61,697 nt of DNA from Nitrospirota bacterium (GTDB lineage: Bacteria; Nitrospirota; Thermodesulfovibrionia; Thermodesulfovibrionales; Dissulfurispiraceae). A model generated the notes under the pieces. That model saw nothing but the letters and a program-made list of their open reading frames with translations. It was not told the DNA's origin and did no database searches. Shown piece after piece: positions 1-61,697 of this stretch. How positions within the stretch are numbered: the stretch's first letter is position 1; each line of letters begins with the position of its first letter. A program made the translations under genes and the position numbers. The stretch covers positions 15,141 through 76,837 of the forward strand of contig JAJYXI010000016.1 in assembly GCA_021791055.1 (NCBI GenBank). The letters are read 5' to 3'.

Positions 1-390
1 TCTCGTATCTCTCAAGGATTCTGCTTCCGTCTTCCTTCTCCGTATAGTCGACATAAATGCATTGCCGAGGGCAAGTCTTCTGCCTTTTACATCCGCCACC
101 TTTTCTATACCGCTATTATCCTTTACAGCCAGCACACTCCGGGATGTAGCGCCCTCTTTACCTATAGGTCTGACGAGGGGAACCACTTTGTTTTTATATC
201 GCGCCCTGACCTCACAATATGTAGCAGGGTCGAGGCATGCCATATGCACCTGGCCGTTTCCTATCTCATGGATGGCTGTTTCATAATCCTTTGCAACCTT
301 GATAATTACCGGCCTTTTCAGAACATTCTCGAGGTAATACTTTAAAGGGACAAACCTCTCGTACATTGCACCCGCACTTTCAATCTGAGT
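1..390 (-). pseudogene. PhnD-like phosphonate/phosphite-type binding protein, fragment
   Basis: Read on the minus strand from an ATG at 366 (frame open from 390), the product begins MYERFVPLKYYLENVLKRPV and continues with AIHEIGNGQVHMACLDPATY and VKGRRLALGNA. These are hallmarks of the PhnD/SsuA-like periplasmic binding domain. The usual signal peptide and first beta strand are absent: the frame is closed upstream by the TGA of the metallo-hydrolase gene at 391-393. Family similarity also stops near position 60, where another minus frame reads IYVDYTEKEDGSRILERYE, so a frameshift or junction is likely there. The gene runs off the window. It could be the remnant of a sensor or ABC binding protein. 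A 5'-truncated but expressed gene is less likely. Confidence 0.5.
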
Positions 391-1020
391 TCATAGCAGC
401 AATTCATCTGAAAACATGTTTTCCCTTTTCTCCCGGCCTATTGTTGTTTCAGGGCCGTGCCCCGGCAGGACCCTTGTATTTTCCGGAAGTGCCATGAGCC
501 TCTTAAAGGATTTTCTAAGCAGTCCGGTATCGCCTCCATAAAAATCGGTCCTCCCGACAGAGCCTGCAAAAAGGGTGTCGCCTGTAATAACAAGGCCTTC
601 GCCATAAAGACACATGCCGCCCGGGCTGTGACCTGATGTATGAAATACTTTAAAACTCAAATCGCCGACCATAATATCCGCCCCGTCTTTTACCAGGACA
701 TCGGGATCGGGCAGCGGGTCAAGGTCATATCCCCAGAACGCTGCCATGTCCTTTGCAGCGTTATATATCTCAAGCTCATCCTTATGGATTAAGACCTTTG
801 CATCCGTCTCTTTTTTCAAATCGCTTACTGCACCGACATGATCAAAGTGTCCATGAGTGCATATGATATACTCGACAGATAGCTTATTCTCTTTGATTAT
901 ATCCATTATTCTGTCAGGCTCATCCCCGGGATCAACCACCATCGCCTTTTTAGAAGCATCATCTGCAACAATAAAACAGTTAACCTCGAGGGGACCAACC
1001 ACTATATTTTTAATCAGCAT
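391..1020 (-). CDS. MBL-fold metallo-hydrolase (glyoxalase II-like)
   Basis: A 209-residue cytoplasmic metallo-beta-lactamase-fold hydrolase of the YcbL/glyoxalase II-like group. The zinc-binding signature THGHFDHVG lies near residues 55-63. Further metal ligands appear in HTSGHSPGG, in GDTLFAGSVGRTDF and in the C-terminal GHGPET. The length is full for this compact subfamily, which lacks the glyoxalase II substrate domain. The ATG at 1020 follows an AAGGAGA ribosome site. It is 30 bases downstream of murJ, so probably the last intact gene of the prmC-dedA-murJ run. Substrate is unknown; thioester or glutathione-like adduct hydrolysis is the family expectation. Confidence 0.9.
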   Translation of the reverse strand: MLIKNIVVGPLEVNCFIVADDASKKAMVVDPGDEPDRIMDIIKENKLSVEYIICTHGHFDHVGAVSDLKKETDAKVLIHKDELEIYNAAKDMAAFWGYDLDPLPDPDVLVKDGADIMVGDLSFKVFHTSGHSPGGMCLYGEGLVITGDTLFAGSVGRTDFYGGDTGLLRKSFKRLMALPENTRVLPGHGPETTIGREKRENMFSDELLL

Positions 1021-1050
1021 GTCTTCTCCTTAGTTTAGTTACCCATTTAC

Positions 1051-2691
1051 TCATTTTCTCATCTTCTCTTTCACCCTTTCTATAATATAACCCATCTCCT
1101 CATTTTTTAGTAAATATGACAGCAGCATGTATATTACAGTGCAGATTATTATTGCCGAGCCGAGATATGCTGCCTTCTTAAGCCCGTATCCGCTCATAGT
1201 CCATATTTCACTCCTTACAACGAACCAACCAACAACCCCCATTACTAAGGATGCAGCGAGTGTCTTCCCGAAAGAGCTTACTATCCTTTTTGTTCCTATG
1301 CCTCCAAGCTTTTTCCTCAGGAAATAAAATAACAAAATAAAATTACAACCTGATGCAATGGCATTGGCAAAGGCAAGTCCATTGTGCTTCATGGGCTTCA
1401 TCAAGAGAAGACTGAATATCACATTGATTATCATTGCTGCAGCAGCAACCTTCACAGGCGTCCTCGTATCCTGCATGGAATAAAAGGTTGCAGCGATAAC
1501 CCTGACTCCCACAATAGCCCATATCCCGAGTGAGTAAAACATAAGGGCATCGGACGTACCAATGGTGGCAGCATATTCAAACTTGCCCCTCTGAAAAAGG
1601 GTGCTTACAATAGGGACATTCAATGCTATTAGGCCAATCATTGCAGGCACTGTAATAAAAAACAAAAGGCGCAGGGCAAAGGAAAAATCTTCTTTTACCT
1701 TTTCCATTTCGCCCTTTACGGAATGCTCGGAAAGGGCAGGAAGCACTGCCATTCCCATGGCAACACCGAATATTCCTATAGGAAACTGAATCAATCTCAT
1801 GGAGTAGTAAAGATAGGTAATACTCCCTTCAGCAAGATATGAGGCGAGGATTGTGCTTATGAATATATTAATCTGGGCAACTGCGAGTCCGGCAGTTGAG
1901 GGGATTATGAGAAGACCGATCCTCTTTAGCCCCGGATGCCACACCCCCCCATTCCCCCCCTTACCAAGGGGGGGCAAAGAGGGGGTAATATCCTTGGCAA
2001 AGGGGGGATTAAGGGGGGGTGTCTGACTTCTGAATAGCATATACCCCTGCTTAAAAAAAGACGGCATCTGAATCAAAAACTGCACAAGTCCACCTGAAGT
2101 TACACCTATTGCAACAGCAATGATAGGATTTGTGAATTGCATGGATAGAGTCAGGACGCTGATTATAACCACGATATTGAGGGTCGCAGGAGCCAATGCA
2201 GGAATAAAAAACACACCCCTTGTATTTAGGGCGCCCATAGTCAATGCAGCAAGGCTGATAAACAGAAGGAACGGAAACATTATCCTCGTCAAAAGAACAG
2301 TGTTGGAGAACTTCTCAGGCTCTTTTAAAAACCCCGGGGCAATTGCAGAAACAATGGCGGGCGCAAAGATTATTCCAAGAATACAAATTATTCCCACAAA
2401 AATGAGGATGAATATAAACGTTGAACTTACAAGCCTGTTTGCCTCACCCCTTCCATGCCTTGTCTGGTAGTCTGTTACAACAGGGATAAAGGCAGAGGAC
2501 ATGGAGCCTTCTGCAAAGAGCTCCCTTAAAAGATTGGGTATCCTGAAGGCAACGAAAAATACATCCGCACTCCCGGTTGCACCGAAATATCGTGCAAGTA
2601 TCATGTCCTTTACATAGCCGAGTATCCGGCTTATAAAGGTTGCAATGGACATCAATCCTGCAGCCCTTGCTATTTTCCCCTTAGCGCTCAT
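1051..2691 (-). CDS. murJ: Lipid II flippase MurJ (MviN)
   Basis: A 546-residue polytopic inner-membrane protein of the MurJ/MviN family, which flips lipid II for peptidoglycan synthesis. The N-terminus (ISRILGYVKDMILARYFGA) and the RIPNLLRELFAEGSMSSAFI motif are diagnostic, followed by about 14 hydrophobic segments. It starts one base after the dedA stop and has no obvious Shine-Dalgarno site, suggesting translational coupling. Oddity: residues about 223-250 (PPLNPPFAKD, then PPLGKGGNGG) are low-complexity Pro/Gly sequence encoded by a C/G-run palindromic element (1941-2022). They interrupt the family sequence without breaking the frame, probably in a loop between helices. Confidence 0.95.
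   Translation of the reverse strand: MSAKGKIARAAGLMSIATFISRILGYVKDMILARYFGATGSADVFFVAFRIPNLLRELFAEGSMSSAFIPVVTDYQTRHGRGEANRLVSSTFIFILIFVGIICILGIIFAPAIVSAIAPGFLKEPEKFSNTVLLTRIMFPFLLFISLAALTMGALNTRGVFFIPALAPATLNIVVIISVLTLSMQFTNPIIAVAIGVTSGGLVQFLIQMPSFFKQGYMLFRSQTPPLNPPFAKDITPSLPPLGKGGNGGVWHPGLKRIGLLIIPSTAGLAVAQINIFISTILASYLAEGSITYLYYSMRLIQFPIGIFGVAMGMAVLPALSEHSVKGEMEKVKEDFSFALRLLFFITVPAMIGLIALNVPIVSTLFQRGKFEYAATIGTSDALMFYSLGIWAIVGVRVIAATFYSMQDTRTPVKVAAAAMIINVIFSLLLMKPMKHNGLAFANAIASGCNFILLFYFLRKKLGGIGTKRIVSSFGKTLAASLVMGVVGWFVVRSEIWTMSGYGLKKAAYLGSAIIICTVIYMLLSYLLKNEEMGYIIERVKEKMRK
1941..2022. repeat. C/G-run palindromic repeat inside murJ (double copy)
   Basis: Runs of C (1944-1950, 1954-1960) face runs of G (1968-1974, 1980-1985, 2002-2007, 2013-2019) around short A/T spacers, giving strong potential hairpins. 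It looks like one and a half to two units of the same element seen at 3867-3910 and 36443-36489. It adds a stop-free reading frame to murJ on the minus strand. Confidence 0.85.
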
Positions 2692-2692
2692 T

Positions 2693-3334
2693 CTACGATG
2701 CCCTATATCGATGGCGTAGAAACTCTATAACTCCGGGCATGATTGAAATAAAGATAATAGCTAAAATAACAATGCTGAAGTTCTGTTTTACAATCGGGAT
2801 ATTTCCAAAAAAGTATCCTGAAAACACACAAATGCCGACCCATGATGTCCCGCCGAATATGTCATAACTTATAAACCTCGTATAGGTCATCCTTCCTATC
2901 CCGGCTACAAAGGGCGCAAAGGTGCGAACTATAGGGACGAATCTGGCGATGATTATTGTTTTGCCTCCGTACTTCTCATAAAACCGATGGGTGCGCTCAA
3001 GGTGTTTTTTATTCAGAAACCTGACATTTTCCTTATGAAATATCCTGGGGCCTAAAAAATATCCTATCCAGTAATTCGTGGTATTTCCAAGCATGGCCGC
3101 TGATACAAGAAGAACAAACAGCGCTATAACATCGAGCGCGCCAATGGCTGCAAAAGTTCCTGCTGCAAAGAGAAGAGAGTCGCCTGGCAGAAAAGGTGTG
3201 ACAACAAAACCTGTCTCGGAAAAGATAATCAGAAAAAGTATTGCATAGGTTAAAACACCATAGTTCTGAATAACCACGCTCATGTGTTTGTCGAGGTGCA
3301 TGAAGATGTCAATAAAGTTTGCAATCAGTTCCAT
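2693..3334 (-). CDS. DedA family membrane protein
   Basis: A 213-residue inner-membrane protein of the DedA (SNARE-associated/VTT) superfamily, whose members act as undecaprenyl-phosphate or phospholipid flippases and support membrane homeostasis. The conserved ETGFVVTPFLPGDSLLF segment (residues about 41-57) and the basic motif ARFVPIVRTFAPFVAGI (about 130-146) identify it. Four to five hydrophobic segments are visible. It starts 9 bases after prmC with an AAGGTGAG ribosome site and abuts murJ. Placement next to MurJ fits a role in undecaprenyl-carrier recycling, which is inference. Confidence 0.92.
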   Translation of the reverse strand: MELIANFIDIFMHLDKHMSVVIQNYGVLTYAILFLIIFSETGFVVTPFLPGDSLLFAAGTFAAIGALDVIALFVLLVSAAMLGNTTNYWIGYFLGPRIFHKENVRFLNKKHLERTHRFYEKYGGKTIIIARFVPIVRTFAPFVAGIGRMTYTRFISYDIFGGTSWVGICVFSGYFFGNIPIVKQNFSIVILAIIFISIMPGVIEFLRHRYRAS

Positions 3335-3343
3335 ATACTCACC

Positions 3344-4237
3344 TTATTTAAACCTGCCAACCAATATTCTCTTTATCCCTGCATAGTCCTTTATAAAGGT
3401 AACATTTTTAAAGCCTGCATTCATAGCTATTTTTCCTACATCATCTGCCTGGCCATGACCTATCTCAAGGATAATTATGCCAGTTTCTTTGAGAAATTTG
3501 TGAGCATTTTCGAATATCCTTCTATAAAAATCAAGTCCGTCCTCTCCTCCGTTGAGGGCCTCAACAGGCTCATAATCCTTTATCTCCCTCTGTAAACCCT
3601 GAATATCGGCAGTTTTTATGTAAGGAGGATTGGAAACTATGCAATCAAAACAGTGAACAGTGAACAGTGAACAGTGAGCAGTAACAGGTTCAAATAAATC
3701 GCCTTTTATGAAATGAACATTCTTTATATTGTTTTTAGTTGCATTCTGGATTGCATACTGAATGGCGGTGTCTGATTTGTCGATTCCGTATACATGGGCT
3801 TCAGGAAGGCGCTTTGCGAGGGCAATGGCAATGCACCCGCTGCCTGTGCAGAGGTCAAGAATTTTGACCCCCCTTTGCCCCCCCTTACTAAGGGGGGGAT
3901 GGGGGGGTGTCTCCTTCAGCAGCTTTATTGCTTCTTCAACCAACAGTTCTGTCTCGGGCCGCGGGATGAGAACTCCTCTGCTAACATTTATCTTCAATCC
4001 ATAAAAATCGACATGCCCGATAATATATTGAAGCGGCTCTCCCTCGGCACGCCTTGATGTGAGTGCATCTATTTGCTTTGATGTATCTTCTGATATTTCA
4101 AAACTGCCGGAATAAAGCTTTGACTTGCCGATATGAAGCGTTTCTGTTATGAATATTTCAGCCTCTTTAGCGGCATCTTCTATGCCTTGAGACTCAAGAA
4201 AAGCCGAAACCTCTTTCAGTTTATCGATTGCGTTCAT
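3344..4237 (-). CDS. prmC: Peptide chain release factor N5-glutamine methyltransferase PrmC
   Basis: A 297-residue class I methyltransferase that methylates the GGQ glutamine of release factors. N-terminal helical domain (1-80), FYGLKINVSRGVLIPRPETELL motif pieces, SAM-binding ILDLCTGSGCIAIALA, and catalytic SNPPYI. Its ATG overlaps the integrase stop in a TAATG, so translation may be coupled to intI. Two in-frame insertions disturb the family sequence: residues about 109-123 (PPHPPLSKGGQRGV, the C/G-run element) and about 184-196 (TAHCSLFTVHC, from a tandem CAGTGAA repeat). The natural partner prfA lies 3.4 kb upstream on the same strand, across the integron. Core motifs are all intact, so the enzyme is probably active. 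Confidence 0.95.
   Translation of the reverse strand: MNAIDKLKEVSAFLESQGIEDAAKEAEIFITETLHIGKSKLYSGSFEISEDTSKQIDALTSRRAEGEPLQYIIGHVDFYGLKINVSRGVLIPRPETELLVEEAIKLLKETPPHPPLSKGGQRGVKILDLCTGSGCIAIALAKRLPEAHVYGIDKSDTAIQYAIQNATKNNIKNVHFIKGDLFEPVTAHCSLFTVHCFDCIVSNPPYIKTADIQGLQREIKDYEPVEALNGGEDGLDFYRRIFENAHKFLKETGIIILEIGHGQADDVGKIAMNAGFKNVTFIKDYAGIKRILVGRFK
3648..3686. repeat. Tandem CAGTGAA-type repeat inside prmC
   Basis: About five near-identical 7-base units (CAGTGAA/CAGTGAG) at 3648-3686. They read in frame in prmC just before the NPPY motif, adding an extra VTAHCSLFTVHC stretch. Confidence 0.8.
3867..3910. repeat. C/G-run palindromic repeat inside prmC
   Basis: Two C runs (3868-3873, 3878-3884) are followed by two G runs (3892-3898, 3901-3907), separated by TTACTAAG and AT, forming a hairpin. 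It is related to the elements in murJ and rdgB and is translated in frame. Confidence 0.85.
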
Positions 4238-5535
4238 TACTTGTTTCCATAGAGAGCATCGAGCGGGCTTTTTGGCGCATTAGACATATCACGAATTACA
4301 TGAGTATATATCATTGTCGTCTCAACATTCTTATGCCCGAGTAGACTTTGCACCTCTCTGATGTTGATACCGTTCTGAAGTAAATGTGTAGCAAAGCTAT
4401 GACGTAATGTATGAACGGTTGCGTGTTTCGCAACGCCAGCTTTTTTCAGCGCATCCTTAACGGCAAGCTGGATTGATTTGTCGCTTATATGATGTCTGCC
4501 TGTCTTGCCGCTTCTTGGGTCTACGGACAGACTGGACGAAGGAAAGACATACTGCCATATCCATTCTTTAGCAGCATCCGGATACTTGCGACTGAGCGCA
4601 TCAGGAAGAACGACCTCGCCATATCCGATTGCAAGGTCTTTATCGTGAACTGCTTTAATCTTTTTCAAGTGATCAGCCAAACGCTCTTTTACCGCTGATG
4701 GAAGTATTGTGGAACGGTCTTTATCACCTTTACCGCTGCGGACAAAGACAGTATTCGAATCAAAATCAATATCCTGCACCCTGAGCCGGGCAAGTTCCAT
4801 TAAACGCAAGCCTGCGCCGTAAAGCAATTCGGCAATCAGGCGGTTCGTTCCGGTCATTTGCTCAAAAAGCCGCTTCACCTCATCTATAGAAAGCACGACC
4901 GGAAGTTTTTGCCCCCTCTTTGCCCTCACCGTATCGCCAAGATTGCCGGTCTCTTTTCTGATCACATTGCGGAAAAGGAATAAAACAGCATTAAATGCCT
5001 GATTTTGCGTGGATGACGAAACCTTCTGTTTTAGAGCAAGGTGGCTCAGGAAATTTTTGAAGTCAGCGGATGATAAGTCTTCTATTTTTTTATTCGCAGA
5101 TGTAAGGGAGTAAGAAAAAAAACGGCTAATCCACTGAAGATATGTTCTTTCAGTGCTGTAAGAATAATGCTTCAATCTTATCAATCGCTTTGTCTCACTC
5201 AAAGCGCTATCTACATCCATAATCCCTGCTGCGCCACCGATCTGTCCTCCGGTTTTGCCGAGATAATTGAAGTAATAAAGCATTACTGCATCTTCCGCCT
5301 GCCGCGGCTGCCAGTCAAGAGTACGATTGTCCGCCCGCAGGGCTTCGATGAACTCCTGAACTGTTATTTCATTATATTCTGTTGCTGTGAGTTCATGGTT
5401 GCGGGCGAATGACAGAAACCGACTTACCCAATAGGCAAGAAAAGGGATATTTTTCTCTGGAGCAAGATTCTTGTCCAGAAGGAACTTTTGGAACTCCGGA
5501 AGTGGCTCTTTGTTAGTGCTGGACGATTTTGCCAT
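4237..5535 (-). CDS. intI: Integron integrase IntI (tyrosine recombinase)
   Basis: A 432-residue tyrosine recombinase. The catalytic set is visible: Arg in YGAGLRLMELARL, Lys in VRSGKGDKDR, His/Arg in HTLRHSFATHLL, His in LLGHKNVETT and Tyr in MIYTH. The segment KYPDAAKEWIWQYVFPS is the extra patch that separates integron integrases from XerC/XerD. Compared with the roughly 320-340 residues of typical IntI, it has an N-terminal extension of about 100 residues resembling a second SAM-like core-binding domain. It is divergent from the cassette at 5727, the classical integron layout, and has attI-like and attC sites beside it. Its stop overlaps the prmC start. Expected role: integration and excision of cassettes at attI/attC. 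Confidence 0.93.
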   Translation of the reverse strand: MAKSSSTNKEPLPEFQKFLLDKNLAPEKNIPFLAYWVSRFLSFARNHELTATEYNEITVQEFIEALRADNRTLDWQPRQAEDAVMLYYFNYLGKTGGQIGGAAGIMDVDSALSETKRLIRLKHYSYSTERTYLQWISRFFSYSLTSANKKIEDLSSADFKNFLSHLALKQKVSSSTQNQAFNAVLFLFRNVIRKETGNLGDTVRAKRGQKLPVVLSIDEVKRLFEQMTGTNRLIAELLYGAGLRLMELARLRVQDIDFDSNTVFVRSGKGDKDRSTILPSAVKERLADHLKKIKAVHDKDLAIGYGEVVLPDALSRKYPDAAKEWIWQYVFPSSSLSVDPRSGKTGRHHISDKSIQLAVKDALKKAGVAKHATVHTLRHSFATHLLQNGINIREVQSLLGHKNVETTMIYTHVIRDMSNAPKSPLDALYGNK

Positions 5536-5580
5536 ATTTTACGACCTTTCGCTTTTAGTCCATATTATCATAAAATGCGA

Positions 5581-5603
5581 AATTGTAGAACTACCCTACA
5601 ATT
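5581..5603. promoter_or_regulatory. Dyad in the intI/attI control region
   Basis: AATTGTAG (5581-5588) and CTACAATT (5596-5603) form a perfect 8-bp inverted repeat with a 7-base spacer, 46 bases upstream of the intI start. It could be an operator for a repressor; SOS control by LexA is usual for integron integrases, but this is not the classical proteobacterial LexA box. Confidence 0.4.
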
Positions 5604-5694
5604 GATTTTAAACAACTTTTCCTCTTTTAAAAATCTTTAATGTATGCTATATTTTAATCAGTTTTCGGAAAATACGACAGTTCGTATAGTAATT

Positions 5695-5701
5695 GTTAGG
5701 T
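5695..5701 (+). other. attI-like recombination core (GTTAGGT)
   Basis: GTTAGGT matches the GTTRRRY core used by integron integrases. It lies between divergent intI and the first cassette gene, exactly where attI is expected, and pairs with the ACCTAAC at the left of attC (6502). Confidence 0.65.
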
Positions 5702-5726
5702 TCTAAAATAAAAAAGGAGAGCAAAA

Positions 5727-6500
5727 TTGAAAGAAATCATAATAAAACCGGGAGCGTCCCATAAGAAAACCAATGATGTCATATTCAATATTATTACTGA
5801 GCGGATCCATGCAGAGTGCAAAATACTCGATTTTGGCGCTGGTGCTGGTTATATGTGCCAAAAAATCGGAAATTATTTCAAGTCACAAGGCATACAACCG
5901 AAAGAGCATATGTTCGCATGTGAGATCGAAATAAATAATTTTCAATATGCAGATATTGAGTGCCGTAAAATCTCGACTGATTCAATAATACCCTATGATG
6001 ATGAATCGTTTGATCTAATTTATGCAATCGAAGTGATGGAGCATACTCGAAGGCCATATGACTTCATTGATCAGGCTTACAAAAAACTAAAAAGGAATGG
6101 TTGGCTGGTATTTTCTGTACCAAACAGCCTTCATTTTAAGTCAAGATTGCAATTCTTATTCTCCGGTTTTGCTGAGATGTATGGACCATTATCCTCTAAA
6201 GAAAAAAATGCAGGACGAATTTGTGGCCATATTATGCCTTTAAATTACAGTCACTTTATGTATGGCGTTAAGAAAAGTGGTTTTAAATCTTCGGAACTAT
6301 TCATAGATAGAAGAAAAAGGTCAGCCCTATTCTTATCATTGCCATTCTTTCCAGTTTTGAAATATGCGACCTACAAATACAATAAGAATCTTAAAAAATA
6401 TGATGAGGAAGTCTGGCAGGAAAATAGGGAGGTTGTGAAAAAGATTAATTCAATAGATATGCTTTCATCAAGAAGCTGTATAATTGCGGCACAAAAATAA
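5727..6500 (+). CDS. Cassette-borne class I SAM-dependent methyltransferase
   Basis: A 257-residue protein with a Rossmann methyltransferase domain: SAM-binding ILDFGAGAGYMCQKI near residues 37-51, then FDLIYAIEVMEHTRRPYDFI typical of the methyltransferase_11/UbiE-like group, and FSVPNSLHFKSRL. The start is a TTG at 5727 behind AAAGGAGAGC. It fills one integron cassette (about 5696-6562) and ends two bases before the attC site. Base composition is more AT-rich than the flanking housekeeping genes, consistent with acquisition. The substrate is unknown; the C-terminal part (FLSLPFFPVLKYATYKYNK) has a short hydrophobic stretch, so a lipid or surface-polysaccharide substrate is possible. Confidence 0.8.
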   Translation: MKEIIIKPGASHKKTNDVIFNIITERIHAECKILDFGAGAGYMCQKIGNYFKSQGIQPKEHMFACEIEINNFQYADIECRKISTDSIIPYDDESFDLIYAIEVMEHTRRPYDFIDQAYKKLKRNGWLVFSVPNSLHFKSRLQFLFSGFAEMYGPLSSKEKNAGRICGHIMPLNYSHFMYGVKKSGFKSSELFIDRRKRSALFLSLPFFPVLKYATYKYNKNLKKYDEEVWQENREVVKKINSIDMLSSRSCIIAAQK

Positions 6501-6501
6501 A

Positions 6502-6569
6502 ACCTAACATTTCACTACATGGGATCGCGTCGAAACGACCGCGCTCCCCATGAGTTCAGGCGTTAGGGC
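6502..6569 (+). other. attC recombination site (59-be) of the integron
   Basis: Begins ACCTAAC (RYYYAAC) at 6502-6508 and ends with GTTAGGG at 6562-6568, close to the GTTRRRY consensus. Between them is an imperfect palindrome (CATGGGATCGCGTCG / CGACCGCGCTCCCCATG) with unpaired bases, the expected folded single-stranded substrate. About 67 bp, immediately after the methyltransferase stop. Confidence 0.82.
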
Positions 6570-6595
6570 AGCCCTAGACGCTGGATCAGTCATTA

Positions 6596-6724
6596 TTTTA
6601 ATTAGGGACACATCCTATATTTCTTGACATTAAAATAGCTGTCCTGTAGAATTACTAAATGCCAAGGATAGCAAGAGCGGTTGCGGTAGGATTCCCTCAT
6701 CATATAATCCAAAGCTTACTATAA
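6596..6724 (+). pseudogene. Truncated 5' copy of the RAYT transposase unit
   Basis: 6596-6713 repeats the left end and first codons of the intact unit at 6849-6966 with a handful of differences, including TTAATTAGGGACACATCC. The coding part starts at ATG 6659 (MPRIARAVAVGFPHHIIQ) and then meets unrelated sequence and a TAA at 6722-6724. Confidence 0.8.
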
Positions 6725-6850
6725 GGAAGTGAGCTGAAAGGAGAGCACGGCAATTACAATCTGTTAAGGTAATTCAACCAAGAAAAAACCTAACAGAAGA
6801 GGTAATTGCCATGCATGGGAAAGATTATAACAAGCAGATAGCGATTACTT
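6717..6850 (+). other. Probable insertion-sequence remnant between transposase copies
   Basis: Unrelated to the flanking repeats. It contains an imperfect dyad CTGTTAAGGT / ACCTAACAG, a GGCAATTAC/GTAATTGCC pair, and a ribosome site before ATG 6810 that opens MHGKDYNKQIA before running into the next unit. This resembles the first codons of a transposase gene cut off after 11 codons. The family is not certain. Confidence 0.4.
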
Positions 6851-7609
6851 TAATTAGGGACACATCCCATATTTCTTGACATTAAAATAGCTGTTCTGTA
6901 GAATTACTACATGCCAAGAATAGCAAGGGCCGTAGCAGTAGGATTCCCTCATCATGTAATCCAAAGGGGGAATAATAAAGAGAAAGTCTTTTTCGAAAAA
7001 GAAGACAGACAAAAATATCTGGAGTTGCTCAAAAAATACTCAGACAAATGGGAATGCCCGATCATTGCATATTGCCTTATGGGAAACCATGTTCATTTAC
7101 TTGTGAGACCTAAACGCGAGGAATCTCTTTATAAAATGATGCAGGGTCTAACTCTTTGTTACACCCAGCATATCAACAGGAAATATGAAAAAACAGGAAG
7201 ATTGTGGGAAAGCAGATATCATTCCTGTATAGTTGACAGAGAACATTATTTATGGGCTGTAGCAAGATATATTGAGCAAAATCCAAAGCGTGCAAAGATA
7301 GTGAAAAAAGAAGAGGAATATCCGTATTCAAGTGCAAGGGCTCATATTGAAGGCAGGAGAGACGACATCTTGGGCGAAAAGCTTTTTAACGATAATCAGA
7401 GGAAAGATTATATAGCATTTATCAGAGAGAGCATTACAGAAGAGGAGATACAACGATTAAAGTATTCCACGAGAACTGGAAGACCCTTTGGTAGAGAGGA
7501 GTTTATAAAGAGGATGGAAAAGAAGCTGAACAAAAGGTTTATACTACAGAGACCGGGCAGACCAAAAGGGCGAAAGAGTTAAATAAAATAGGGGATGTGT
7601 CCCTAATTA
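6851..7609 (+). mobile_element. RAYT (REP-associated tyrosine transposase) unit with inverted ends
   Basis: Perfect 18-bp inverted ends TAATTAGGGACACATCCC (6851-6868) and GGGATGTGTCCCTAATTA (7592-7609) enclose one transposase gene. Domesticated or mobile REP-type units of this kind are typical for the family. Confidence 0.8.
6911..7582 (+). CDS. REP-associated tyrosine transposase (IS200/Y1-like)
   Basis: A 223-residue Y1 transposase. The HUH motif is in NHVHLLVRP (residues about 61-69). The candidate catalytic Tyr is in the HYLWAVARYIEQNPKRAKI region, and SSARAHIEGRRDDIL follows, as in RAYTs. The N-terminus MPRIARAVAVGFPHHVIQRG is standard for the family. ATG 6911 lies just after an AT-rich leader with a TTGACA-like element (TTGACATTAAAATAGCT) and no clear Shine-Dalgarno site. 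Length is normal and the gene looks intact. These enzymes nick and join single-stranded DNA at REP-like hairpins. Many short hairpin repeats occur in this window, though no specific pairing is proven. Confidence 0.92.
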   Translation: MPRIARAVAVGFPHHVIQRGNNKEKVFFEKEDRQKYLELLKKYSDKWECPIIAYCLMGNHVHLLVRPKREESLYKMMQGLTLCYTQHINRKYEKTGRLWESRYHSCIVDREHYLWAVARYIEQNPKRAKIVKKEEEYPYSSARAHIEGRRDDILGEKLFNDNQRKDYIAFIRESITEEEIQRLKYSTRTGRPFGREEFIKRMEKKLNKRFILQRPGRPKGRKS

Positions 7610-7653
7610 TGCTAAATGCTGACGTGGACCTGACCCTTTTTCTTTCTTTTATT

Positions 7654-8715
7654 TTACAATTCTTTCAGTCTCTCTGCCTGATAATGGGTGATGAGGGCAT
7701 CGATAATCTCGTCCATGGCTCCTTCTAAGACCTGCTCCAGTTTATGAAGGGTAAGTCCTATCCTGTGATCTGATACCCTGTTCTGCGGATAGTTGTATGT
7801 CCTTATCCTCTCGCTCCTGTCTCCGGTGCCTACCTGCGTCTTCCTTTCCATGGCGCGCTCTTTCTGCTTTTTCTCGGTCTCCATTTCAAGGAGGCGGGAA
7901 CGCAATACCTTCATAGCCTTTTCCCTATTCTTAAGCTGTGAGCGCTCGTCCTGACACTGCACAACGAGTCCGGTAGGGATATGCGTAATCCTCACCGCCG
8001 AATATGTCGTGTTAACGCTCTGTCCACCTGCGCCTGAAGAGCAAAAGGTGTCTACTCTCAAATCCTTTTCTTCTATCTTTATATCAAGTTCCTCTGCTTC
8101 AGGCAAAACAGCAATGGTAGCAGCGGATGTATGAATCCTGCCCGATGCCTCTGTAACAGGAACCCTCTGCACTCTGTGCACGCCGCTTTCGTATTTCAGC
8201 CTGCTGTATGCGCCCTTTCCTGTAATATTTGCTATTACCTCTTTTAATCCGCCAAGCCCCGTTGGACTTGAGTCTATAACCTCTATCTTCCATCTCCTTG
8301 ATTCTGCATATTTTGAATACATCCTGAAGAGGCTTGCACCAAAAAGGGATGCCTCCTCTCCTCCTGTGCCTGCCCTTATTTCGAGGATAACGTTCCTTTC
8401 ATCCCTCGGGTCTTTTGGAAGGAGCATTATCTTGAGCTCGTCTTCTACAAGAGGTTTTCTCTTCTTAAGCTCTTCCATCTCCTCCTGTGCCAGTTCCCTC
8501 AGGTCACCGTCTCCGCCTTTCAGTATCTCCTCTGCATCTTCAAGGTCTGCCAACAGCTTCTTATATTCTTTAATCTTCTCCACAATGGGCATAAGCTCTG
8601 CCTGTTCCTTGGAATACTTCTGATATGCCTGGGCATTGGACAACACCTCTGGATTGGTGAGAGCATTGGTTATCTCATCGTATTTCTCTTCTATAACTAA
8701 AAGTTTATCTATCAT
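7654..8715 (-). CDS. prfA: Peptide chain release factor 1
   Basis: A 353-residue class I release factor recognising UAA and UAG. The catalytic GGQ is in [18 protein letters not shown] (residues about 225-242), with the RF1 anticodon-like region around [22 protein letters not shown] and the stop-recognition loop. Length is standard. It follows the DUF1385 gene by 17 bases on the same strand, in the conserved order rpmE-DUF1385-prfA. The usual next gene, prmC, is displaced 3.4 kb by the integron and RAYT unit. Its glutamine should be the target of PrmC. Confidence 0.97.
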
Positions 8716-8732
8716 TATTTAAAACCTCTCCA

Positions 8733-9626
8733 TCACTCCTTCCCTAACTTTAAAACCTCGTTCATGGCAGCCAGCGCCACTTCTATCTGGGACTCATCAG
8801 GCTCCCTGACAGTCATTCTCTGAAGCAGAAGACCCGGGAAAACCATAAGTCCTACTATCGGATTATTCTTCATCTTTGCAGAAAATCTTAGCACCTCGTA
8901 AGAAAGCCCTGCTATGGCCGGTATTAGAATAATCCTTGATATGAGTTTATCGACAAAAGACCACTCCTTCGGTATCGTGAGAAACACCATTATGCTGATG
9001 ACCATCACTATCAAAAGAAAACTCGTTCCGCATCTCGGGTGATACGGCCTGTATTTCTTTGCATTCTCCACCGTAAGATCTTCCCCTGCCTCATAGGCAT
9101 ATATGACCTTATGCTCGGCGCCGTGGTACTGATATATCCTTCTCATCTCCTTCCAGAGACCGATAATAAATATGTAAAAGAGAAATATCCCAACGCGGAG
9201 AACTCCATCAGTAAAGTTAAAAAGCAATGAATTATTCGAAACTTCTCTAAATACATTGCCTATCAGAGTCGTCAGCAAAAGAGGAAGGAATTTAAAAAGG
9301 ACTATTGCAAGGATAATGGCAAGGCCTATGGATAGTCCCAATCCCCACGGACTAATCGGTTTATCCCCTTCCTGCTCCTGATATGCCATATCATTTTGAT
9401 ATACCAGATTGGCGGAAAACTCTATAGCCTTGACCCCGATTAAAAGGGCATGAAAAAGCCCTACCACCCCTCTGATAATGGGCAGCTTAAAAAGAGCAGG
9501 TATTTTCTTTGTCCTGACCATCTTGAGATTTATCTCTCCTTTTGGATCCCTCACAGCCACGCTCCAGCCTGCAGGGGACTTCATCATTACGCCTTCTATT
9601 ACTGCCTGTCCGCCTATGTTTTTCAT
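8733..9626 (-). CDS. DUF1385 (YqhQ-like) membrane protein
   Basis: A 297-residue integral membrane protein with the family start NIGGQAVIEGVMMKSP and the conserved HGAEHKVIYAYEAGE and HPRCGTSFLL motifs (residues about 167-205). Four to five hydrophobic segments are visible. The biochemical role is unknown. In many bacteria it is encoded between rpmE and prfA, as here. The His/Glu/Cys conservation suggests metal binding or enzymatic activity, but that is inference. Confidence 0.92.
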   Translation of the reverse strand: MKNIGGQAVIEGVMMKSPAGWSVAVRDPKGEINLKMVRTKKIPALFKLPIIRGVVGLFHALLIGVKAIEFSANLVYQNDMAYQEQEGDKPISPWGLGLSIGLAIILAIVLFKFLPLLLTTLIGNVFREVSNNSLLFNFTDGVLRVGIFLFYIFIIGLWKEMRRIYQYHGAEHKVIYAYEAGEDLTVENAKKYRPYHPRCGTSFLLIVMVISIMVFLTIPKEWSFVDKLISRIILIPAIAGLSYEVLRFSAKMKNNPIVGLMVFPGLLLQRMTVREPDESQIEVALAAMNEVLKLGKE

Positions 9627-9708
9627 CCTAATTTAGCCTCCAAACATGCCCGTATCGAAATGGCATGTATGCGTGCATGCCTTAAAAAACATTCTCCCCC
9701 AATAAAAA

Positions 9709-9746
9709 GGGGTTAGAGCGCAAACCAATCCGCTGCCTCTAACCCC
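9709..9746 (-). terminator. Rho-independent terminator after rpmE
   Basis: GGGGTTAGAG (9709-9718) and CTCTAACCCC (9737-9746) form a perfect 10-bp stem, followed on the minus strand by TTTTTATT. It lies directly downstream of rpmE and would separate rpmE from the DUF1385-prfA genes, at least partly. Confidence 0.85.
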
Positions 9747-9757
9747 TGCAAGTTATG

Positions 9758-9958
9758 CTATTTCTTTGCGTACTTCTTCTTAAACTTCTCCACTCTTCCT
9801 TCAGCGTCTACAAGCTTTTGCTTGCCAGTAAAGAAGGGATGGCACTTTGAGCATATATCAACTCTGATGTTATTCATTGTTGATTTTGTGGTAAATGTCT
9901 CGCCGCAGGCGCAGCTAACCTTTACATCTTTATAGTTCGGATGAATTCCCTCTTTCAA
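9758..9958 (-). CDS. rpmE: 50S ribosomal protein L31
   Basis: 66 residues, full length for L31. [19 protein letters not shown] at the N-terminus and [24 protein letters not shown] towards the C-terminus match the family. The Cys residues (CxC and CxxC) mark the zinc-binding 'C+' paralogue rather than the zinc-free form. ATG 9958 is preceded by an AGGAGG-type site. The gene is first of the rpmE-DUF1385-prfA set and is followed by a strong terminator. Confidence 0.97.
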
Positions 9959-10023
9959 CTTAAAACCTCCTGAATGAAATTTAGAATATTATTCTACAAG
10001 ATATGCCGAATCTTTGGCAAGTT

Positions 10024-11541
10024 TCATCCCATCAGGGTCTCGTATATCTCCTCAAACCGGGAGGCTGATTCTTTGAACGCCTTAAGCACCTGGGCGTCGA
10101 AGTGGTGCGGCATTGTTCTTCCATCCCCTTCTGTGATTATCCCATAGGTTGTCTGGTGGTCATAGGCCGGTTTATACGATCTCGCATTTCTCAGCGCATC
10201 ATACTGGTCTGCAATGGTTGTTATCCTTGCTGGAAGGGGTATCTGCGCGCCCTTTAATCCATGAGGATAGCCGCTTCCATCCCATCTTTCGTGGTGGCCT
10301 AATGCTATCTCCTTTGCCATCGTGAGCCTGACATGCTCACCGAGTATTCTCGATCCATGTATTGTGTGTGTCTTCATGTCTTCCCATTCACCAAGGGCCA
10401 GCTTGCCCGGTTTTCTCAGGATATCGGGATGAATGTGGATCTTTCCCACATCATGCATCTGTGCCTGAAGCCTTATTATGTTTATAAATTCTTCCGGCAT
10501 TCCGAGGTGTTTTGAGAGAACCGCTGCATACTCGCCAACCCTTAGTATGTGGTTCCCTGTATCCTCATCATTGGCCTCGGCTGCCCTTGCAAGGGCATAG
10601 ACCGTATATGTAAAGGCATCCTCCACCTCTTTTATCTGCGATGAAAGGGATCTTAAGAACAGGCTCTGGATAACAAGACCTTTTAAGACAGCGGCATCGT
10701 AATTGGTAACATCCCTGCCGTAATTAAGGGCAAGGACAATAAGATCGCAGCTTAAATAACAAACCATATTCGAGACACATACCCCGGCAGACTCCAATTT
10801 TGCAGCAATCTGCCCCGGCTCCCGATTTTCGAGGCCGTTATAGTTGCAAAAAACTATTGTTGAATTGCTTGCAGGCAAATGCAGCTCATTCTGGAGGTCT
10901 AATTTAATAAGTTTTCGCTGCAGCTTACCGGAAACCGATACATAGTGATTCCATTGCCAGTGGCCCATGTCATAAGGTATGCCCACAATGACCATCTGGG
11001 GTTTCTCGGCTATTTCATCGTTCTGCCTGATGACCAGATTAACAATGCTGTCAATCTTGGACATAAAGTCAAAATCAAGGGGGTTAAAGGTCTTTACAAT
11101 CTTCTCTCCAAAGGATGTGAGGTTGTTGATATTGTTATATGCATCATTCAGCCTATCGTTGAGGTTCTTCATCCTGAGGAGCATCTTTACCCTCGCAATG
11201 ACCTCTTCCACATCAAAGGGCTTGGATATAAAGTCCTCGGCTCCTGCTTCGATGCTCTTAATCCTGTCTTCCTTTGACCGCAGGGCAGTAATCATGACAA
11301 CAGGGATATTTCTGTACCTCTCATCCTCCTTTATCCTTCTGCACGTATCAAAACCAATCATTTCGGGCATCATGGCATCCAGAAGAACAATATCTATCCT
11401 CTTCTCACTAATCCTCTCCAGTGCCTCTCTGCCGTTATTTGCCATTACCACCTCATAGCCTTTGGGGACAAACACAGCCTCAAGAAGCTTCAGATTTACA
11501 GGCTCATCGTCAACACACAGTATCCTCTTTTGTTCATTCAT
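10024..11541 (-). CDS. Response regulator with HD-GYP phosphodiesterase domain
   Basis: 505 residues. N-terminal receiver (1-125) with phospho-acceptor Asp in DIVLLDAMMPEM and KPF switch lysine. A middle segment (about 160-300: NSTIVFCNYNGLENREPGQI, SCDLIVLALNYG) resembles the MEDS/DICT sensory fold. The C-terminal HD-GYP domain (about 315-500) has HDVGKIHIHPDILRKPG and GHHERWDGSGYPHGLKG, so the GYP loop is present and cyclic-di-GMP hydrolysis is expected. It begins 12 bases after the hybrid kinase upstream, with a GGAGGAG ribosome site, so the kinase is its likely partner. Confidence 0.92.
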   Translation of the reverse strand: MNEQKRILCVDDEPVNLKLLEAVFVPKGYEVVMANNGREALERISEKRIDIVLLDAMMPEMIGFDTCRRIKEDERYRNIPVVMITALRSKEDRIKSIEAGAEDFISKPFDVEEVIARVKMLLRMKNLNDRLNDAYNNINNLTSFGEKIVKTFNPLDFDFMSKIDSIVNLVIRQNDEIAEKPQMVIVGIPYDMGHWQWNHYVSVSGKLQRKLIKLDLQNELHLPASNSTIVFCNYNGLENREPGQIAAKLESAGVCVSNMVCYLSCDLIVLALNYGRDVTNYDAAVLKGLVIQSLFLRSLSSQIKEVEDAFTYTVYALARAAEANDEDTGNHILRVGEYAAVLSKHLGMPEEFINIIRLQAQMHDVGKIHIHPDILRKPGKLALGEWEDMKTHTIHGSRILGEHVRLTMAKEIALGHHERWDGSGYPHGLKGAQIPLPARITTIADQYDALRNARSYKPAYDHQTTYGIITEGDGRTMPHHFDAQVLKAFKESASRFEEIYETLMG

Positions 11542-11553
11542 AAAGACTCCTCC

Positions 11554-14097
11554 CTATTTCTCCAGCACCCTTTTAACTTCATCCATAAACTTTTCCCTTG
11601 TAAGGCCTCCCTTTTCGGCTATATGCTTTACCCTGCCCTCAAGCCTTTTTTTATCCTCTGATGAAAGATCCATTGCCGTTAAGACCATTATTGGAATATC
11701 CGCTGTCTTTTTGTCCAGATGTAAAATGTCAGCCACATCAAAGCCGCTTATATCCGGCATCATAAGGTCGAGGACTATCAGGTCCGGCAGATCCCTCTTT
11801 GCAGCCTCCAGACCGTCCCTGGCACTGGATGCTACAAGCACATTGTATCCTTCGGCATCCAGTGCCCTGTTTACCACTTCAAGGGTTTTAGGGTCGTCGT
11901 CAATGACAAGGGCACATTTTCCCGTAACTGTTACCTTTTCACCCTTCCCCTTTACGCCCATAACAGGCTCTGATTTCTTATGCTGTTTAACAGGTATTGT
12001 GAAAGTAAATTTACTTCCTTTACCGAATTCGCTTTCAACCCATATCTTACCGCCGTGAAGCTCCACCAGCCTTTCTGTCAATGCCAGCCCAAGCCCGGTT
12101 CCCTCATATTGTTTGGTATATGGCGATTCTATCTGCGAAAATTCCTTAAAGAGCTTTTGTATATTTTCTGGGGCAATGCCTATGCCTGTATCAGTGACGG
12201 AGATTTCGATGAAATCGGGGGGAACTTTCCGCACCTGCACGATTACGCTGCCTCCATCCGGCGTGAACTTCACTGCATTGCTTAATAAATTGAACATTAT
12301 CTGCTTGAGCTTCCTCTCATCTGCTTCAATCGTCATATCTGCGTCAGGCTCTATCTCGATGCCCAGTTTTATGTCATGTTTCATCGCCTTTTCCTTCAGC
12401 ATTGCCATTGATGCATTTAAAATATCCGTTAATGGAAATCCGCACAGTTCAAGCTCCATCTTCCCTGATTCCACCTTTGAGAGGTCGAGTATGTCATTTA
12501 TCAGATTCAGCAGGTGTTTGCCGCTGCTGTGGATGTACACCACATACTCCTGCTGCTTTTCGTTGATCTCGCCAAACAGCCTGTCCTGAATTATCTCTGC
12601 AAAACCGATTATTGAGTTGAGTGGTGTCCTCAGCTCATGGCTCATATTTGCAAGAAAGTCGGACTTTGCCCTGGTTGCCGCTTCTGCACTGAGTTTTGCC
12701 TCCTCTGCCTCAGCCCTCCGTAAATCAAGCTCTTTGTTTAACAGATGGAGCTCATTGTTTGCATCCTCAAGCTCCTTTGTCCTTTTTCCAACCATCTCTT
12801 CAAGGTGTTCGGAATACTCTTTCAGTTGTTGTTCCATTTCCTTGCGCCCGGTGATCTCTTCTACAAGTCCGTCATATGCAATAAGATGACCTTCTTGATC
12901 GTAACGAGGAACCTGGGTATTCCTCACCCAGCGGATTGTTCCGTCTTTGTGAATGATCCGGTGTTCAAGTGACTTTACTGCCTCACCTGAAAGCGCCTTA
13001 TCAGCCTGTTCTATTACAGCCTCCCTGTCTCCTTCATGAACCATCCTATACCAGAGATAAGGGTCAGCCCCGTATTCCTCCGATGTATAACCTGTCACTG
13101 CAACACAGCCGGGTCCGTGTTTTGTTGATGCCGTCTTGCCGTCTTGTATCTCAACAGTATAGATGTAGTTTGTTACTGATTCGACCAATCGTTTGAACCG
13201 CTCCTCACTCTTTCTCAGATCCTCCTCCGCCTGCCTGCGCCTCTCCTCCACGCCGATAGCAGCAGCAATGGCGCCCAGAGCCTTGCGGTCCTCTGAGCCG
13301 GGTTCAAAGTCTTTTTGATAAACAACGCATAGCGAACCTATAGAGATTCCACCGCATTTAACAGGGAATCCTATATATGTCTGTAATCTGTACCGGATGA
13401 CATTGGGGTCGGTCTCGGCATAATGGCTCCGGGAAAGATTTCGCACCACCAGGATATCTTCGCCGCCATGCCTGATAACATCATAGCAGATGTGTCCCTC
13501 GGGCATGTCCACAGGGTTGTAGTCAGGAGGCGTATGCCACTGGCCCGCTGAATAAAGCAGCCCACTTTCTAAACGATTATAAAGCGCACAGGCTGCACCA
13601 AGAAGTTCGCCGCAAAGGGCGACAAGGCGGTTAATGTTCTCATGGGGATCGGGTCCAAAGCCAAGAAAGCACTCATCCATCTTCGTCAGTCGCTCTTCAG
13701 CACGCCTGCGCTCCTGCCTCACCTCCGCCTCCCGCAGCTCCCGTTCAATGGCAGGGATAAGCCTCTTAAGATTGCCCTTTAAGATATAGTCATTGGCACC
13801 AGACCGCATTGCTGCCACAGCAGTATCCTCTCCAATGGTTCCTGAAACAAAGATGAATGGAATATCAAACCCTTTCTCCCTCAGAAGCCTCAGGGCATCC
13901 GTGCCGCTGAAATGGGGCATGGTATGATCGGCAAGGACTATGTCCCATTGACGATTATCGAGCGCCGCAGTCATTGCCCCGGCTGTCTCAATACGCTCAA
14001 AGGTCACATCATAGCCACCGCGCTGAAGCTCGCGCACTAATAACAGTGTATCGTCCTCTGAATCCTCAATAATCAATGCACGCAATGGAATACCCAT
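11554..14097 (-). CDS. Hybrid sensor histidine kinase (REC-GAF-PAS-HisKA-HATPase-REC)
   Basis: 847 residues from the ATG at 14097, chosen because AAAGGAGGCG sits 7-9 bases upstream; an earlier ATG at 14124 lacks this. Order: receiver (1-120, [12 protein letters not shown]), GAF (about 145-285), PAS/PAC (about 300-425), coiled coil, HisKA ([18 protein letters not shown]), HATPase (N box [31 protein letters not shown]), then a C-terminal receiver ([15 protein letters not shown]). It lacks transmembrane segments and is cytoplasmic. The DNA of the kinase core (about 11985-12520) is almost identical to 20905-21440 in another hybrid kinase. It lies in an apparent operon with the frameshifted receiver and the HD-GYP regulator. 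Confidence 0.93.
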
Positions 14098-14124
14098 TTT
14101 GCGCCTCCTTTCGTCCCTCGTCAT

Positions 14125-14564
14125 TCATATCACGGGTGGAGGTTCGTTCAGAATTAACCAGTAAAGGCCGAGCTGCCGCACTGCCTCAATGAACTGGTTA
14201 AAATCAACCGGTTTGCGGATATAGCTGTTGGCGCCGAGTTTATAACCGCTCATCCGGTCTTTCTCTTCCTTTGAAGAAGTAAGGATGACCACAGGAAGGA
14301 GTTTTGTCCGTTCCTCTGAACGGATACGCTCCAGCACCTCAAGGCCGTCAATCCTGGGCAGTTTCAAATCAAGGAGAATCACAGCCGGCATAATGGCCAT
14401 GTCACGGCCTGCATATGCTCCTTCTCCAAAGAGATAATCCAGCGCCTCAGCCCCGTCCCGTGCCACCACAACCTCGTTAAGGATATTGTTTTTTTGAGCG
14501 CCCTGAGGGTCAGCTCCACATCGTCAGGGTTGTCTTCCACCAATAATATAATTTTGTCCTTCAT
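14125..14564 (-). pseudogene. Rcp1-type single-domain response regulator with frameshift
   Basis: Two minus-strand frames together make one receiver. From ATG 14564, IILLVEDNPDDVELTLRALK supplies the acidic pocket. After a run of seven A (T7 on the plus strand at 14489-14495), the other frame continues NILNEVVVARDGAEALDYLF, then VILLDLKLPRIDGLEVL with the phospho-acceptor Asp and IRKPVDF. Eight A would restore one frame, so a single base is missing. This could be a sequence error, a real mutation, or slippage at the homopolymer. The gene directly precedes the hybrid kinase (TGA then ATG). Receivers of this type partner phytochrome-like kinases. Confidence 0.8.
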
Positions 14565-14583
14565 GTTGCCTCCTCTTTACGAA

Positions 14584-14697
14584 TTAGGTCAATCCATACA
14601 TTTCAGATTTTGGAAAATTCTCAGTTAGTTTATAGATAGCCGTCACAAGTTCCATTGCCCTCTGCCAAACAATCAAATCCTTATACGATATAATCAT
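14584..14697 (-). pseudogene. Truncated copy of the four-helix bundle (S23) gene
   Basis: From ATG 14697 the product is MIISYKDLIVWQRAMELV and so on for 37 residues to YGLT, then stop. It is nearly identical at DNA level to the first 37 codons of the intact gene at 17420-17782. It also shares the flanking CTATCACCTATCACC repeat and kinase 3' end, so it arose with the kinase 3' end as one segmental duplication. Confidence 0.8.
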
Positions 14698-14725
14698 GTT
14701 CTCTATCCTCACTCTCTATCACCTA

Positions 14726-15706
14726 TCACCTTGGTATCGTAAAATAAAAAGTCGCTCCCTTTTCCACCTCTCCCTCTGCCCATACCCTTCCGCCGTGCTT
14801 GTGGATCACGCGCTGCACAGTGGCCAGCCCAATGCCGGTGCCCGGGAACTCGCGCGAGTCGTGCAGCCGCTGGAATGCGCCGAAGAGCTTGCCGGCATAA
14901 GCCATGTCAAAGCCCAAGCCGTTATCCCGCACGAAATAGGCTGCCTCGCCTTCACGATGCATCATGCCGAACTCTATACGCGCTCCAGAGCGCTTGCCGG
15001 TAAACTTCCAAGCGTTGCCGAGCAGATTCTCAAGTGCGATGCGCAGCAGCTTCGGATCTCCGTGAGCCCGCAGTCCTGAGGCAATTGCAAACTCCACCTC
15101 CCGGCCAGGCTGCGCCCGGCGCTGCTCGGCTGCGATTTCCTGCGCAAGCCCTGAGAGGTCCATCTCCTCCCGGCGCAGTTCAGCGCGCGTAACGCGTGAG
15201 AGCTTCAGCATATCATCAATGAGCTGAGCCATTCTCTGGCTTGCTGCACGGACCCGGCTGAGATAGTCCCTGCCCTGTTCATCAAGCCTTTCAGCATAAT
15301 CCTCCAGCAATGCCTGACTGAAGCCGTCGATGCTTCTCAAAGGCGCGCGCAGGTCGTGGGATACGGAATAGCTGAATGCCTCAAGCTCCTTGTTTGCAGC
15401 CCCAAGAGCCTCTTCTGCCATTTTGCGCTCGGAGATCTCCCTTGCCATCTCAAAGTTAATCTGCTCCACCTTGTTCTTCTCGGCGTCGAAGTCTTCAAGG
15501 ATATTGAGGACGGCCTTCTGCGTCGATTCCAGCCGCACCTTCTCGCCGGCAAAATCTTCCAGGATGTTCAGTACCGCCTTCTGCACATCGGCGAGCTTGG
15601 CTCTCTCGTCGCTGAAGTCCTCGAGAATGTTGAGAACGGCCCTCGCGTAGCTGTGCGGATCGACCGTTGGGTCGGCACCGGTACCCATTGCGACGTCGAC
15701 TATCAC
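14726..15706 (-). CDS. Histidine kinase with AVLNILEDF repeats
   Basis: 326 residues beginning with GTG at 15706 (GTGA overlap with the PAS protein stop); ATG 15688 is an alternative. Three near-identical repeats of [12 protein letters not shown] (residues about 23-34, 43-54, 63-74) lead into a coiled coil, then HisKA ([18 protein letters not shown]) and HATPase ([28 protein letters not shown]). There is no sensor domain of its own and no membrane segment. Because of the overlap it probably works with the PAS protein 15703-17385 as a split sensor kinase. GC content of the 15.0-17.3 kb stretch is visibly higher than in its neighbours, suggesting transfer. Confidence 0.88.
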
Positions 15707-17385
15707 GGCGACACCCTTTCGGGCGGGATGAGCTTCTTCAGATCCTCGACCTCCTTCTTGAGTTCGATCATCTTCAGCTCGCGTCCGACCGTGAGCTTCT
15801 GGAATCGTTCGAGCTCTGCCAGCCTCTCCAGCTCCTTGGTCCGCTGCTCGGCGATCTCGGCCTCGGCCCTCTTCTGAGCCGTGACATCGCGAGCGGCGGC
15901 GAACACGCCGAGCACCTTACCCAGGACGTCCTTGTAGACCGAGGCGTTGTACAGGACGTCGGTCACTTTTCCATTCTGGTGCCTGATCGTCAACGGATAA
16001 TCGGACACGAAGCCCTTTGCAAAGACTTGTTGATATCCTTGACGCGCCTTCTCAGGCTCGGTAAAGTAATTGGAAAAATCACTGCCGATAAGCTCTTCGC
16101 GCGGGACGCCGGTCACTTTGACGGTTGCTTCATTGACATCGGTGATCTTTCCATCAGGGCTGATGGTAACCAGAGGGTCAAGGCTCGCCTCAATGAGACT
16201 GCGGGCATACTGGGAAGCGTAGCGCAGTTGTTCCTCCGCCTGCTTCTTTTCCGAGATGTCATTGCTCATGAGCAGATAGCCGATAGGACGACCCGAAGCA
16301 TCGTTGCGCCGTGTGACGACAACGCTTGCCGCAAAACGTGAACCATCCTTCCGAACTCGCTGGAACTCGCTTTCCGCCAATCCCTTCTCATGGGCGGTCG
16401 TGAGCAATTTTTCGACGGCTCCTGATTCTATATCCTCAGGCGTGTGAAGGATGCTCGAGTCTTTCCCGATAATCTCTTCAGCCGTATAGCCATAATTCCG
16501 CTGCGCCCCCTCGTTCCATGAGAGGATGCGGTGGTTGAGGTCCTTTCCGATGATGGAGTACTTGGTCGAACTCTGTAGAATGTTATCCAGGAAGTTCTTC
16601 GTCTCCGCGAACTCACGCATGACGCGCTTGGATTCGGTGACATCACGTGCCGCAGCAAAGACACCGAGGACATTGCCTGCTACATCCTTGTAAACTGAAG
16701 CATTGTACAGAACGTCGGTCAACTTACCGTCTTTGTGCCGAATCGTCAGCGGGTAGTCCGTGACAAATCCTTTCTGGAACACTTCACGATAACCTTCACG
16801 GGCTTTCTCAGGCTCGGTGAAATAGTTGGAAAAGTCCGTGCCGATGAGCCCTTCACGCGGGACGCCGGTAACTTTGACGGTTGCTTCATTGACATCGGTG
16901 ATCTTCCCTTCCGGGCTGATGGTAACCAGAGGGTCAAGACTTGCCTCGATCAGGCTGCGCGCATACTGGGACGCCTGCTTCTGCACCGTCACATCCCGGG
17001 CTGCTGCAAATACCCCCAGGACGTTCCCCCGCACATCCTTGTAGACCGAGGCATTGTAGAGAACATCGGTCAGCTTCCCATCCCTGTGCCGGATCGTGAG
17101 GGGATAGTCCGTAACAAACCCTTTCGAGAATACCTCCTGATACCCCTCCTGGGCCTTCTCGGGCTCGGTGAAATAATTGGAGAAATCCGTTCCAATGAGC
17201 TCTTCACGAGAAACGCCTGTTACCTTGACAGTGGCTTCATTGACATCGGTGATCTTACCTTCCGGGCTGATCGTGACCAGCGGGTCAAGACTGGCTTCAA
17301 TCAGGCTGCGAGCGTACTGGGACGCCTGCTCATCCTCTCCGGGGCGCCTTGCCTCCGGATTTCCTTGTTTTGTCTTGGCAGCCAT
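15703..17385 (-). CDS. Four-PAS sensor protein without kinase domain
   Basis: 560 residues. PAS domains at about 22-140, 137-255, 262-385 and 392-510, then a coiled coil ending [15 protein letters not shown] 1, 2 and 4 are almost identical (each with [15 protein letters not shown] and [13 protein letters not shown]-like motifs), so they are recent duplications. PAS 3 is different ([18 protein letters not shown]). No histidine kinase, GGDEF or methyl-accepting domain follows. Instead the stop overlaps the start of a kinase gene. ATG 17385 follows GGGAGGAG. Probably the input half of a two-gene sensor; a formerly single kinase split by mutation is also possible. Confidence 0.88.
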
Positions 17386-17419
17386 CTTTTTGCTCCTCCC
17401 TTTCTTTAGGAATTAGGTT

Positions 17420-17782
17420 TTAGGTAATAGGTTTTAGGTTTTTAATTAGAGCATTTAACATTTTCATTACTTCCTCCAGTAGTTCGCTCGGTTCATTGAA
17501 ATCTATATTCCTGCCGAAACATAATTGCTTGGCAATCTCTATCTGCGTCTCTAACTCTGCCCCTGAGCCATAGGCATTTAAAAGAAAATGTCGATAATCT
17601 TTCCTCGTCCCTCGCATCTTACCCTCAGCAATATTTGATGGTATTGAAACTGCAGCCCTACGCATTTGCGATGTCAATCCATATATTTCAGATTTTGGAA
17701 AATTCTCAGTTAGTTTATAGATAGCCGTCACAAGTTCCATTGCCCTCTGCCAAACAATCAAATCCTTATACGATGTAATCAT
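17420..17782 (-). CDS. Four-helix bundle protein (23S rRNA intervening-sequence type)
   Basis: 120 residues of the S23/four-helix bundle family: SYKDLIVWQRAMELVTAIY, FPKSEIYGLTSQMRRAAVSI, PSNIAEGKMRGTRKDYRHFL and GSGAELETQIEIAKQL. Such proteins are often encoded in rRNA intervening sequences but also free-standing, as here. The function is unknown. It sits between two kinase genes and is flanked by low-complexity CCTAT/TAGGTTTTAGGT repeats. A 5' fragment of the same gene lies at 14584-14697. Confidence 0.88.
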   Translation of the reverse strand: MITSYKDLIVWQRAMELVTAIYKLTENFPKSEIYGLTSQMRRAAVSIPSNIAEGKMRGTRKDYRHFLLNAYGSGAELETQIEIAKQLCFGRNIDFNEPSELLEEVMKMLNALIKNLKPIT

Positions 17783-17798
17783 TTTCTCTATCCTAACT

Positions 17799-17843
17799 CT
17801 CTATCACCTATCACCTATCACCTAATTACCTATAACCTAATCA
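17799..17843. repeat. Low-complexity CTATCACCTATCACC repeat
   Basis: Degenerate 7-base units (CTATCAC, CTATAAC, CTAATTAC) between the four-helix bundle gene and the kinase 3' end. A shorter version lies at 14714-14731 at the end of the paralogous kinase, and a related TAGGTTTTAGGTAATAGG tract lies at 17408-17445. Confidence 0.7.
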
Positions 17844-19352
17844 CCTTGGTAGCGTAAAATAAAAAGTCGCTCCCTTTTCCACCTCTCCCTCTGCCCATAC
17901 CCTTCCGCCGTGACGATGGATGATGTGCTGCACAGTGGTGAGGCCGATGCCTGTTCCAGGGAACTCAGCAGGTGTATGAAGGCGCTGGAAAGGGACAAAG
18001 AGCTTATTCACATATGCCATGTCAAAACCTGCGCCATCGTCGCGGATAAAATAGACTGTCCTGCCGTTCTGGTCCGCGGCGTCAAACTCTATTTTTGCCC
18101 GTGGATTTCTGCATGTAAACTTCCATGCATTCCCAAGCAGGTTTTCCATCATTATCTTGAGAAGCCTCCTGTCTCCGTTTACGAGCATCCCCTCTTCAAT
18201 AACAAACTCCACAATACGCTCCGATTCTCTCTGCTGAAGCCCTGATGCAATCTCCTTTGCAATCTCACTCAGATCAACCATCTCATGCTCCATCTCGCCG
18301 CGGGTGATCCTTGAAAGCATCAACAGATCATCGATGAGATGTCCCATGTGCTGGCTTGCTGAACGCACACGGCTGAGGTAGTCCCTGCCCTGTTCATCAA
18401 GCCTTTCGGTATAGTCTTCAAGCAGCGCCTGGCTGAAGCCGTCTATGCTTCTCAAAGGAGCGCGCAGGTCGTGTGAGACAGAGTAAGAAAAGGCTTCCAG
18501 TTCCTTGTTTGCAGCCTCAAGCTGAGCGGTGCGTTCAATGACTCGCTGCTCAAGCTCTTCGTTTAGTTTTTTAATCTCCTCCTCCGCACGTTTGCGTTCG
18601 GTAATCTCTTTTTCCAACGCCATAAAGGATTTTCTTAACTGATCGGCCATCTGGTCAAAGGCCCTTGAAAGCTGGCCGATTTCATCCTTTGCGACTGTAC
18701 CAACTTTGTAATTTAGGTTGCCGTCTCCTATTATCTCGGTTCCCTCGTGGAGCCTCGTGATGGGCTTTACGACACTCCTGCTGATCACAAATGATGTCGC
18801 TGCCACCACAGCACCTATGGCTACGATGAAGAATATGAGGAGCAGGCCAGTCCTCTGTCGCGCCACATCTATCTCCGCATGGCTCGCTTCAGCCAATTGA
18901 AAGGCGCCGGAAACCATTGCCTGCGACTTTACCAGCATCTGACCTATCAGTCTGTCTTCAAACTCCTTCGAAATCTCTTTTCTGTTGCTTTTATGTTTTT
19001 CATGTGTTGCGACCAGCCGGGAAAAGAAGGTTTTGATGCTTTCATGATCCTGACTTATCCTCTCCCACATAACCTGCCACTCCGGTCTTTTGAATTTCAT
19101 TTTTGTTAAGATCTCTGACAGGGAGTCGTGTCTTAACTGCCACTGCGCCTGCATCCGCTCTTCATTATTGAGCAGATATTCATAGGTTATGATATTAAGC
19201 TCAAACACCCCTTTGACTACCTTATCGGCCATTTTGTTTCTCTCAATCGCCTTATCCACTTCCTGAGAAATTAGAAAGAGGGCAAAACCTGCTGCAAGGG
19301 CGGTGCATATAGAGGAGATTGTGCTGATCCGTAATTTGCTTTTAATCTTCAT
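17841..19352 (-). CDS. Membrane sensor histidine kinase with HAMP domain
   Basis: 503 residues. Transmembrane segment at about 12-30, a helical periplasmic region to about 170, second transmembrane segment (LLLIFFIVAIGAVVAATSFV), HAMP (ISRSVVKPITRLHEGTEIIG), coiled coil, HisKA ([18 protein letters not shown]) and HATPase ([27 protein letters not shown]). It starts only six bases after the periplasmic binding protein gene, so the binding protein may be its ligand receptor. The kinase part is a close paralogue of the 14726-15706 kinase. No receiver is encoded next to it in its own transcription unit. Confidence 0.92.
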   Translation of the reverse strand: MKIKSKLRISTISSICTALAAGFALFLISQEVDKAIERNKMADKVVKGVFELNIITYEYLLNNEERMQAQWQLRHDSLSEILTKMKFKRPEWQVMWERISQDHESIKTFFSRLVATHEKHKSNRKEISKEFEDRLIGQMLVKSQAMVSGAFQLAEASHAEIDVARQRTGLLLIFFIVAIGAVVAATSFVISRSVVKPITRLHEGTEIIGDGNLNYKVGTVAKDEIGQLSRAFDQMADQLRKSFMALEKEITERKRAEEEIKKLNEELEQRVIERTAQLEAANKELEAFSYSVSHDLRAPLRSIDGFSQALLEDYTERLDEQGRDYLSRVRSASQHMGHLIDDLLMLSRITRGEMEHEMVDLSEIAKEIASGLQQRESERIVEFVIEEGMLVNGDRRLLKIMMENLLGNAWKFTCRNPRAKIEFDAADQNGRTVYFIRDDGAGFDMAYVNKLFVPFQRLHTPAEFPGTGIGLTTVQHIIHRHGGRVWAEGEVEKGATFYFTLPR

Positions 19353-19358
19353 AATCCA

Positions 19359-20384
19359 TCACCTGATAATTGTAACCGCTTCAGGTTTTACTGCCTTGAG
19401 CCCGTCCTGATAAATGAAATTGAGATAGTTCGGAACTTCTGTTTTATCGGTTAATTTATTTTTAATCGCCCAGCGCGCCTGGTCCTCCATGGTAACCAAA
19501 AGCGACTGCTCTAAAGAGACTCTCAGGTTGAATTCCGGCCAAATGGCTGCCAGCTCAGATTCACTAATGCCCAGTTTCCGGGAGACGATTTTAATCGCCT
19601 CGGCCGGCTGATTCTTCACAAACCTTTCTGCCTTTATCAATGCCCGCAATATTCGCTCAATAGCTCCCGGCTTATCTTTAATAAATTTATTTAACACCAC
19701 CAGATTGCTTGTCTTAAGAGACATACCTGGTTCGGCGAAGACAACTGCATTATCTTCCAATAATCTCATGGACTGTTGGACATACGGCTCTCTGATGGAT
19801 AAGGCGTCGATCTCTCCACCAGCCAGGGCCGGCGGTATCTCCTCTATCTTTTTGAAAGAGAGTTCTACATCTTTTTCAGACAAGCCATTTTTTAACAAAA
19901 ACATATGCAAGAAGAAATGCATGGATGTGCCTTTGGGAGCGCCTATGCGTTTGCCTTTTAAATCTTTGGGTTGTTTTATTCCTCTGTCTCTGCGGCCGAC
20001 AATTCTTGAATCGTTACCCGAAGAGTTGTGCGAAGCTATGATACTAAAATCCTTTCTCTCAAAACTCTTAAAGACAATCGGCATAGTCGAAACAGTTGCC
20101 ACATCCACATCTTTGGCTAAGAGACCTTCTAAAGCGCGCTTGCCGGTGCCGGTGGCATATTCATCCTTCGCTATCACATCAAGACCCTCTTGAGAAAATA
20201 ATCCCAGTTCTGCGGCAATTATCAGAAGTGAATTCATCGGTTGCCGAGGAATGGCAATCCTTACCGTTTCTCTTGGACCCTTAAATTCCTCCGGTTGCGG
20301 TTTTTTCTGGCTGAGCCGGATAATACCTGCGATGCCGACAATAATCACGAACAATACGATTATGTTCACTTTTTTTATTTTCAT
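19359..20384 (-). CDS. NMT1/SsuA-like substrate-binding protein
   Basis: 341 residues. N-terminal hydrophobic segment (VNIIVLFVIIVGIAGIIRL, residues 5-23) serves as signal or anchor with no lipobox cysteine. The rest is a type II periplasmic binding fold of the SsuA/TauA/NMT1 group: RIAIPRQPMNSLLIIAAELG, DVATVSTMPIVFKSF, LKGKRIGAPKGTSMHFFL, SIREPYVQQSMRLL. No ABC permease or ATPase genes adjoin it. The downstream gene, six bases away, is a membrane histidine kinase, so sensing rather than transport is the better guess. Ligand unknown; sulfonates, nitrate and pyrimidines are family examples. Confidence 0.85.
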   Translation of the reverse strand: MKIKKVNIIVLFVIIVGIAGIIRLSQKKPQPEEFKGPRETVRIAIPRQPMNSLLIIAAELGLFSQEGLDVIAKDEYATGTGKRALEGLLAKDVDVATVSTMPIVFKSFERKDFSIIASHNSSGNDSRIVGRRDRGIKQPKDLKGKRIGAPKGTSMHFFLHMFLLKNGLSEKDVELSFKKIEEIPPALAGGEIDALSIREPYVQQSMRLLEDNAVVFAEPGMSLKTSNLVVLNKFIKDKPGAIERILRALIKAERFVKNQPAEAIKIVSRKLGISESELAAIWPEFNLRVSLEQSLLVTMEDQARWAIKNKLTDKTEVPNYLNFIYQDGLKAVKPEAVTIIR

Positions 20385-20470
20385 ATCTTTGTAGTCCTAA
20401 TATAATTTTAAGTTATTCTGGATAAAACACCTATTAAAATTTATCTGCTACCTCTGTTAAGCGATTGTTT

Positions 20471-23158
20471 TTATTCCTTTCCCAATGCCTCCTTTACCCT
20501 CGCAATGAATCTTTCCCTTGCGACTTCGCCTTTTTCTTCAAGGTATAAAACCCTGCCCTTCAGTCTGTTTTTATCTTCCTGAGACAGGTCCATTGCTGTA
20601 AGGATGACAATCGGAATTGATGCTGTCTTATCTTCGGAGCGCAGTGCATCTACCACATCAAACCCGCTTATCTCAGGCATCATCAGATCAAGGACTATCA
20701 AGTCAGGCAACTCTTTTTTTGACATTTCAATGCCCTCTTTGCCGTTTGCTGCCTTCAATACCGTGTATCCCTCAGACCTTAATAAATTGTCCATTGCTGC
20801 AATGGCCTTTGGGTCATCGTCCACTATGAGTACGCGATTGCCCTGCACAGCCAACCCCTTTTGCCTCTCAGGGGTAGGGCTTTGCTCTGATTTTAAAATT
20901 GGTTTAACAGGTATTGTGAAAGTAAATTTACTTCCTTTACCGAATTCGCTTTCAACCCATATCTTACCGCCGTGAAGCTCTACCAGCCTTTCTGTCAATG
21001 CCAGCCCAAGCCCGGTTCCCTCATATTGTTTGGTATATGGCGATTCTATCTGCGAAAATTCCTTAAAGAGCTTTTGTATATTTTCTGGGGCAATGCCTAT
21101 GCCTGTATCAGTGACGGAGATTTCGATGAAATCGGGGGGAACTTTCCGCACCTGCACGATTACGCTGCCTCCATCCGGCGTGAACTTCACTGCATTGCTT
21201 AATAAATTGAACATTATCTGCTTGAGCTTCCTCTCATCTGCTTCAATCGTCATATCTGCGTCAGGCTCTATCTCGATGCCCAGTTTTATGTCATGTTTCA
21301 TCGCCTTTTCCTTCAGCATTGCCATTGATGCATTTAAAATATCCGCTAATGGAAATCCGCACAGTTCAAGCTCCATCTTCCCGGATTCCACCTTTGAGAG
21401 GTCGAGTATGTCATTTATCAGATTCAGCAGGTGTTTGCCGCTGCCGTAAACATCCCTTACATACTCATGCTGTTTTTCATTAAGCTCTCCGTACAATTCA
21501 TCCTGAAGTATTTCCGAAAATCCTATTATGGAGTTGAGGGGTGTCCTTAATTCATGGCTCATATTTGCAAGAAAGTCGGACTTTGCCTTTGAAGCCTCGG
21601 CAAGCTTAAAATTGGCCTCGGAAAGCTCCTTCTGCTGAACTTGAAGTTCCTCATTCATTGTCTGGAGCTCTTCATTCATCACCTGAAGTTCTTCGTTGGA
21701 ACGAGAGAGTTCCTCTGAAAGGGCCTTCCGGACAAGGTGGCTTTTGATATTTTGCAAGCCTATGGCTAACTGAGAGGCTATCCGTTCAAGGTTTTCAATA
21801 TCACTTTTTTCAAAGCCCTTTAAACTTGCAAGTTCAATAACCCCCATCGGCTCATCTTTATAAATTAGAGGGATGGCAATAATATCCTTAGGCAGAAGTG
21901 TTCCCATGCCTGTATCTATTTTGAGGTATGTATCCGGAGGAATGTCTTTCAGGCCGAGCATTTTCTTCTGTATAATGCATTCGGAAGCTGGTCCGCTGAC
22001 AATCGGAGGCGACTTAACCGCAAAGGCAGCACACGGCATGGGTCTTCCTTCTTCGAGGATATAAAATATTCCTGCATCCATGTATGCATGTTCGCTCAGT
22101 TTCCTGAGGGCAGCATTGCATAATTCCGCAATATCCGAAAACTGGGTATTAAGGATGGAAAGGAATTCCGTATATACCTTCTCCAAGGACTCCCTCTCTT
22201 TAAGTTCCTCTGTAAGGCATTGCAAAGAAATGAGAAGTTCCGCACCTCTATAGGCAAAGAATCCTCCGAGAAAGAGCATCAGACCGGTAATGGCAATGAG
22301 ATAGAAGGTTATCTTTTTTACCGGAGCAAGGACGATATTCTCGGGCTTTTCCACAACCACGCCCCAGCCAAATTCTGTAACTGGATGATATGCCGAGATT
22401 ACAGGTTCGTTGCTCTGCGGGTCTTGCATTTTTTCAACTCCCTCCATTCCTTTCACCGCTTTTTGAACAGCCGGGATATTTGAGAAATTTATAATCCTGT
22501 CCACGGTATGTTGCGAGTGATAGATGAGATTGCCCTTTTTGTCCACTACATATATCCTGCCTTTCCAGTCACCTATCTTGCCCAGAGTGTAGTTTATATA
22601 ATCATCTTTAGGCTGCAATACGAGTATTCCGGCTATGCGTCCCTCCGCCTTCACCGGCACGGCTATGGCAAACAGGTATCTCTGAGGAGCTGCCATTCTC
22701 ATATAAAATTCCGAGACATACGGCTGCCAGTTTTTTGATACCCCTTTATACCAGTCTCTGTACGAAAAATCCTTTCCTATGGTATCCGGCGTCTCCGGAT
22801 AGTTGGCAAGCTGAACACCTTTGGGATCGGTTATGAATGCACGATCTATTGTATGGGAATTATCTATGAGAATCTTGAGATGCCTGTCCATCTCCCTTTT
22901 GTCCCCTTTTCCCAGCGCCTTTAACAGCAACGGTCTTGTCGCGTAAGACCTGCACAGCTCTATATCGCTTTTCAGTCTCTCTTCTAAGGTGCGGGCAGAC
23001 GCGGCAACAAGCCTATGGTTTTCCTTTATTATTCTTTGTTCGAGGGCGGATGTAAGCTCAAAATGAACGAATGCAGCAAGACTTATAAGTGGTATGGCAA
23101 CAATAAGAAGTCCAGCAAAGATTACCCTCCATCTCTTCTCTAAAAGCCACATCTTCAA
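20471..23158 (-). CDS. Hybrid sensor histidine kinase with dCache, GAF and receiver
   Basis: 895 residues. Transmembrane helix (13-30), periplasmic dCache domain (about 35-285; [40 protein letters not shown]), second helix (about 286-305), GAF (about 325-475), coiled coil with repeated EELQxMNEEL, HisKA ([18 protein letters not shown]), HATPase and C-terminal receiver ([15 protein letters not shown]). The start may be TTG 23158 (AGGAGG five bases upstream) or ATG 23152. The kinase core DNA matches the hybrid kinase at 11554-14097 almost base for base, while the sensor and receiver parts differ. Confidence 0.93.
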
Positions 23159-23245
23159 TTTAGCCTCCTGAATTAATTATTTCAGCACCCAAGTGAAGTT
23201 TCTTTTGTTTTTTTATTAAACTTTTTTATTAAACTTTTTTTGCTT

Positions 23246-24088
23246 TCAATGTCTTTTTTTGAAGGCCTTTGTATACGGCATAACCTCATAAAAATTATCC
23301 AGTTGATGGGGTATTGTCTCTGACTCGCCGAGGACGAGATATCCATCCTTCAAAATGGAACCTGACAGACTTCCCATTACCCTCTCCTGCGTATCCCGTT
23401 CAAAATATATGAGGACATTCCTGCAAAGGATAAGGTGATAATCAGAAAATATTCCCTCTTTTGGCAGCTTGCAGGTTGTAACATCATGATAGGCAAAAGT
23501 CACCATAGACCTTATTTCATTTTTAAGCCTGTAAAAATCGTGTTCAACCGTAAAATACTTATCAAGGCATCCTTTTTTAACCTCTACGAGTGATTCAGTG
23601 GTATATACAGCCCTCCTTGCATCTTCAACAGTCTCCCTGTCAATATCTGTGGCAAGAATGAAAGTTTGAGGGAATATCTTCTCCTTACCCATGACCTCCT
23701 TGAGAAGGATAGCCACCGAATATGCCTCCTCTCCCCTTGCGCAGCCAGCACACCATATCCTCAGCGCATCTCCTCTGTGGGTGTCAATAAGCTCAGGAAG
23801 GATAAAACTTTTCATAACTTCAAAAACAAAAGGGTTCCTGAAAAAATGGCTTACCTTTATGGTAAGGGTATCAATAAGGGCATCAATTTCTTTTGGGTTT
23901 TCTTCGATGTATTGGAGGTAAGAGGCATAATCAGGCATTCCTGTGGCAGAAAGTCTGAGATGAAGCCGCCTCTTTATGGTGCCCGGCCTGTAAGCATTAA
24001 AGTCTATTGCCCTCAGTTTCCTGACATACTCAAGGAGGGTGTGGAGGTTGTCGGCCTTTGTGTCAATGTCCAGGCCCTGCGCAATCAT
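23246..24088 (-). CDS. cheR: CheR-type chemoreceptor methyltransferase
   Basis: 280 residues. N-terminal CheR helical domain (about 15-80: FNAYRPGTIKRRLHLRL) and SAM-binding C-terminal domain with IWCAGCARGEEAYSVAILL, ILATDIDRETVEDARR and LILCRNVLIYFERDTQERV. This matches glutamate methyltransferases of chemoreceptors and their relatives in alternative signalling systems. It is 11 bases downstream of a receiver gene. No methyl-accepting protein or CheB is encoded nearby, so the target is elsewhere or this is a non-chemotaxis module. The 87-base gap downstream holds two TTTTTTATTAAAC repeats. Confidence 0.9.
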   Translation of the reverse strand: MIAQGLDIDTKADNLHTLLEYVRKLRAIDFNAYRPGTIKRRLHLRLSATGMPDYASYLQYIEENPKEIDALIDTLTIKVSHFFRNPFVFEVMKSFILPELIDTHRGDALRIWCAGCARGEEAYSVAILLKEVMGKEKIFPQTFILATDIDRETVEDARRAVYTTESLVEVKKGCLDKYFTVEHDFYRLKNEIRSMVTFAYHDVTTCKLPKEGIFSDYHLILCRNVLIYFERDTQERVMGSLSGSILKDGYLVLGESETIPHQLDNFYEVMPYTKAFKKRH

Positions 24089-24099
24089 AGTGTTCTCCG

Positions 24100-24468
24100 T
24101 CAGAACAAGAGCCCTTGTATTATCCGTGGCAGTTCCCTGGTGTCAACCGGCTTTGCTATATAATCATCAGCCCCTGCCTGTATAATTTTTTCTTTATCTC
24201 CCTTCATTGCAAAGGATGTTACAGCAATAATCTTTATGTGCTTTGTATCAGGGTCATTTTTTAACATCCTTATTGCATCAAATCCGTCCATGACAGGCAT
24301 CTGCATGTCCATAAGTATGAGGTCAGGGATATGCTCCTTTGCCATTCTTAATCCTTTCTCGCCGTCCCTCGCCTCTATAACCTCATAGCCGTAATAGCTC
24401 AGAACATCCCTCACCAGTAGCCTGTTCTTATCATTATCTTCCACTATAAGAATTCTTTTCCTGTCCAT
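24100..24468 (-). CDS. Single-domain response regulator (CheY-like)
   Basis: 122 residues, one receiver: IVEDNDKNRLLVRDVL acidic pair, phospho-acceptor in LILMDMQMPVMDGFDAI, Thr/Ser in VTSFAMKGD and KPVDTRELP. There is no output domain. It is the first gene of a two-gene unit with CheR. It resembles the receiver of hybrid-kinase phosphorelays (DivK-like) more than flagellar CheY. A large palindrome lies about 145 bases upstream. Confidence 0.9.
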   Translation of the reverse strand: MDRKRILIVEDNDKNRLLVRDVLSYYGYEVIEARDGEKGLRMAKEHIPDLILMDMQMPVMDGFDAIRMLKNDPDTKHIKIIAVTSFAMKGDKEKIIQAGADDYIAKPVDTRELPRIIQGLLF

Positions 24469-24610
24469 ACCTTGTTATTAGAATCGCTAATAGATAAAAG
24501 TTTAACCTAATATGTTAAGCAACCCTTATGCCAAGCAGAAAACCAAAAAATAATCAATTGATTTATATGACTTTCCTTATTTTGGGATTTGGTTATAGAC
24601 CAATATATTA

Positions 24611-24644
24611 TGGAATTCATTCCATAACTATGGAAAGAATTCCA
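24611..24644. promoter_or_regulatory. Long palindrome between hppA and the receiver gene
   Basis: TGGAATTCATTCCATA (24611-24626) and TATGGAAAGAATTCCA (24629-24644) pair with one mismatch around a two-base centre. It is internally repetitive (GGAAT/ATTCC boxes) and lies in AT-rich DNA upstream of the receiver-cheR unit, so an operator for a dimeric or tetrameric regulator is plausible. Confidence 0.5.
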
Positions 24645-24667
24645 TATAATTATCTTAAGCAAATAAA

Positions 24668-24697
24668 AAAGGCCGACAGATAAATCTGTCGGCCTTT
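24668..24697 (-). terminator. Rho-independent terminator after hppA
   Basis: AAAGGCCGACAGA and TCTGTCGGCCTTT form a perfect 13-bp stem with a TAAA loop. On the minus strand it is followed by more T, and it lies 13 bases after the hppA stop. Confidence 0.93.
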
Positions 24698-24710
24698 GAA
24701 TAGCTTAAAA

Positions 24711-26750
24711 CTATTTTATCAACGGAACGATAAGCAATGCCACAATGTTGATAACCTTGATCATCGGGTTGATTGCAGGGCCTGCTGTATCCTTGTATGG
24801 ATCGCCGACTGTGTCACCTGTAACAGCAGCTTTATGGGCATCCGACTTCTTTCCGCCGTAAGCGCCGTCTTCGATGAACTTCTTAGCGTTATCCCATGCA
24901 CCGCCGCCGCTTGTCATTGCGATTGCCTGGAAGAGTCCTGTGATGATGCTGCCGATAAGCACGCCGCCAAGCGCCTCTTTACCGAGAAGAAGACCAACTA
25001 TTATTGGCGCTGCAACAGGAATAAGGGCGGGTACCATCATCTGTTTGATCGCGCCTTTTGTGACTATGTCAACGCAAGTGCCGTATTCAGGCTTTGCCTT
25101 TCCCTCCATAATTCCGGGGATCTCCCTGAACTGCCTCCTCACCTCTTCAACAACTCCACCGGCTGCATTTCCGACAGCTTCCATGAGGAGTGCGCCGAAG
25201 AAGTACGGCAAAAGACCGCCGATGAAAAGACCGACAATAACTAACGGGTTTGAAAGGTCAAATGCAATTGTCTCGCCGAATGACCTTGAATACTCTGCAA
25301 AGAGAACCAGAGCTGCAAGACCTGCCGAACCTATTGCATATCCCTTTGTAACCGCCTTTGTGGTATTTCCGACCGCGTCGAGAGGATCGGTAACTCCTCT
25401 TACGCTGTCCGGCAGTTCAGCCATTTCAGCGATTCCACCGGCGTTGTCAGTTATCGGTCCGTAAGAGTCGATGGCAACAACGATTCCTGTCATGGAAAGC
25501 ATTGCAACCGCTGAAAGCGCTATTGCGAAAAGACCTCCGCCGAGATTACCTGCAAACCCACCGCCAAGTGAGTAAGCCCATATTATTGCGCCTGAGATAA
25601 CAAGCGCTGGAAGGCCGGTTGACTTCATGCTGACTGCAAGACCTGCGATAACATTTGTTCCGTGACCTGTCTGGCTTGCAGCAGCTATATGCTTGACCGG
25701 ATTAAAGCTCTTTGAAGTGAAGTACTCTGTAATCATAACAATCAGGCCTGTAAGAATCAGTCCTATGAGGGCTGTTGTGAAAACGCCTGTTGCTGTGAAT
25801 GCCTGCTCAACGCCCGGCAGGGCAAGGAACCACTGTGAAGCAAAGAAGAATGCGATTGCTGCAAGGATTCCTGAAACTGCAAGCCCTTTGTAAAGAGCAC
25901 CCATGATATAGCCGCTCTTTCCGAGCTTAACAAAATAGGTTCCGATAATGGATGCGACTATGGAAATACCGCCGATAAGAAGCGGGAACTCAACCCAGAG
26001 GCTCTGTGCCCCAAAAACCGTCTTTGCGAGCAGCATTGCTGCAACGAGGGTAACTGTATATGTCTCATAAAGGTCAGCTGCCATTCCTGCGCAGTCACCA
26101 ACATTGTCGCCAACGTTATCAGCTATAACAGCAGGGTTTCTTGGATCATCTTCAGGAATACCTGCCTCAACCTTACCGACAAGGTCTGCTCCGACATCAG
26201 CAGCCTTTGTATAAATACCTCCAGCGATACGGGCAAATACGCTCATCAATGAGCATCCGAAGCCGAGTCCTACAAGGGCATGAAATACGTCTTCAACAGG
26301 AGCCATTGACTTTACTATGAAGTAGTATCCAGAAATACCCAATAAGCCAAGGCCAACGACCATTATACCTGTAACCGCACCACCCTTGAATGCTACAGTC
26401 AATGCAGCCTGAATACCGCTTTTTGCAGCCTCTGTTGTCCTTACATTGGCCCTGACTGTAACCATCATACCGATGTAGCCTGCAAGAGCTGAACCCACCG
26501 CACCGATAACAAAGCCAATTGATGTCCAAATACCAAGAAATGTCAATAAGATAGCAAGAACAATGCCGACTATGGCAACTGTCTTATACTCCCTTCTGAG
26601 AAAAGCCGTTGCGCCTTCTTTGACAGCGTCTGAAATCTCCCTCATCCTGTCCGAGCCGCTCGGCTGCTTCGTAACCCATGCTGCGGTCATTAAGGCATAT
26701 GCAACGCCAAGACCGCCGCAAACAAGGGCAAAAAGAATTATTGAACTCAT
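24711..26750 (-). CDS. hppA: Membrane-bound proton-pumping pyrophosphatase
   Basis: 679 residues with about 16 hydrophobic segments. It hydrolyses cytoplasmic pyrophosphate and pumps protons. Signature motifs: [39 protein letters not shown], and the C-terminal [19 protein letters not shown]. At the site separating subfamilies, the sequence is [10 protein letters not shown]: Lys where potassium-dependent enzymes have Ala. This points to the potassium-independent H+-pumping type. It follows qmoC by 137 bases on the same strand and ends in a terminator. In a sulfate reducer it can recover the energy of the pyrophosphate released by Sat. Confidence 0.97.
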
Positions 26751-26887
26751 CTCCTTCTCTCCTCCTTATTATAGAATTTAGTTTATACCCAATACTTCCT
26801 AAGCCCTATACCTTAAATGCTCTCGCCGCCTCCTCTTCACCTCCTTATATCATAGTTTTTTGATTTAAATATATATGGCTTTGATGC

Positions 26888-28030
26888 CTAATCCCTCTTA
26901 GTATGTCTTGCAAAGACCATTGCCGTTGCCCTGTAAACCATATGTGCCATCTTTGAAAATGGCGCATATGCAAAAAGGAAAAATACAAATACCAGATGCG
27001 CAAAGTATGTCGGATACGCCAGTATGGCTATATTTGCGAGTCTTAAGAGTTCGGAAAGTATGCCTGTTACCACAATGGCATATATCACCGCTATAAAGAG
27101 CCAGTCGAAATAGCTGCCTTTGCCTGCCTTTTCAGCGTTTTTCAGCCTGTTGCCTGTAACAAGGGTTATTCCATAAAGCAGGGCGAGGGCGCTTGCATTG
27201 CCGAGGAGTTTTAACGGGTCGTACAAAGGATATGGGGAATCATAATGAAATCCGTAGAGATATACGATTGCCCATGTTGTTGTTATGGCAAGGCCTGCAA
27301 ATGCATAAAACACCAGCAAGTGCGCTGTCTTCCTGTCCTTTGTTACATTGCACTTTTCGAACCTCTTGTGTGCAAGTATCTCTGTTATTGTTGCCTTTAT
27401 GCTTCCCATCAGATTCCCCTGCACACTAATGCCTGCGCTCATATCTGCCCAGTATTTCTTTATCCCGAGCACAAATGATATTGCAGCAAATGTGGCTGCT
27501 GCAATAAACACTGTATCAATAGCAGGAACAGGGATAAATTTGGAATAGACTATGCCTCCGTCCTCTCCCCTCGGTATTGATGACAAGCTGAGATTGCCCA
27601 GCGATGCGATTATGGCGAAGAATATCACTATCGGCACTGCAAAGAGCATCAATAGATACTTTGAATTCCCAACCATCTTCGCGAGGGCGCCGGGCACTGA
27701 ATAATTGGCAATAGCCATTTTCCTTATAGCGCCAAGAACCTCTCCGGGCTTTGCACCCCTCGGGCAGTATGCTGTACAATCGCTGCACTGATGACAGAGC
27801 CAGATATCGGGATTGCTTATGAGCTTGTCCTTCATTCCCCACTGGGCATACATCATCTCTTTTCTCGGAAAAGGTTTATCGTCAGGTGTTACATTACACA
27901 CGACAGTACATGTAGAGCACTGATAGCACTTCTTTAAAGACTCGCCTCCAGAGGCTATAATATCTTTAACAAATTTCAAATCCGGACTAATTATTTGTGT
28001 TATTGGCTGTGTCATTATCTGTTCTGGCAT
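26888..28030 (-). CDS. qmoC: QmoC, membrane subunit of quinone-interacting oxidoreductase
   Basis: 380 residues. The N-terminal hydrophilic part carries two HdrC-type [4Fe-4S] motifs (CYQCSTCTVVCNVTP and CHQCSDCTAYCPRG). The C-terminal half is a HdrE/NarI-like cytochrome b membrane domain with about six hydrophobic segments. It takes electrons from menaquinol for QmoAB. ATG 28030 follows AGGAGG, and qmoB lies 11 bases upstream. Last of the aprBA-qmoABC series, as in known sulfate reducers. Confidence 0.95.
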   Translation of the reverse strand: MPEQIMTQPITQIISPDLKFVKDIIASGGESLKKCYQCSTCTVVCNVTPDDKPFPRKEMMYAQWGMKDKLISNPDIWLCHQCSDCTAYCPRGAKPGEVLGAIRKMAIANYSVPGALAKMVGNSKYLLMLFAVPIVIFFAIIASLGNLSLSSIPRGEDGGIVYSKFIPVPAIDTVFIAAATFAAISFVLGIKKYWADMSAGISVQGNLMGSIKATITEILAHKRFEKCNVTKDRKTAHLLVFYAFAGLAITTTWAIVYLYGFHYDSPYPLYDPLKLLGNASALALLYGITLVTGNRLKNAEKAGKGSYFDWLFIAVIYAIVVTGILSELLRLANIAILAYPTYFAHLVFVFFLFAYAPFSKMAHMVYRATAMVFARHTKRD

Positions 28031-28041
28031 TTATTTACCTC

Positions 28042-30192
28042 CTAAAAGCCCTTGAATGGATTGGGGCCTATTTCTTTGACCCTTTCTACAAAGTCATGGA
28101 TAATTTTCGAGATGTTGTCATACTCGTCTATTGCAAGCTGTATCATCTGAACCCTCTCTGACTCAAGCTGCAGCCTGCCGAGGGTCTCCTGAACCTTTCC
28201 AAGCCTGTAGTCTGCGAGCTCGCTGCCCTTTGCAAAGTGGCATTGGTAATTCTCGCCGAATTTGCAGCCTAAAAGTAGCATGCCGTCAATTCCCCTTGAG
28301 AGAGCGTCAGCTACCCATACAAGATTTGTCGAACCGAGACATCTGAGCTGTATTATCCTCACAGCAGCATCAATGTTCATCTTCTTTAATGCTGCTGTAT
28401 CGATTGCAGGATAGGCGTCATTTTCGCATGCAAGGACAATTATCCTCGGCTTGTCATCCTCTGACGGGACAGAGACATTCTTCATCATAGAGCCTATCAT
28501 ATCCACATGGTAGTCCTTAAAAGAGACTATTCTTTCAGGACATGCACCCATACATGTTGCGCATCTTCTGCACCTGCCCGGCTTATAAAACGGTGTTCCC
28601 TTTTCATCTTCGTCTATAGCGCCGAATGGACATTCCTCTGTACATCTTTTGCATGAAGTACACCTCTGCATATATGCATCAGGGTAGGTCATATCCCATG
28701 CCCTCGGATGGACTGCAATGCCCTTTGCAACATGCTCTGCAGCCTGTATTGCCTTGAGGGCTGCGCCTGTTGCGTCCTCCTGTGCCTCTGACATATTCAT
28801 AGGCTGTCTTACGCAGCCTGCTGCATAAACACCTGTTCTCCTTGTCTCATACTGGAAGCAGATAAAGTTGGAATCCGCAAACCCGTCATATAATTCAAGG
28901 TCAGGAAGGCCAGGGCCCTGTCTGTACTGGAGATTCAATATAGGGTCATCAACTGTTGCAGGGACTACGCCTGTTGCCAGGACAACAAGGTCTGCCTCAA
29001 TCTTTACCTTTTGCCCGAGCAGGCTGTTTTCCATTTCGACATAGAGGTTTCCGTTCCCTGCATCGGCGACTCCTGTTACTTCTCCCTTTGTCATCATCAC
29101 ACATGGGTCATTCTGTGCAGCCTTATAGTAATACTCGAGTCTGCCCGGTGTCCTTATATCCTTATAGAATATCATTGCAGTTGCATCGGAATTCTGTGTC
29201 ACATACTTTGCCTGCTTTAACGATGTAACGCAGCACATTGCAGAGCAGTATGGGAGGTGGTTCGGATCCCTCTGTCCTGCGCACTGTATAAAGGCAACCT
29301 TCTTTGCCTCTTTGCCGTCGGATGGCCTGAGAATCTTGCCGTTATTCTTCTTTGCAATCTCCTCAAGCTCTATGTTTGTAACAACATCCTTTGAAACCCC
29401 GTATCCGAGGTGTTCAAGTTTTGTTGCATCATAAGGCCTCCATCCCGCTGCCAGAACAATTGTGCCTATCTTCACAACCTCCGAATTTCCGTTTGAAGAT
29501 ATGGTCACATCGTAAGCGCCCGGCTGGCCATCGGTCTTTTCGACCTTTGACGACTTGTAAACCTTTATCTTCGGATGGCTTTCGACCTCTTTTATTGTCT
29601 TATCTATATCTGTATCAACAATGAGAGGCTCGCTGTATTCGCCAACTGCTGTCGGCACCTTCTTATGTAATTTATTCACAAAACCGCCTAACTGCGGCTC
29701 CTTTTCGACAAGGACAACCTCGTATCCTGCATTGGCTGACTGAAGGGCTGCTGTCATTCCTGCTATCCCGCCGCCGATAACTAAGATAGTCTTTACCGTC
29801 TCCATTAGATAGGGCTCAGGAAGGTCTCCCTTCTGCGCCTTTATAACATGCATCTTCACATAATCTTCTGCTGCAAGCTGTGCATTCTCTTTGCCGTCCT
29901 GCGTCCATACAGCAAGCTCCCTTAAAGGAGCCCTTTCCACAATACAGCCAGGGAAATCGAATTCCTCATACTTAACCCTCTGAGAGCAGGCAGCCAAAAC
30001 TACGGTATTAACTCCTTCGTTTTTGATATCGTTCTTTATAAGCTCAATGCCTTCATTGCCGCACAGGGCAAAATGGGATTTAACTACAGGAATCCTTAAG
30101 GCATTCTTGGCTATATTGCTGACTTTTTCTACATCTATGGATTCTCCAATGGAGCACCCGGTGCATATATAAAGTCCTATGTTCTTATCCAT
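28042..30192 (-). CDS. qmoB: QmoB, HdrA-like flavoprotein with MvhD domain
   Basis: 716 residues. FAD-binding VIGGGIAGMTAALQSANAG, HdrA-like core (IQCAGQRDPNHLPYCSAMCC), two ferredoxin clusters (CTSCKRCTEECPFGAI and CRRCATCMGACPERI), and a C-terminal MvhD-like [2Fe-2S] domain (RCLGSTNLVWVADALSRG, GCKFGENYQCHFAKG). Soluble subunit of the Qmo complex linking QmoC with APS reductase. Six bases after qmoA with a GGGAGGT ribosome site. Confidence 0.96.
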   Translation of the reverse strand: MDKNIGLYICTGCSIGESIDVEKVSNIAKNALRIPVVKSHFALCGNEGIELIKNDIKNEGVNTVVLAACSQRVKYEEFDFPGCIVERAPLRELAVWTQDGKENAQLAAEDYVKMHVIKAQKGDLPEPYLMETVKTILVIGGGIAGMTAALQSANAGYEVVLVEKEPQLGGFVNKLHKKVPTAVGEYSEPLIVDTDIDKTIKEVESHPKIKVYKSSKVEKTDGQPGAYDVTISSNGNSEVVKIGTIVLAAGWRPYDATKLEHLGYGVSKDVVTNIELEEIAKKNNGKILRPSDGKEAKKVAFIQCAGQRDPNHLPYCSAMCCVTSLKQAKYVTQNSDATAMIFYKDIRTPGRLEYYYKAAQNDPCVMMTKGEVTGVADAGNGNLYVEMENSLLGQKVKIEADLVVLATGVVPATVDDPILNLQYRQGPGLPDLELYDGFADSNFICFQYETRRTGVYAAGCVRQPMNMSEAQEDATGAALKAIQAAEHVAKGIAVHPRAWDMTYPDAYMQRCTSCKRCTEECPFGAIDEDEKGTPFYKPGRCRRCATCMGACPERIVSFKDYHVDMIGSMMKNVSVPSEDDKPRIIVLACENDAYPAIDTAALKKMNIDAAVRIIQLRCLGSTNLVWVADALSRGIDGMLLLGCKFGENYQCHFAKGSELADYRLGKVQETLGRLQLESERVQMIQLAIDEYDNISKIIHDFVERVKEIGPNPFKGF

Positions 30193-30198
30193 CTTCGA

Positions 30199-31458
30199 TT
30201 ACCTCCCCTGTCCTGCCAATTTTGCTGTAGATATTGCCTTCATTGCAGCACCTGTTGCATCCTGTGCTGATCTGGCAACATCCATGGGGTTTTTGCTGCA
30301 GCCGGCAGAGTGTATCCCCAAATTCGGCAATGCAAAACCATTTTCGTTGTAATTCACTCCTGAGATCTTCTTAGCTGCCCCTGAAGGCTCCATTCCTGTT
30401 GCGAGCACAACCATATCGAACTTCATCTTCACTTTGTTTCCTGTCATCATATCTTCTGCTGTAACAACAACATCATCGGACCCCTCGTCCTGGGCAATGC
30501 TTGCCACCTTGCCTTTTATAAAAGAGACATTGGGGTCCTCTTTTACCTTACTATAGAACTTTTCATTCCACCTACCCGGGGTCCTTATGTCTATATAGAA
30601 TATGGTGGCCTTTGATTCCGGATTCTGCTCCCTTATGTATGTCGTCTGTTTCAATGATGCAAGGCAGCATACGTATGAGCAGAAGGGGAGATGATTCTCG
30701 TCCCTGCTTCCTGCACACTGAACAAATGCGATATTCTGGACAGGCTTTCCGTCAGAGGGCCTCACTATCTTTCCTGCTGTTGGTCCTGTTGGAGAGGCAA
30801 GCCTTTCCATCATCATATTTGTAATTACATTTTTAATACTGCCGAAGCCAAGGATATCGAGCTTGTTTGCATCATAAGGATTCCATCCTGTAGCAACCAC
30901 AACAGAACTTACATTCAGATTAATTGTCTCAGGCTTCATATCAAGATCAATAGCATTGTATTTACAAGCCTCTTTACAAACCTTCCCGCAGTCGCCTTTA
31001 CAGTGAGCCGAATCGATCACATACTTTTGGGGGAATGCCTGATTAAATGGAAGAAACGCAGCCTTTGTCTTATCCATTCCGAAATTATACTCATTGGGTC
31101 TTTCTGCCGGACATGCCTGAGCGCATGCATCGCATGCAACACAGTTATCATTTACATGCCTCGGATTAACCTTTACTGTAACATTATAGTCACCGGGGCC
31201 CCCTGCTATGCTTTCAACCTCTGCCATTGTGTAGAATGTAATATTCGGGTTGGTCTTAATCCTTCTGAAGTTTATCTCAAGACCGCATATGGGCGGGCAA
31301 AGCTTGGGGAAATATTTATTAAGCTGTGCAACCCTGCCGCCGAGGTACGGATTTTTCTCTATAACTATTACTTCAGCTCCTGTCTCTGCTGCATCTACTG
31401 CAGTTGTCAGACCGCTAAAGCCGCCTCCAATCACTAATATTCGATTAACATCTGGCAT
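30199..31458 (-). CDS. qmoA: QmoA, HdrA-like flavoprotein
   Basis: 419 residues. FAD motif VIGGGFSGLTTAVDAAETG, Cys-rich segments CPPICGLEINF, CVACDACAQACPAERP and CKGDCGKVCKEACKYNA, then the HdrA-like VQCAGSRDENHLPFCSYVCC. It forms the QmoABC complex that supplies AprBA with electrons from quinol. ATG 31458 follows AAAGGAGGAAG. It is separated from aprA by 135 bases containing a repeat and a GC-rich hairpin, so its level may be set apart from aprBA. Confidence 0.96.
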   Translation of the reverse strand: MPDVNRILVIGGGFSGLTTAVDAAETGAEVIVIEKNPYLGGRVAQLNKYFPKLCPPICGLEINFRRIKTNPNITFYTMAEVESIAGGPGDYNVTVKVNPRHVNDNCVACDACAQACPAERPNEYNFGMDKTKAAFLPFNQAFPQKYVIDSAHCKGDCGKVCKEACKYNAIDLDMKPETINLNVSSVVVATGWNPYDANKLDILGFGSIKNVITNMMMERLASPTGPTAGKIVRPSDGKPVQNIAFVQCAGSRDENHLPFCSYVCCLASLKQTTYIREQNPESKATIFYIDIRTPGRWNEKFYSKVKEDPNVSFIKGKVASIAQDEGSDDVVVTAEDMMTGNKVKMKFDMVVLATGMEPSGAAKKISGVNYNENGFALPNLGIHSAGCSKNPMDVARSAQDATGAAMKAISTAKLAGQGR

Positions 31459-31486
31459 GCTCTTCCTCCTTTATATTGTGATGCGT

Positions 31487-31549
31487 AATCAGTGATGCGT
31501 GATGAGTTTTTATCGCATTACGCATTACGCATTACGCATTACGCATTAC
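31487..31549. repeat. Tandem/inverted GCATTAC repeat between aprA and qmoA
   Basis: The left part has complementary TGATGCGTAATCAGTGATGCGT-like units (31481-31507). The right part has five tandem CGCATTA units (31514-31549). The two halves can pair, making a long imperfect hairpin. Confidence 0.75.
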
Positions 31550-31557
31550 AATTTTGG

Positions 31558-31584
31558 CAGGGAGGGGCTTGATGCCCCTCCCTG
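31558..31584 (-). terminator. Strong GC hairpin just after aprA
   Basis: CAGGGAGGGGC (31558-31568) and GCCCCTCCCTG (31574-31584) form a perfect 11-bp stem with a TTGAT loop, ten bases after the aprA stop. No U-run follows on the minus strand, so an mRNA-stabilising or processing hairpin is more likely than a full terminator. Confidence 0.6.
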
Positions 31585-31593
31585 AAAGTTTAA

Positions 31594-33573
31594 TTAGTCA
31601 GCGAACATCTGTACATAAGGAACTTTCTTGAGCTCCCATGTGTTCTTTTCAGCATCGTACCTTGAATTTACAAAGCACTTCCAGTCTTTGTCATTAATCG
31701 GGAGGAAGTCGCCCCTGTAGTAATAGCCCGGGTACCTTGACTCTTCCCTGAAGAGGATGTGTCTTGCGTGTGCCTCAACAGAAAGAATTCTGTGGAAGTT
31801 CTCCCAGCACCTCATAAGCTCGTGGAGGTTGCTTGCCGCACTCTTTGCAGCGTCTTCCTTGAGCAATTCAAGCTGCTTCAGGCCTTCCTCAAGCATGGTC
31901 TTTGAAGTCATATACCATGTGGAGATACCGCCAAAGTACTCGTCAGCAATCTTCTGGAGTCTTGCCTGGAGCATATGAGGCCTGATATAGTTCGGATTCA
32001 TAAAGGGATCTGTCGAGAAGGTCTTGTATTTCTCATAGATCTCATATGGTGCATAGAGCTCTGCTGCAATCTCATTCGCTGTTGCCTTGATTGCAGGCTT
32101 GTAGTCAGCATGGTCAAGGATGAATGCTATTGCAGCCTTGGCAGTAATCCTTCCTTCTGCATGTGAGCCTGAGGAGAACTTGTGTCCAGATGCGCCGCAG
32201 ATGTCGCCGGCCATGAAGAGGCCCGGAACTGTGGACATTCTGTTGTAGCCCCAGGAATAGTGTTCTGGTGCGCCTGCTATGTCGCCAGGTCCGCTGCACC
32301 AGAAGCCTGCGCAACCAGCATGTGAGCCGAGGAGATAAGGCTCTGTCGGCATAATCTCGGAAGGCTCTTTATCCGGCTCAATGTTCTTACATGCCCAGAG
32401 ACCTGCCTGACCGATACACATATCGAGAAAGTCTTCCCATGCCTCTGCCTCGAGGTGTTTAATCCTCTTTGCATCCATGGTCTTTGCGAGCTCCTGCATT
32501 GCTGTATGTGTGTTCATAAGGATTGGGCCCTTACCGGCCTTCATGTCTATCATCATCATATGGTTTCTGATGGCTGTACCTAACTTCTCAGCGTATGGGC
32601 TGTAGAGCTTCTTGGTTTCTTCCATATGCGTTACGCAATAGTCTTCGCCCATAGAGTTCGTTGCCTTTGCCTTGAAGAAGAGGAACCATGCGCCGACCGG
32701 GCCGTATCCGTCCTTGAATCTTGCAGGGACGAACCTGTTTTCCATCATGGTGAGCTCTGCGCCGGCCTGCATGCCGAGGGCATATCCCGAACCTGAGTTC
32801 CATACAGGATACCATGCCCTACCCTGACCTTCTCTAACCGACCTCGGCCTGAAGACATTAACTGCTCCGCCGGCAGCATTGATCATTGCCTTTGCCTTAA
32901 AGATGTATATCTTGTTCTCCCTGACGCTGAAGCCGGCTGCTGCTGCAACCCTCTTCGGATCATTTGCGTCGTGGTAAAGTTTTACGATAAATACCCTCTC
33001 GAAGTGGTTCTGTGCAACACCGGTTGCCTGCCTGTTGATCTCGAGTGCCTTCTTAGCAGCCTCTGCAACGATGACCTTGTAGGACTCACCATTGATCATT
33101 ATCTGCCATTTACCTGACCTTACAGGTGTTCCGCCATCCTTTAACATTGCCTTTCCTGCATCCCTTGCCTGGAAACCGTCGAGGGAAAATCCGTCATCGG
33201 CCTTTTTCCATATAGGGAGTCCCCACTCTTCAAAGAGATGGACTGAATTGTCTACATGTCTACCGAGGTCATAAACAAGGTCTTCCCTGATTATGCCCAT
33301 CAGGTCGTTTCTTACATATTTGACATAATCTGCAGGGTCATTCTCTCCGCAGTATGTATTGATGGCTGAAAGTCCCATTGCAACAGCGCCGCTTCTGTCT
33401 GTTGCTGCCTTGTCAACCATTGTAATCTTTAAGCCCTTGGGGTTTGCCCAGCGGACTGCCTCAAAAGCTGCTCCGCAGCATGCCATACCGCCGCCGATGA
33501 GAAGAAGGTCTGTCTCTATCTCAACGACCTCAGGCATCTGGCAATATGAAAATGTACAAGTTTCTTTTTCCAT
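31594..33573 (-). CDS. aprA: Adenylylsulfate reductase alpha subunit
   Basis: 659 residues from ATG 33573, chosen because AAGGAGGG lies six bases upstream (an ATG at 33579 would overlap it). FAD-binding flavoprotein of the succinate dehydrogenase fold: LLLIGGGMACCGAAFEAVRW, AMGLSAINTYCGENDPADYV, NHMMMIDMKAGKGPILMNTH and GLFMAGDICGASGHKFSSGS. It reduces APS to sulfite and AMP, or the reverse. Full length for the family. Co-transcribed with aprB, which ends 16 bases upstream. Confidence 0.97.
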   Translation of the reverse strand: MEKETCTFSYCQMPEVVEIETDLLLIGGGMACCGAAFEAVRWANPKGLKITMVDKAATDRSGAVAMGLSAINTYCGENDPADYVKYVRNDLMGIIREDLVYDLGRHVDNSVHLFEEWGLPIWKKADDGFSLDGFQARDAGKAMLKDGGTPVRSGKWQIMINGESYKVIVAEAAKKALEINRQATGVAQNHFERVFIVKLYHDANDPKRVAAAAGFSVRENKIYIFKAKAMINAAGGAVNVFRPRSVREGQGRAWYPVWNSGSGYALGMQAGAELTMMENRFVPARFKDGYGPVGAWFLFFKAKATNSMGEDYCVTHMEETKKLYSPYAEKLGTAIRNHMMMIDMKAGKGPILMNTHTAMQELAKTMDAKRIKHLEAEAWEDFLDMCIGQAGLWACKNIEPDKEPSEIMPTEPYLLGSHAGCAGFWCSGPGDIAGAPEHYSWGYNRMSTVPGLFMAGDICGASGHKFSSGSHAEGRITAKAAIAFILDHADYKPAIKATANEIAAELYAPYEIYEKYKTFSTDPFMNPNYIRPHMLQARLQKIADEYFGGISTWYMTSKTMLEEGLKQLELLKEDAAKSAASNLHELMRCWENFHRILSVEAHARHILFREESRYPGYYYRGDFLPINDKDWKCFVNSRYDAEKNTWELKKVPYVQMFAD

Positions 33574-33589
33574 GGTCATCCCTCCTTAA

Positions 33590-34009
33590 TTATTTTGTCC
33601 TGGCTTCGTAGTTGAAGTAGCCAGGCTTCTTGATTTTTGAAAAATCAGGTTCTGGTGTTCCTTTGTACGGATCAATTGAACCTTCCGGAGTTGTCCTGAT
33701 CGGGAATTTGAATCTCTTGAGGGACCCGTTCCTGAATTTGATTGTCCACATAATGGAGTCAGTACCTCTCAGCGGGATGACATTACCTCCCAGCGGGTTG
33801 AAGTCCTGATAACCCCTTACCTCGATCGCCTGCTGAGGGCAGATCTTTACGCAGTTGTAGCACTCCCAGCACTGATCCGGCTCCTGATTGAATGCCTTCA
33901 TGAGATCCCTGTTAAGGACCATGAGGTCATTAGGACAAATGTACTGACATGCAGTCTTGTCCTGAGCCTTGCAACCATCACACTTTTCCGTAATTACATA
34001 ACTCGGCAT
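33590..34009 (-). CDS. aprB: Adenylylsulfate reductase beta subunit
   Basis: 139 residues from ATG 34009, which follows GAAGGAGGTT; the frame stays open upstream but without family similarity. Two [4Fe-4S] clusters are ligated by CDGCKAQDKTACQYICP and CWECYNCVKICP; the C-terminal extension (IRTTPEGSIDPYKG) wraps AprA in known structures. It passes electrons to the FAD of AprA. The 199-base gap to sat (34010-34208) probably holds the aprBA promoter. It contains no other gene that I can see. Confidence 0.96.
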   Translation of the reverse strand: MPSYVITEKCDGCKAQDKTACQYICPNDLMVLNRDLMKAFNQEPDQCWECYNCVKICPQQAIEVRGYQDFNPLGGNVIPLRGTDSIMWTIKFRNGSLKRFKFPIRTTPEGSIDPYKGTPEPDFSKIKKPGYFNYEARTK

Positions 34010-34208
34010 AATGTAACCTCCTTCGGTTTTTATTAAGCATCGGTTTACGATGCCCTGATATTGTTTAGTTGATGCACACACCAAAGACAACTTCTAAACC
34101 ACAGCCAATAGTCTCGGCTTCATACCCCCTTTCGTCAAGATAGGCCATGGGCTTAAGAGAATATAATACCCATTACCTAATTAACTGCTTTGAATACTAT
34201 AGGAACTA

Positions 34209-35435
34209 CTAACGGCTTTTTTCGTCACCTATCGTCCCGCCTTCAGCATACTTATGTACCTTTATCTCGACCTTCTCGGTCAATCCCTCATAGTACTCTC
34301 TCAATATCTTAAGGACTTCGGGTCTGCTGAAGTGGTCAGGAACATCCTCACCCTCAGAGAGCATCTTTCTCAGTTTTGTTCCGCTAAGGATTAATCTATC
34401 CTCTTTTCCGTGCGGGCATGTCCTCATTGATGCCATGCCGTCGCACTTCGTGCAGTAGAATGTCCAGTCTATCTTGAGGGGCTTTGTCTCGAGTGCATCC
34501 TTTGGAATCTCATCAAATATCTTCTGGGCATCGAACGGGCCGTAATATTCACCAACACCTGCGTGGTCTCTGCCGACGATCAGATGGCTGCAGCCATAGT
34601 TCTGCCTGAAGAGGGCGTGGAGAAGGGCTTCCCTTGGGCCTGCGTATCTCATATCAAGTGGATAGCCTCCCACAACAATTGTATCCTTTACAAAGTATTT
34701 CTCATTAAGGACATCAATAGCCTTCTGTCTTACGTCTGACGGTATATCGCCCGGTTTCAGCTTGCCAAGAAGCATGTGAACAAAAACGCCGTCACAGGTC
34801 TCGATTGCGATCTTGCAAAGATACTCATGCGAGCGGTGCATCGGGTTTCTTGTCTGGAATGCTGCAACAGTTTTCCAGCCTTTATCCAAAAATATTGCCC
34901 TTGACTGCGCAGGGGTCAAATAAATTCCGGGATATTCCTTGGGGAATGTGCCTTCACTGAGCACCTTAACAGTACCGGCGAGATTTGTGCCTGCCTGCTT
35001 CATAACCATCACAACACCCGGGTGTTCCATGTCAGTGGTCCTGAACACCTGCTTGCATTCGTATTCCTTGTCGATCTTGTATGTCTCTGTAACTTTCATT
35101 GTAGCCATTATTTCGCCGAACTCTTCGGAGAAAAGGGCTATCTCCTCGCCAACCTTTACATCCTCATCTGTAGAGAGTGTTATAGGGATCGGCCAGAATG
35201 TGCCGTCTTCCATTGTATATTCAGCACAAACACCCTTCCAGTCCTCATAACCCATAAATCCATCAAGCGGAGTGAACCCGCCGATACCCATCATTATGAG
35301 GTCTCCGGTTTCACGTGATGTGATATTGATCCTCTTCAGGGTAGCTGCCTTTTTCTTTTCTGCTTCAAGTTCTGCCCCTATCAGTAAAAGAGGCTTTAAC
35401 TTCTTGTCTTTTCCATGCGGATGTACTAAAGCCAT
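34209..35435 (-). CDS. sat: Sulfate adenylyltransferase (ATP sulfurylase)
   Basis: 408 residues, the homo-oligomeric dissimilatory type. Nucleotide-binding [37 protein letters not shown], and [21 protein letters not shown] are all present. A CTKC/CPHG pair ([19 protein letters not shown]) suggests structural zinc. It makes APS and pyrophosphate from sulfate and ATP. ATG 35435 follows CAGGAGG. It lies downstream of adk by about 50 bases and upstream of aprBA, so substrates and products of the pathway are encoded in one block. Confidence 0.97.
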
Positions 35436-35486
35436 ATTAATCCTCCTGTTTGGTTTTTTTATATTTCAAGACCGGGCTTGAATCTC

Positions 35487-36134
35487 TTATTTAAGGCCCA
35501 GCAAGTCGCAGACCTTTTTAAATATGTCATCAATGCTGCCGGTGCCTGCGACTGATTTCAATATGTTTTTCTTGCCATAGTAATCGATAAGCGGCGCTGT
35601 CTGTGCGTTATAAACCTCAAGCCTCTTCTTTATGGTATCTTCTTTGTCGTCATCCCTCTGGAAGAGCTCTCCTCCGCACTTGTCGCACACACCCTCTTTC
35701 TTTGGCGCATTAAAGTAGACATTGTACATCTGACCGCATGCCTTGCATGTCCTTCTTCCGGTAAGCCTCTTCATCAGATCCTCGAATGGGACATCAACGC
35801 TGAGCGCAGCGGTTAATGCCATATTTAAGGACGAGAGCATGCTATCGAGGGTCTCTGCCTGTTTTGTATTTCTCGGGAAGCCGTCGAGGATATAACCTTT
35901 TTTGCAGTCGTCCTGCTTAAGCCTCTCCTCGACCATGCCGAGCACAACACTGTCAGGAACGAGCTCACCTTTATCCATATAGGATTTTGCCTCTTTGCCG
36001 AGAGGGGTTCCAGCAGCTACTGCTGCCCTTAAAAGATCGCCTGTGGAAATTTGTGGAATGCCATATTTTTCAACAAGAATTTTTGCCTGAGTGCCCTTTC
36101 CTGCTCCAGGCGCACCAAGAAGAACTAATCTCAT
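35487..36134 (-). CDS. adk: Adenylate kinase, zinc-lid type
   Basis: 215 residues from ATG 36134 (GGAGGTTCTTCC upstream). P-loop GAPGAGKGTQA, STGDLLRAAVA, DGFPRNTKQAETLD, and a four-Cys LID (CKACGQMYNVYF, CDKCGG). It interconverts AMP, ADP and ATP. Placement beside sat fits removal of the AMP released by APS reductase. An upstream in-frame start at 36185 lacks both similarity and ribosome site. Confidence 0.96.
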   Translation of the reverse strand: MRLVLLGAPGAGKGTQAKILVEKYGIPQISTGDLLRAAVAAGTPLGKEAKSYMDKGELVPDSVVLGMVEERLKQDDCKKGYILDGFPRNTKQAETLDSMLSSLNMALTAALSVDVPFEDLMKRLTGRRTCKACGQMYNVYFNAPKKEGVCDKCGGELFQRDDDKEDTIKKRLEVYNAQTAPLIDYYGKKNILKSVAGTGSIDDIFKKVCDLLGLK

Positions 36135-36226
36135 GGAAGAACCTCCAAATCGAAGAATTTTTGAAAAACGATATAACTTAATCAAACAAGAGATTTAAAT
36201 TCAAGTTTAAAATTATAATTATGACA

Positions 36227-36871
36227 TTAAATTTCCTTATATTCAGGGTAATGAACCTTCATATACTCCTTAAACTCCTCAAGGGCCTTTCCCCTGTGGC
36301 TCAGGGCGTCCTTTTCCTCAGGAGACATTTCGGCAAAGGTCATATTATAGCCTGAAGGGTAAAAAACAGGGTCATAACCAAAGCCCATCCTGCCTCTTGG
36401 CTCCCTGCCGATACTGCCTTCTGCAAAACCAAAGAATGTTATAACCCCCCCTTGCCCCCCCTTAATAAGGGGGGGAACAGGGGGGGTATCAGGATAAGCG
36501 AAGGCAATACAACATACAAACCGCGCCCCTCTCTGCTCATCAGGGAGGTTTTTCATTTCATTAAGAAGCTTTCCAATATTAGAAACATCATTGGCATCTT
36601 CGCCTGCATATCTTGCTGACATAACACCAGGAGCACCATTCAAGGCATATACCTCAAGACCCGAATCGTCAGCAACAGCAATCTTATTTGTGCATTTTGT
36701 TATTGCCAATGCCTTTTTAACAGCATTTCCCTCAAAGGTATCCATATCCTCTTCCACCTCAGGACATGACGGGAAATCGTCGGGGGTCAGTATGTTTATG
36801 TCCATACCGTTGAGAATCCTCTGCATCTCTTCAACCTTCTTCTTATTCCTTGTGGCGAGCACTATATCCAT
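36227..36871 (-). CDS. rdgB: XTP/dITP diphosphatase (RdgB/HAM1)
   Basis: 214 residues. ATRNKKKVEEMQRIL, AVADDSGLEVYALNGAPGVMSARY and FGYDPVFYPSGYNMTFAEM-SPEEK are diagnostic for non-canonical purine nucleotide pyrophosphatases, which also release pyrophosphate. Residues about 127-143 (PDTPPVPPLIKGGQGG) are an in-frame insertion encoded by the C/G-run repeat, between strands preceding the FGYDP motif; catalytic motifs are intact. Upstream of adk with 92 bases between. Confidence 0.94.
   Translation of the reverse strand: MDIVLATRNKKKVEEMQRILNGMDINILTPDDFPSCPEVEEDMDTFEGNAVKKALAITKCTNKIAVADDSGLEVYALNGAPGVMSARYAGEDANDVSNIGKLLNEMKNLPDEQRGARFVCCIAFAYPDTPPVPPLIKGGQGGVITFFGFAEGSIGREPRGRMGFGYDPVFYPSGYNMTFAEMSPEEKDALSHRGKALEEFKEYMKVHYPEYKEI
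36443..36489. repeat. C/G-run palindromic repeat inside rdgB
   Basis: C runs at 36445-36451 and 36455-36461 face G runs at 36469-36475 and 36480-36486 around TTAATAA. Third member of the family seen in murJ and prmC, again in frame. Confidence 0.85.
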
Positions 36872-37013
36872 AAAATCCTCGTAATGGGTACTGCGAATCA
36901 GTGATGGGTGACTTGAGGAAACTCATCACGGCGTTAAAGATAGCATCATGAAGCAAAAAATTGCAATAAAGGCCAGGGACATTATGCCTGACGCTCACGC
37001 AGCAAATGGGCAC

Positions 37014-38861
37014 TTACGAGTCGAAATCCCCCTTGGGAATCGACATGCCATGGTTTTCATCAAGATAGCGCCCTATCTCCCGGATAAAATCTCCCCCATA
37101 CCGTTCAAGCTTGGCATCACCGACCCCGCTAATCTTTCTCATATCGGATAATGTCGATGGAAAGCGCCTGCATATCTCGTGCAGGGTCTTGTCCGAAAAA
37201 ATGATATAGGGAGGGAGCTGCTGTGCTTCCGCCATCCTTTTTCTGACATTGCGAAGCCTCTCAAAAAGCGCCTCGTCATACCCCTCAGCTTCGCCTCTGT
37301 CCCGCGCGGCCTTCGGCTTTACTTCCTCTTTCCTCAAGGCCGTGATCTTTTCCTTGCCGAAAAGGATATCGGAACCCTTTTGCGTAATCTTCAGCACAGG
37401 ATAAGGATCACCTTCCTGCATGAGTGCCTCCTGCGCAATGAGCTCATCAACTATAGACCGCCAGTATTTTTTGTCCCTGTCTTTGCCCGCGCCATATGTC
37501 TTGACCTCGTTATGTCTGAGCTCGCGTATGCGCTTTGTATCAGCGCCTGTCACGATGTCAATAATATGGCCTATCCCGAAACGCTGCCCTGTCCTTGATA
37601 TGGCCGACATTATTATCTGAGCGTCAGTGGTGATGTCGATCTGTTCGACTGTTCCTGAACAGATGTCGCAGGCGCCGCAATTATCATGGAGATACTCCTC
37701 TCCGAAAAATCCGAGGAGCTGTTTTCTTCGGCATACGTTGTGTGAAGCGAATCCGACAGTCTGTTTCAGCTTCTCGCTCGCTATGAACCGCTCCCTGTCG
37801 TCAGTTATCGCGTTGATGAAATAACGGATCTTGGGGATGTCCCCCTTTCCGAAAAAAAGGAGGCAGTGGGCCGGCTCTCCGTCCCTGCCGGCGCGCCCTG
37901 TCTCCTGGTAATAGCCCTCGATATTTTTCGGGAGGTCTGCATGGATGACAAAGCGCACATTTGATTTATCGATGCCCATGCCAAAGGCGATGGTCGCTAC
38001 TATCACCTGCGCCTCATCCCTGTTGAAGGCCTCCTGGTTCCTGTTCCGTTCTTCAGCGGACAGGCCGGCATGGTAAGGCAGCGCAGCGATCCCCTTTGAT
38101 TTCAGGAAATCTGCAGTCTCTGTCACAGAATCTCGTGTTGTCCGGTAGATAATCCCGGATTCGCCCGGATGGTCCCTGAGAAACTCGAGTATCTGTGAAT
38201 CTACCTTGGATTTTGCCTTCACCTGATAGAAGAGGTTAGGGCGGTTAAAGGATGCGCGCACTATATGCGGCCTTCTGAGTCCGATTCTCTGAATGATATC
38301 CTCCTGAACCCTTTGGGTCGCGGTTGCTGTAAAGGCGGCAATAGGCACATCAGGAAACATCTTTGGAATAAGAGAAAGCCCGAGATAATCCGGGCGGAAA
38401 TCGTGTCCCCATTCAGATACGCAATGCGCCTCGTCTATGGCAAAGAGGGAGACGGCAGTGGTCTTAAGCCTTTCGAGGAAATGCGGCATCGCGAATCTCT
38501 CGGGAGCGATATAGAGCAGCTTTATCTTGTTGTATTGCAACATGCGATAGACATCAGACACCTCGTCGGCATTCATAGAACTGTTCATGAACGCTGCATC
38601 TATCCCGTTTTCGACCGCTGCGTCCACCTGGTCTTTCATCAGAGAGATGAGCGGGCTGATGACGATCGCTGTGCCGTGCATCAGCGTTGCAGGCAACTGG
38701 TAGCATAAGGATTTCCCGCCGCCTGTAGGCATCACGGCAAAGACATCCCTGCCTTCGAGGATGTTCCTGATGATGGCTTCCTGGTTCGGACGGAATGCCT
38801 GAAAACCGAAGACGGTCTTCAGGGTTTTTAATATCGAGGATTCACTGCTGTTTTGAATCAT
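37014..38861 (-). CDS. recQ: ATP-dependent DNA helicase RecQ
   Basis: 615 residues. Walker A PTGGGKSLCYQLP, DEAH box in FAIDEAHCVSEWGHDFRPDY, motif VI QETGRAGRDGEPA, RecQ zinc-binding domain (NVCRRKQLLGFFG, NCGACDICSG), RQC winged helix, and a C-terminal HRDC domain (about 530-605: LFERLRNVRKRMAEAQQ). 3'-5' helicase of recombination and fork repair. Length is standard. It is separated from rdgB by a 142-base gap with a weak TGATGGGTGA/TCATCAC dyad. Confidence 0.96.
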   Translation of the reverse strand: MIQNSSESSILKTLKTVFGFQAFRPNQEAIIRNILEGRDVFAVMPTGGGKSLCYQLPATLMHGTAIVISPLISLMKDQVDAAVENGIDAAFMNSSMNADEVSDVYRMLQYNKIKLLYIAPERFAMPHFLERLKTTAVSLFAIDEAHCVSEWGHDFRPDYLGLSLIPKMFPDVPIAAFTATATQRVQEDIIQRIGLRRPHIVRASFNRPNLFYQVKAKSKVDSQILEFLRDHPGESGIIYRTTRDSVTETADFLKSKGIAALPYHAGLSAEERNRNQEAFNRDEAQVIVATIAFGMGIDKSNVRFVIHADLPKNIEGYYQETGRAGRDGEPAHCLLFFGKGDIPKIRYFINAITDDRERFIASEKLKQTVGFASHNVCRRKQLLGFFGEEYLHDNCGACDICSGTVEQIDITTDAQIIMSAISRTGQRFGIGHIIDIVTGADTKRIRELRHNEVKTYGAGKDRDKKYWRSIVDELIAQEALMQEGDPYPVLKITQKGSDILFGKEKITALRKEEVKPKAARDRGEAEGYDEALFERLRNVRKRMAEAQQLPPYIIFSDKTLHEICRRFPSTLSDMRKISGVGDAKLERYGGDFIREIGRYLDENHGMSIPKGDFDS

Positions 38862-38993
38862 GGGCCATTATTTTAACATAGGATCAAAAAAAGGGGGGCG
38901 GGCTACTTTTTAAATGGCAAGCCTTGTGGTCAAGTCTTTCTTGAAATATCAGTTTTCCTTTGGTTTACGACAGAGGGGTCAAATAAGCAGAAG

Positions 38994-39023
38994 TTGACTA
39001 ACTGATCGAGGACGTGCTACTCT
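38994..39023 (+). promoter_or_regulatory. Sigma-70-type promoter upstream of the cold-shock gene
   Basis: TTGACT (38994-38999) and TACTCT (39018-39023) with an 18-base spacer on the plus strand. Predicted transcription start about 39030, giving a leader of about 110 bases before the csp ATG. Confidence 0.55.
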
Positions 39024-39058
39024 AAACATAGAATTTTAGAAGTTTTTGCAGTTTATGA

Positions 39059-39092
39059 GGCCACAAAGACTTTTGACTTTGTGGCCTTTTTT
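39059..39092 (+). terminator. Leader terminator in the csp 5' region
   Basis: GGCCACAAAG (39059-39068) and CTTTGTGGCC (39077-39086) form a perfect stem followed by TTTTTT. It lies between the promoter at 38994 and the csp start at 39144. Confidence 0.8.
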
Positions 39093-39143
39093 ATTTGTTG
39101 AGACCTTCTGAGATTTCAGTTTATAGATGAGGAGGTAAAAGAA

Positions 39144-39344
39144 ATGGCTAATGGTACAGTTAAGTGGTTCAACGATTCCAAGGGTTTTGGCTTTATAACA
39201 AGCGAAGACGGTAGTGATGTATTTGTCCACCACACTTCCATCCAGGGCAATGGATTTAAGAGCCTTGCCGAGGGTGACTCAGTCAGCTTTGACACTGAAA
39301 AGGGACCTAAAGGCCCCAAGGCAATTAATGTAGTTAAGCTGTAA
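39144..39344 (+). CDS. Cold-shock protein (CspA family)
   Basis: 66 residues, one OB-fold cold-shock domain. [20 protein letters not shown] carries RNP1 (KGFGFI) and VFVHHTSI carries RNP2. It binds single-stranded RNA/DNA as a chaperone. ATG 39144 follows GAGGAGGTAAAAG. The gene has its own terminator downstream and a terminator in its leader, so expression may be adjusted by leader structure. Confidence 0.97.
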
Positions 39345-39353
39345 TTTACAGGC

Positions 39354-39395
39354 AAAATCCCCCTTGCTCCTGCAGCATGGGGGATTTTTGTTTTT
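39354..39395 (+). terminator. Rho-independent terminator after csp
   Basis: AAAATCCCCC (39354-39363) and GGGGGATTTT (39379-39388) pair perfectly; TTTTT follows. Confidence 0.9.
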
Positions 39396-39481
39396 AGAGG
39401 TGAAAGTTGAAAAACTAAGCCGTATAAGCTGAATTATTTGCTTTATATTCAGTAAGACCCTTTATAAAGGAGGAAACACAA

Positions 39482-39988
39482 ATGGATAATGTTATGAGTG
39501 AAATTAAAATGAGAGAGACAAAAAGAATTGTATTGGTTGCACACGACAACATGAAGAAAGAATTGCTTGAATGGGCGCTCTTCAATAAAAACATTCTCTC
39601 AAAGCACGAGTTATTTGCAACAGGCAGTACCGGCAAGATACTGATAAAGGCGTTAGAAATGCCCGTGAATTGCTTTAAAAGCGGTCCTCTCGGTGGTGAC
39701 CAGCAGATTGGCGCGAAAATAGCAGAAGGAGGCATCGATATGGCAGTTTTTTTCTGGGACCCTCTTGAACCGCAGCCTCATGATGTCGATGTCAAGGCAC
39801 TTCTCAGAATCGCAGCCGTTTACAACATTCCGATTGCCTGCAACAGGGCAACTGCCGACTTCATTATTTCATCACATCTTATGAACGAAGCATACGAACG
39901 AATCGTTGTTGACTATGAGGCTACTCAAAAAACAAGAAATGACATGTTTGCGCAGGATGACGAATTACAGAATTGCAGACAACCTTGA
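39482..39988 (+). CDS. mgsA: Methylglyoxal synthase
   Basis: 168 residues. VLVAHDNMKKELLEWA, ATGSTGKILIKAL, GPLGGDQQIGAKIAEGGID, FFWDPLEPQPHDVDVKALLR and PIACNRATADFI match the MgsA family, including the catalytic Asp in GGID. It converts dihydroxyacetone phosphate into methylglyoxal and phosphate, relieving triose-phosphate stress. Start at ATG 39482 after AAAGGAGG; it is about 15 residues longer at the ends than the E. coli enzyme. It stands alone between csp and the initiator tRNA. The MBL-fold hydrolase at 391-1020 is too far away to link. Confidence 0.95.
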   Translation: MDNVMSEIKMRETKRIVLVAHDNMKKELLEWALFNKNILSKHELFATGSTGKILIKALEMPVNCFKSGPLGGDQQIGAKIAEGGIDMAVFFWDPLEPQPHDVDVKALLRIAAVYNIPIACNRATADFIISSHLMNEAYERIVVDYEATQKTRNDMFAQDDELQNCRQP

Positions 39989-40019
39989 GAAGTTTTAGTT
40001 AGGCAGAATCGCCCTCAAG

Positions 40020-40049
40020 TTGACAACATTCAGACCGTTCAGGTAAGCT
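40020..40049 (+). promoter_or_regulatory. Promoter of the initiator tRNA gene
   Basis: TTGACA (40020-40025) and TAAGCT (40044-40049), spacer 18. The predicted transcription start, about 40056, falls at the 5' end of the tRNA, so the leader would be very short or absent. Confidence 0.6.
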
Positions 40050-40056
40050 AACAATC

Positions 40057-40133
<77 letters not shown>

Positions 40134-40145
40134 AAAGTCGTCTCT

Positions 40146-41774
40146 TTATAATCTACCTGCTCTTACCTTGAAAACAAAGTCATAGTTCTGTATATCTTCC
40201 CACTTGTAGCCTTTTAATGTAGAGCGAGTGTCGTCGCTGTCGCCGTAAGGATTTCCAGGGATGTAAAACCAGTTCATTATCGCTTCTCCCGAATGCCTGA
40301 GCACAATCCAGTATCTTCCCTTTTCAAGGAAAACACTGTCAGGGAATGCAAAGTCCACCCAGTAATAACCGGGCTTCTTTTTGATATCTTCGAGGAATAT
40401 GGGAACAGACCTTACTCCTTTTAGGCTTGGCCTGCCATTTTCGTCTGATACGAGATCGACGAAGACAGTGCCATCCCCTCCAAATTTTCTCATGGCCAAT
40501 GAGATGTTGTCTATATTGAGTTTTTCGTCTATCTCGAATGCCTGCGCATAAATATATCTTGATGTCACATACTCTGCCGTTTCCTTATCCAGTATTTTTA
40601 TTCCCTTGTCACCGATGACATGATAGATATCCACAAGGGTCGGGAATTCCATATTGCCGAATTCTATAACTTTGCCTGGCGGAAGCTTGGGCTTTTCCAC
40701 AGGAGGCAGTTTAGGCTTTTCTACAGGCGGTGCCTTTACAATCAGATTATTGCTGAGAAAATATGATCTTGGCGATCTTTCTGATGATTTCAATTGCAGG
40801 GATATGGCATCGTCTAAAAACTTTGCTTCAACCGTTTCCTTGTAATCAGGCATATAAGGTGATGCCCTCCATGAATCGTTTATGTCGTCAGAATCGAGGC
40901 CGTGTGTTTGTTTTATGTGCCTTGAGGATGTGAACTGCTTTGACTGCTGCGGGTCGTATGAAAGCCATCCGAGGTCAGGGAAATATATCTCCATCCATGC
41001 ATGTCCGCCCTGCCCCATGCTCTGCGCAAGGAAGTTGTTATTGCCCACGGGAATCTTCCATGACTGTTTCAGACTTATTCCCCCTACAATCCTTGCAGGA
41101 ATCCCTGCTGCCCTCAAAAGAGCTATGCTTAAATGTGCAAAGTTCTGGCAATTGCCGGATCTTGTCTTTAAGGTATAAAGGGCATCGTATTGGGGAGGAT
41201 TATAAGTGTATTTAACATTATCTATAACATAATTCAGTATGGCAGTAACTGCCTCATATTCCGTGGTTGCTCCTGCTGTCAATTTTTTCGAAAGGGAAAT
41301 AATCTCTGGAACATTGCTCTGAACTATTTCTGTAGGCCTTAAATAAAGCAATTCACTTTTAGGGATTGGATTAATGGGGAATGGCGCTTTGCTTTCCATT
41401 GCAGAAAGCTCTGATTTAATATTAGTTTCAAAGGCTATATTAATCCGCACATCCCTGCTCAGATTATTCCATGTAACCACCTTAAATCTATTTCCGAATT
41501 CATCGGTTGCATCATCAACCTTCACAGGCTGTGGATCGAATTTGATATTAAGTCCCTGTGTTTTTTGCGAGACAGATTTATTAGCAAATTCAGAAGGAAG
41601 GGCAAATTTGAAGGTAAGCCTTGATAAGGGCTTATCCACGGCAAAGTCGATCTGTTGATTTACGAGGACTTTGCTGTTTAATTTGCCTTCGAGGATGATG
41701 GTTTTTGGGTAGACAGGACTGCACAAAAGGATAAAAAACAAAAGACACGAAAAATAGCAGAAAAGTTTTTTCAT
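40146..41774 (-). CDS. Exported transglutaminase-like protein
   Basis: 542 residues with a signal peptide (KLFCYFSCLLFFILLCSPVYP). The transglutaminase-like Cys/His/Asp triad is in SGNCQNFAHLSIALLRAAGI, GGHAWMEIYF and LGWLSYDPQQ (residues about 205-280). After it come a Pro-rich hinge with two PPVEKPKL units (about 358-375) and a C-terminal beta-rich region (YWVDFAFPDSVFLEKGRYWI). Such proteins are predicted periplasmic or surface proteases, peptidases or cross-linkers. It converges on the initiator tRNA and lies downstream of the damaged caspase-like gene. Confidence 0.85.
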   Translation of the reverse strand: MKKLFCYFSCLLFFILLCSPVYPKTIILEGKLNSKVLVNQQIDFAVDKPLSRLTFKFALPSEFANKSVSQKTQGLNIKFDPQPVKVDDATDEFGNRFKVVTWNNLSRDVRINIAFETNIKSELSAMESKAPFPINPIPKSELLYLRPTEIVQSNVPEIISLSKKLTAGATTEYEAVTAILNYVIDNVKYTYNPPQYDALYTLKTRSGNCQNFAHLSIALLRAAGIPARIVGGISLKQSWKIPVGNNNFLAQSMGQGGHAWMEIYFPDLGWLSYDPQQSKQFTSSRHIKQTHGLDSDDINDSWRASPYMPDYKETVEAKFLDDAISLQLKSSERSPRSYFLSNNLIVKAPPVEKPKLPPVEKPKLPPGKVIEFGNMEFPTLVDIYHVIGDKGIKILDKETAEYVTSRYIYAQAFEIDEKLNIDNISLAMRKFGGDGTVFVDLVSDENGRPSLKGVRSVPIFLEDIKKKPGYYWVDFAFPDSVFLEKGRYWIVLRHSGEAIMNWFYIPGNPYGDSDDTRSTLKGYKWEDIQNYDFVFKVRAGRL

Positions 41775-41782
41775 TTATTTCT

Positions 41783-43163
41783 TTAATACAACTCCCCGAA
41801 CTTCTTCTCATCTATCTTTCCTTCAAGAAATGCATCAAGGGTCTTTGAATGTTTCCGGGTCTTTAATTCATCCAGTGCCTTGCTTAATTGCTCGGCCGTT
41901 ATATCCCCTTTCTCAAAGGCACTTTTCAGTTTATTCCTTGCTATCTCTATGTCCATTACCTTCGCCCTCTCCCAGTTCCTCGTTACTGCAAAGTCAGCTT
42001 TGCCTGTTATCTGTGGGTTTTGCTCTATCCCTTTTAACTTTCTTGCCGCTCTTGTTACATTGTCTTTTATGTATTCCGCAAGCTCATCAACTTTTACCCA
42101 TATGTCCTTTCCTGCCTTCCCTTTCATTCCTTCCAATAGGTAGTGGCTGAATATGCCTCCTTTTAGCTCTGTTTCATCCTCCCATGGGAACAATAGACTT
42201 GCCTCCTCCTGAAAAACAGGCATCCAGGGCAAGCATTACTCCCTTTGCATTGGATGTGTCTACAAGTTCCTGAAGATATGATACTTTTATTGCTGTGTCT
42301 TCCATTGCTTCAGGGTCGGTGATAACTACATCATTCGGCACTAAGAATGCATCTATGAATTTGTCCCCTTTTGTCTTTGGTGCTCCGTGTCCTGAATAAT
42401 ATACATATACATAGCCGTCCCATGTCTTTATCCTTCTGAATGCAGCCACTATCTCGTTCCTTGTCGCTTTTTCATTGAGCAGCAATGCTGTGTTCTCCTT
42501 CGGCACTCCTCCATACCGTGGATCGGTGAGAATGTCATATATGCGAGTTGCGTCCTGAGAGGCATACTGCAGATTGGGGATGTCCTCCCTATTCCTGTAG
42601 TCAATGCCGATTACGACTGCATAGGTGTCGTTGCGGAGAGAAGGAAGTTTCTCTGAGGCGGATTCAGGAGGAGAAGGCTGTTCTTTTCTGGTCTCTCTTG
42701 CTGCTTGAGGATACCTTGATTCGAGTTTTGCCGACACGTATATCGTAGTCCTGCCCCTATGAATGCGGAGAAGCAGACTCTCTCCATGCGTTGCCGCAGA
42801 AACCGCATTGCGAACTTCTTCGGGAGATGATATCGCCTTTTTATTCAGCTCCAGAATAATATCTCCCGGCTTTACCCCCGCCCTTTCAGCAGGGCTGCCT
42901 TTCATAACATCGGTAACCAATGCGCCTTTCGTCCCATGGAGTCCGAATTGTGCTGACAGTTCGGGTGTGATTGATTGAATCTGAACTCCCAACGACGGTC
43001 CCCTTCCCTCTGCATCAGCTTCCTGAAACACCTGCCCTCCATAGCGGGCAGCGAGGAGGCCATTAATGCCCTTCCCCGCCTGATAATCGGAAAGCATCTG
43101 ACTTCTGAGGTCGGAAAGCATGCGCTTCAGGTTGTTGTTAAAACCTTCATATCCGTAACCCAT
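41783..43163 (-). pseudogene. PDZ plus caspase-like (C14) protein, frame-disrupted
   Basis: The upstream frame (ATG 43163 to TGA 42174) has a PDZ domain (GALVTDVMKGSPAERAGVKP, residues about 65-150) and the first part of a caspase-like domain: YAVVIGIDYRNREDIPNL, catalytic His in YYSGHGAPK and catalytic Cys in LDACFSGGGKS. The second frame, overlapping at 42174-42232, continues with the end of such a domain (GGIFSHYLLEGMKGKAGKD) and a charged C-terminal tail. The beta strand that normally follows the catalytic Cys (AAS..E-type) is missing, so the junction near 42180-42200 is a deletion plus frameshift. A shared frame could not be restored by one base. Probably secreted or lipid-anchored originally, together with the lipoprotein segment upstream. 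Confidence 0.7.
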
Positions 43164-43588
43164 CCGGACTGAAGAAGTTCCGTATGTCGAGGAACTTTGC
43201 CGCTCAGGGGATCAATAACATTAAGAACTACTTTCTGGTCTGCCTGAGATTCGGTATACTCAATCCTGATCAGCAGATCCCGTTGACCGCCTATGTCGAC
43301 CCTCGTAAATATGCGCGATTTAATCATATCTTCGACAATGCGTTCACAAGCCGCTCTCTTGTAATTTGCAATGGTTTCATCGGTGTTCATCCAGTCTCTC
43401 CACAACTTCGCATACTCCGCAGTAAAGCTGCAATCGGAATCTATATGGACATTGGCATCTATATACCCGCCGGCAGGTACCGTATCCCATACCATATTGC
43501 GCTGGTACATATCTTTTGAGACTGTAACGCATCCAGCCGCAAGCAGTGCAGACAATATCAATCCGAGCCATTTTGTTCTTTTACGCAT
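43127..43588 (-). CDS. Lipoprotein, probably the detached N-terminal part of the PDZ/caspase gene
   Basis: 153 residues from ATG 43588, which follows GGAGGG. Signal with lipobox LLAAGC (Cys about residue 17), then a small alpha/beta region (YIDANVHIDSDCSFTAEYAK, IVEDMIKSRIFTRVDIG). It ends in VTDMKVLTTT, overlapping the next frame by 37 bases. In that next frame the sequence GYGYEGFNNNLKRMLSDLR follows naturally after HTELLQSG, suggesting a frameshift near 43163 in what was one long lipoprotein. Alternatively it is a complete small lipoprotein coupled to the next gene. Confidence 0.6.
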   Translation of the reverse strand: MRKRTKWLGLILSALLAAGCVTVSKDMYQRNMVWDTVPAGGYIDANVHIDSDCSFTAEYAKLWRDWMNTDETIANYKRAACERIVEDMIKSRIFTRVDIGGQRDLLIRIEYTESQADQKVVLNVIDPLSGKVPRHTELLQSGWVTDMKVLTTT

Positions 43589-43646
43589 TATGAAGCCCTC
43601 CATTAAAAGATACTGCTATCCGCTTGAACGGAGCATATGCATTATA

Positions 43647-44340
43647 TTACTTTCCTATCCTCTCCATCAAAAACCTCACCTGTCTGTCCTCGGGACTTAA
43701 TCGCAATACCTCTTCAAATGCCTTTTTTGCTTCCGCCTCATTTTCTTTCTGGTAATACATAAGGCCGAGGGATTTTTGGAGCGTGGAATCCTTTGGGAAT
43801 CTCTCCACGCCCTCTTTCAAATACTTTAACGATTTCTCATCCTCCTTCATCTCCTGATAGCAGAGGGCGAGGTAGTAATAAACCTCTGCAGTCGGATATG
43901 CCTTTAATGCCTCTTCAAAAAGCGTTGCTGCCTTGCCGTAATTCCTCTGCCTGAAATAGTTTCCAGCTTCTATCACAAACTCGGTTGCCTTTTTCTGGCG
44001 GTCTTCATGGCTCAGCAACGCATAAGGATTTGAGATCGCATCAACGACCTTTCCGCCGGGTATCCTGTTGTCATAAACCTTTGTTATACTCACACCCCTG
44101 ACATTCATTTCATCTGTATTTATAGAGCCGAAATAGTTGGGGTCGATTTTAACCATCGACTCAGACAAAATATTCAGGCTATTGTCAAAAATATTGCTGT
44201 CCTTTATATCTCCCGAAAAGCCATTGATTGCAATCCCCGTCTCATTTTGGAAAATACTGCTCATGATAATTTTTGCGTCTGTCTTTATAAGTTCGATGCC
44301 CTTTTTATTGCCTGAGATAGCACTGCTTTTGACAGTAATG
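43647..44340 (-). pseudogene. Parallel beta-helix/TPR protein, 5'-truncated
   Basis: The frame can be followed upstream of the first ATG (44264) to about 44340, reading SSAISGNKKGIELIKT, then IFQNETGIAINGFSG, typical right-handed beta-helix rungs. After that come a linker and three TPR-like helices (about residues 85-200: AATLFEEALKAYPTAEVYYY, SLKYLKEGVERFPKDSTLQ). The beginning of the gene is missing and is replaced, out of frame, by the FecR fragment. A translated product from ATG 44264 (205 residues) is possible. Confidence 0.65.
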
Positions 44341-44692
44341 CAAGCCGTGTAACGGATGCCCTCAGTTTGCCCTGCGCTACATTGAATACTCCATCCTTTT
44401 TTTCTTTGCTTACAATGAATTCTGTTATCTCCAGTTCCGTATTATTCGCAAGAGTCAGTCTGCTGTTGTCCGACAACAACAAAACAGTCCAACCGTCAGC
44501 GCCGGTCTTTATCCAGAAGCCTTTTTCCAGCGGCACACCTTTTTCAGCCTTTTGATAGGAAGCACTGCCTTTTTCTTTGAATAAGACGCTTCCGCTCATT
44601 TCAGATATCCTGCCGACAGGAGCGCCCTCGCTATATGAAGAAAATATAAAAAATAGCAGGAATATAACGCCGATAAAAACAATCCGTTTCAT
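44285..44692 (-). pseudogene. FecR-domain protein, 3'-truncated
   Basis: 135 residues from ATG 44692 (GGAGGGG upstream). Signal peptide RIVFIGVIFLLFFIFSSYS, then a FecR-like domain (GRISEMSGSVLFKEKGSASY, LLLSDNSRLTLANNTELEI, FNVAQGKLRASVTRL). Family similarity stops at about 44340, and the tail LLSKAVLSQAIKRASNL is the beta-helix gene read in the wrong frame. The two genes were probably joined by a deletion. Confidence 0.7.
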
Positions 44693-44819
44693 ATGAAAAC
44701 CCCTCCACTGTTTAGAGACCTCGATAATTTTATAGCTTTATTATTACTTAATTGATTAAAAAGTCAAGGGAAATTTACCCGTAAAAAGCTATAATTTCAG
44801 GCGTGTGATATTATAAAGC

Positions 44820-45857
44820 ATGATAGAGATAGACGGGAGTTTTGGAGAAGGCGGAGGACAAATATTAAGGACAGCGCTCAGTCTTTCATGCCTTTTTAAT
44901 AAGCCATTCAGAATATTCAACATCAGAAAGGGCAGGAAAAATCCAGGACTCATGCCGCAGCACCTTACCTGCGTGAAGGCTGCACAACTGCTTTCCAATG
45001 CGGATGTGACAGGAGATTCCAAAGGCTCCACAGAGCTTAAATTCTATCCAAAGGAAATAAAAGGCGGAGATTTTTTCTTTGACATAGGCACTGCAGGCTC
45101 GACCTCATTGGTTTTACAGACGATCATCCCGTCCTTGATATTCCTGAAGGAAAAGACAACAGTAACCTTAAAAGGGGGGACCCATGTCCCTTTTAGTCCA
45201 TCATTCCACTACATCTCAGAGGTTTTTGCTCCTGTATTAGAAAGATTGGGGATAAAGATAGGGCTAACCATCGAGTCTTATGGTTTTTATCCAAAGGGAG
45301 GAGGCAGAATAAGGGCGGAAATATTCCCTGCAATGGGAGTAAATCCTCTGAGAATTATTGAAAGAGGGAAGCTTGTTAGATTAAGCGGATATTCAGGGGT
45401 CGGAAATCTTCCCCTCTCGATAGCCGAAAGGCAGAGAAATGCCTTAATAGAAAAGATACATTCACAGGCAGCAGGCCTTGGATGTCCTGTGGATGTGGAA
45501 ATAATAGATGCACAAACTCCGGGACAGGGGACATTTATATTTATTAGATCCGAATCAGAAAATTTCACTGCCGGCTTCACATCCATTGGTGAAAAGGGCA
45601 AAAGGGCAGAGGTGGTGGGAGAAGAGGCAGCAATGGAGTTCACGCATTATTATTCAAGCAATGCAGCCCTCGATTCGCATCTTCCGGACCAAATAGTTCC
45701 ATACCTGCCTTTGTGTAAAGAAGAATCGGTCTTCACCACTTCATGTATAACAAAACATCTAATGACAAATTTGTGGGCAATAGGATTATTTCACGAATAT
45801 GAATACTCTATTGAAGGAGAAGCAGGAGAACCGGGAACAATCATAATCAAACCATAA
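44820..45857 (+). CDS. rtcA: RNA 3'-terminal phosphate cyclase
   Basis: 345 residues. [20 protein letters not shown] at the start, [26 protein letters not shown], and the nucleotidyl-accepting His in [17 protein letters not shown]. It converts RNA 3'-phosphate to 2',3'-cyclic phosphate using ATP. Full length. A TATAAT box (44790-44795) lies 25 bases before the ATG with only a weak -35 element. There is no rtcB beside it. Confidence 0.96.
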
Positions 45858-45947
45858 ATACAAAATCTTAAATTCCAAACATTAATGTGCGAAATTTAAA
45901 AGTCAAAAATGCTTAGAACTTAGAATATTAGGATTTGCATTTAAAGA

Positions 45948-46023
45948 TGGTGGGCAGTGAGAGAATCGAACTCCCGACACGGGGCTTTTCAGGCCCCTGC
46001 TCTACCGACTGAGCTAACTGCCC
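45948..46023 (-). tRNA. tRNA-Phe (GAA)
   Basis: 76 nt on the minus strand with encoded CCA. Acceptor GGGCAGT pairs ACTGCCC, D-arm GCTCAGTCGGTAGAGC, anticodon loop CTGAAAA on a GGGGC/GCCCC stem, and T-arm GAGTTCGATTCTC. Confidence 0.95.
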
Positions 46024-46033
46024 ATGGATTTAA

Positions 46034-46063
46034 ACAATAAAATTTTATGGCACTAAAAGTCAA
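46034..46063 (-). promoter_or_regulatory. Promoter of tRNA-Phe
   Basis: On the minus strand TTGACT (46063-46058) and TATTGT (46039-46034), spacer 18, about ten bases upstream of the tRNA 5' end. Confidence 0.5.
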
Positions 46064-46076
46064 GACTCACGCCTAT

Positions 46077-46106
46077 TTGACTTCAGTCATTTTTTTAAAG
46101 TATTTT
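46077..46106 (+). promoter_or_regulatory. Promoter abutting pilB
   Basis: TTGACT (46077-46082) and TATTTT (46101-46106), spacer 18. The predicted start is about 46112, the A of the pilB ATG, and there is no Shine-Dalgarno site. Confidence 0.45.
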
Positions 46107-46111
46107 AAATA

Positions 46112-47857
46112 ATGACTGTTGGAACATCCTTATTAGGACAGCTTTTATTAAAGGCAAAACTAATAACAGAGGAGCAGTTGAATGAAGCGATCCGCCTTCA
46201 AAAGCTTGAGGGCAAAAGGCTCGGCTCTGTCCTTTTAAAATTAGGCTATATCAATGAAGAAAGCCTCATCACCTTTTTAAGCAGACAGTACAATGCCCCT
46301 GCCATTAACCTCTCGGAGCATAAAATCGACACAACCCTCTTGAAACTAATCCCTTACGAAACAGCAAAGAGATACCAGCTCATCCCGATTTCTAAAGACG
46401 GAGCCGGCTTAAGAATCGCCATTACAGACCCTTCCAATAACCTTGCAATAGACGATGTCAGGTTCCTTTCAGGGATGAAGGTGTCAGTTCATGTAGCTGC
46501 AGAGTCCGCAATCATGGAGGCGATAGAAAAGTATTATCCGAAGAAAGAGGCAAAGGTATCTGTCGGCAAAGGCAAGGGCAGAGAAAAAGATGTTATGGAG
46601 ATGGAAGACCTGAATAAGGTGATAGGCAGCGCCCTTGAAGATATAACTATTGTAGAGGAAAGAGAAGATAAGGATGGACCGAAAGAGATTGATGCTCCGA
46701 TAGTAAAGCTGGCAAACGGCATTTTGATGAATGCCATAAAATCACACGCAAGCGACATCCATATAGAGCCTTCTGAAGAGATACTGAGGGTAAGATACAG
46801 GGTAGACGGAGTATTACAGCCGGTACTAAAGCTGCCTGTGAAAATAAAGAACGCCTTGACATCAAGGATAAAGATAATGTCGCACCTCGATATATCAGAA
46901 AGGAGACTGCCTCAGGACGGAAGGATAAAGCTCAAATTCGGTGATGACAGGGAAATAGACTTCAGGGTATCTACATTGCCAACCCTGTTTGGAGAAAAGG
47001 TAGTTATGAGGCTTCTTGATAAGTCAAATCTCCAATTAGACCTTACAAAACTCGGATTTGATGAAAAACCTTTACAAGACTTCCTCGAAGCCATCGAAAA
47101 ACCATACGGGATGATACTCGTAACAGGCCCCACAGGAAGCGGTAAGACGACAACCCTTTATTCAGCCCTTTCACAGTTAAATAAACCAGGCGTTAATATC
47201 ATGACAGCAGAAGACCCTGTTGAGTATAATTTTTTTGGAATAAATCAGGTTCAGATAAAGGAAGAAATAGGTCTCACCTTCGCCTCTACCCTCAGGTCAT
47301 TTCTGAGGCAAGACCCCGACATTATCATGGTTGGCGAGATAAGGGATTTTGAGACGGCTGAGATTGCCGTAAAGGCTGCGCTCACAGGACATCTGGTTTT
47401 GAGCACCCTGCATACCAACGACGCCCCGAGCACCATTACGAGATTGATTAATATGGGAATAGAGCCCCTCCTCGTATCAGCATCTGTTATATTAGTGGTA
47501 GCGCAGAGGCTGGCAAGAAAGATCTGCCAGAACTGTAAGGCAGAGCATGAGGTCTCAGAGACAGCCCTCTTAAAAATAGGCTTTCCTCCTGATAAAATTA
47601 AAGATGTAAAATGTTATATGGGCATGGGATGCCCTGAATGCAACAACACAGGCTACAAAGGAAGAATAGCGCTCTACGAGATTATGTCTGTAAAAGATGC
47701 GCTCAGAGAGTTAATACTTCAGGGTGCATCATCCGCTGACATAAAGAAGGAAGCGGTAAGGCTTGGAATGTCCACACTGCGCCAGAGTGGTATAAATAAA
47801 GTGATGGACGGAGTAACAACAATCGAAGAGTTACTCAGGGTGACATTTGAAGACTGA
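46112..47857 (+). CDS. pilB: Type IV pilus assembly ATPase PilB
   Basis: 581 residues. N-terminal MshEN/GspE-N domain (about 1-150: LLGQLLLKAKLITEEQLNEA), then a secretion ATPase with Walker A GPTGSGKTTTLYS, Asp box EDPVEYNFFGINQVQI, Walker B IIMVGEIRDFETAEIA, and a four-Cys zinc motif (CQNC..., CPECNNTGYKGR). It powers pilus extension. Length is standard. pilT follows after two bases; pilC and pilin genes are not in the window. Confidence 0.96.
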   Translation: MTVGTSLLGQLLLKAKLITEEQLNEAIRLQKLEGKRLGSVLLKLGYINEESLITFLSRQYNAPAINLSEHKIDTTLLKLIPYETAKRYQLIPISKDGAGLRIAITDPSNNLAIDDVRFLSGMKVSVHVAAESAIMEAIEKYYPKKEAKVSVGKGKGREKDVMEMEDLNKVIGSALEDITIVEEREDKDGPKEIDAPIVKLANGILMNAIKSHASDIHIEPSEEILRVRYRVDGVLQPVLKLPVKIKNALTSRIKIMSHLDISERRLPQDGRIKLKFGDDREIDFRVSTLPTLFGEKVVMRLLDKSNLQLDLTKLGFDEKPLQDFLEAIEKPYGMILVTGPTGSGKTTTLYSALSQLNKPGVNIMTAEDPVEYNFFGINQVQIKEEIGLTFASTLRSFLRQDPDIIMVGEIRDFETAEIAVKAALTGHLVLSTLHTNDAPSTITRLINMGIEPLLVSASVILVVAQRLARKICQNCKAEHEVSETALLKIGFPPDKIKDVKCYMGMGCPECNNTGYKGRIALYEIMSVKDALRELILQGASSADIKKEAVRLGMSTLRQSGINKVMDGVTTIEELLRVTFED

Positions 47858-47859
47858 TT

Positions 47860-48939
47860 ATGGCTACATTATTTGATTTATTAAAACTCATGATAGAGCA
47901 GGGCGCATCCGACCTGCATATAACAACAGGCAGTCCGCCGAGACTGCGCATAGCAGGAAGGCTTGTTCCGGTTGAAGGCAATCCCTCGCTGACACCCGAA
48001 GACACAAAGGAACTCTGCTACAGCATCCTCACAGATTCGCAGAAACACAAATTCGAAGAGCACAACGAACTCGACCTCTCATTCGGCGTAAAAGGGCTTA
48101 GCAGATTCAGGGCAAATATCTTTCTCCAAAGGGGAGCAGTGGCAGGGGCATTCAGGGCTATACCTTTTAACATCAAAACATTTCAGGAATTAGGACTGCC
48201 CGATATAATCGAAGACCTTACTAAAAAGCCCAACGGCCTTATACTCGTTACAGGCCCTACAGGCAGCGGAAAATCGACAACCCTATCGACAATGATAGAC
48301 AGGATAAATTCCGAAAGGGAGTCGCACATCGTAACAGTGGAAGATCCAATAGAGTTTCTGCACAGCCACAAAAAATGCCTTATAAACCAGAGAGAGGTGA
48401 ATTCCGATACATATTCTTTCAAGAATGCCCTCAAATACCTCCTGAGACAGGACCCGGATGTTGTATTAATAGGCGAGATGCGAGACCTCGAGACAATAGA
48501 ATCAGCCATAACAATAGCAGAGACAGGGCACCTGACCTTTGCAACACTTCATACAAATTCAGCAATCCAAACAATCAACAGGGTAATAGATGTCTTTCCG
48601 CCGCATCAGCAGGAACAGATAAGGACACAGTTATCCTTTGTGCTCGAGGGAATAATTTCACAACAATTACTCACAAGGCAGGATGGTCAGGGAAGGGTTC
48701 TTGCCCTCGAAATTCTTGTTCCAACGCCTGCCATAAGAAATCTCATAAGGGAAGACAAGCTCCACCAGATATACTCGATGATGCAGACAGGACAGGCGCG
48801 CTCGGGAATGCAGACCATGAATCAATCGCTCCATGAGCTTTATACAAAGGGTTTAATATCCTATGATGACGCAATCAATCACTCGCCGGTGCCTGAAGAG
48901 ATGAATCAGATGCTGAACAGGGGAGCAAGATTCAGATAA
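47860..48939 (+). CDS. pilT: Type IV pilus retraction ATPase PilT
   Basis: 359 residues. LIEQGASDLHITTGSPPRLR at the N-terminus, Walker A VTGPTGSGKSTTLST, Walker B VVLIGEMRDLETIESA, HTNSAIQTINRVIDVFPPHQ, and the PilT-specific AIRNLIREDKLHQIYSMMQT motif needed for retraction. It drives pilus disassembly. Its 3' end overlaps convergent fdhD by eight bases. Confidence 0.96.
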   Translation: MATLFDLLKLMIEQGASDLHITTGSPPRLRIAGRLVPVEGNPSLTPEDTKELCYSILTDSQKHKFEEHNELDLSFGVKGLSRFRANIFLQRGAVAGAFRAIPFNIKTFQELGLPDIIEDLTKKPNGLILVTGPTGSGKSTTLSTMIDRINSERESHIVTVEDPIEFLHSHKKCLINQREVNSDTYSFKNALKYLLRQDPDVVLIGEMRDLETIESAITIAETGHLTFATLHTNSAIQTINRVIDVFPPHQQEQIRTQLSFVLEGIISQQLLTRQDGQGRVLALEILVPTPAIRNLIREDKLHQIYSMMQTGQARSGMQTMNQSLHELYTKGLISYDDAINHSPVPEEMNQMLNRGARFR

Positions 48940-49690
48940 TCCTCTGCGGATTTGTATAGACATTCAGTCTGTCTGCTCTTATAAAACCAACTACTGTTAC
49001 ACCGCTTTTTTCTGCAATGTCCACTGCGAGGCTTGTTGGAGATGTCCTGCTCGCAACCATGGGGATTCCCCACTTTGCACACTTTGAGACAATCTCTGAA
49101 GATAGCCTTCCGCTTGCGAGCATTATCTTTCCTTCGAATGGAATATTCTCAAGGATTGCATAGCCGACAACCTTATCAACTGCATTGTGCCTTCCGATAT
49201 CCTCTGCAAGGCAAAAGATTTCATTGCCGTTGCTGAGTCCTGCGCTATGAACACATCCTGTTATTTTATAAAGCTCGGACGCATTCTGGAATCTCCTGAA
49301 CAACTCTTTCAATGCAGACATCTTTATCTGAAACCGGTCATCTATTTTTTGTAAGGACAATCTCTTTGGAAATGTTATGCCGCCGATGCATCCTGATGTG
49401 ATGACAGCGCCATCGGTTGAGACCTCGCCTTCTGCAGGTATGTCCACCAGCACATCTTCCCCGTATTCTATGGACATCCTCTCTGCACACCATTTACCTT
49501 TGATAATATCCTCGGTCATGAACATGCCGACAACAAGCTCCCTTACCATAAGCGGCGTGCAGTAGAGGCTTAAAACCTCTTTGCCGTTCACGGAAACCTT
49601 CAGCCTCTTTTCAATAGCTATGAGGTCTTCCCTCTTTTCGAGAGAGTCGCTGGCGCTCTTATATATTTTTCTCTTTATGAAACCGTTCAT
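48932..49690 (-). CDS. fdhD: Formate dehydrogenase accessory sulfurtransferase FdhD
   Basis: 252 residues from ATG 49690 (AAGGATGT upstream). The family core is clear: SLYCTPLMVRELVVGMFMTE, ITSGCIGG loop, VHSAGLSNGNEIFCLAEDIG-RHNAVDKVVG, LASGRLSSEIVSKCAKWGIP and ASRTSPTSLAVDIAEKSGV. FdhD transfers sulfur from IscS-type desulfurases to the molybdenum cofactor of formate dehydrogenases. The usual CxxC loop has only one Cys here (SGCIGG). It overlaps the PAS-GAF-GAF gene by 32 bases. No catalytically competent formate dehydrogenase is encoded in this window. Confidence 0.93.
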   Translation of the reverse strand: MNGFIKRKIYKSASDSLEKREDLIAIEKRLKVSVNGKEVLSLYCTPLMVRELVVGMFMTEDIIKGKWCAERMSIEYGEDVLVDIPAEGEVSTDGAVITSGCIGGITFPKRLSLQKIDDRFQIKMSALKELFRRFQNASELYKITGCVHSAGLSNGNEIFCLAEDIGRHNAVDKVVGYAILENIPFEGKIMLASGRLSSEIVSKCAKWGIPMVASRTSPTSLAVDIAEKSGVTVVGFIRADRLNVYTNPQRII

Positions 49691-51242
49691 ACATCCTTGC
49701 ATTCTCGATTGCTGTGCCGCACACCTCTGCAAGGGATGCTGAGAATGCAATATCCTCCTCTGTGAAGAGGCGCGGCCTGTCAGTAAGGAGCCTCAAAACA
49801 CCTATTACCCTGTCCTTTGCAATTATAGGAAGGGTGAGTATGCTCTTTATCCCTTCCTCCATCGCCTCTTTCTGATAGTGCACTCTCTTGTCGGTGCTTA
49901 CATCGTATATGGCAACAGGCCTTGTCTGGAGAGCCTCCCTTACATTCTCTTCTGTATCAACCGGGCCTCTTCCAAGGTATTTTTCGCTCAGTCCGTATGC
50001 TGCAGCCAGTTCCAGCTTCTGTCCTGTGGTATCCAGCAATCTTATAGTAGCCGCCTTGAGATTCATTACCTCGGGCAATTTCTTGACTATCAGATTAAGC
50101 ACCTCGTTCAGTCTGAGGGTAGAGCTGACCGCCTTTGTCACCTCTTCAAAAACTCTTAGGTATTCTTTCGCACGGGATACGGTAGTCTCAAATGTCCTTG
50201 CATTTACTATAGCAATTGCTGCCTGCTCCGCTATCGCAGCCATAAATTTCAGGTCCTCATCTTTATACTTCACAGGCTCGGCAGTATACATCCTGAGAAC
50301 TCCTATGACCTCTTTCTTAAGCTTGACAGGGATGGACAATATACTCCTTATTCCTTCTTCCTCTGCTTCTTTGCGGTATTTTGCATCGGAATCCGAAGTG
50401 ATATCATAGATGGAAACCGCCTTGCCGTCCAGCGCATCCGCAACGCTTTTGTCGTATTCGACAGGTCCTTTATTGATATATTTTTCGCTCAATGCGTAAT
50501 AAGCGGCAACTTCCAATTTCTGCGTTTCCTTATTTACAAGCCTGAGCATACTTGCCTTCACATTCATCACCTTAACGGCATTTGTCACTATGAGATTCAA
50601 CACCTCGTTAAGGGAAAGGCTTGCGCTTATTGCCTTGCAGATATTCTGATAGCTTTCGAGATAAACCTTCTTTTCGAATATCTTGTCCGCGCAGTCAGGA
50701 CACATGCCGTGTGTGAATACGCCAAACCCTTCATCGGTAAGGTGTTTTTCTATCTGCTCCCAGGAGTCTTCGCTTATCTTTATCTTCTTGCACCATGCGC
50801 ATATGGGCACCAGCCTGTCCCTCCTCTGGCTCTTTATATGCGCCTCTACAGCAGAGAACACCCTCGAGTTATCCCTTAAAACAGAGACAGCGCCGATTAC
50901 CCTTCCTCCTCTGAAGACAGGAGAGGACTGCTCTTCTATATATATCTTCTCTTTGTTCTTATCCACAAGAAACAGGCTCTTGACCGCAGTTCTCGACGAC
51001 TGCAAGCACAGAATTGCTGGATACTCATAGGCGGGCAGTTTTGCTCCTGACTCGTCTTCGAATGAAAATATCTCATCGCAGCTCTTTCCCCTGACATCTT
51101 CTAAGGAGTAGCCTGTGAGGATTTCAGCGCCCTTGTTCCAGTACTCTATCTTCCTGTCACTGTTGATGTAATAGACGCCATCGGAGATATTATTGAGAAT
51201 ATCAAGATAAATATTTCGAAACATCTTATTATTATATATCAA
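49659..51242 (-). CDS. PAS-GAF-GAF sensor protein
   Basis: About 527 residues. PAS (about 8-130: ISDGVYYINSDRKIEYWNKG) is followed by a four-Cys segment (PICAWCKKIKISEDSWEQI, then HGMCPDCADKIF), then two GAF domains that are clear duplicates of each other (each SxxLxLNEVLNLIV, a VMN(L/V)KA strand and SEKYxxxGPV). There is no output domain. Start is TTG 51242 or ATG 51224; neither has a clear ribosome site. It lies between the NuoG-like gene and fdhD, so it may sense a ligand for the redox operon. Confidence 0.85.
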   Translation of the reverse strand: MIYNNKMFRNIYLDILNNISDGVYYINSDRKIEYWNKGAEILTGYSLEDVRGKSCDEIFSFEDESGAKLPAYEYPAILCLQSSRTAVKSLFLVDKNKEKIYIEEQSSPVFRGGRVIGAVSVLRDNSRVFSAVEAHIKSQRRDRLVPICAWCKKIKISEDSWEQIEKHLTDEGFGVFTHGMCPDCADKIFEKKVYLESYQNICKAISASLSLNEVLNLIVTNAVKVMNVKASMLRLVNKETQKLEVAAYYALSEKYINKGPVEYDKSVADALDGKAVSIYDITSDSDAKYRKEAEEEGIRSILSIPVKLKKEVIGVLRMYTAEPVKYKDEDLKFMAAIAEQAAIAIVNARTFETTVSRAKEYLRVFEEVTKAVSSTLRLNEVLNLIVKKLPEVMNLKAATIRLLDTTGQKLELAAAYGLSEKYLGRGPVDTEENVREALQTRPVAIYDVSTDKRVHYQKEAMEEGIKSILTLPIIAKDRVIGVLRLLTDRPRLFTEEDIAFSASLAEVCGTAIENARMYERFHKEKNI

Positions 51243-51317
51243 GAAGTTAATTTTTTACTGCTGATTAATAGGTATATAAGAAACAGTAAAAAGAAAAGCA
51301 TGTAGTTCTCTCATAGA

Positions 51318-51369
51318 GCAGGTATGCGTGCGGTAAATTGGAAAGCTTTTTTACCACATGCATACCTGC
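51318..51369. repeat. 20-bp inverted repeat after the NuoG-like gene
   Basis: GCAGGTATGCGTGCGGTAAA (51318-51337) and TTTACCACATGCATACCTGC (51350-51369) pair with two G-U-compatible mismatches, eight bases beyond the stop of the NuoG-like gene. No U-run follows on the minus strand. Confidence 0.65.
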
Positions 51370-51377
51370 TTAATACA

Positions 51378-53858
51378 TTACGCCGCCTCTATCCTTACCG
51401 CTACAAGAGGCAAACCTCCGTTCAGGGAAGGATATGTCAGGGTATTAACCTTTGCATGGGCAAAGTGGGTCGGCGCAAATACCGTTCCTTCAGGAACCTC
51501 GTCAGACAACATTGCCTTCAGATATACCTCTCCCCTCTTTGATCTGACCTTCACAAATGCCTCGTCGTGTATATTGTGCTTTTTCGCATCCTTTGTATTT
51601 ATCTGGAGGTATGCATCAGACACGACAGAGTCGAGATTCTTGGAAAGGACAGACAGCGCTCCCGAGTGCTGAAGGATATTTGCGGTGACAAGGAACATCG
51701 GATATTCATCGCTTACGGTCTCCATCACCTCGTAAGAGACAGGATTAAATGATGGATGAATCTCCTTTGTCTCTTCCGCAACAACAATATCAGCAATCGA
51801 TGCCCTTATATCCGTGAGATCTTTCAATCCGAGGTCTTTGTTCATAACCCTCGCAAGATTCCTGAATATCTTCCAGTCAGGAATGGACTGGCCTGTCTCG
51901 AATAGGAGTTTCGCCATCTTCTGAATATTGCCGGTGGCTGCCATAAATGTCCCTTCCTTCTCAGACCAACTGCATGCAGGGAGAACAACATCGGCAAGCT
52001 TCGCTGTTTCGGTAAGGAATATATCCTGCACTATGAGCAGCTCCAGACCCTTCAGTGTCCTTTCCACCTTTGATACATCCTGAAATGTTACAAGCGGATT
52101 TTCGCCCATTATATAAAGGGCCTTTATATTGCCTGATTCATAGAACATCTGATAGACATCCTTCCCGTCTGAGAGCGGTCTGACGCCCACCATCCACATG
52201 CCGAGGGTGTTTGAAAACTCGGCAGGTATCTGGATCGTGTCAGGGCCGTCACCCATAAGCAGGGCAAGGTTCGCAGCAGCAAGGAGCGTATTCATGCTCT
52301 TTGTATTCTCAGACGCATTCGATGTCAGGGCTATAAGGCGTTTATTAGAAGAGGCATACGACTTCGCAAGACTTATAACCTCATCCTCGGGTATGCCTGC
52401 AATCTTGGATACTGCTGATGTAGTAAACTCTTTCAGCATGCCGGCAAGGGCATCAAAATTAGGTATGGCAGAAGCCTTGCCTTTGTCGTACAGTCCTTCG
52501 TCTATAATGACCTTCATTATGCCGTTTAAAAGCGCAGTGCCCGAGCCGGGTTTTATCCTCAGCCACTTTGTGCTGTTTCTCGCAAGCTTTGTCTCCTTTG
52601 TGTCCGCAACTACAAGATTTGCGCCGTCATTTCTTGCCTTGATGAAATTCAGTCCCCATACAGGGAGGGTTGATGTGATGTCTGATTCCACCACAAGCAT
52701 AAAATCAGCATCAAGAGGCGACTTCCACTTTATAGGCATTGCGTCTGCGCCGAATGCCTTTTGCAGTGCCTTTTGCGCCTTTGCATAGCCGAATCTTGCT
52801 GCAGAATCTATATTGTCTGTTCCAATAACATCCCTCATAAACTTCTGGAGCATATAGTTGTCTTCCATCGTGCACCTCTGCGAACCTATGGCGCCGATAG
52901 CCGATGTCCCGTGCTGCTCCTTTACGGATTCGAGCCTCTTGGCAACATACTCAAGCGCCTCTTCCCACGACACGGGCACCAGCATTCCATTTTTATCATT
53001 GGCCTTCTTAATCATAGGAGTCGTAAGCCTGTTTTCCGAATATATATAATCAAAGCCAAATCTGCCCTTGCTGCAGAGGTTTCCTTCATTTATCCCTATG
53101 TCCTCTTTTCCCCTTGCCCTGACTATCCTTCCTTCCCTGATGCTTACATTAGTCGTGCACCCGCAGCCGCAATAAGGACAGATGGTCTCGTACTCGTCCA
53201 TATACCAGACCCTTGAGCGGAATCTGTATGGCTTTGCGCCGAGGGCGCCGACAGGACAGGCATCTATACACTGCCCGCAGAATTCGCAGTTAAGCGTCTC
53301 TTCAAATGCAGGGCTCACCTTAGTTTTAAAGCCCCTTCCTATGAGATTTATTGCGCCAACACCTTGATGCTCGCCGCAAACCCTCACGCATTTGCCGCAC
53401 AAAATGCACCTGTTCGGATTTCTTTCGACGATGGGCGCATCAATCCTCTCCGGGTCGTGCTTTCTTTCAGCAAAAAACCTGCTCTGGGACGGCCCGTATT
53501 TAAAGGCAAGGTCCTGAAGGTCACACTCGCCTGCCTTGTCGCATACAGGACAGTCAAGGGGATGATGGACAAGGAGGAGCTCAAGGACAAGCCTTCTTGC
53601 CTTTGTCAGTTTCGGCGTCTCTGTCTGGACAGCCATTCCTTCTGCCACAGGCGTTGAACATGCGGCAAAGAGTCTCGGCTGGCCTTCAACCTCCACAATG
53701 CAAAGCCTGCACCCGCCGTAAGGCTTGAGTCTCTTGTCATAACACATATTAGGTATGTAAATGCCGTTCTTCTGTGCTGCCTGAAGAATAGTGGTTCCGG
53801 GTTCAACTTTTATATTTTTTCCGTTTATGGTAAGTTCTATTATTATCTCTTTTGGCAT
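51378..53858 (-). CDS. NuoG/formate-dehydrogenase-like subunit lacking catalytic residues
   Basis: 826 residues. N-terminal [2Fe-2S] domain (NMCYDKRLKPYGGCRLCIVE), NuoG-type His-Cys3 segment (HHPLDCPVCDKAGECDLQD), two [4Fe-4S] clusters (CILCGKCVRVC, CEFCGQCIDACP), a Mo-bis-MGD [4Fe-4S] (CPYCGCGCTTNV...GNLCSKGRFG), then the molybdopterin oxidoreductase fold. The position of catalytic Sec/Cys-His in formate dehydrogenase (RxUHxPS) reads AARFGYAKAQ, so Cys/Sec, His and Arg are all absent. It should act as an electron-transfer scaffold (NuoG-like) rather than a formate dehydrogenase. Co-transcribed with the NuoF-like gene, three bases apart; ribosome site AAGGAGG. Confidence 0.85.
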   Translation of the reverse strand: MPKEIIIELTINGKNIKVEPGTTILQAAQKNGIYIPNMCYDKRLKPYGGCRLCIVEVEGQPRLFAACSTPVAEGMAVQTETPKLTKARRLVLELLLVHHPLDCPVCDKAGECDLQDLAFKYGPSQSRFFAERKHDPERIDAPIVERNPNRCILCGKCVRVCGEHQGVGAINLIGRGFKTKVSPAFEETLNCEFCGQCIDACPVGALGAKPYRFRSRVWYMDEYETICPYCGCGCTTNVSIREGRIVRARGKEDIGINEGNLCSKGRFGFDYIYSENRLTTPMIKKANDKNGMLVPVSWEEALEYVAKRLESVKEQHGTSAIGAIGSQRCTMEDNYMLQKFMRDVIGTDNIDSAARFGYAKAQKALQKAFGADAMPIKWKSPLDADFMLVVESDITSTLPVWGLNFIKARNDGANLVVADTKETKLARNSTKWLRIKPGSGTALLNGIMKVIIDEGLYDKGKASAIPNFDALAGMLKEFTTSAVSKIAGIPEDEVISLAKSYASSNKRLIALTSNASENTKSMNTLLAAANLALLMGDGPDTIQIPAEFSNTLGMWMVGVRPLSDGKDVYQMFYESGNIKALYIMGENPLVTFQDVSKVERTLKGLELLIVQDIFLTETAKLADVVLPACSWSEKEGTFMAATGNIQKMAKLLFETGQSIPDWKIFRNLARVMNKDLGLKDLTDIRASIADIVVAEETKEIHPSFNPVSYEVMETVSDEYPMFLVTANILQHSGALSVLSKNLDSVVSDAYLQINTKDAKKHNIHDEAFVKVRSKRGEVYLKAMLSDEVPEGTVFAPTHFAHAKVNTLTYPSLNGGLPLVAVRIEAA

Positions 53859-53861
53859 CTC

Positions 53862-55748
53862 TTATTCCTCCTTCCCTGCAAGCGCTGCAATATGCATTTC
53901 TTTTAAAATTTCCTGTGCAGGCATATCCGCTTTGAGCACTTCCATGTAACTCCTCGGCCCTATCTTTACCGAGTCGAATTTACATGCCTCATAGCATGAA
54001 CGACATTGTATGCATAGAGACTGATCGATGCGGTGAGGCACCTTCTTTTCACCTGAGATTGCATTCTGCGGGCAGACCCTCTTACATGCGCCGCAGGCCT
54101 TGCATTTCTCCTCATCTATATAGAATGTGCATAGGTCTTTGCATACACCTGTCTTGCACCACTTTTCATTTATGTGGGATTCATACTCATCCCTGAAATA
54201 CTTTATTGTGGTCAGAACAGGATTCGGAGCTGTCTGCCCCAATCCGCAGAGGGATGTAGCTATTATATCCCTCGACATATCTCCAAGAAGCTCTATATCT
54301 CCCTCTTTTCCCCTGCCCTCTGTTATATTCGTCAACATATCCAGCATAACCGTCGTTCCGATCCTGCACGGCGGGCATTTGCCGCATGACTCTTCAGCAG
54401 TAAATTCGAGGAAGAACTTTGCAACACTGACCATGCAGTTGAGATCGTTCATAACGACCATACCGCCTGAACCAACAATAGCGCCTGTCCGGACAATATC
54501 TTCGTATGTCACAGGAGTATCGAGGAGATGCTCAGGGATGCATCCGCCTGACGGGCCTCCGAGCTGGACCGCCTTGAATTTCCTGCCCTTTGGCACACCG
54601 CCTCCGATGTCATAGATTATCTTCCTCAGAGGAATACCCATAGGCACTTCTATAAGACCAATGTTATTAATTGCACCGCTTAATGCAAAGACCTTTGTTC
54701 CTGTGGATTTCTCCGTACCGAGGCTCCTGTACCAGTCCGAGCCGTTTAATATTATCTGCGGGATGTTTGCATATGTCTCTACATTGTTAAGCACAGATGG
54801 CTTATCCCATAGCCCCTTCTGTGCAGGGAAGGGCGGCCTCGGTCTCGGCATTCCCCTTTTGCCCTCTATAGACCTCATCAAGGCTGTTTCCTCGCCGCAT
54901 ACAAACGCTCCTGCGCCCTGATATATCTCGATGTCGAGATTAAAGCCTGTGTCGAGGATATTTTCACCAAGAAGCCCGTTTTCCTTTGCCTGGTTTATGG
55001 CAAGCTGCAGTCTATGCACCGCGAGGGGATACTCTGCCCTGACATATATATATCCTTTATTTGCCCCTATCGCCTTTGCGCCTATTACCATGCCCTCAAG
55101 GACAACATGCGGGTCTGCCTCCATGATGCTTCTGTCCATAAATGCACCGGGGTCTCCTTCATCGCCGTTGCACAAGATATATTTCTGGTCTCCCTTGACC
55201 TTTGAGCAGAGCTCCCATTTCAAACCAGTAGGGAAGCCGGCGCCTCCCCTGCCTCTTAAACCTGATTTCTTCATCTCCTCTATTATCTGCTCAGAAGTCA
55301 TCTCTGTTAGGGCCTTTGCTGCAGCCTGATAACCGTCCCTCGCGATGTACTCCTCTATCTTTTCAGGGTCTACCAGTCCTTTGTTCCTTAATGCCCTGAG
55401 AACCTGAAGGCTGAAAAATGGAATATCCTTCATTAAAGGTATTGTCTGCTTCCTTGCAGGCTCTTTGTACATGAGCCTCTCAACAGGCCTTCCTTTAATG
55501 AAGTGCTCCTCTACAATAACAGGGATGTCTTTAACAGTAACCTTTTCATAAAAGATATCTTCCGGATAAACAGTCATAACAGGTCCCTGTGCACAGAACC
55601 CGTTACAACCTGTAAGGACGACATTTATTTCGTTTTCGAGCTCCCTGTTTTTGAGTTCTTCGTCAAGGGCATTCTTTATCTTTAGACTGCCTCCGGCTAT
55701 GCAACCGGTGCCTCCGCATAACATAACACTCGCACGATACCTTTCCAT
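53862..55748 (-). CDS. NuoF/HydB-like NAD(P)H-binding flavoprotein
   Basis: 628 residues. N-terminal thioredoxin-like [2Fe-2S] domain (CGGTGCIAGG, GCNGFCAQGP), NuoF core with FMN/NADH sites (GRGGAGFPTGLKWELC, NGDEGDPGAFMDRSIMEADP, YIYVRAEYPLAVHRLQ), [4Fe-4S] of NuoF (ESCGKCPPCRIG), and C-terminal two-cluster ferredoxin (CKACGACKRVCP, CIQCRSCYEACK). This domain order is that of HydB/BfuB proteins of soluble electron-bifurcating enzymes. It accepts or donates electrons at NAD(H). AGGAGGAG ribosome site; the 2Fe-2S gene ends eight bases upstream. Confidence 0.92.
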   Translation of the reverse strand: MERYRASVMLCGGTGCIAGGSLKIKNALDEELKNRELENEINVVLTGCNGFCAQGPVMTVYPEDIFYEKVTVKDIPVIVEEHFIKGRPVERLMYKEPARKQTIPLMKDIPFFSLQVLRALRNKGLVDPEKIEEYIARDGYQAAAKALTEMTSEQIIEEMKKSGLRGRGGAGFPTGLKWELCSKVKGDQKYILCNGDEGDPGAFMDRSIMEADPHVVLEGMVIGAKAIGANKGYIYVRAEYPLAVHRLQLAINQAKENGLLGENILDTGFNLDIEIYQGAGAFVCGEETALMRSIEGKRGMPRPRPPFPAQKGLWDKPSVLNNVETYANIPQIILNGSDWYRSLGTEKSTGTKVFALSGAINNIGLIEVPMGIPLRKIIYDIGGGVPKGRKFKAVQLGGPSGGCIPEHLLDTPVTYEDIVRTGAIVGSGGMVVMNDLNCMVSVAKFFLEFTAEESCGKCPPCRIGTTVMLDMLTNITEGRGKEGDIELLGDMSRDIIATSLCGLGQTAPNPVLTTIKYFRDEYESHINEKWCKTGVCKDLCTFYIDEEKCKACGACKRVCPQNAISGEKKVPHRIDQSLCIQCRSCYEACKFDSVKIGPRSYMEVLKADMPAQEILKEMHIAALAGKEE

Positions 55749-55756
55749 CTCTCCTC

Positions 55757-56140
55757 CTAATATGCTGTTTCGCTGCCTATAACAAGGGCATAATCTTCGA
55801 CTGCCTTGCCATCCATTACATGCTCTTTAAAAATCTTCCTCATCTTCTCTTCATTGAGATAGACATATTTAACAGGAGCTTCGTTTATTATCTCGACAGT
55901 TGCCATAGGCTCCTTGCTGCAAAGCCCTGCGCATCCCGATGTCGTAACAATCACATCCTTTACATTGCTCTTGTTTATCTCATCAAGAATGGCCTCCATT
56001 ACCTTTCTTGCGCCGGCAGCAATCCCGCATGTGCCCATGTGTACCGTTATCTTTGCCCTGTAGCCGCCCTCCCTTAATGTGAGGGATGCCTTATAATCTT
56101 CCTTTATCTTTTTTAAATCATCCACTGTTAACCTGGGCAT
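55757..56140 (-). CDS. Thioredoxin-fold [2Fe-2S] ferredoxin-like protein
   Basis: 127 residues, a NuoE/HydB-N-like thioredoxin fold: VHMGTCGIAAGARKVMEAIL, TTSGCAGLCSKEPMATVEI. Three Cys are visible where four ligate the cluster in related proteins (the first is absent in MGTCG), as in many small homologues next to bifurcating enzymes. Probably an electron carrier or structural subunit of the complex. ATG 56140 follows AGGAGGAAG; 17 bases after the receiver-NuoE gene. Confidence 0.85.
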   Translation of the reverse strand: MPRLTVDDLKKIKEDYKASLTLREGGYRAKITVHMGTCGIAAGARKVMEAILDEINKSNVKDVIVTTSGCAGLCSKEPMATVEIINEAPVKYVYLNEEKMRKIFKEHVMDGKAVEDYALVIGSETAY

Positions 56141-56157
56141 ATCTTCCTCCTAATTTT

Positions 56158-57018
56158 TTATTCGTATTCCTTCAACAAATCCAGTGTCTTGACCGGATTG
56201 ATAGAACCGTGGACATCCTTATTCACAACAACAACAGGCGCAAGTCCGCATGCGCCGAGACATCTAACGGTTTCGAGGGAGAATTTTTTGTCTGTTGTTA
56301 TGCCTCCTACATCCACCTTAAGTCCGTCGCTGAATTTTTTAACTATCTCTTCCGCACCCTTGACATAACAGGCTGTACCGAGACATACCCTTATATTATG
56401 CTTGCCTTTGGGCTTCATTGTGAAGAAGGAATAAAAAGAGACAACCCCATGAACCTCGCTGACAGGTATCTTCAGGCCTTTGGATATATGTCTCTGAACA
56501 ACGGGCGGCAGGTAGCCGACAAGCTCCTGCGCCTCCTGAAGCACCGGTATCAGGCTTCCGGGCTTATGTTTATATCTATTTATGATTTCATCTAATTTTG
56601 CAGCCACATCTTCGGTATATACCTCGACCTGAGGCTCCGGCACAACGCCTTTCTTCTTCAATTCAACAGCGTTGTTCGTTACCTCAAGCAGATGGGTGGG
56701 CGAGAACGGTTTGGGGAGGTAATCTATTATCCTCAAGCTCAAAGCCTCTTTTATGCTTTCCTGCGACGGGTAGCCCGTTATGACAACTATATTTATGTCA
56801 GGATTCTTTGCCCTCACCTGTCTCATGAATTCTATGCCGTCCATCTCCGGCATCTTAATATCGGTAATTATAAGGTCGTACAGGCTCTTATCGAGCAAAG
56901 ACAGGGCGTCTTTTGCAGATGTTGCTGTATCAACCCCGTATCCCTCAGGAGACAATATCCTCTCGCAGCTCCTCAGGACAATCTGTTCATCGTCAACCAC
57001 AAGAATATTCCCCTTCAT
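56158..57018 (-). CDS. Receiver-NuoE fusion protein
   Basis: 286 residues. Residues 1-125 are a receiver domain (VDDEQIVLRSCERIL, phospho-acceptor in LIITDIKMPEMDG, VVITGYPS, LPKPFSP). Residues about 135-286 are a NuoE/HydC-type [2Fe-2S] subunit (GSLIPVLQEAQELVGYLPP, VVSFYSFFTMKPKGKHNIRV, CLGTACYVKGA, RCLGACGLAPVV), with all four Cys. This puts phosphorylation control directly on the diaphorase subunit. ATG 57018 follows GGAGG, 12 bases after the receiver-GcvH gene. Confidence 0.9.
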   Translation of the reverse strand: MKGNILVVDDEQIVLRSCERILSPEGYGVDTATSAKDALSLLDKSLYDLIITDIKMPEMDGIEFMRQVRAKNPDINIVVITGYPSQESIKEALSLRIIDYLPKPFSPTHLLEVTNNAVELKKKGVVPEPQVEVYTEDVAAKLDEIINRYKHKPGSLIPVLQEAQELVGYLPPVVQRHISKGLKIPVSEVHGVVSFYSFFTMKPKGKHNIRVCLGTACYVKGAEEIVKKFSDGLKVDVGGITTDKKFSLETVRCLGACGLAPVVVVNKDVHGSINPVKTLDLLKEYE

Positions 57019-57030
57019 CCGTAATCCTCC

Positions 57031-57795
57031 TTATGCATTTATTGAATTTATCTTAACAAGCCATAAAAACCAGCCTTCAGAAAGATGGTCTTTTAACAGG
57101 GAACATATAGCATCATTGGCATGCCCATTAACCTCTTTCACAACTCCTGTCATCGGAGACTTTATGTCATAAATATTCCCGTCGCCTGAGAGCAGTCTTG
57201 CAAAAGGCTCTCCTGCAACAACAGCCTTTATATCCCTCAGCATGTCCACATAAAGAAGCTGGCCGCTGACAAGAAAGTGCCTCACATCAACGCCTATCTC
57301 CCACGCACCGTCTTTCATAGGCCGCGCCCATGTCCCATCTTTGTAATAAACAGTAAGGTTATCCATCGCCGATGCAGGGACGACATAATCCCTGAACTGG
57401 TCAATATATGCCTTTCTCAGTATCCAGCCCCTTTTATCAAAGACCTTTTTAGCAACATTCATCATAAAGTCAGGCGTAAAAGGCTTTTCAAGGTACTCAA
57501 AGGCGCCAAGCCTTATGGATTCCTTTGCATCCTCGAGGGAAGGATAGCCCGTAACAACAACAACATCCGCCTTTGGCTGTATCGTCTTTGTCTCCTGCAC
57601 GACCTTAAGGCCGTACACATCGGGAAGCCTGATGTCGGTTATAACCAGATCAAACTCCTCCTTTGAGACCTTCTCAATTGCACCTTCTCCATCTTCCACA
57701 GTAAATACCGTGAATCCCTCTGCGCCCAGTATCCTCTTACAGCTAAGGCATATCACAGGGTCATCATCAACAACCAATATCCGCTGCTTCTCCAT
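57031..57795 (-). CDS. Receiver-GcvH-like fusion protein
   Basis: 254 residues from ATG 57795 (GGAAGGGGGAAATT upstream); the frame is open further upstream but the sequence there covers the promoter. Receiver at 1-125 (VVDDDPVICLSCKRIL, LVITDIRLPDVYG, YLEKPFTPD). The C-terminal part (about 140-250) resembles a glycine-cleavage H/biotinyl-lipoyl fold (DGAWEIGVDVRHFLVSGQLL, IYDIKSPMTGVVKEVNGHA), but the lipoyl-lysine position is not lysine (GNIYDIKSP instead of a VKAxSDIYSP pattern). First gene of the redox operon, so possibly its regulator or an assembly or docking factor. Confidence 0.82.
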   Translation of the reverse strand: MEKQRILVVDDDPVICLSCKRILGAEGFTVFTVEDGEGAIEKVSKEEFDLVITDIRLPDVYGLKVVQETKTIQPKADVVVVTGYPSLEDAKESIRLGAFEYLEKPFTPDFMMNVAKKVFDKRGWILRKAYIDQFRDYVVPASAMDNLTVYYKDGTWARPMKDGAWEIGVDVRHFLVSGQLLYVDMLRDIKAVVAGEPFARLLSGDGNIYDIKSPMTGVVKEVNGHANDAICSLLKDHLSEGWFLWLVKINSINA

Positions 57796-57827
57796 AATTT
57801 CCCCCTTCCTAAAGTTGTAATTAGATA

Positions 57828-57844
57828 GTGCAATATCGGTGCCA
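57828..57844 (-). promoter_or_regulatory. Sigma-54 (-24/-12) promoter of the receiver-NuoEFG operon
   Basis: On the minus strand TGGCAC-N5-TTGCAC, an exact match to the -24/-12 consensus. It lies 33 bases upstream of the ATG at 57795, giving a short leader with a ribosome site. Such promoters need an AAA+ activator; none is encoded in this window. Confidence 0.85.
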
Positions 57845-58099
57845 GAAGCAAAAGTTAGAACCAGCAATATTTTACACCTAAAGACATAAAAAAGTGTATA
57901 TTTTTTTAATACAGCATTTGACACCAGCCTTTAATCGGGAAACAGCATGAAAACCTTGAAAATGAGCCATTAATCGCTGGAGACAATAAACTGTATAATT
58001 TTTCAAGACAGTATATACAGAGTTCCAGCAACAGAAAAAAATAGGGAATCGGATAAGATGGATGTAATAAAAAGGCTGTCGAGACATTTCGAAGTCTGA

Positions 58100-58618
58100 C
58101 TAATCCCTGTCTTTTACTCCATCTCCGTCAAAGAGCATCCTTTCGATCTGCGGCTTGAGCTTTATTCTCACGATCACCCTGTTGTCTTTAATCCTGTAAT
58201 CAACATCAAGGACATCTGAAACACCAAAAGCAAGCGGTTGATATAGCGGCCTAAGCTCATACCCGATGACATTGCCTTTATCATCAAGAGTCCTGCTTAA
58301 TTGTGTGCGATAAAATGAGCTGTGCCAGCTTACAAACCTCTCTGCTTCCTCCAACGCCTCTTTAGCAGAAACTCCCCTCTTTATCTTGTAGTCGAATTCA
58401 GGTGCGTATGGCTCAAAGCTGTAGCGGTCTCCTTCAATATCGAGAATGGCTATGGTCTCTATGTCACTTAAATGCCTGCTGCCGTAAAGTATGAGAGTAA
58501 AAGAACCTTTAATATCCTCATCCTTTGCATCTTCTGTCTTCAGATAATTACCCGCAGCGCAGGAATTGAGGAAGGCAATGCATGAAACAGCCAATAAGAT
58601 GTATGCAATCCTTTTCAT
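58100..58618 (-). CDS. Putative lipoprotein
   Basis: 172 residues from ATG 58618. Signal KRIAYILLAVSCIAFLNSC with lipobox Cys about residue 19, then a small alpha/beta domain (FTLILYGSRHLSDIETIAIL, VSAKEALEEAERFVSWHSSF). The C-terminal DGDGVKDRD is acidic. I do not recognise a family. It precedes a long inverted-repeat element on its upstream side, and the sigma-54 operon lies downstream on the same strand. Its own promoter would lie in or near the repeat. Confidence 0.75.
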   Translation of the reverse strand: MKRIAYILLAVSCIAFLNSCAAGNYLKTEDAKDEDIKGSFTLILYGSRHLSDIETIAILDIEGDRYSFEPYAPEFDYKIKRGVSAKEALEEAERFVSWHSSFYRTQLSRTLDDKGNVIGYELRPLYQPLAFGVSDVLDVDYRIKDNRVIVRIKLKPQIERMLFDGDGVKDRD

Positions 58619-58655
58619 ATTAAAATAATACCATGATCCGTAGCTAAACATTCCA

Positions 58656-58824
58656 CATGGATGTGAGGTATGCTGAAAAAGCCTTTACTCTCGGCGTTTC
58701 ATAACAACATTTTCGCACCGTCATCTACTACATTGCTTTCTTATTTACTGAAGCATATGTAATCTCTGGATTGCACTGCCAACTACACTTAGTAAAGGCT
58801 TTTGAAGTATGCCTCACATCCATG
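58656..58824. repeat. MITE-like element with 34-bp inverted ends
   Basis: Left arm 58656-58689 begins CATGGATGTGAGGTATGC and ends GCCTTTACT. Right arm 58791-58824 begins AGTAAAGGCTTT and ends CTCACATCCATG. The arms pair with about five mismatches around a 101-base non-coding centre. No coding frame inside. Confidence 0.75.
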
Positions 58825-58866
58825 AGTACGGATTATGGCAATTTATTCTGTTATAATTGAGCAACG

Positions 58867-59682
58867 ATGCGATACATAAAGGCAATATTCAGAAGCTTTG
58901 TGGACTTCTTCAGGGACGGCGGGCTCATGCTCGCAGGCTCAATATCATACTTCACCATGATGGCAATTGTTCCCTTTTGCCTGCTCCTCGTGACAATCTT
59001 CGGCCATTTCCTCGGCGAACATGAAGAACTGCTCAAATTCTTTTCAGCAAAGCTCGTGGGTTTCTTTCCTAAGATTACACACGAGATAACCAACGAACTG
59101 AAAAAGATAATATCCTACAAAGGAATCGGGCAGTTTACAGTAATCCTCTATGCCGTATTGTCCTACCAGCTTTTTTCATCACTTGAAACAGCAATAAATG
59201 TGATATTCAAAACAAAGGTTAAGAGGCATTTTATAATCTCCCTTGTCCTCTCTCTATTCATAATCACCCTGATAATTGCCTTTATCCTTGCCTCCTTTGG
59301 CGCAACAGCTGCAATCTCGATGCTGAAGACACTTCAGGAATTTTTTCCGGATGTAAAGATTGGAAAGATAACAGGCTTTGTAATAAAATTTGTCGTGCCA
59401 TTGATACTGGTATTCCTGACCGCAGCCACGCTCTACATCTTCCTTCCGAAAAAAAGGATAAGACTCAGCTGCGCATTATCAGGGGCGTTATTTACAGCAA
59501 TCCTTCTTGAAGCAGCAAAGCACATATTCACCCTCTATGTGGTAAAGGTTGCGAAATTGGGAACCATATACGGACCCCTCTCGGCCTTTGTGATATTCCT
59601 CCTGTGGGTCTTCTATTCATCGTGCATATTCCTCATAGGCGCAGAGATTGTTCGTAATCTCGAGGATTCAAGGAAGGGATAA
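58867..59682 (+). CDS. YihY/BrkB family inner-membrane protein
   Basis: 271 residues with about six transmembrane segments. SISYFTMMAIVPFCLLLVTI, FTVILYAVLSYQLFSSLETA, VPLILVFLTAATLYIFLPKK, and the C-terminal TIYGPLSAFVIFLLWVFYSS-CIFLIGAE match UPF0761 (YihY, once annotated ribonuclease BN). Function is not established. The start at 58867 has no strong ribosome site. The MITE-like repeat lies directly upstream. Confidence 0.9.
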   Translation: MRYIKAIFRSFVDFFRDGGLMLAGSISYFTMMAIVPFCLLLVTIFGHFLGEHEELLKFFSAKLVGFFPKITHEITNELKKIISYKGIGQFTVILYAVLSYQLFSSLETAINVIFKTKVKRHFIISLVLSLFIITLIIAFILASFGATAAISMLKTLQEFFPDVKIGKITGFVIKFVVPLILVFLTAATLYIFLPKKRIRLSCALSGALFTAILLEAAKHIFTLYVVKVAKLGTIYGPLSAFVIFLLWVFYSSCIFLIGAEIVRNLEDSRKG

Positions 59683-59750
59683 TCCTCAATGCCGGTCGGT
59701 GCGACTCTTCGCAAGACTCGCTTCGAGCGGATTTTTTATTTCCAAAGCAC

Positions 59751-59779
59751 TTGCTATATTTTCTGATTTCTGATATTCT
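59751..59779 (+). promoter_or_regulatory. Promoter of the AbrB/PIN toxin-antitoxin pair
   Basis: TTGCTA (59751-59756) and TATTCT (59774-59779), spacer 17. The region 59764-59790 is rich in TTTCTGA/GAAAT-like dyads, a plausible autoregulatory operator for the AbrB-type antitoxin. Confidence 0.5.
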
Positions 59780-59810
59780 GAAATTAGAAAACCATTTTAG
59801 GAGGTATAAC

Positions 59811-60098
59811 ATGCAGGCATCCAGAGTCTCAGTTGCAGAGATAAAATCAAGGGGGCAGTTGACAATCCCTAAAAAAATCCGTGAAAAGGGCCATATAGAA
59901 GAAGGGCAGGTTGTCTCCATAATCCCTGTTGGAGATTCTATTATCATAACACCGAAAAGGCTTGAACTCGACGAAGCAAGAAGGCAGATGAAAAAGCTGC
60001 TTAAGGCTTCCGGCCTTTCAGTTGAAGATCTGCTGTCAGGACTTAAAGAGGAAAGAGAAACTTTATATAAGGAAACTTATGGCAAAAAAAGAGGTTAG
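59811..60098 (+). CDS. AbrB/MazE-type antitoxin
   Basis: 95 residues from ATG 59811 (TAGGAGGTATAAC upstream). An N-terminal swapped-hairpin DNA-binding domain (VAEIKSRGQLTIPKKIREKG, VVSIIPVGDSIIITPKR) is followed by a helical, charged tail that should wrap the toxin. It overlaps the PIN gene by 20 bases. Antitoxin of a VapBC-like pair. Confidence 0.88.
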   Translation: MQASRVSVAEIKSRGQLTIPKKIREKGHIEEGQVVSIIPVGDSIIITPKRLELDEARRQMKKLLKASGLSVEDLLSGLKEERETLYKETYGKKRG

Positions 60099-60546
60099 GA
60101 TTTTTCTTGACTCAAATGTCATACTCTCCGGACTCATTTCCGAGACAGGCTCACCCCGCATCATCCTTGACATTATTACACTCAAGCTTCCCATGCTTCA
60201 TGCCTTAACAGGCAGATATAACATTATAGAAATCGAGAGAAACCTGAAAAAGAAAATGCCCGCGGCCATTCCCGTGTATAAAGAGTATCTCCCCAAGCTC
60301 AATCTCGAAATTATTCCTATGCCCTCCGCTACAATGATAAAAAATCTCTCAGGGCATACTTCTGATAAGGATGTTCCTGTCCTTGCTTCCGCACTTGCAG
60401 GAAAAGCAGATTTCCTTGTCACCGGTGATAAAAAAGACTTTGCAAAACTCCGCATGAAAAGCGGTTATCCGTTCAAAATCGTAAGTCCCTCAGAATTTCT
60501 TGAAGTAATCCTGCCTGAAATATTTAAAACGATAGAGGCCGATTAA
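60079..60546 (+). CDS. PIN-domain ribonuclease toxin
   Basis: 155 residues from ATG 60079 (AAGGAAACTT upstream). The PIN acidic residues are seen in VRIFLDSNVILSGLI, IEIERNLKK, GHTSDKDVPVLASALAG and DFLVTGDKKDFAKL. Belongs to the 'toxin component, PIN family' group (COG1569-like). Predicted Mg-dependent endoribonuclease neutralised by the AbrB-type partner. Confidence 0.88.
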   Translation: MAKKEVRIFLDSNVILSGLISETGSPRIILDIITLKLPMLHALTGRYNIIEIERNLKKKMPAAIPVYKEYLPKLNLEIIPMPSATMIKNLSGHTSDKDVPVLASALAGKADFLVTGDKKDFAKLRMKSGYPFKIVSPSEFLEVILPEIFKTIEAD

Positions 60547-60590
60547 TTCATGACTTTTATCGCAGTCGAACCAGATAGAATCAGGGTACA

Positions 60591-60869
60591 TCAGACTGAA
60601 ACAACCGAATAAGCCAAAACCTTAAACTCCAGAATTCCTCTATCGCGTAGGCTCTTAGTTCTAAGCTCTGGAGGTCGGAAGCGCTGAAGTCTGGAAATTG
60701 GAGACTTCCGTGGAGCTTCTACCGTTCTCTTTAACTTCTGTGCTTCCGCTATTTCTTGCTTCTGCCCCTACGCTCTTATCATTTTCTGTTTCTTGCTCCC
60801 GGCTTCCGTGCTTCCGAACTTCTGGACTTCCGGACTATTTGGATGTTGGCGAATTTTGGGGCGGATGTG
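60591..60869 (-). pseudogene. DpnI-like C-terminal domain remnant, interrupted
   Basis: Minus-strand frames read HIRPKIRQ (60849-60869 region) and, after about 190 bases of foreign repetitive DNA (60654-60842), SLRDRGILEFKVLAYSVVSV to a stop. Both parts match the C-terminal winged-helix of DpnI-type restriction enzymes, whose intact copy motif is seen at 61469-61570. The insert is rich in GAAGT/CGGAAG motifs on the minus strand and has no coding frame. Confidence 0.6.
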
Positions 60870-60920
60870 TTTATAACTATGTTATAATTTATTTTAGCAA
60901 CAGGCTTCAAGGGAGGATAT

Positions 60921-61169
60921 ATGCCGACAGCCTTAAAGAACGAAGGCGAACACATAAAAGTTAAACAATATCTAACAGATAAAAAGGGTCATAAAGTGGC
61001 TGCTGTTATTGCTATGGATGAACTCGACAGATTAGAAATTCTTCTGGAGACCATTCCACTTACTGAAAAATGGCTTTATAAAAATAAAACTGCGCTCAAA
61101 AGTGTCCACAAAGGATTAAAAGAAGCCGCTCATGGCAAGATTTCAAAACTAAATCTGAATGAGCTATAG
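60921..61169 (+). CDS. Antitoxin, Phd/RelB-like
   Basis: 82 residues. KVKQYLTDKKGHKVAAVIAM and DELDRLEILLETI resemble the first beta strands and helix of Phd/YefM-type antitoxins, followed by a charged C-terminal helix (LKEAAHGKISKLNLNEL). ATG 60921 after GGGAGGATAT. Nine bases before the RelE-like gene, so probably its antitoxin. Confidence 0.75.
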   Translation: MPTALKNEGEHIKVKQYLTDKKGHKVAAVIAMDELDRLEILLETIPLTEKWLYKNKTALKSVHKGLKEAAHGKISKLNLNEL

Positions 61170-61178
61170 GAACCAGCC

Positions 61179-61472
61179 TTGTTCGATATATTAATCACCG
61201 ATGAGGCAAGGGAGCAATTAAACAGACTCAAAGTCAATAAGGGACTTTCAAAAAGATACAAGGCAGTTAAGAAAACCTTACATCTCCTGTCTCAAAACCC
61301 GAGGCATCCCGGATTACAGACACATGAATTCACTTCGTTAAAAGGTCCAAAGGGTGAAAAAGTATTTGAGGCATATGCAGAGCAGTCCACCCATGCCGCG
61401 TATAGAATATTTTGGTATTACGGCCCCGGAAACAAAGAGATAACTATTATAGCCATTACACCCCATCCTTAA
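61179..61472 (+). CDS. RelE/ParE-like toxin
   Basis: 97 residues beginning with TTG at 61179. FDILITDEAREQLNRLKVNK, KTLHLLSQNPRHPGLQTHEF, VFEAYAEQSTHAAYRIFWYY and EITIIAITPHP follow the RelE/ParE fold pattern (helix hairpin, then four strands). Predicted mRNA interferase or gyrase poison; subfamily not clear. Its stop overlaps the DpnI-like remnant on the opposite strand. Confidence 0.75.
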   Translation: MFDILITDEAREQLNRLKVNKGLSKRYKAVKKTLHLLSQNPRHPGLQTHEFTSLKGPKGEKVFEAYAEQSTHAAYRIFWYYGPGNKEITIIAITPHP

Positions 61473-61570
61473 AATGTCCCGAATCTCCCCTCCCCCTTAA
61501 ACTCCAGAATGCCTTTGTCTCGGAGGATTTGAAGCTGCTGGCGGATTTTGGGGCGGAGGGTTATTTCGGC
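61469..61570 (-). pseudogene. DpnI-like C-terminal domain remnant
   Basis: The minus-strand frame reads AEITLRPKIRQQLQILRDKG then ILEFKGEGRFGTF and stops, typical of the final winged helix of DpnI-like type II restriction endonucleases. The frame is open a little further upstream but without family similarity. No endonuclease domain remains. Confidence 0.65.
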
Positions 61571-61625
61571 ATGAAGTATTAATATTAAAAATTGCAGTCT
61601 TGATTTTTGGTATAATTAAAATACG

Positions 61626-61697
61626 ATGAAAAGAGAAAATCTGGTCAGTACGATAAAAAAGGTACTTCAAAGCGCAGGGATAAAAAAGGCTTATCTC
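61626..61697 (+). CDS. Nucleotidyltransferase (MNT type), partial start
   Basis: From ATG 61626 the first residues are MKRENLVSTIKKVLQSAGIK, then KAYL at the window edge, as in minimal nucleotidyltransferases that go on to the GSFARG motif. A TATAAT box lies at 61611-61616. It is probably half of an MNT/HEPN pair, extending the toxin-antitoxin cluster, but only 24 codons are visible. Confidence 0.55.
   Translation, partial: MKRENLVSTIKKVLQSAGIKKAYL

Follow-up and report, generated by a model that had tools for sequence, protein, structure and literature searches.

Electron-bifurcating enzymes of the Bfu family, such as NiFe-HydABCSL of Acetomicrobium mobile (PMC8880783, PMC9304861), are defined by a core of two subunits, BfuB and BfuC (PMC9304861). 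Between two states of electron transfer, the C-terminal domain of HydC moves by 24 degrees, a shift that has been proposed to act as a gate (PMC8880783). The paper describing the family makes no mention of a receiver on BfuC, and the terms ‘receiver’, ‘response regulator’ and ‘histidine kinase’ each occur 0 times in it (PMC9304861). A receiver that acts on an NADH-oxidizing complex by protein contact and not through DNA is found in Mycobacterium tuberculosis, where the orphan CheY-like response regulator Rv3143 is bound to complex I (Nuo) (PMC9274095). We describe here an operon for which such direct action is predicted. Rv3143 differs from it in being a separate protein without an assigned kinase, in its reported contact, NuoD, and in that complex I is non-bifurcating (PMC9274095); in our case, receiver and NuoE share one polypeptide, and the system itself encodes a predicted kinase. 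The Bfu complex and the two-component system are each of a known kind, and their combination is new. A literature search, which had most subscription journals outside its reach, returned no published description of a receiver-fused NuoE on a bifurcating core.

The window, i.e., the whole stretch of DNA analysed, comprises 61,697 nucleotides from a Nitrospirota bacterium. An open reading frame on the minus strand (56158..57018), starting with ATG, encodes a protein of 286 residues that Pfam, matches to solved structures and conservation identify as a BfuC/HydC-type subunit fused to a receiver (REC-NuoE). Response_reg matches residues 5–113 (E = 3.7e-30) and 2Fe-2S_thioredx matches residues 143–285 (E = 5.7e-50); both scores exceed the curated Pfam cut-offs by a wide margin. 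The receiver domain comprises residues 1–120 (56659..57018, minus strand) and contains the acidic pair D9/D10, the predicted phospho-acceptor D53 (codon at 56860..56862, minus strand), T81 and K103. It is followed by a variable linker, residues 121–140 (56599..56658, minus strand), which stands out by its column entropy (a mean of 2.69 bits over residues 119–140 versus 1.35 in the receiver and 1.06 in the NuoE part), and by the NuoE/HydC domain, residues 141–286 (56161..56598, minus strand). This C-terminal half covers positions 2–144 of the 145 positions of PF01257 and consists of a helical N-terminal part and a thioredoxin-like domain with the four [2Fe–2S] cysteines C212, C217, C253 and C257. 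Its top PDB matches are the HydC subunits of bifurcating hydrogenases (7t2r_C, E = 1.6e-42; 8a6t_C, E = 1.8e-41).

The AlphaFold2 model of REC-NuoE shows a canonical CheY-like receiver, the NuoE helices and the [2Fe–2S] domain. The receiver fold superimposes on solved receivers with Z-scores of up to 22.9 (VIA-align; best match 3crn_B); the matches listed for the whole model in a structural comparison with the PDB are receivers and are uninformative on the NuoE half. The pTM of the model is 0.49, and the relative orientation of the two halves is therefore undefined. The initial annotation, made from the DNA alone, had claimed an N-terminal receiver with an intact phospho-acceptor on a NuoE/HydC-type subunit, and both the Pfam matches and the receiver residues listed above bear this out.

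The operon has the order REC-GcvH, REC-NuoE, small 2Fe–2S protein, HydB-type NuoF and NuoG/FdhA-like subunit (A subunit). Adjacent genes are separated by 3–17 bases from REC-GcvH to the A subunit, the gene order is kept in relatives, and the fusion is the sole NuoE of its operon. The first gene (57031..57795, minus strand) encodes a REC-GcvH-like protein of 254 residues counted from the ATG at 57795, identified by Pfam (run on a longer reading frame from a GTG at 57924), homolog alignment and AlphaFold2. The lipoyl Lys of H-proteins is absent from this protein: the ESVKA region is missing, and there is no conserved Lys at this place in 66 homologs. REC-GcvH is strongly conserved, and its receiver is sister to that of REC-NuoE (support 97/88 in the receiver tree described below). 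The third gene (55757..56140, minus strand) encodes a small thioredoxin-like [2Fe–2S] protein of 127 residues, assigned by its conserved position and a weak match to PF01257 (E = 4.1e-4; 20.6 bits, under the curated cut-off of 24.8); the NCBIfam models for 2Fe–2S ferredoxins score far below their cut-off.

The fourth gene (53862..55748, minus strand) encodes a BfuB/HydB-type NuoF of 628 residues with an FMN/NADH domain, an N-terminal 2Fe–2S domain and a C-terminal 2x[4Fe–4S] domain. Pfam finds 51K, SLBB (under its own cut-off), NADH_4Fe-4S and the C-terminal 4Fe–4S and N-terminal 2Fe–2S domains. The protein aligns with 7t2r_B over residues 3–594 (E = 3.5e-252), and the ligands of the N-terminal, C-terminal and B2 clusters are aligned, including His525 of the B2 cluster. 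The operon thus resembles the Bfu enzymes in its full-length B and C subunits with aligned cluster ligands, and likewise in an A subunit with an N-terminal Fe–S set (PMC8880783, PMC9304861), here Fer2_4, NADH-G_4Fe-4S_3 and Fer4_Nqo3 by Pfam. It also shares neighbors (PHP, HATPase and the small 2Fe–2S protein) with its unfused relatives. Unlike in the Bfu enzymes, the A subunit has neither an H-cluster nor the catalytic Cys/Sec of formate dehydrogenase. By sequence, the operon encodes a Bfu (HydABC-like) electron-bifurcating core. The initial annotation spoke of a diaphorase subunit; the subunit set goes beyond a plain diaphorase and corresponds to a Bfu-type core with a NuoG/FdhA-like A subunit.

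The A subunit (51378..53858, minus strand) is a BfuA-like NuoG/FdhA protein of 826 residues with a molybdopterin-type domain. It resembles the alpha subunit of FdsABG and other NAD-dependent formate dehydrogenases (6tg9, 9wxb, 7vw6) over its full length, molybdopterin-type domains included, and it passes the NuoG cut-off and fails the formate dehydrogenase cut-off of NCBIfam. Whereas formate dehydrogenases have the motifs ARVCH and TRLCH, with Cys/Sec-His at the catalytic site, the window protein has ARFGY, with Gly-Tyr, and each of the 79 A subunits that are partners of fusions has Gly in place of the Cys/Sec. Since Cys/Sec-His is missing, the complex is probably not a formate dehydrogenase, and a canonical enzyme of this kind is ruled out despite the adjacent gene for FdhD, a formate dehydrogenase accessory sulfurtransferase (48932..49750, minus strand; Pfam, NCBIfam). 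The Gly of the fusion partners is usually followed by Tyr or Phe. In the locus maps, FdhD adjoins the operon in genomes of the window's family alone. A PAS-GAF-GAF protein (49659..51242, minus strand; Pfam) is encoded downstream of the operon, and its gene lies close to the fusion operon in some members of the same family and rarely elsewhere.

We also considered and rejected a respiratory complex I module, since in several relatives (among them L039, L071 and L206; NuoD of L039 identified by Pfam) a separate NuoD-E-F-G set is divergent from the fusion operon; no NuoD adjoins the operon of the window. Downstream genes were considered as candidates for a third-substrate subunit; those checked encode rhomboid, GroEL, carbonic anhydrase, TerC and UbiE-like methyltransferase proteins and include no conserved redox partner. 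Three loci (L266, L268 and L273) have two NuoF copies in tandem behind one REC-NuoE and, where the contig extends that far, a second NuoG/FdhA-like copy, so that a doubled complex is possible. At the far end of the window, two small adjacent gene pairs (59751–60546 and 60921–61472) resemble toxin–antitoxin modules, AbrB-like/PIN-like and RelBE-like, as judged by eye from the translations alone.

To see how widely the combination of REC and 2Fe-2S_thioredx occurs, we searched for it across genomes. Most of 40 relatives examined carry the fusion. Of the 396 Nitrospirota genomes sampled, 112 have it, every one of them in the window's class, and it spans more than a dozen families. This recurrence shows that it is neither an assembly nor a frame-shift artefact. 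In another Nitrospirota class (family f25), NuoE is found unfused only, with up to 61% identity. At an E-value of 1e-54, from which very divergent fusions could escape, there is no REC-NuoE fusion in 345 Desulfobacterota or 299 Bacillota genomes, nor, in a survey without a positive control, in 151 Chloroflexota genomes. The matches listed by a wider contig scan include two fusions that are clear and of full length; the records of both have Nitrospirae in their titles. A scan of viral sequences contained no REC-NuoE fusion, and none is among the matches listed by a plasmid search.

We read 88 fusions residue by residue. D53 is retained in 84 of the 87 that have a residue at this position, and K103 in 86 of 88; all 88 keep the four cysteines of NuoE. 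Loss of the Asp and Lys in homologs had been named at the outset as the observation that would speak against a regulatory receiver; both residues are kept in nearly all homologs.

Genes for a HisKA/HATPase kinase, a PHP protein, a small HATPase, a lone receiver and NtrC are situated near the operon in many relatives. They adjoin it in a complete genome of the same genus (G002, L053) and lie on a separate contig (C84, L047) in the window's own genome. A CxxCH motif is present in 26 of 28 sensor-bearing copies of the kinase. The kinase of the window's genus (L047, 9956–11161, on contig C84 of the own genome) is without the periplasmic CxxCH domain of its relatives, and its input signal must therefore differ.

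In a tree of 173 receivers, the bootstrap of which is not fully settled, the receivers of REC-NuoE, REC-GcvH, the lone receiver and NtrC form one clade with support 99/90. Forty-nine of 50 background receivers fall outside this clade, and the fiftieth (L284) branches within the clade of the fusions; one receiver counted as lone (L069) groups with the background. The L284 protein (6832–7680) joins a receiver from within the REC-NuoE clade to a domain that faintly matches HATPase_c_2 (E = 0.00097, below cut-off) and represents another output for this receiver lineage.

Helix α1 of receivers forms the kinase-docking face. Position 17 in this helix is Ser in 92–97% of the four receiver classes versus 18% of the background. 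The pair Ser-Cys at positions 17 and 18 occurs in 70/87 REC-NuoE, 63/66 REC-GcvH, 32/34 lone and 12/13 NtrC receivers, overall in 177/200 versus 1/50 in the background; the L284 receiver, which was counted among the background, has the pair. Position 17 is among those changed in the rewired interface mutant of RR468 (4ja2, by PDB title and residue range). The shared motif could also reflect duplication instead of one common kinase. A kinase match is found in 108 of 112 fusion genomes versus 16 of 284 others; part of this co-occurrence reflects shared ancestry within one class, which the Fisher test leaves out of account, and some of the metagenome-assembled genomes are incomplete. Based on gene order, phylogeny, the common docking motif and co-occurrence, we assign the kinase set to REC-NuoE. 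That the kinase, the lone receiver and NtrC belong to the same system as REC-NuoE is well supported by these comparisons of sequence and, taken jointly with the architecture, highly probable.

To locate a promoter for this system, we scanned the window for the sigma-54 consensus TGGCAC-N5-TTGC. The only perfect match, TGGCACCGATATTGC (57830..57844, minus strand), is a predicted promoter within 300 bases before REC-GcvH, just upstream of its ATG; it is followed by the ribosome-binding-like site AGGAAGGGGG and then by the ATG at 57795. Among the regions upstream of REC-GcvH in relatives, 37/65 score at least 8 out of 10, versus 24/441 controls, and 29/65 score at least 9, versus 5/441 controls. 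The genome encodes sigma-54. Scans for sigma-70 promoters and terminators were at the level of shuffled sequence. The promoter, its enrichment in relatives and the sigma-54 gene indicate that NtrC of the same system probably activates the REC-GcvH-led operon. The set has the HisKA kinase, the REC-AAA activator and the −24/−12 promoter of NtrC-type sigma-54 systems; unlike these, it includes three more sister receivers, and two of the three are joined to domains that do not bind DNA (NuoE and GcvH-like). The initial annotation had proposed that a histidine kinase switches the complex directly and not by transcription only. A transcriptional layer is predicted as well, from the perfect sigma-54 promoter match and an NtrC of the same system, and control is probably dual.

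We favor, at slightly better than an even chance, a reading in which REC-NuoE is the C subunit of a Bfu-type complex and, through its receiver, a local two-component network acts directly on the assembled enzyme. Several sister receivers would be phosphorylated by one sensor histidine kinase, which in relatives often carries a periplasmic CxxCH domain. Phospho-NtrC would switch on the operon from the sigma-54 promoter and so set the amount of enzyme, and phospho-REC-NuoE would set its state by altering the docking of the NuoE [2Fe–2S] domain against NuoF. The altered docking would gate the low-potential branch between NADH/FMN and ferredoxin; the receiver, attached to the other end of HydC, could bias the movement of the HydC C-terminal domain. 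REC-GcvH might serve as an accessory adaptor. From the sequences, we infer that the fused receiver is phosphorylated by the kinase of the locus and that the Bfu-type complex bifurcates electrons; phosphorylation is further predicted to change the electron flow of the complex. Direct control of electron flow is plausible, with a chance close to even. The specific version, in which bifurcation is gated by phosphorylation because the receiver state decides whether the NuoE [2Fe–2S] domain visits NuoF, while the same kinase sets the amount through sigma-54, is offered tentatively and falls somewhat short of an even chance.

Signals might also run in the opposite direction. REC-NuoE would then be a sink or source of phosphate, its dephosphorylation would depend on the redox state or the assembly of the complex, and this would tune the NtrC branch as a feedback on its own operon. 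The receiver is indeed located on a redox subunit, the sister receivers, alike in their docking motif, would be competitors for one kinase, and the sister NtrC with its sigma-54 promoter offers a transcriptional output for such feedback. However, covalent fusion to NuoE is needless for a sink, and the surface of the fused receiver points the other way. The usual output face of receivers is α4-β5-α5. Conservation of α1–α3 is alike in fused and lone receivers, whereas the fused receivers are more constrained in the β4-α4 loop (0.26 versus 0.66 bits), α4 (1.00 versus 1.59 bits) and β5 (0.49 versus 1.36 bits). This constraint on the α4-β5 side is as expected for signaling to an attached domain, and the fit to signaling from the receiver to NuoE is suggestive. 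We consider the reverse direction unlikely.

Also, the receiver could be a passive module for docking or dimerization that aids assembly or localization, with phosphorylation dispensable. Three fused receivers are degenerate (G016, L040; G187, L203; G189, L213). In the two of genus g14 (G016 and G187), D53 is replaced by Tyr or His and K103 by Ala or Ser; the receiver domain, NuoF, the A subunit and the operon are kept, and NuoE is still fused and intact, as a passive domain would allow. The receiver domain of this genus may be used without phosphate, or it may be decaying. Nevertheless, the retention of D53 and K103 in nearly all fusions across more than a dozen families argues against a passive role, and so does the coincidence of degenerate receivers with an absent or weak kinase, which is expected if these residues serve phosphorylation. 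Among the genomes with a degenerate receiver, G016 and G189 belong to the four fusion genomes without a kinase match, and in G187 the match to the kinase is the weakest of those reported; the overlap between kinase absence and degenerate receiver has a chance probability of about 0.003 when phylogeny is ignored. We regard a purely passive receiver as improbable.

Two orphan copies of REC-NuoE (L069, 9133–9990; L205, 9523–10449) are followed by a gene for a UbiE-like methyltransferase and have no adjoining NuoF or NuoG, and one genome (G298) has one orphan and one operon copy (L204). Such orphans would suit a separate regulator, with the NuoE-like domain as its redox-sensing output, in place of a stoichiometric subunit, but most loci have the fusion as the only NuoE of a NuoE-Fd-NuoF-A operon, the genes of the window operon are tightly spaced and the A-subunit gene is close downstream in 80 of 87 fusions, which makes this reading very improbable.

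To our knowledge, the control of electron-bifurcating enzymes after their synthesis is largely open. We know of no earlier redox complex with a response regulator as one of its core electron-transfer subunits, and REC-NuoE would be the first if the gating is true. In the nearest solved structure, the subunit equivalent to the receiver-bearing one moves during electron transfer. If phospho-gating is true, the coupling of ferredoxin and NAD(H) would be switched quickly, with the same kinase setting the amount of enzyme via sigma-54. The genomes with dead receivers provide natural control cases, and direct phospho-control of a core redox complex is testable by standard two-component assays. A metabolic enzyme would thereby be added to the known output repertoire of response regulators, and the cell may switch the enzyme directly as well as its genes.
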